Origin: a bacterium
Lineage (GTDB): Bacteria; CG2-30-53-67; CG2-30-70-394
Assembly: GCA_024278555.1 (NCBI GenBank)
Contig: JAJRSX010000029.1
Location: 1 to 18,219, forward strand
Reading direction: 5' to 3'
DNA: 18,219 nucleotides
Shown here: in pieces, positions 1 through 18,219 of the stretch
Layout of the letters: every line of letters starts with the position of its first letter
How positions within the stretch are numbered: position 1 is the first letter of the stretch
Translations under genes and position numbers: made by a program
Notes under the pieces: generated by a model
The model's input: the letters and a program-made list of their open reading frames with translations, nothing else
Told to the model about the DNA's origin: nothing
Databases searched by the model: none

Positions 1-825
1 GCAGGCGTTGTAGGTGGTCGGCCCCTTGCACCCGACCTTGTAGAGGCAGTACCCCTTGCGCGCCCCCTCGTCGTCGAACTTTTCGACGTACTGGCCGGCG
101 TCGAAGTGGGGCCGGCGGTAGCACTTGTCGTGGAGCCGCTGACCGTAGAACATCAACGGCCGTCCCTGGCGGTCGAGCTTCGGCAGCCGTCCTAAGGTGA
201 CCAGGTAGGTGATCACCCCGGTCATCACCTCGGCGATCGGCGGACAGCCCGGGACCTTCACGATCGGCTTGTCGTGGATGACCTTGTGGATCGGCACCGC
301 GTGGGTCGGGTTCGGCTTCGCCGCCTGCACGCACCCCCAGGAGGCGCACGACCCCCAGGCGATGATCGCCTGGCAGTGGTCGGCCATGTGGCGCAGCTTC
401 TCCAGGTAGGGGCGTCCCGCCTGGATGCAGTACATGCCGTCGTTGGCGAGCGGCGGGTTGCCCTCGCAGGCGAGGATGTACCTGCCGTCGTACTTGGCGA
501 TGGTCTGCTCGAGGATCTCCTCCGCCTGGGTGCCGGCGGCGGCCATGATCGTGTCGTCGTAATCCAGGGAGATCATCGACAAGACCACGTCCTTAGCCAG
601 GGGGTGGCCGGAGCGGATGAACGACTCGGAGCAGCAGGTGCACTCCAGGCCGTGGAGCCAGATCACCGGGGTGCGCGGCTTGGTCTCCAGGGCCTCGGCG
701 ATCTGCGTCGCTGCCCCCGGCGGTAGCCCCAGGGTGGCGGCGCTCACCGCGCAGAACTTGAGAAAGCTGCGGCGACTGATGCCGTGACGCCGCATCACCT
801 CGTAGAAGGTCTCACTCCCGTCCAT
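1..825 (-). CDS. hyaA: [NiFe] uptake hydrogenase small subunit, six-Cys O2-tolerant type (5' part)
   Basis: Small subunit of a membrane-bound H2-oxidising hydrogenase; it carries the Fe-S relay from the NiFe site in the large subunit towards the quinone pool. I translated 275 residues by hand; the rest runs off the left edge. A Tat signal (SRRSFLK, residues 17-23) precedes a hydrophobic stretch. Cluster ligands visible: C62, C64 and C65 in LECTCC, C160 and C165 in GSCASWGC, C194 in PGCPP, then H232, C235, C260, C266 and C275. Subtracting a 45-residue leader gives the numbering I recall for E. coli HyaA, including the extra cysteines 19 and 120 that form the [4Fe-3S] proximal cluster of group 1d enzymes. 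The ATG start has AAGGAGG four bases upstream. Missing: the last medial-cluster cysteines and the C-terminal membrane helix. The large subunit would be expected beyond the left edge. Confidence 0.96.
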
Positions 826-829
826 GGCT

Positions 830-836
830 CCTCCTT
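830..836 (-). promoter_or_regulatory. Ribosome binding site of the hydrogenase gene
   Basis: AAGGAGG on the minus strand, four bases before the ATG at 825. It fixes the start of the hydrogenase small subunit. Confidence 0.85.
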
Positions 837-837
837 C

Positions 838-983
838 GGGGTGACCCGCGCCCCGTGTTCGCGCATCAACATCCACCGTAGCAAAAAATTAGCCGCGTGG
901 TGGTTTGTCGGACCATAGTTTGAAACTCGCCTATAACTACCCCGCCGTGGTGGGGAGCACCGCCAAATGGCACACTGACCGTC
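838..983. promoter_or_regulatory. Divergent control region between the hydrogenase and HEAT genes
   Basis: This 146-bp gap is clearly more AT-rich than its surroundings and must hold both promoters. A -10-like TATAAC lies at 932-937 on the plus strand, with no convincing -35. Just upstream is an 11-bp palindrome, AGTTTGAAACT (917-927), which could be an operator. An A-run at 882-887 lies on the hydrogenase side. I found no complete sigma-54 site. Promoter positions are inference. Confidence 0.35.
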
Positions 984-1388
984 ATGCGCCTCAACCCCGA
1001 TGCGGACCTCACCCCGATGCTCGCCGATGGCCTCGCCGACGGTCTGCTGGAGAACGTCTTGGCGCTCCTGCGCCAAGAGCCGCACCAGGCGCCGCTCCTG
1101 GCCGGGCTGGTGGCGGACGAACGGGTTCGAGTTCGGATGGGCGCGGTGGCGGCGGTCGAGGCGCTCCAGGATGAGGCAAACGGCGGCCTCATCGCCCTTG
1201 CCGATGCCCTCGTACCTCACCTGGCCGCCGACGGCGCCACCCTGCGCGGCGACGCCGCCTACCTCCTCGGCCTGGTCGGCGAACAGCGCCACCTCGCCCC
1301 CCTCACCCCCCTGCTTCATGACCCCCACCCAGACGTGGTGGCCCTCGTCGAGGAGGCCGTGGCGTCGATCCGTGGCCGCGCGGCCTAG
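984..1388 (+). CDS. Small HEAT-repeat protein beside the hydrogenase operon
   Basis: 134 residues with no signal peptide or membrane segment, so probably cytoplasmic. The middle and C-terminal parts read as two or three HEAT helical repeats, visible as the recurring pattern of VRxGAVxAVEAL (about residues 50-61), LRGDAAYLLGLVG (about 89-101) and HPDVVALVEEAVASI (about 115-129). Such alpha-solenoids bind other proteins and have no catalytic residues. It is divergent from the hydrogenase small subunit and convergent with the next gene (39-bp gap). The in-frame stop TGA at 976-978 means the start cannot lie upstream; the ribosome site is weak. A role in hydrogenase assembly or regulation is only suggested by position. 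Confidence 0.75.
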   Translation: MRLNPDADLTPMLADGLADGLLENVLALLRQEPHQAPLLAGLVADERVRVRMGAVAAVEALQDEANGGLIALADALVPHLAADGATLRGDAAYLLGLVGEQRHLAPLTPLLHDPHPDVVALVEEAVASIRGRAA

Positions 1389-1427
1389 GCGCTTGGGGCG
1401 TCTACCGGCAGGGGTCGCGCCGGTCGT

Positions 1428-2423
1428 CTACACCCCGCTCCACGTCTGTAACAGGCGCATGTACTGGGCGCGGCGGTAGGCGGCGGGGTTGGGACAGTGG
1501 GCGAGGTCCATGGAGCCGCGGGCCTGGGCCAGGCTCTCGTACTCGTGCTCTTCGAGCCACTGGGCGACGCCGTCTTTGAGCTCGGTGAGGTAGGCCGGGC
1601 CGCGGCGCAGGAGGCAGGTGACGAGCTGCACCGCGTCCGCACCCGCCATGATCGCCTTCACCGCGTCGTCGACCGTGTGCACCCCGCCGCTCGCCGCCAG
1701 GGAGCCGGTGAAGCCGGGACGGAGGATCGCCAACCAACGCAGGCGCAACAGCAGCAGCCCCGAATGGGAGGCGCCGTGGCCGGTGATCACCTCCAGCTCC
1801 TCGATGTTGAGGTCGGGCTCGAAGAAGCGGTTGAAGAGGACGATCCCGGCGGCGCCGGCGCGCTGGAGGCGGCGGGCAAAGGCGGGCAGGCCGGTGTAGA
1901 ACGGCGACACCTTCACCGCCACCGGGATGTCGATCCCCTGGGTGACGCTCGCCACGATCTCCCGCCGCTGCCGCTCCACCGCTTCGCTGGCGAGCTCCGG
2001 GTCGGTGACCACGTCGTAGAGGTTGAGCTCGAGCCCGTCGGCGCCCGCCGCGGTGATCTTCCGCGCGTAGTCGAGCCAGCCGTCGGCGCGGGCGCCGTTG
2101 AGCGACGCGACCACCGGCACGGCGACCGCCTGCTTCACCTGCGCCAGGTGGTCGAGGTAGGCGTCGGGGCCGAGGACGAAGTCGTCCGGGTCGGGGAGGT
2201 AGGTGGCCGCCTCCGGCGAGGCGTGGGAGACCCCGTCCATCGCCCGGTGGGTCGCCAGCCCCTCGGCGTCGAGCTGCTCCGCAAAGAGCGAACGGAGGGT
2301 GATCGCCGCGGCCCCTGCATCCTCCAGCCGCCGCACCGAGTCGAGGTCGTCGCTCAGCGGTGAGGCGCCGACGATGAAGGGGTGGGGGAGGCGCAGGTCG
2401 AGGTAGGTTGTGGCGAGGTCCAT
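1428..2423 (-). CDS. Dihydroorotate dehydrogenase-like FMN protein, catalytic motif missing
   Basis: 331 residues forming one TIM-barrel of the class 1 dihydroorotate dehydrogenase superfamily. FMN-site elements are visible: the SLNG segment (about residues 107-110), the lysine in VAVKVSPF (about 169-176), ASGGVHT (about 246-252) and the phosphate-binding GADAVQLVT (about 264-272). True enzymes carry NxSCPN, or the Ser equivalent, with the catalytic base after the ELN strand. Here the strand continues ELNLYDVVTD, so that Cys/Ser is absent and pyrimidine synthesis is unlikely. As I recall, proteins of this kind often sit beside nifJ; here nifJ is on the same strand, two genes upstream. GGAG lies five bases before the ATG. 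It may be a redox or flavin protein linked to pyruvate oxidation; substrate unknown. Confidence 0.88.
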   Translation of the reverse strand: MDLATTYLDLRLPHPFIVGASPLSDDLDSVRRLEDAGAAAITLRSLFAEQLDAEGLATHRAMDGVSHASPEAATYLPDPDDFVLGPDAYLDHLAQVKQAVAVPVVASLNGARADGWLDYARKITAAGADGLELNLYDVVTDPELASEAVERQRREIVASVTQGIDIPVAVKVSPFYTGLPAFARRLQRAGAAGIVLFNRFFEPDLNIEELEVITGHGASHSGLLLLRLRWLAILRPGFTGSLAASGGVHTVDDAVKAIMAGADAVQLVTCLLRRGPAYLTELKDGVAQWLEEHEYESLAQARGSMDLAHCPNPAAYRRAQYMRLLQTWSGV

Positions 2424-2476
2424 GGAGGCTCCAGGCAGGCGATGGAAGTGGCGACGAGCAAGCGTAGACGGCAGTG

Positions 2477-2495
2477 CGCGCCGAGAGAAGGCGCG
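2477..2495 (-). other. Hairpin in the gap between the mepK-like and DHODH-like genes
   Basis: CGCGCC (2477-2482) and GGCGCG (2490-2495) form a 6-bp stem around a 7-nt loop, after the stop of the MepK-like gene. There is no T-run on either strand, so a classic terminator is not supported. The rest of the 109-bp gap shows nothing. Confidence 0.3.
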
Positions 2496-2532
2496 ACCCC
2501 ATCATCCTCGCCCCCCAGCCCCTCAGCCACTC

Positions 2533-3093
2533 TCACCAGTAGCGCACCCGCCCGGTGTCCACGTGGACAAAGCCCGAGCGCGGGTAGTAGCCGACGCCGC
2601 CCCGGCGCAGGCGGCGGGCGGCGGCGTGGAGGCGCGGGAGGTCGCAGCCGGGGAGGCGGATGTCGATCGCCTTGCCCTGCATGTGCAGCGAGTGGCGCGC
2701 CACGTGGTGGCCCTCGCGACGCAGGCGGGCGTTGGTGGCCGGCGAGCGGTAGCCGGAGATCACCTGGAAGCAGCCGCCCATGCCGAGGCTGGCCTGGAGG
2801 TCGCCCAGGAGGGTGAGGAGAGCCGGATCGATGGCGTGGACCGCGCCGTTGCGATGGTCGCGCAAGATGTGGTCCACCCTCGCCATCATCTGCGGCGGGC
2901 AGGGGCAGCCATCAGCAACGGTGAGGGTGAGGTCCTCGCCCGTGTGCAGGTTGTGGAGGGAGAGGGTGTGCGTGGGCGGGTGGAGGGCGGCACGCGCCGG
3001 GCGCGGCAGAGCGAGGGTGGCGAGGGCGGCGGCGCCGGCGGCGAGGAGCTGCCGCCGGCTCAGACAGAAGGGGGCCGAGGGCTCAATCTCCAT
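2533..3093 (-). CDS. mepK: MepK-like murein endopeptidase (DUF882/M15-type), Tat-exported
   Basis: 186 residues. E. coli MepK (YcbK) is a periplasmic zinc endopeptidase that cuts peptidoglycan crosslinks, notably 3-3 (mDAP-mDAP) bonds. The N-terminus has a Tat signal: SRRQLLA at about residues 12-18, an alanine/leucine-rich h-region, then ARA before the mature chain. The zinc-site residues of the family are present: ISGYRSP, HSLHMQGKAID (His and Asp ligands) and, near the end, VGYYPRSGFVHVDTG (His ligand). I chose ATG 3093 rather than the upstream in-frame start at 3192 because AAGGAAG lies five bases before it and the Tat signal begins there. This start overlaps the 3' end of the L,D-transpeptidase gene by 11 bp, so translation is probably coupled. 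The ldtD-mepK pairing also occurs in E. coli. Confidence 0.9.
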   Translation of the reverse strand: MEIEPSAPFCLSRRQLLAAGAAALATLALPRPARAALHPPTHTLSLHNLHTGEDLTLTVADGCPCPPQMMARVDHILRDHRNGAVHAIDPALLTLLGDLQASLGMGGCFQVISGYRSPATNARLRREGHHVARHSLHMQGKAIDIRLPGCDLPRLHAAARRLRRGGVGYYPRSGFVHVDTGRVRYW

Positions 3094-4702
3094 GGGGGCT
3101 TCCTTGCGGGGCTGGGGGGCGGTCGAGGGCGGCGGCGAGGCGCCGGTCGCGGCCGTAGATGTCATCACGGAACTGGAGGACGCCTGTCTCATCGACCCAC
3201 GCGGTGAGGTAGAGGAGACAAACGGTCACCGGCTGGGGGAGCGAAACGGTCTGCCGCCGGCCGGTGGCAATGGCGGTGACCACCCGCGCCTCATCCCACG
3301 CCGGCCCGAGGAGGGCGGTGGCGAGCTGAAGGGGACGGGCGACCCGGATGCAGCCGTGGCTGAAGGTGCGCACCCGGGCGTCAAACAGAGCGGTGGCCGG
3401 CGTGTCGTGGAGGTAGACATGAAAACGGTTGGGGAATATGAACTTGACGCGGCCGAGAGGATTCATCGGGCCGGGCCGCTGGCGCAAGGCGTAGGGGAAG
3501 TGGCTCACGGTGATGCCGCGCCAGTCGATGGTGTCAGGGGCGACCTTCCTGTAACCATGGAACACATCGAAACCATGGCGCATGAGCCATCCCGAATCGC
3601 GGCGCAGGCGCGGGAGGATGTCGCGGGTGGCGATGGAGCGGGGCACAGTCCACGCCGGGTTGAAGACCAGGTAGGTCATCGGCTCGGCGAAGACCGGGGT
3701 GTGCCAGAAACGGCGGCCCACCACCACCGCCATGGCCAGCCGGGTATGGCCCCCCTCCACCAGGCGCAGGCGGTAATCGGCGATGTTCACCTCCAGGTAT
3801 CGCCCCTGCTTGCGCGGGCTCCTCCGCAGCCGCTCCAGGTTGAGGGCGATCTGGCGCGCCCGCGCCGTTGCCGGGACGTTGAGGGCTCGCCGCGTCGCCG
3901 GCCCCACGACCCCATCGTTGGCGAGGCCATGGCGGGCCTGAAAGCGGCGCACTGCCGCCTCGACGCGACCGTCGAAGAGGTCGCCGGCGGCCTCCCCGGA
4001 CTCCAGGAGGCGGCGGCGCAGGATCGCCACCTGCCCCCCGTGGCTGCCGAGGCGCAGGAGGGGGCCGGGGGCAAGCGCCGGCCAGCCGCCGTGGTGGGCG
4101 ATCGCCCGGTAGCGGGCCAGGGCCTGGCGCATGCGGCCGTAACGGTCCTGGGGTGGCAGGAGGTGGGCCAGGGCGGCGACGATGCTCCCCCTGGCAACCG
4201 CCTGCTCCAAGACCCGCACCACGTCCACCGGACCGCGGCGCGCGAACCACTCCGCCTCCACGGTGACCGGGTTCACGCACCCCGCCGAGTAGTGGCAGCC
4301 GAGCAGGAGGAAGGCATCGCTCAGGAGGAGGTCGAGCTCGGCGGCGGCCACGGGCGCGAGCGCCTGCTCCCGGACGGCGGCGAGGCGGCGGCGCAGCTCC
4401 GGCAGGTGGTAGCGATCGGGCAGGAGCCCCTCTTCCGAGGCCCGTCCCACCGCCTCGACCAGCTCCTCGGCCCGCCCGAGGGGACGTCCTCCCTCGGACC
4501 AGAGGGGGCGGTGGTCGCGGCGACCGTAGAGGCGACGCAGGCTGTCCACGGCGTGGACAGGGATACCGCGGCCACGGCTGGCGACGAGCGCCTCGATCTG
4601 CGCCGCCACGGGCGTCGCGACCGGCCTGGTCGGTGGCGCCATCGCCAGGGTGGCGGCCGCCAGGAGGAGGACGAGGCGGAGGAGAGGCGGCAGACGGGAC
4701 AC
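3083..4702 (-). CDS. ldtD: LdtD-like L,D-transpeptidase (YcbB family)
   Basis: 539 residues from the GTG at 4702. Periplasmic enzyme that forms 3-3 crosslinks in peptidoglycan using a catalytic cysteine. Order: hydrophobic signal sequence (LPPLLRLVLLLAAATLA), scaffold region, a peptidoglycan-binding domain at about residues 216-272 (VRRFQARHGL, DGVVGPATRRALN), then the YkuD catalytic domain with HDTP and SHGCIRV (nucleophile near residue 450). E. coli LdtD is 615 aa, so the length fits. The frame stays open upstream to 4876, but that extension is Arg-rich, would bury the signal sequence and runs into the large palindrome. GGAGGAG lies 12 bases before GTG 4702, rather far; GTG 4756 is the alternative. 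The MepK-like gene overlaps its 3' end. Confidence 0.92.
   Translation of the reverse strand: MSRLPPLLRLVLLLAAATLAMAPPTRPVATPVAAQIEALVASRGRGIPVHAVDSLRRLYGRRDHRPLWSEGGRPLGRAEELVEAVGRASEEGLLPDRYHLPELRRRLAAVREQALAPVAAAELDLLLSDAFLLLGCHYSAGCVNPVTVEAEWFARRGPVDVVRVLEQAVARGSIVAALAHLLPPQDRYGRMRQALARYRAIAHHGGWPALAPGPLLRLGSHGGQVAILRRRLLESGEAAGDLFDGRVEAAVRRFQARHGLANDGVVGPATRRALNVPATARARQIALNLERLRRSPRKQGRYLEVNIADYRLRLVEGGHTRLAMAVVVGRRFWHTPVFAEPMTYLVFNPAWTVPRSIATRDILPRLRRDSGWLMRHGFDVFHGYRKVAPDTIDWRGITVSHFPYALRQRPGPMNPLGRVKFIFPNRFHVYLHDTPATALFDARVRTFSHGCIRVARPLQLATALLGPAWDEARVVTAIATGRRQTVSLPQPVTVCLLYLTAWVDETGVLQFRDDIYGRDRRLAAALDRPPAPQGSPHGD
3099..3105 (-). promoter_or_regulatory. Ribosome binding site of the mepK-like gene
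   Basis: AAGGAAG on the minus strand, five bases before ATG 3093 and inside the end of the ldtD-like gene. It supports the short start and translational coupling. Confidence 0.7.
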
Positions 4703-4714
4703 AGCGGCGCGATT

Positions 4715-4721
4715 CTCCTCC
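4715..4721 (-). promoter_or_regulatory. Probable ribosome binding site for the ldtD-like gene
   Basis: GGAGGAG on the minus strand, 12 bases upstream of GTG 4702. The spacing is longer than usual, but the downstream frame begins directly with a good signal peptide. This argues against the longer reading frame. Confidence 0.45.
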
Positions 4722-4790
4722 GCCGAGGGGGCGCATGCATCCCCCTCCTGTCTCACCCCCCGGTCCCTCTCCCGCCCCGGTAAATCTACA

Positions 4791-4969
4791 GACGCCCAGG
4801 CGTCTGTCGGACTTAGGCACGATCTACTGCGGGAAAGCGGATCTCGGCCCGGATCGCGCCCCGTTCTTCGTTGCATAGGCCCACTATGCGCCTCGAACGG
4901 GCCACAATCCGGACTCGAGCCCGCTTTCCCTCGCGACGATCGCCAAAGCCCGACAGACTCCTAGGCGTC
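4791..4969. repeat. 179-bp imperfect palindrome between nifJ and ldtD
   Basis: Two arms of about 87 nt surround a 5-nt centre (4879-4883). Matching blocks: 4791-4800 with 4960-4969 (9/10), 4801-4810 with 4950-4959 (9/10), 4831-4840 with 4921-4930 (10/10), 4849-4854 with 4907-4912 (6/6), 4860-4866 with 4895-4901 (7/7) and 4873-4878 with 4884-4889 (6/6). The left arm also holds its own hairpin, ACAGACGC-CCAG-GCGTCTGT, at 4788-4807. Both outer ends read GACGCC going inwards. The nifJ stop codon and last two codons lie inside the right arm. It looks like a non-coding palindromic or MITE-type element; no second copy is visible in this window. It could also act as a 3' end structure for nifJ mRNA. 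Confidence 0.8.
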
Positions 4970-7900
4970 GTTGCCGCCGTTCCCGGCCGCCTGGAGCTGT
5001 AGCCCCGCCAGGTGGCGGTAGACCTGCACCCGCCGCTCCGCCGCCTCCTGTGCCTGGGCGGCGAGGCGGTGGAAGCGGGCCGGGTCGATCCGCTCGACCA
5101 TCCGGAAGCGGGTCTCGTGGCGCATGAACTCGGCCACCGGGAGGGTCGGCTCCTTGGCGTCGAGGATCAACGGCGGCTCGCCGGCGGCGAGGCGTCGCGG
5201 GTCGAAGCGGTAGAGCGGCCAGATGCCCGAGGCGACCACCCGCTTCTGCTGCTCGACGCCGAAGGCGAGGTCGTAGCCATGGGCGATGCAGTGGGAGTAG
5301 GCGAGGATGAGCGACGGCCCCGGGTAGGCCTCGGCCTCGGCGATCGCCTTCACCGTCTGCGCGTCCTTGGCGCCGAAGGCGATGCTCGCGACGTAGACGT
5401 GGCCGTAGCTCATCGCCATGAGCCCCAGGTCCTTCTTCGCCACCCCCTTGCCGGCGGTGGCGAACTTGGCGGCGGCGCCCAGGGGCGTCGCCTTCGACGC
5501 CTGGCCGCCGGTGTTGGAGTAGACCTCCGTGTCCATCACCAGGACGTTGACGTTGTGGCGCAGCGACAGGACGTGGTCCAGCCCGCCGTAGCCGATGTCG
5601 TAGGCCCAGCCGTCACCGCCGAAGATCCACACTGAGCGGTCCACCAGGGCATCGGCCACCTGCGCCAGCCGCCGGGCGCGCGGGTCAGCGGCGGTGGCCA
5701 GCTTCCGGCGCAGGGCAACGACCCGCTCGCGCTGTTCCTCGATGCCTGCGGGGGTCGACTGGTCGGCCCCGAGGAGCGCGTCGGTGAGGGTGGCGCCGAT
5801 CTCGCCTCCCATGGCCGCCAGCAGGGCTTCCGCCTCGCGCCGCTGCCCCTCGACCCCGAGCCTAAGGCCGAGGCCGAACTCGGCGTTGTCCTCGAACAGC
5901 GAGTTGGCCCACGCCGGACCGCGACCGTCCGCGTTCGTGGTGTACGGGGTGGTGGGGAGGTTGCCGCCGTAGATCGACGAGCAGCCGGTGGCGTTGGCGA
6001 TGATCGTGCGGTCGCCAAAGAGCTGGGTGACCAGCTTGATATACGGGGTCTCGCCGCACCCGGGACAGGCGCCCGAGTACTCGAAGAGGGGCTCTAGGAG
6101 CTGCGTCTGCTTGACGTTCAGCTTGTCGAGCTGGGTCCGCTTCACCTCGGGGAGATCGAGGAAGAAGTCGTAGCGCGCCCGCTCCTGCTCCAGGACCTCG
6201 AAGCGGTCGACCATGTTGATCGCCTTGCGCCGCGGGTTGGCCTTGTCCTTGGCCGGACAGACCTCGGTGCACAGGCGGCAGCCGGTGCAGTCGTCCGGCG
6301 CCACCTGGATGGTGAACCTCCAGCCGGCAAACGGCTTGCCCTTGAACTTCCACGACAGGAAGCCGTCCGGGGCTCCCTCCAGGGCCTCCTCCGGGTACGC
6401 CTTGGCACGGATCGCCGCGTGCGGGCAGACCATCGCGCACTGGTCGCACTCGGTACACAGCTCCGGCTCCCACACCGGCACGGAAAGCGCCGTGCCCATC
6501 TTCTCCCACCGCGTCGTCCCGGTCGGCCAGGTGCCGTCCGGGGGGAAGGCGGAGACCGGCAGGTGGTCGCCGAGGCCGCCCATCATCAGGGCGGTTACCC
6601 TTTGAACGAAGTCGGGGGCCGCGGCGCTCACCACCGGCGGCCGGGTGTGGTCGCTGGTGGCGGCCGCGGGGACCTCGATCTCGTGCAGGTGGCTCAGGGC
6701 GGCGTCCACCGCCTCGAAGTTGCGCCGCACCACCTCCTCGCCCTTCTTGCCGTAGGTCTTCTCGATCGCCTCCTTGATCTTGGCGATCGCCTCCTCCTTG
6801 GGGAGGACCCCGGAGAGGGCGAAGAAGCAGGTCTGCATCAGGGTGTTGGTGCGCCGGCCCATGCCCACCTCGGCGGCCACTGCGTAGGCGTCGATGGCGT
6901 AGAGCTTCAGCCCCTTGGCGACGATCTGCTCCTGCATCTCCCGCGGCAGGTGGTCCCACACCTCCTCCGTGGGGAAGGGGGCGTTGATCAGCAGGGTCGC
7001 GCCGGGGGCGGCGGCGGCCAACATGTCGAACTTGTCGACGAAGGGGAACTGGTGGCAGGCGACGAAGGAGGCCTGGCGGATCAGGTACGGGGCGCAGATC
7101 GGCTGCGGCCCGAAGCGCAGGTGGGAGATGGTCACCGCCCCCGACTTCTTTGAGTCGTAGACGAAGTACCCCTGGACGAAGAGGTCCGTGCCCTCGCCGA
7201 TGATCTTGATGGTGTTCTTGTTCGCCCCCACGGTGCCGTCGGAGCCCAGCCCGTAGAAGATCGCCCGCACCGTCTCCGGCGCTTCGATGTCGAAGCCCTC
7301 GTCCCAGGGGAGCGAGGTGTGGCCCACGTCGTCGACGATGCCGACGGTGAAGTGGTTTTTCGGGGTCGACGCGCACGCCGCCTCGAAGACCCCCTTGACC
7401 ATCGCCGGGGTGAACTCCTTGGAGGAGAGGCCGTAGCGACCGCCCACCACCGTGGGCCGCTCAGTCAGCGGCAGGGTGCCTCCCTGCGCCGCCTCGGCCA
7501 CCGCGGTGACCACGTCGAGGTAGAGGGGCTCGCCCACGCTCCCGGGCTCCTTGGTGCGGTCGAGCACGGTGATCGTCCGGGTGGTCGCCGGCATCGCCGC
7601 GAGGAGCCGGTCGGCGGCAAAGGGCCGGTAGAGACGCACCGTCACCACCCCGACCCGCTCGCCCGCCTCGACGAGACGCGCCACGGTCTCGCGCACCGTC
7701 TCCGCGCCCGAGCCCATCGCCACCACCACCCGCTCCGCCTCCGGGTGGCCGGTGTAGTCGAAGAGGCGGTAGGTGCGGCCGGTCTGCGCGGCAAAGCGCG
7801 CCATCATCGACTCCACCACCTCCGGGCACGCCGCGTAGAAGGGGTTGCACGCCTCGCGCGCCTGGAAGAAGCAGTCGGGGTTTTGGGCCGAGCCGCGCAG

Positions 7901-8545
7901 CACCGGCCGGTCCGGGTCCAGCTCCCGGGCGCGGTGGTCCAGGAGGGCCTGCTCGTCGATCAGCGACCGCAGGTCGTCGTCCGAGAGGGTGCGGATCTTG
8001 GCGAGCTCGTGGGAGGTGCGGAAGCCGTCAAAGAAGTGGATGAAGGGGATGCGCGAGGAGAGCGACGCTGCCTGGCCGATGAGGGCCATGTCGTGCGCCT
8101 CCTGCACCGACGAGGAGGCCAACAGGGCCATGCCGGTCTGGCGGCACGCCATCACGTCCGAGTGGTCGCCGAAGATCGACAGGGCGTGGGTGGCCAGGCA
8201 GCGCGCCGCCACGTGCAGGCAGAAGCCGGTGAGCTCGCCGGCGATCTTGTAGAGGTTGGGGATCATCAACAGGAGCCCCTGCGAAGAGGTGAAGGTGGTG
8301 GCCAACGCCCCCCCCTGCAGCGCCCCGTGGATGGCCCCGGCCGCCCCCCCTTCCGACTGCATCTCGGTGAGCGACGGCACCGTGCCCCAGATGTTCTTTT
8401 TCCCCTTCACCGCCCACTCGTCGGAGATCTCCCCCATGGGCGATGACGGGGTGATCGGATAGAGGGCGATGGCCTCGTTGAGCCGGTAGGCCACCGAGGC
8501 GACCGCCTCGTTGCCGTCCATCGTCACCATCTTTGCCTCGGCCAT
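4961..8545 (-). CDS. nifJ: Pyruvate:ferredoxin (flavodoxin) oxidoreductase
   Basis: 1194 residues, the normal size of the single-chain homodimeric enzyme. It oxidises pyruvate with CoA to acetyl-CoA and CO2, passing electrons to ferredoxin or flavodoxin in the cytoplasm. Order: N-terminal pyruvate/TPP domain (YPITPSSPMGE, about residues 31-41), the gamma-type domain (SDGTVGANKNT, about 430-440), a two-cluster ferredoxin domain (CTECDQCAMVCP near 700 and CTGCRLCTEVCP near 752), then the TPP domain with CPGCGE (near 827), ANATGCSS, GDGWAYDIG (near 973) and SNTGGQ. The C-terminal cluster cysteines, including SHC, are present. Start: ATG 8545 has GGAGG five bases upstream and is preferred over the ATG at 8557, which overlaps that site. 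The stop codon lies inside the 179-bp palindrome. ftsZ is upstream and the ldtD-like gene downstream, on the same strand. Confidence 0.97.
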   Translation of the reverse strand: MAEAKMVTMDGNEAVASVAYRLNEAIALYPITPSSPMGEISDEWAVKGKKNIWGTVPSLTEMQSEGGAAGAIHGALQGGALATTFTSSQGLLLMIPNLYKIAGELTGFCLHVAARCLATHALSIFGDHSDVMACRQTGMALLASSSVQEAHDMALIGQAASLSSRIPFIHFFDGFRTSHELAKIRTLSDDDLRSLIDEQALLDHRARELDPDRPVLRGSAQNPDCFFQAREACNPFYAACPEVVESMMARFAAQTGRTYRLFDYTGHPEAERVVVAMGSGAETVRETVARLVEAGERVGVVTVRLYRPFAADRLLAAMPATTRTITVLDRTKEPGSVGEPLYLDVVTAVAEAAQGGTLPLTERPTVVGGRYGLSSKEFTPAMVKGVFEAACASTPKNHFTVGIVDDVGHTSLPWDEGFDIEAPETVRAIFYGLGSDGTVGANKNTIKIIGEGTDLFVQGYFVYDSKKSGAVTISHLRFGPQPICAPYLIRQASFVACHQFPFVDKFDMLAAAAPGATLLINAPFPTEEVWDHLPREMQEQIVAKGLKLYAIDAYAVAAEVGMGRRTNTLMQTCFFALSGVLPKEEAIAKIKEAIEKTYGKKGEEVVRRNFEAVDAALSHLHEIEVPAAATSDHTRPPVVSAAAPDFVQRVTALMMGGLGDHLPVSAFPPDGTWPTGTTRWEKMGTALSVPVWEPELCTECDQCAMVCPHAAIRAKAYPEEALEGAPDGFLSWKFKGKPFAGWRFTIQVAPDDCTGCRLCTEVCPAKDKANPRRKAINMVDRFEVLEQERARYDFFLDLPEVKRTQLDKLNVKQTQLLEPLFEYSGACPGCGETPYIKLVTQLFGDRTIIANATGCSSIYGGNLPTTPYTTNADGRGPAWANSLFEDNAEFGLGLRLGVEGQRREAEALLAAMGGEIGATLTDALLGADQSTPAGIEEQRERVVALRRKLATAADPRARRLAQVADALVDRSVWIFGGDGWAYDIGYGGLDHVLSLRHNVNVLVMDTEVYSNTGGQASKATPLGAAAKFATAGKGVAKKDLGLMAMSYGHVYVASIAFGAKDAQTVKAIAEAEAYPGPSLILAYSHCIAHGYDLAFGVEQQKRVVASGIWPLYRFDPRRLAAGEPPLILDAKEPTLPVAEFMRHETRFRMVERIDPARFHRLAAQAQEAAERRVQVYRHLAGLQLQAAGNGGNDA

Positions 8546-8734
8546 GACCACCTCCATGCGCGGCCGCCGTCACCCGGCGGCGAGTAAAAAAAGCGCGGCA
8601 GGATACCGCAAAAGTCGCATGGGTTCAGCCACGTCCCCCCGAAACGGTCATCCGGGGGTGCTGGCCACCCAGGCGCGCAGTCGGTGGAGGAGCGCCGCAA
8701 CGCGGCGGCCGACCCGACACGCCACCGCCCACCT
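8546..8734. other. Structured leader and upstream region of nifJ
   Basis: No gene is seen here. Directly before the nifJ ribosome site is a perfect 7-bp hairpin, GCCGCCG-TCACC-CGGCGGC (8563-8581). An A-run at 8586-8592 reads as T on the minus strand but precedes the hairpin in the nifJ direction, so it is not a terminator for nifJ transcripts. A possible minus-strand -10, TATCCT, lies at 8600-8605 with a poor -35. Two further small inverted repeats are present, CCCCCG/CGGGGG near 8635-8658 and GCCGC-AAC-GCGGC near 8697-8709. Confidence 0.4.
8551..8555 (-). promoter_or_regulatory. Ribosome binding site deciding the nifJ start
   Basis: GGAGG on the minus strand, five bases before ATG 8545. The upstream ATG at 8557 overlaps it and has no site of its own. 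Confidence 0.75.
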
Positions 8735-8828
8735 CGCATTTCTCACACTTGACCCCTCGCCCGCAGGTGGGCCATTGCCGAGGCGACTCCCCGAGGGGCG
8801 CCCCCACCCCTGCACGGTGAGAAATGCG
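8735..8828. repeat. 94-bp element with perfect 12-bp inverted ends after ftsZ
   Basis: CGCATTTCTCAC (8735-8746) is repeated inverted and without mismatch at 8817-8828, enclosing 70 bp. The interior also folds: on the minus strand GCAGG and TGGG in the left part face CCCA and CCTGC in the right part, with the local palindrome CCCCTCGGGG between them. It begins one base after the ftsZ stop codon in the direction of transcription. It could be the 3' hairpin of ftsZ mRNA or a small inserted palindromic element. No T-run follows it. Confidence 0.7.
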
Positions 8829-8829
8829 C

Positions 8830-10020
<1,191 letters not shown>

Positions 10021-10304
10021 GGCCGTGCTCCTTACCTCGCGGGGCGCACTGCCTGGATGGATCACCACGACCGATGACCGGCTTTGGCTATGCCGTCGTC
10101 ATCACTCCAGGTGCAACATCCGCGTCAGCGCGACGCACGAGATAACCGGGTAAAAAGGTGAAACGGGGAGAGAGGAGGGGTGGCGGAGTGCCGTGCAACA
10201 GGTGGGAAGCGGTGGGCCGGACGGCCCGGAGGAGGGATCCCGGGGAGGGATGTGAGGAAAAAAACGGTGGTGCGTTTCTCTTATGCGAGGGTGCCGGTGA
10301 AATG
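10021..10304. other. Gap between ftsA and ftsZ
   Basis: 284 bp with no credible gene, although ftsA and ftsZ are usually only tens of bases apart. The ftsZ ribosome site AAGGAG is at 10028-10033. A weak minus-strand promoter candidate is TTGCAC (10111-10116), a 17-bp spacer and GCATAG (10088-10093); few bases match consensus. Small hairpins occur at GGGCC/GGCCC and ATCCC/GGGAT near 10215-10250. After the ftsA stop, AGAAACG and CGTTTTT on the minus strand could form a weak stem running into a T-run (near 10258-10280), a possible attenuator of low confidence. Confidence 0.35.
10028..10033 (-). promoter_or_regulatory. Ribosome binding site deciding the ftsZ start
   Basis: AAGGAG on the minus strand, seven bases before ATG 10020. 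The in-frame start at 10068 has no such site. Confidence 0.75.
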
Positions 10305-11540
10305 TCAAAAGATTTTTTCGAACCAGCTCCGCATCCGTGCGGTCAGGCCGCTGAAGAAGCCATCGCCGTCCTTGTCGGGGTGGAAGTAGGCATCCTGACT
10401 CGACGCCTTCGCCCCGTAGCGGACCAGCCCCACGCCGGTGGCGTAGCTCGGATTCGAGACCACCTCCACCAGCCCGGTCACGCCGGTGGGACGGCCGATG
10501 CGTACCGGCATCTGGAAGATCGTCTCGGCGGTCTCCTCCGCCCCCTCGATGCACGACGCCCCGCCGGTGAGGACCGCGCCGGCGGCAATGAAATTGGAGT
10601 AGCCGGAACGCTCGATGTCCTCGCGCAGGAGGGCGTAGATCTCCTTCTGTCGCGGCTCGATGATCCCCGCGAGGACCTGACGGGAGAGCTCCCGCGGCGG
10701 CCGCCCGCCGACCGACGGCACCTCGATCATCTCCGCCTCGTCGACCATGGTGGAGCGGGCACAGCCGTGGCGCCGCTTGATCCGCTCCGCCTCGGCGATC
10801 GGGGTGCGCAGGCCGATGGAGAGATCCGAGGTGACGGCGTTGCCCCCCAGGGGCAGGACCGAGGTGTACCACACCCCCTTGCGGTAAAAGATCGCCAGGT
10901 CGGTGGTGCCGCCGCCCGAGTCGATCAGGGCGACCCCGAGCTCCTGCTCCTCCGGGGTGAGGACCGACTCGGAGGAGGCGAGGGGCTCGAGGACGATGTC
11001 CGCCACCTCCAGACCGGCGCGGTGGCACGACTTCACCAGGTTCTGGGCGCTGGTCATCGCACCGGTGACCACATGGACCTCCGCCTCCAGGCGGCGGCCG
11101 AACATCCCCACCGGCTCATCCACCCCGTCCTGATCGTCGACGATGTAGGAGCGCGGGATCACGTGGAGGATCTCCCGGTCCATGGGGATGGTGACCGCCG
11201 CGCGCGCCGCATCCAGGGCCCGCTCCACGTCCGACTCGGCGACCTCGTCCCCCTCCACCCGCACCGCTCCCTGGGCGTTGAAGCTCTTGATATGGCTGCC
11301 GGCGATCCCCACGAAACAGCGGGTGATCTCCTCCTGGGCCATGATCTGCGCCTCCTCCACGGCGCGTCCGATCGACTCCACGGTGGCGTCGATATTCACC
11401 ACCACCCCCTTGCGCAGACCGGTGGAGGGGTGGGTCCCGAAGCCGACGATCTCGATCTCATCGTCGTCGCCGACGTGGCCTACCACCACACAGATCTTCG
11501 TCGTGCCAATGTCGAGACCGACGATCGACTCACTCTTCAC
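10305..11540 (-). CDS. ftsA: Cell division protein FtsA
   Basis: 411 residues. Actin-like ATPase that anchors FtsZ filaments to the inner membrane. Visible: the phosphate-1 motif GLDIGTTKICVVVG (about residues 7-20), the family's 1C-domain segment between the two phosphate motifs, the phosphate-2 motif DSGGGTTDLAIF, the adenosine-site GGASCIEG, and the C-terminal amphipathic helix RMRSWFEKIF that binds the membrane. Start: GTG 11540 has AGGAGG six bases upstream and places the protein directly at KSESIVGLDIG; the longer ATG at 11582 lacks a site. Unusually, no ftsQ lies upstream; the preceding 500 bp hold no recognisable gene. ftsZ follows on the same strand. Confidence 0.97.
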   Translation of the reverse strand: MKSESIVGLDIGTTKICVVVGHVGDDDEIEIVGFGTHPSTGLRKGVVVNIDATVESIGRAVEEAQIMAQEEITRCFVGIAGSHIKSFNAQGAVRVEGDEVAESDVERALDAARAAVTIPMDREILHVIPRSYIVDDQDGVDEPVGMFGRRLEAEVHVVTGAMTSAQNLVKSCHRAGLEVADIVLEPLASSESVLTPEEQELGVALIDSGGGTTDLAIFYRKGVWYTSVLPLGGNAVTSDLSIGLRTPIAEAERIKRRHGCARSTMVDEAEMIEVPSVGGRPPRELSRQVLAGIIEPRQKEIYALLREDIERSGYSNFIAAGAVLTGGASCIEGAEETAETIFQMPVRIGRPTGVTGLVEVVSNPSYATGVGLVRYGAKASSQDAYFHPDKDGDGFFSGLTARMRSWFEKIF

Positions 11541-12040
11541 AACGCTCCTCCTGGCTCCACCCTGCGGAGGGCGGAGTATCACCGCGGGCGGGCGAGCCGT
11601 CCACTTTTCCGGCGCGGACCATAATCGTCGGCGCCATCTGCCGCCCTCCAGACCCCCCCTCCCCCGGACAAAACCCCGAAGGAAACGAAGAGGAGCAGCG
11701 ACAGGTTCCGCTCCGAGGGGCTATCCGGGGGATCGACCCCACCTTGCGGCGAAAGCGACGGCGGCGAGGGAGGCGGACAAAAAGGACCTTCAGTGCCCGC
11801 ACAGAGTGCGCTCGTCGAGGGGCGACGTGCGGAGTGAGAGATCTTTTTTTCCACCACAAAGACACAGCTGGCGCAGGGGGCGTGCCCCCTTGTTGGTGGG
11901 AGGACGCGAGCCGCGTGCAGCTCCGGGCGCCCTCGCCGCCACCCCTTCACCATGAAGAAGAATTGGGGTCCCGTGAGCCGACCTTCTGAGTCGGAACGGG
12001 CGGGTTGCAAGGTTCCCGGCCGTCCAACCCCAACCGGTAC
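11541..12040. other. 500-bp region without a recognisable gene upstream of ftsA
   Basis: The ftsA ribosome site AGGAGG lies at 11547-11552. Two minus-strand frames (11579-12010 and 11530-11865) are open, but they are Arg/Pro-rich, lack ribosome sites and resemble nothing I know. One frame contains a short hydrophobic run (LSLLLFVSFGVLSG), but no POTRA or FtsQ domain can be seen. A hairpin AGGGGG-CGTG-CCCCCT lies at 11875-11890. The T-run at 11844-11850, beside CCACCACAAAGACACAG, resembles sequence I have seen in dispersed intergenic repeats. The ftsA promoter should lie here; I cannot place it. Confidence 0.5.
11547..11552 (-). promoter_or_regulatory. Ribosome binding site deciding the ftsA GTG start
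   Basis: AGGAGG on the minus strand, six bases before GTG 11540. It favours the GTG over the upstream ATG at 11582. Confidence 0.8.
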
Positions 12041-13471
12041 TCACCCCTGGGCGAGAACCGACGCCCGCGCCGTGGCCAGCGCCTCGACCACGCCGGCCAC
12101 CTCGGCCTCCCCCTGGGTCGGATTCATCCAGCTCGTGCGCAGGAGGCGCTCGCCGCGCCAGGTGGTGAGGACCACCCAGGCGCGACCCTGCTCCAGCAGC
12201 CGCGCCCGGATGGCGTCGTGAAAGGGGTCCACGTGGCGGCCCGATGGGTGGCGGGCGCGGAAGCAGACGATGTTGCTCGCCGGCTCGTGGACCGGCTCGA
12301 AGTCCGGGTGGTCGACGAGCCGGGCGTGGAAGAGGCGTGCCGCCGCCACGCACCGCTCCGCCCACCCCCCGAAGGTGCGGCTCCCGTACAGGTGCCAGGT
12401 AATCCACAGCTTGAGGGCATCGAGCCGCCGGGTGCACTGGAGCGACTTGCCGATCGCGTCAAAGCCGCGGTCCGCGCCGTCCGGCCCCAGGAGGTAGGGC
12501 ACCTGCTGGCGAAAGGCGCCGTAGGCGTCGGCGCCGTCGCGAAAGAGCAGCCACCCCTGACTCGACGGCTGGTAGACCATCTTGTGGCCGTCCATGGAGA
12601 GGGAGTCCGCCGCCGCCGCCCCGTCCAGGAGGTCGCGCAGCCGATCGGAGAAGAGGAGGCCGCCGCCGTGGGCCGCGTCCACGTGCAGCCACAGCCCCTC
12701 GGCCGCGGCCACCGCCGCGATCTCCCCGACCGGGTCGAAGGCCCCGATCGGCGTCGACGGCGCCCCGGCGACCACCAAAAAGGGGGTATCGCCCGCCTGG
12801 TGCGCCGCGTCGATGGCCGCGACCAGGCGGTCCACCCGCATCCTGCCCGCCTCGTCGGCGGCGACCGGGACGAGGGCGTCGGTCCCCATGCCGCCGACGC
12901 CGAAGGCGCGGCGCACCGAGTAGTGGACATCCTCCGAGCAAAAGGCGCGCGGCCGCCCCCCTGCCATCCCCCCCTCCCACGCCTCGGGAAAGGCTCGGTT
13001 GCGCGCCGCCAGGACCGCGATGAGGTTGGAGACCGTGCCGCCGGAGGTGCACACCCCGTCCGCCGCCGCCGGGTCGAAGCCGACCAGCGCGGCGAGCGAC
13101 CGCACCACCTGCCGCTCCACCATCACCCCGGAGGGCGCCATGTCAGAGAGCGACGCCATCGGATTCAGCAGCCCCAGCAGCCCGTCCACCGCCGCCGCCG
13201 CCGGCAGGGGGACCGCCACCTGGTGGCCGGCGTAGCCCGGGTGGTGCATCCGCAGGCTGTGGGGGAGGAGGTCGTTATCGAGCAACCGTCCCACCCCCTC
13301 CCAGCCGCCCCCCTCCGCCGGCAGCAGACCGGTGAAGCGCTGTGCCAGCTCCGGCAGGGAGAGCGGCGTGGTAATCCGGCCGGGCTCACCAAGGAGCGCC
13401 CGCATGCGCGGGACCACCGCGGCGAGGGCGTCGTCGAGGTCGTCGAGGGAGTAAGGCGGGGCGGGTGGCAT
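12041..13471 (-). CDS. PLP-dependent group II decarboxylase, substrate unknown
   Basis: 476 residues, the usual size for bacterial glutamate/aromatic/diaminobutyrate decarboxylases. Visible: the N-terminal MHHPGYAGHQ and LNPMASL segments typical of the fold, the PLP-phosphate loop TSGGTVSN (about residues 143-150), HVDAAHGGG with D265 contacting the pyridine nitrogen, and MDGHKM with K297 as the Schiff-base lysine. The C-terminal LRTSWMNP strand is also family-like. Substrate specificity cannot be read from the sequence. The ATG at 13471 has no ribosome site and sits six bases beyond the T-run of a strong terminator, so the true start may be downstream, for example ATG 13405 (MRALLGEP). The ferredoxin gene lies upstream on the same strand. 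Confidence 0.9.
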   Translation of the reverse strand: MPPAPPYSLDDLDDALAAVVPRMRALLGEPGRITTPLSLPELAQRFTGLLPAEGGGWEGVGRLLDNDLLPHSLRMHHPGYAGHQVAVPLPAAAAVDGLLGLLNPMASLSDMAPSGVMVERQVVRSLAALVGFDPAAADGVCTSGGTVSNLIAVLAARNRAFPEAWEGGMAGGRPRAFCSEDVHYSVRRAFGVGGMGTDALVPVAADEAGRMRVDRLVAAIDAAHQAGDTPFLVVAGAPSTPIGAFDPVGEIAAVAAAEGLWLHVDAAHGGGLLFSDRLRDLLDGAAAADSLSMDGHKMVYQPSSQGWLLFRDGADAYGAFRQQVPYLLGPDGADRGFDAIGKSLQCTRRLDALKLWITWHLYGSRTFGGWAERCVAAARLFHARLVDHPDFEPVHEPASNIVCFRARHPSGRHVDPFHDAIRARLLEQGRAWVVLTTWRGERLLRTSWMNPTQGEAEVAGVVEALATARASVLAQG

Positions 13472-13477
13472 CACAAC

Positions 13478-13523
13478 AAAAAGCCGCCGCCCGGTCCGAG
13501 AGATCCTCTTACCGGGCGGCGGC
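13478..13523 (-). terminator. Rho-independent terminator after the ferredoxin gene
   Basis: A perfect 13-bp GC-rich stem (13483-13495 with 13511-13523) around a 15-nt loop, followed on the minus strand by TTTTTGTTGTG (T5 at 13478-13482). It lies 49 bp past the ferredoxin stop and ends only six bases before the decarboxylase ATG. Confidence 0.9.
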
Positions 13524-13572
13524 GACCATCAGTTCGGCACCGGCGGAAAGCCGGGCGGTGGTAATCTCGGCA

Positions 13573-13803
13573 TCAACCGTCGTTGCCGATCGCCTCCACC
13601 GGGCACTCCTCCATCGCCTCCTCACAGGCGGCGACCTCTTCGTCGTTCTCCGGCTGTTTGAAGACGTAGGAGTACTCATCGTCCTCCGCCTCCTTGAAGT
13701 TCTCAGGGGCGGTCTCGCGGCACACATCGCAGTTGATGCACTCGGTATCCACGTACCACGGACCAGGGACATTCAGCTCTTGCTTGTCTTCGGGATCGGC
13801 CAT
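13573..13803 (-). CDS. Small single-cluster [4Fe-4S] ferredoxin
   Basis: 76 residues, acidic, soluble electron carrier. The CINCDVC motif gives C22, C25 and C28; the fourth Cys of a full two-cluster motif is replaced by Ala32 (RETAP). C67 in ECPVEAIG supplies the fourth ligand, so one cubane cluster is expected. C60 is a spare cysteine. The sequence between the motifs is long and acidic (EAEDDEYSYVFKQPE). AAGGAG lies six bases before the ATG, and a TATACT -10-like box lies upstream. It is monocistronic, with a strong terminator behind it. It could accept electrons from the NifJ enzyme in this window, but that is inference. Confidence 0.93.
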   Translation of the reverse strand: MADPEDKQELNVPGPWYVDTECINCDVCRETAPENFKEAEDDEYSYVFKQPENDEEVAACEEAMEECPVEAIGNDG

Positions 13804-13844
13804 AGGGGGCTCCTTCTTTTGTAGGGGGTCGAAAAGGGCGGCGG

Positions 13845-13850
13845 AGTATA
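13845..13850 (-). promoter_or_regulatory. Candidate -10 box of the ferredoxin gene
   Basis: TATACT on the minus strand, 41 bases before the ferredoxin ATG. The -35 region around 13868-13873 (TTTTCC-like) is poor, so this is a candidate only. Confidence 0.4.
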
Positions 13851-13934
13851 CGCCGTGCGCGGCGTGGGGAAAACTGGCAACCAGCCTCCATCACCATCGG
13901 GAGATAATCTCGCGCACCGGCGCGGAGGCGCAGG

Positions 13935-14762
13935 CTACTCCAGGCCGCGCCGCGCCACCTCCCCCTCGTCCCAGCCGAGATAGTGGCCGAGCTCGTGGTA
14001 GAGGGTGGTGGCGATCTCCTCCATCAGGTGGCCCGGGTCGCGCGACAGCCGCTCCAGGTTGCGCCGATAGAGGACGATGGTCGGTGGGATGTCGCCGGTG
14101 CCGGCGTACCGCTCACCGTGGGTGGGGCCGGTAAAGAGGCCGAGGAGCTCGGGGTCGGGCGGCTCCACCGCGGCCATCGACTCCGCATCCGGCAGATCCT
14201 GGACCACGATCGCCACCGACTCGAGGGCGGCGTGGAGATCCGCCGGCAGCGCCTCCACCGCCTCCTGCAGACAGTGGTCGAACTCCCGGTCGGTGAGACG
14301 CACCGGCAGGGGGAAACCGTCCGGCTCAAGGCGGTGGGCGGTGGCAAAGGCGCGCTCCGCCGCCACATAGTCGTGCCGCCGCTCGGCCACCAGACCGAGA
14401 CCGTAGTGGGTATCGGCCCAGTCGTCGCGAAGCGCCAAGGCATCGCGGAAGAGGCGCTCCGCCTCGTCGATCTCGCCGCCGCGAAAACAGAGGTGGCCGA
14501 GGCGCGCCACCACCTCCACATCCCTGGAATCCCCTGCCAAGACCGCCCGCAGGTGGCCGGCCGCCGCCTCCAGGTGGCGCGCCGCCGCCAGGCCATCCGC
14601 CGCCCAAAGGTGAAAATCGCGATCATCCGGGTGGCTCGCCAACCACCGCTCGGCCAGCTCCGCCACCCGCAGGTTGTCGCCTCCATCCCAGGCAGCGAGT
14701 ACCGCCGCCCACGCCCAGTCCCGCGGCGCATCATCCTCGGGCAGAAAGGGGTCGGCTCGCAT
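13935..14762 (-). CDS. TPR protein with C-terminal zincin-type metallopeptidase domain
   Basis: 275 residues. The N-terminal half (about residues 20-150) consists of tetratricopeptide-like helical pairs, seen in phrases such as AERWLASHPDDRDFHLWAA, VEVVARLGHLCFRGGEIDEA and WADTHYGLGLVAERRHDY. The C-terminal part resembles the small metallopeptidase family once called DUF1025: PPTIVLYRRNLER, then TLYHELGHYLGWDE, where HExxH (near residues 254-258) would bind zinc. No signal peptide is seen, so it is probably cytoplasmic. The frame is open upstream to 15098, but that part runs over the divergent gene and has no family resemblance; ATG 14762 is preferred although its ribosome site is weak. The ferredoxin gene lies 131 bp downstream. 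Substrate unknown. Confidence 0.85.
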   Translation of the reverse strand: MRADPFLPEDDAPRDWAWAAVLAAWDGGDNLRVAELAERWLASHPDDRDFHLWAADGLAAARHLEAAAGHLRAVLAGDSRDVEVVARLGHLCFRGGEIDEAERLFRDALALRDDWADTHYGLGLVAERRHDYVAAERAFATAHRLEPDGFPLPVRLTDREFDHCLQEAVEALPADLHAALESVAIVVQDLPDAESMAAVEPPDPELLGLFTGPTHGERYAGTGDIPPTIVLYRRNLERLSRDPGHLMEEIATTLYHELGHYLGWDEGEVARRGLE

Positions 14763-14858
14763 CACCGCGACACGGTAGGCCGCCGCGCCGCCCCCCGAAA
14801 GGGAGAACCGACCAACCACCTGTTTGACCGAAGAAAAGAGCCCTGGCAGAGTGAAATC
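14763..14858. promoter_or_regulatory. Divergent promoter region
   Basis: This 96-bp gap separates the TPR/zincin gene (minus) from the 160-aa unknown gene (plus). A -35-like TTGACC lies at 14824-14829 on the plus strand, but the hexamer 17 bases on (CAGAGT) is a poor -10. Promoters are expected here by position; none is clear. Confidence 0.3.
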
Positions 14859-15341
14859 ATGACCTCCGGTCCCCTCTCCGACGATCCCTTTCTCGCCCTC
14901 TACAACAGCCGCTTGAACGGGATGCTCACCGTCGAGCTCCATGAGAAGACCGCCGCTACCCTGCCGCGGGATCGAACCTGGCACATCATCGCCCCGCAGG
15001 CGGAGCCCACCCCCACCATCACGACCCTCTCCGGCGATGAGGTCTACGGCCAGTTCACCGCCCTGGTGGAGGAGCTCGCGGCGCTGCACGCCCTCCACCG
15101 CGGTACCGGCTGGACCTTCGTCGGCGAATACGACGGCGAATGGCTGATCAAGGTCTTCAGCCCGCAGCAGTGCGGCAGCGGCTGCGGCCCCTACTCACCG
15201 CCGGTGTGGCGGGTCTACACCACCCTCCGCCCGTCGGATGCAGCGCTGGCCGCCACCGCCCCCACCGCCCCGGACCATACCCTCTTCGAGACCTTCGCCA
15301 AGCGGGCGCGGCAAATCTTCCACACCGACAGCGAAGGGTGA
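14859..15341 (+). CDS. Hypothetical 160-aa protein, first gene of a two-gene unit
   Basis: I do not recognise a family. The product is 160 residues, with no signal peptide or membrane helix, and mixed alpha/beta in character. It has a run of Trp/Tyr/Phe-rich strands (TWHIIAP, GWTFVGEYDGEWLIKVF), then a glycine/cysteine-rich loop QQCGSGCGPYSPPVW (near residues 107-121) and a C-terminal helix (LFETFAKRARQIF). The two loop cysteines could bind a metal or form a disulfide. The ATG has only weak ribosome-site resemblance. Its stop overlaps the start of the methyltransferase gene in the sequence GTGA, so the two are co-translated. The frame extends further upstream but would then overlap the divergent gene. 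Confidence 0.75.
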   Translation: MTSGPLSDDPFLALYNSRLNGMLTVELHEKTAATLPRDRTWHIIAPQAEPTPTITTLSGDEVYGQFTALVEELAALHALHRGTGWTFVGEYDGEWLIKVFSPQQCGSGCGPYSPPVWRVYTTLRPSDAALAATAPTAPDHTLFETFAKRARQIFHTDSEG

Positions 15342-15943
15342 GGCGACCCGCCACGACCGACACCACCACCTGGGACGAGCGGTACCGCGGGGAGGGGTAC
15401 CGGTACGGCTGCGAGCCAAACGACTGGCTTGTTGCCCACACCGGCATCCTGCCGACTGCCGGACAGGCGCTGGACCTCGCCTGCGGCGAGGGGCGCGACG
15501 CGGTCTTTCTCGCCACCCGCGGCCTCACGGTGGAGGCGATCGACGGCTCCGCCGTGGCCCTGGCAAAGGGACGACAACTCGCCGCCGCGCGGGCCGCCAC
15601 GGTCACCTGGCGCCACCTCAACCTGGAGGGGGGGTGGCTCCCGGAGCGACACACCTACGCCCTCATCACCTGTCACAACTTCCTCCACCGACCGCTCCTC
15701 GCCGCCCTCCCCGACGCCCTCACCCCCGGCGGCATCCTGATCTACGCCACCTACCTGACGGGCCAGGAGCGCTACGGCCACCCCGCCAACCCGGCCCACC
15801 TCCTGCGCCCCGGCGAGCTCCGTCAAGCATGCACCGGGCTGGAGATTCTCGCCTACCAAGAGGGCACGACCCGCTGCTGCGGTCAGCCGGCGATGCGTGC
15901 CGCGGTGGTGGCACGCAAAACACCGGCGGAGGAGCCCAAATAA
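15338..15943 (+). CDS. Class I SAM-dependent methyltransferase (TehB-like)
   Basis: 201 residues. It opens with WDERYRGEGYRYG and EPNDWL, then motif I ALDLACGEGRDAVFLA (about residues 43-58) for S-adenosylmethionine, the acidic strand end TVEAIDGS, and ALITCHNFLHRPLL and LTPGGILIYATY, which form the post-I strands and motif. The layout resembles small TehB/thiopurine-type methyltransferases. Substrate unknown. The GTG start overlaps the stop of the preceding gene (GTGA at 15338-15341), so the unknown protein and this enzyme are probably made together; no ATG is available near the conserved start. Two stable hairpins follow the stop. Confidence 0.87.
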   Translation: MRRPATTDTTTWDERYRGEGYRYGCEPNDWLVAHTGILPTAGQALDLACGEGRDAVFLATRGLTVEAIDGSAVALAKGRQLAAARAATVTWRHLNLEGGWLPERHTYALITCHNFLHRPLLAALPDALTPGGILIYATYLTGQERYGHPANPAHLLRPGELRQACTGLEILAYQEGTTRCCGQPAMRAAVVARKTPAEEPK

Positions 15944-15947
15944 AAGT

Positions 15948-15987
15948 GCCCCCGGTGGCGGGGAGGGGAGGGGATGCCACCGGGGGC
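15948..15987. terminator. 12-bp perfect hairpin with G-rich loop after the methyltransferase gene
   Basis: GCCCCCGGTGGC (15948-15959) pairs perfectly with 15976-15987. The 16-nt loop is GGGGAGGGGAGGGGAT, three G4 runs, with a fourth G-run in the right arm. It starts four bases after the methyltransferase stop. No T-run follows on the plus strand; on the minus strand it is followed by ACTTTTATTT. It may end transcripts in both directions, or be a palindromic repeat. Confidence 0.55.
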
Positions 15988-15991
15988 TGGC

Positions 15992-16015
15992 GGGCTGAGG
16001 GGAGACCCCTCGCCC
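15992..16015. other. Second hairpin in tandem
   Basis: GGGC-T-GAGGGG, loop AGA, CCCCTC-GCCC: a 10-bp stem interrupted only by one bulged T. It lies four bases after the first hairpin. No T-run follows. The remaining bases to 16072 show nothing clear. Confidence 0.55.
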
Positions 16016-16072
16016 ACGACCACAATGTAGGCCCATTTGCCCACTTGTCCACCCCCAACCGAAGTCGGGCCG

Positions 16073-16468
16073 GTGGTCATCCGACCGCCCCGATGGACCG
16101 AAAGGGCGGGGGTGAGTTACCCCTACGGCGAGGAGTACACGACCTACCGCTGGCTCTGCTGCCAGGAGGCGTGTGCCCGCCTCCTCGACTGGCAACCGGA
16201 GCCGGGGGACCCCTACCTGCACGGCGACGACCCCACCGCGCCGATCGCCTGGCTCGCCCATGGCGACCCTCCCGCGGGCGCCTGCCTCTATCCCCGCCTC
16301 GACCAGCTCAAGACCCGGGCCCAGCGCCGCCTGGTCACCTCATGGCGCCGCGCCGAGGACCACTTCGAGCGGTGGATGGCAGAGCGCGGCTTCTTCGAGA
16401 CCGAGGAGGAGGCGTGGCTCCGCTTCCTCGCCCACCTGCACGAGGCGGACCTCCCGGAACCGGGATAG
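16073..16468 (+). CDS. Hypothetical protein, about 131 aa
   Basis: No recognised family. The product is soluble, without signal or membrane segment, and rich in Trp, Glu and Arg. The N-terminal part reads YPYGEEYTTYRWLCCQEACARLLDW with three cysteines; the C-terminal half is strongly helical and charged (LDQLKTRAQRRLVTSWRRAEDHFERWMAERGFF). The start is uncertain: GTG 16073 is used here; GTG 16112 has a better AAGGG-like site and would give 118 aa; TTG 16037 is also in frame. The codon pattern, with G/C third positions throughout, looks coding. plsC begins 61 bp downstream on the same strand. Confidence 0.62.
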   Translation: MVIRPPRWTERAGVSYPYGEEYTTYRWLCCQEACARLLDWQPEPGDPYLHGDDPTAPIAWLAHGDPPAGACLYPRLDQLKTRAQRRLVTSWRRAEDHFERWMAERGFFETEEEAWLRFLAHLHEADLPEPG

Positions 16469-16529
16469 TCCGCCGTCGTGCCGCCCCAGCCCCCTGGTCC
16501 GCCGTGGCAGGCGGGATAGACTCGCCGCC

Positions 16530-17297
16530 ATGGTACGAATCTGGCGCATCACCACCCGTCTCCTCCTGGTGGCGATCATCACCGTGGGGGTGGGCCTCCC
16601 CACCCTCCTAATCGCCTTTACCCTCCCCCGGCGGCCGCGCCTACGGGCGCGGATCGGCGCCCGCGCCACCCACCTGTGGGCCCGCCTCTCTCTCCGCGCC
16701 GTAGGGGTGCGCCTCACCCACGCCGGTAGCCCGCCGCCACCGGGGGTGATGGTGGTCGCCAACCACCTCTCCTACCTCGACATCCCGGTCCTCGCCGCCA
16801 GCCTCCCCACCCTCTTCCTCTCCAAGGCGGAGATCGCCCGCTGGCCGATGATCGGCTTCCTTGCCCGCGCCGCCGGTACCCTGTTCATCGACCGCGACCA
16901 GACCCGCGACACCGGCCGGGTCTTCGGTGAGCTCTCCGTCTGGCTCCGTGCCGGCGAGCGGATCACCTGGTTTCCCGAGTCCACCACCTCCCCCGGCGCC
17001 TCCGTCGCCCCGTTCAAGCCCTCCCTCTTCCAGGCGGCGATCCGTGCCGGGGTGCCGTGTCACCCGGTCACCCTCCGCCCCTCCATCCCGGGCGGCGGGG
17101 TCGATGTCTCCGAAACCGTGTGCTGGCATGGCCCCACCCCCCTCGGCAGCCACGCCCGCCGCCTCCTCACCCTCAGGCGCATCGACTACGCGGTCACCTT
17201 CGGCGACCCCATCCCCCCGACCGGCGACCGCAAGCTCCTCGCCCGCCAGCTCCACGAAGCGGTCGCCGCCGCCTTCGTGCCGGTGGACCGGCGGTAG
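16530..17297 (+). CDS. PlsC-type lysophospholipid acyltransferase
   Basis: 255 residues, an inner-membrane acyltransferase of the 1-acylglycerol-3-phosphate acyltransferase family, making phosphatidic acid or a related lipid. An N-terminal membrane helix (LLLVAIITVGVGLPTLLIAF, about residues 11-30) is followed by the catalytic NHLSYLD motif (HX4D, about 78-84), LSKAEIARWPMIG, GTLFIDRD and the acceptor-binding motif FPESTTSPG. The latter is FPEGT in most relatives, so the Gly is replaced by Ser. VAPFKPSLFQAA and VPCHPVTL follow as usual. The start ATG has only a weak ribosome site (GCGGGA). The TAG stop lies inside a REP sequence. It could equally be an OlsA-like acyltransferase for ornithine lipids. 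Confidence 0.9.
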   Translation: MVRIWRITTRLLLVAIITVGVGLPTLLIAFTLPRRPRLRARIGARATHLWARLSLRAVGVRLTHAGSPPPPGVMVVANHLSYLDIPVLAASLPTLFLSKAEIARWPMIGFLARAAGTLFIDRDQTRDTGRVFGELSVWLRAGERITWFPESTTSPGASVAPFKPSLFQAAIRAGVPCHPVTLRPSIPGGGVDVSETVCWHGPTPLGSHARRLLTLRRIDYAVTFGDPIPPTGDRKLLARQLHEAVAAAFVPVDRR

Positions 17298-17376
17298 GAG
17301 GGGGGTGCACCCCCGACGCAGCCCCAAAGGGACTGCCGCGCCAACGGCGCGGATCGCGGGTACAACCCGCTCCTAC
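17294..17376. repeat. Pair of inverted REP-like palindromes (REPIN/BIME type)
   Basis: The left unit (17294-17317, plus) reads GTAGGAG followed by the palindrome GGGGGTGCACCCCC. The right unit (17353-17376, minus) reads GTAGGAGC, then GGGT-TGT-ACCC, then GCGAT, very like the GTAGGAGC-stem-GCGA REPs of gammaproteobacteria. They point at each other and enclose two more stems, GCAG.CCC/GGG.CTGC (17318-17336) and CCGCGCC-AAC-GGCGCGG (17336-17352). The plsC stop codon is the TAG of the left unit. The whole lies between two convergent genes. Confidence 0.65.
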
Positions 17377-17402
17377 CGGGTGAGCCGCCGCCCCTCCTCC
17401 CC

Positions 17403-18219
17403 CTACAGCGGCTGCTTCAACCCGAAGTAGACCTTCAATCCGCCGACCCCGTCGGGGCCGGTGCCGTAGGCGACGTCGAGGCGCGCCACCCCCTTCACCA
17501 ACCGCCCCACATACGCCCGCACCCCCACCCCGCCACCCGCGGCCAGGTGCGACGGGTCCACCAGGGCACCCTCCTCCCCCACCGCCCCCACGTCCGCGAA
17601 GCAGGCGCCGCCGAGCCACTCCCAGGCACGCGGCGAGCGGTACTCCAGGTTGAGGAGCCACATCCCCGCCCCCACCAGCGACGCCTTGTCGATCCCCCGC
17701 AGGTTGCGGCCGCCGCCGAGCTCGAACCCCACGTCGCGGGCATCGGGGCCGAAGGTGTAGCCGGCGCCCACCCGCCCCACCAGGTTGTGCTCGCCGCGTT
17801 TCCAGAATCGGGTGTACTCGCCGGCAAGCTTGACCGCCGACGCCTCACCCCCGAGCCAATCGCTGAAGAGCTGCACGCTGCCGCCGACCCGGTAGCCGCG
17901 GAAGGTATAGACGAAGTCGTCCACCGCATCGAGGGAGCGGTTCAGGCGGAGGCTGTTGAGCCAGCGCGGCTGGTCCTCGGTGCCGGTGACGTGGTTGACG
18001 GTGAAGCCGACCCCGCGCCGCCGCCGGTAGGTCTTCACCCGCTCGAAGCGGCCCACGTCGACGTCGAAATCGATGCTCGTGGCGCTGCCGCCGCGGGTCC
18101 CGGTGAGCGACGTGCGCGACGCGGCCTCATTGTTGGTCGCCAGGCCGAGGCCGACGCTCAGGTCGTACGGGCTCTCCCCCACCTGCGGGACATCGAGGGA
18201 GATCCCGGCCGACTCCCCC
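17403..18219 (-). CDS. Omp85-family outer-membrane beta-barrel (3' part)
   Basis: 272 residues are visible; the gene continues beyond the right edge because the frame stays open to 18219. The sequence is a transmembrane barrel of the BamA/TamA/surface-antigen-D15 family: alternating amphipathic strands, DVPQVGESPYDLSVGLGLATNN at the start of the barrel, and GGGRNLRGIDK, which matches the conserved (V/L)RGF/Y loop-6 motif. It lies in the outer membrane and either inserts or secretes proteins. The POTRA domains should lie off the window, so BamA, TamA and related types cannot be told apart. The chain ends VYFGLKQPL, unusual because most such barrels end in Phe or Trp. It is convergent with plsC across the REP pair. 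Confidence 0.85.
   Translation of the reverse strand, partial: GESAGISLDVPQVGESPYDLSVGLGLATNNEAASRTSLTGTRGGSATSIDFDVDVGRFERVKTYRRRRGVGFTVNHVTGTEDQPRWLNSLRLNRSLDAVDDFVYTFRGYRVGGSVQLFSDWLGGEASAVKLAGEYTRFWKRGEHNLVGRVGAGYTFGPDARDVGFELGGGRNLRGIDKASLVGAGMWLLNLEYRSPRAWEWLGGACFADVGAVGEEGALVDPSHLAAGGGVGVRAYVGRLVKGVARLDVAYGTGPDGVGGLKVYFGLKQPL

Follow-up and report, generated by a model that had tools for sequence, protein, structure and literature searches.

Several described repeat families resemble the palindrome analysed here. REP/BIME sequences are likewise extragenic, strand-specific imperfect hairpins, but their units measure 20-40 bp (PMC3733652), as against about 168 bp, with a target-site duplication and DDE-type ends, in the present element. 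YPAL/RU-2 of Yersinia and ERIC are hairpin-forming intergenic repeats of about 127-168 bp (PMC2759123). The Rickettsia palindromic elements (RPE), about 150-170 bp long, lie in frame in housekeeping genes and add a peptide of ~50 amino acids; in the 2024 review of prokaryotic MITEs that describes them, no IS1182-type or CTAG-targeting MITE appears, and RPE-like in-frame insertion outside Rickettsia is treated as merely conceivable (PMC10969869). IS1272, a member of the IS1182 family, has been described as replacing target stem-loops without a target-site duplication (PMC5678879), in contrast to the 4-bp CTAG duplication reported below.

The window, that is, the whole stretch of 18,219 nucleotides analysed, contains a long palindrome directly behind nifJ. 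We propose that this palindrome is a non-autonomous MITE, very probably moved in trans by a DDE transposase of the IS1182 family that acts at CTAGGAGYCTGTCGGACTT ends, and inserting at CTAG with a 4-bp duplication.

Results and discussion

An imperfect palindrome that ends nifJ

Alignment with 29 genomic copies places the element at positions 4796-4964 of the window, a 169-bp imperfect palindrome. The original prediction had recognised a palindrome after nifJ with a 5-nt centre, and in this it was right: the inverted arms 4791-4818/4942-4969 and 4831-4866/4895-4930 pair without gaps at 86% and 72%, respectively, the centre lies at 4879-4883, and the predicted RNA fold of 4780-4975 has a minimum free energy of -104.5 kcal/mol, as compared with a mean of -65.6 for shuffled sequences (z = -8.4; 0 of 200 shuffles equal it). 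The extent then given, 4788-4969 (179 bp), is too wide. The GACGCC taken to form shared outer ends is a match between the two flanks (GACGCC/GGCGTC) that is absent from other copies, and the 8-bp hairpin assigned to the left arm is a local 9-bp hairpin (ACAGACGCC/GGCGTCTGT, 4788-4807) straddling the element's end, in which the flank (4788-4796) pairs with the mutated terminal repeat of this copy (4799-4807); it is specific to the window copy and no feature of the family.

Covariance and HMM searches orient the copy on the minus strand, which corresponds to strand B, the better-folding strand that carries GATCGTCGCGAG...GAGGCGCATAG; the ends of the copy are CCAGGCGTCTGTCGGACTT ... AAGCCCGACAGACTCCTAG. 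The left terminal inverted repeat, CCAGGCGTCTGTCGGACTT (4796-4814, plus strand), has 2 positions mutated relative to the consensus CTAGGAGYCTGTCGGACTT, and the right one, placed by the alignment of copies and a pattern search, reads CTAGGAGTCTGTCGGGCTT on the minus strand (4946-4964). At the apex a GCATAG/CTATGC stem with a 5-nt loop (4873-4889) is flanked by a nearly invariant asymmetric internal loop, CGT/GCCTC (GAGGCG/AACGA on strand B).

The terminal CTAG at 4961-4964, which we interpret as the target-site duplication from homologous Extensimonas copies, supplies the stop codon TAG (4963-4961, minus strand) of nifJ, so the stop codon of this gene (4961-8557, minus strand; pyruvate:ferredoxin/flavodoxin oxidoreductase) is the element's end. 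The last two codons of nifJ had also been placed in the arm, yet apart from the stop only one base of a GCC codon falls within the element. The name nifJ is that of the original prediction, and the 4Fe-4S CxxC motifs of the reading frame are consistent with it. The next gene downstream (3083-4740, minus strand; start uncertain within 4702-4740) is, judging by motif, presumably L,D-transpeptidase-like, and the copy sits in the gap between the two, outside genes.

Multiple copies in the genome, none behind nifJ of the relative

The draft genome to which the window belongs (3.06 Mb, 211 contigs) contains 73 matching pieces, which resolve into about 30 distinct, nearly complete copies and a number of fragments, and several contigs begin or end within a copy. 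The core of the terminal repeat occurs 48 + 42 times at no more than 2 mismatches, against 1 + 0 for the reversed control pattern. The dozens of copies have the same CTAG-bounded ends, as would be expected of the mobile element first suspected. The genus is represented by only one other genome; its element copies are 74-80% identical, but its nifJ ends differently (...TLTTP-TAG) and has no palindrome behind it, indicating that the insertion behind nifJ is lineage-specific. Together, the many CTAG-bounded copies and the element-free nifJ of this relative bear out the suggestion that an element had inserted at the 3' end of the gene; a single copy, conserved in all relatives, had been named as the outcome that would speak against it, and the element is instead multicopy and absent from the same-genus nifJ. 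At the sensitivity used for the first sample, its 58 more distant genomes yielded no copies. Two copies in the window's own genome (L020, L029) have a larger apical loop, e.g. GGGCAGGAGCCCGCTCCTACCGC.

A very stable hairpin immediately after a stop codon, with strand B co-directional with the gene and a strand-biased structure that appears to be under selection, is also what one would expect of a dedicated nifJ transcription terminator or regulatory RNA conserved in place. We regard this explanation as very improbable, because copies lie at many unrelated loci and none at the same-genus nifJ, because they show no orientation preference relative to neighboring genes (of gene 3' ends within 30 bp, 26 lie upstream of the strand-B start and 24 at the strand-B end), and because the element has no match in Rfam above the gathering score. 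An intrinsic terminator in particular can be rejected, since no T-run follows position 4796 on the minus strand and orientation bias is lacking, as just described.

Ends in common with IS1182

The MITE reading draws on a candidate autonomous partner. The 19-bp terminal repeat matches the ends of IS1182-family elements in the form CTAG(G/C)AGYCTGTCGGACTT: elements in four other genomes carry it at each end, and the one in the window's own genome, which is cut by the contig end, carries it at its intact end. There an IS1182-type reading frame lies ~48 bp inside an exact terminal repeat (C65:11386). With the transposase of this IS as the query in 16 other genomes, we found five IS elements of 1534-1625 bp in four genomes; all five carry the repeat at both ends, and two of them adjoin a MITE through a shared CTAG. 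An IS1182-family transposase (NCBIfam NF033551) also lies between matching ends in two further stretches, L121, which scores above the cut-off, and L113, whose shorter reading frame scores below it; the IS of L118, in which the transposase is masked, was left out of the identified elements. Since a match at 1e-20 was obtained in only 4 of the 16 genomes, the partner has probably often been lost or has diverged. The MITE has no transposase and has nothing in common with the IS beyond the 19 bp; with unrelated interiors, it is no simple internal-deletion derivative of IS1182.

In two stretches (L434, L435; genomes G469, G470) an IS1182 element and a MITE copy are joined through one shared CTAG. 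Variant ends, CTAGCAGCCTG...CAGGCTGCTAG, altered in step at both ends, occur in L247, L254, L434 and L435, among MITEs and the Extensimonas IS1182.

The element thus shows the features by which MITEs are recognised: a length below 600 bp, no transposase gene, terminal inverted repeats, multiple dispersed copies, precise ends, an autonomous partner with the same ends, and a target-site duplication, the last seen at empty sites of copies other than the one in the window. Mechanistically, the 19-bp ends CTAGGAGYCTGTCGGACTT would be recognised by the IS1182-family DDE transposase acting in trans, a mode of mobilisation that we infer from the shared ends.

The target site and the ends of genes

At the window copy the target duplication is not readable from own-genome flanks or from the same-genus nifJ, whose 3' end cannot be aligned with it; moreover, the terminal 4-mers of the copy differ, CCAG at 4796-4799, where most copies have CTAG, versus CTAG at the other end. 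The duplication is readable in Extensimonas. We joined the flanks of copies and looked for them in two further genomes of that genus, where several sites are continuous, most clearly murD, L297, L307 and L243. These empty sites hold a single 4-mer (CTCG, CTGG, CCAG and others), whereas the occupied sites read CTAG-element-CTAG; in murD, for instance, the relatives have GGC-CTCG-GGG or GGC-CTGG-GGG in place of CTAG...CTAG. Hence the target is CTAG, which is duplicated, and a copy of 169 bp adds a net 165 nt. Tandem MITE copies have one CTAG in common (C47:17937-18270 and C23:1633-1966 of the Extensimonas perlucida genome, G070). In the same genome, some copies (L243, L308) sit in a CTAG belonging to a different palindrome of the host (AGCGCTT...AAGCGCTAGAGGC), which seems to be a distinct repeat found in this genus of Burkholderiales.

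Gene ends, called with a simple coding-potential gene caller that we checked on the window, coincide exactly with the TAG of a terminal CTAG in 28 of 118 copies, and two copies end convergent genes on both sides in this way. Of 543 background CTAG sites, 36 end a gene (odds ratio for copies versus background 4.4, p 3e-7); the odds ratio is 2.4 (p 0.002) if copies are compared with non-coding plus stop sites only. Insertion at a stop-codon CTAG leaves the protein unchanged, and nifJ is one such case: the element would have entered the CTAG of its C-TAG stop codon, and the stop would be retained since CTAG, which includes TAG, reads the same on both strands.

In-frame copies within genes

Among 67 copies examined in Extensimonas perlucida, 17 are located inside called genes, 6 provide the end of a gene at CTAG and 44 are intergenic or otherwise placed; in none of the 67 is a gene truncated inside the element. 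Overall, 13 copies count as intragenic by the test of coding flanks on both sides and the frame of the empty gene, and all 13 keep the frame and are free of stops. The hosts named by NCBIfam are MurD, PdxA, SerB, Mpl, CysN, glucokinase and Sua5/TsaC, along with MutS in the window's sister genome G001, and we take further hosts, from sequence familiarity, to be PepN, a gamma-glutamyltransferase, an acyl-CoA ligase and an aminotransferase. The Extensimonas perlucida inserts, each of 55 amino acids encoded by the element (with predicted peptides such as TLGVESENAPQR), are found in murD (L306, G070:C23:95769-95937), serB (L400), cysN (L410), mpl (L421), pdxA (L423), the aminotransferase gene (L405), pepN (L409), glk (L420) and sua5/tsaC (L399). 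The murD host lies between mraY- and ftsW-like genes, and two other Extensimonas genomes have the empty alleles; similarly, mutS of G001 contains an in-frame copy (L259, 1502-1670) and its orthologue in the window's genome (C190:17788-19338) has no such segment. The host reads strand B in frame 0 (LGACRTLGVESENAPQRGQFLPDSPPHSGAMGQEDGKKWAAAAHSQPTIPKSDRLL) in 16 of the 17 intragenic copies, and strand A in frame 2 is likewise open in 58 of the 67. The inserts are presumably translated.

In-frame insertion with a conserved peptide, as in RPE, is thus seen in 17 of 67 Extensimonas perlucida copies plus murD, and in MutS of G001. The comparison with RPE is made by description, and the present element differs in its occurrence in free-living beta- and other proteobacteria, its defined CTAG target and its IS1182-type ends. 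To our knowledge, RPE-like protein-inserting elements are otherwise known only from obligate intracellular bacteria.

Spread across bacteria

At least 119 stretches from GTDB genomes contain the 19-bp end, mostly as the boundary of palindromes of 160-170 bp. A covariance model recovers copies at up to 178 bits and separates the two strands, often by 70 to 100 bits. All 14 genomes tested individually with this model gave matches, 4 to 144 each, a count in which some are the same place on both strands (Extensimonas perlucida has ~98 distinct ones), and among 398 species genomes sampled evenly across Pseudomonadota, 52 (13%) had a match at E <= 1e-6, a lower bound since few candidates were scored per genome. 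Gamma-, Beta- and Zetaproteobacteria, together with Desulfobacterota-type MAGs, supply the strong matches; those in Verrucomicrobia, Treponema, Bacteroidota and other MAGs reach no more than about 25-50 bits, owe most of this score to the ends, and may represent different MITEs belonging to the same IS group.

Searches of plasmids and phages found element copies only on two Pseudomonas plasmids, whose annotation was uninformative. Ten viral contigs (L200-L209) carry the terminal-repeat core and are possible carriers between hosts. Very short elements of 50-56 bp, hardly more than two terminal repeats head to head, are present in L081 (6736-6788), L102 (528-582), L119 (5449-5504) and L191 (1654-1703).

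A hairpin with a preferred strand

RNAalifold on 24 copies from different classes gave 45 pairs, 26 of which are changed on both sides. In a strand-neutral count over 71 pairs in 49 divergent copies (<85% identity), 2788 cells are Watson-Crick pairs, as compared with a shuffled mean of 2099 (maximum 2139), and 46 of the 71 pairs show at least two pair types, 29 at least three; the copies are related, so that the counts cannot be treated as independent. The covarying stems are separated by unpaired segments that hardly vary, CTACTGC facing CTCGCTACG and, at the apex, CGT facing GCCTC. G-T pairs on strand B outnumber A-C pairs by 226 to 108 (330 versus 231 in the shuffled set), and in 48 of 49 copies the more stable fold is that of strand B (mean -91.6 versus -75.7 kcal/mol), an asymmetry predicted by a function as strand-B RNA or single-stranded DNA and not by a purely double-stranded one. 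Covarying stems, fixed internal loops and the strand-B bias suggest that a single-stranded hairpin is selected, and such selection would keep the arms paired if the strand-B hairpin, as RNA or single-stranded DNA, aids mobility or tolerance when transcribed.

The element may also be a MITE whose arms were matched by quasipalindrome template switching and not by selection on a hairpin. Long, near-perfect inverted-repeat arms are prone to such correction, and the local hairpin formed with the flank at 4788-4807 may illustrate it. Template switching predicts neither the mismatched loops (CTACTGC/CTCGCTACG and CGT/GCCTC), kept nearly invariant across classes and phyla, nor the 2:1 excess of G-T over A-C on one strand; we therefore consider it rather unlikely, bearing in mind that the shared ancestry of the copies weakens the statistics of this argument.

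A strand-specific imperfect hairpin with conserved internal loops resembles, in addition, the single-stranded DNA hairpins recognised by Y1 enzymes, as if this were a REP/BIME-type palindrome moved as single-stranded DNA by an IS200/IS605-type Y1 transposase (TnpA_REP). Y1 transposition leaves no target-site duplication. The 4-bp duplication, the identity of the ends with those of the DDE-type IS1182 and the length of ~168 bp leave this reading with almost no credibility. A relationship to YPAL/RU-2 was rejected as well: the apices look alike by eye, but nhmmer with --max gave no match and RU-2 folds are branched.

Returning to the structured MITE, we suggest tentatively, and at somewhat less than even confidence, that the copies in several proteobacterial classes, Desulfobacterota and the window's lineage form one parasite family, which would maintain a selected one-stranded hairpin and limit its damage by landing in stop codons or, if its frame is open and the net gain is 165 nt, by adding 55 amino acids even to essential proteins such as MurD.

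Conclusions

As a MITE, the element is of an ordinary kind, and it is its breadth, structure and in-frame use that appear to be undescribed in Rfam and the open literature. Text searches for the terminal-repeat string returned nothing relevant in open-licence literature; ISfinder or journals behind a subscription may contain a description.

The family is widespread, present in at least 13% of the sampled Pseudomonadota genomes and with up to ~100 copies per genome, and its palindromic target containing a stop codon provides a clear rule for harmless insertion. The strand-specific structure makes a role for the MITE hairpin testable. Nearly twenty in-frame cases, with empty alleles in related species for at least two (murD and mutS), bear on whether RPE-like protein evolution occurs outside Rickettsia, and if our reading is true, an RPE-like protein-inserting element would exist in free-living bacteria.
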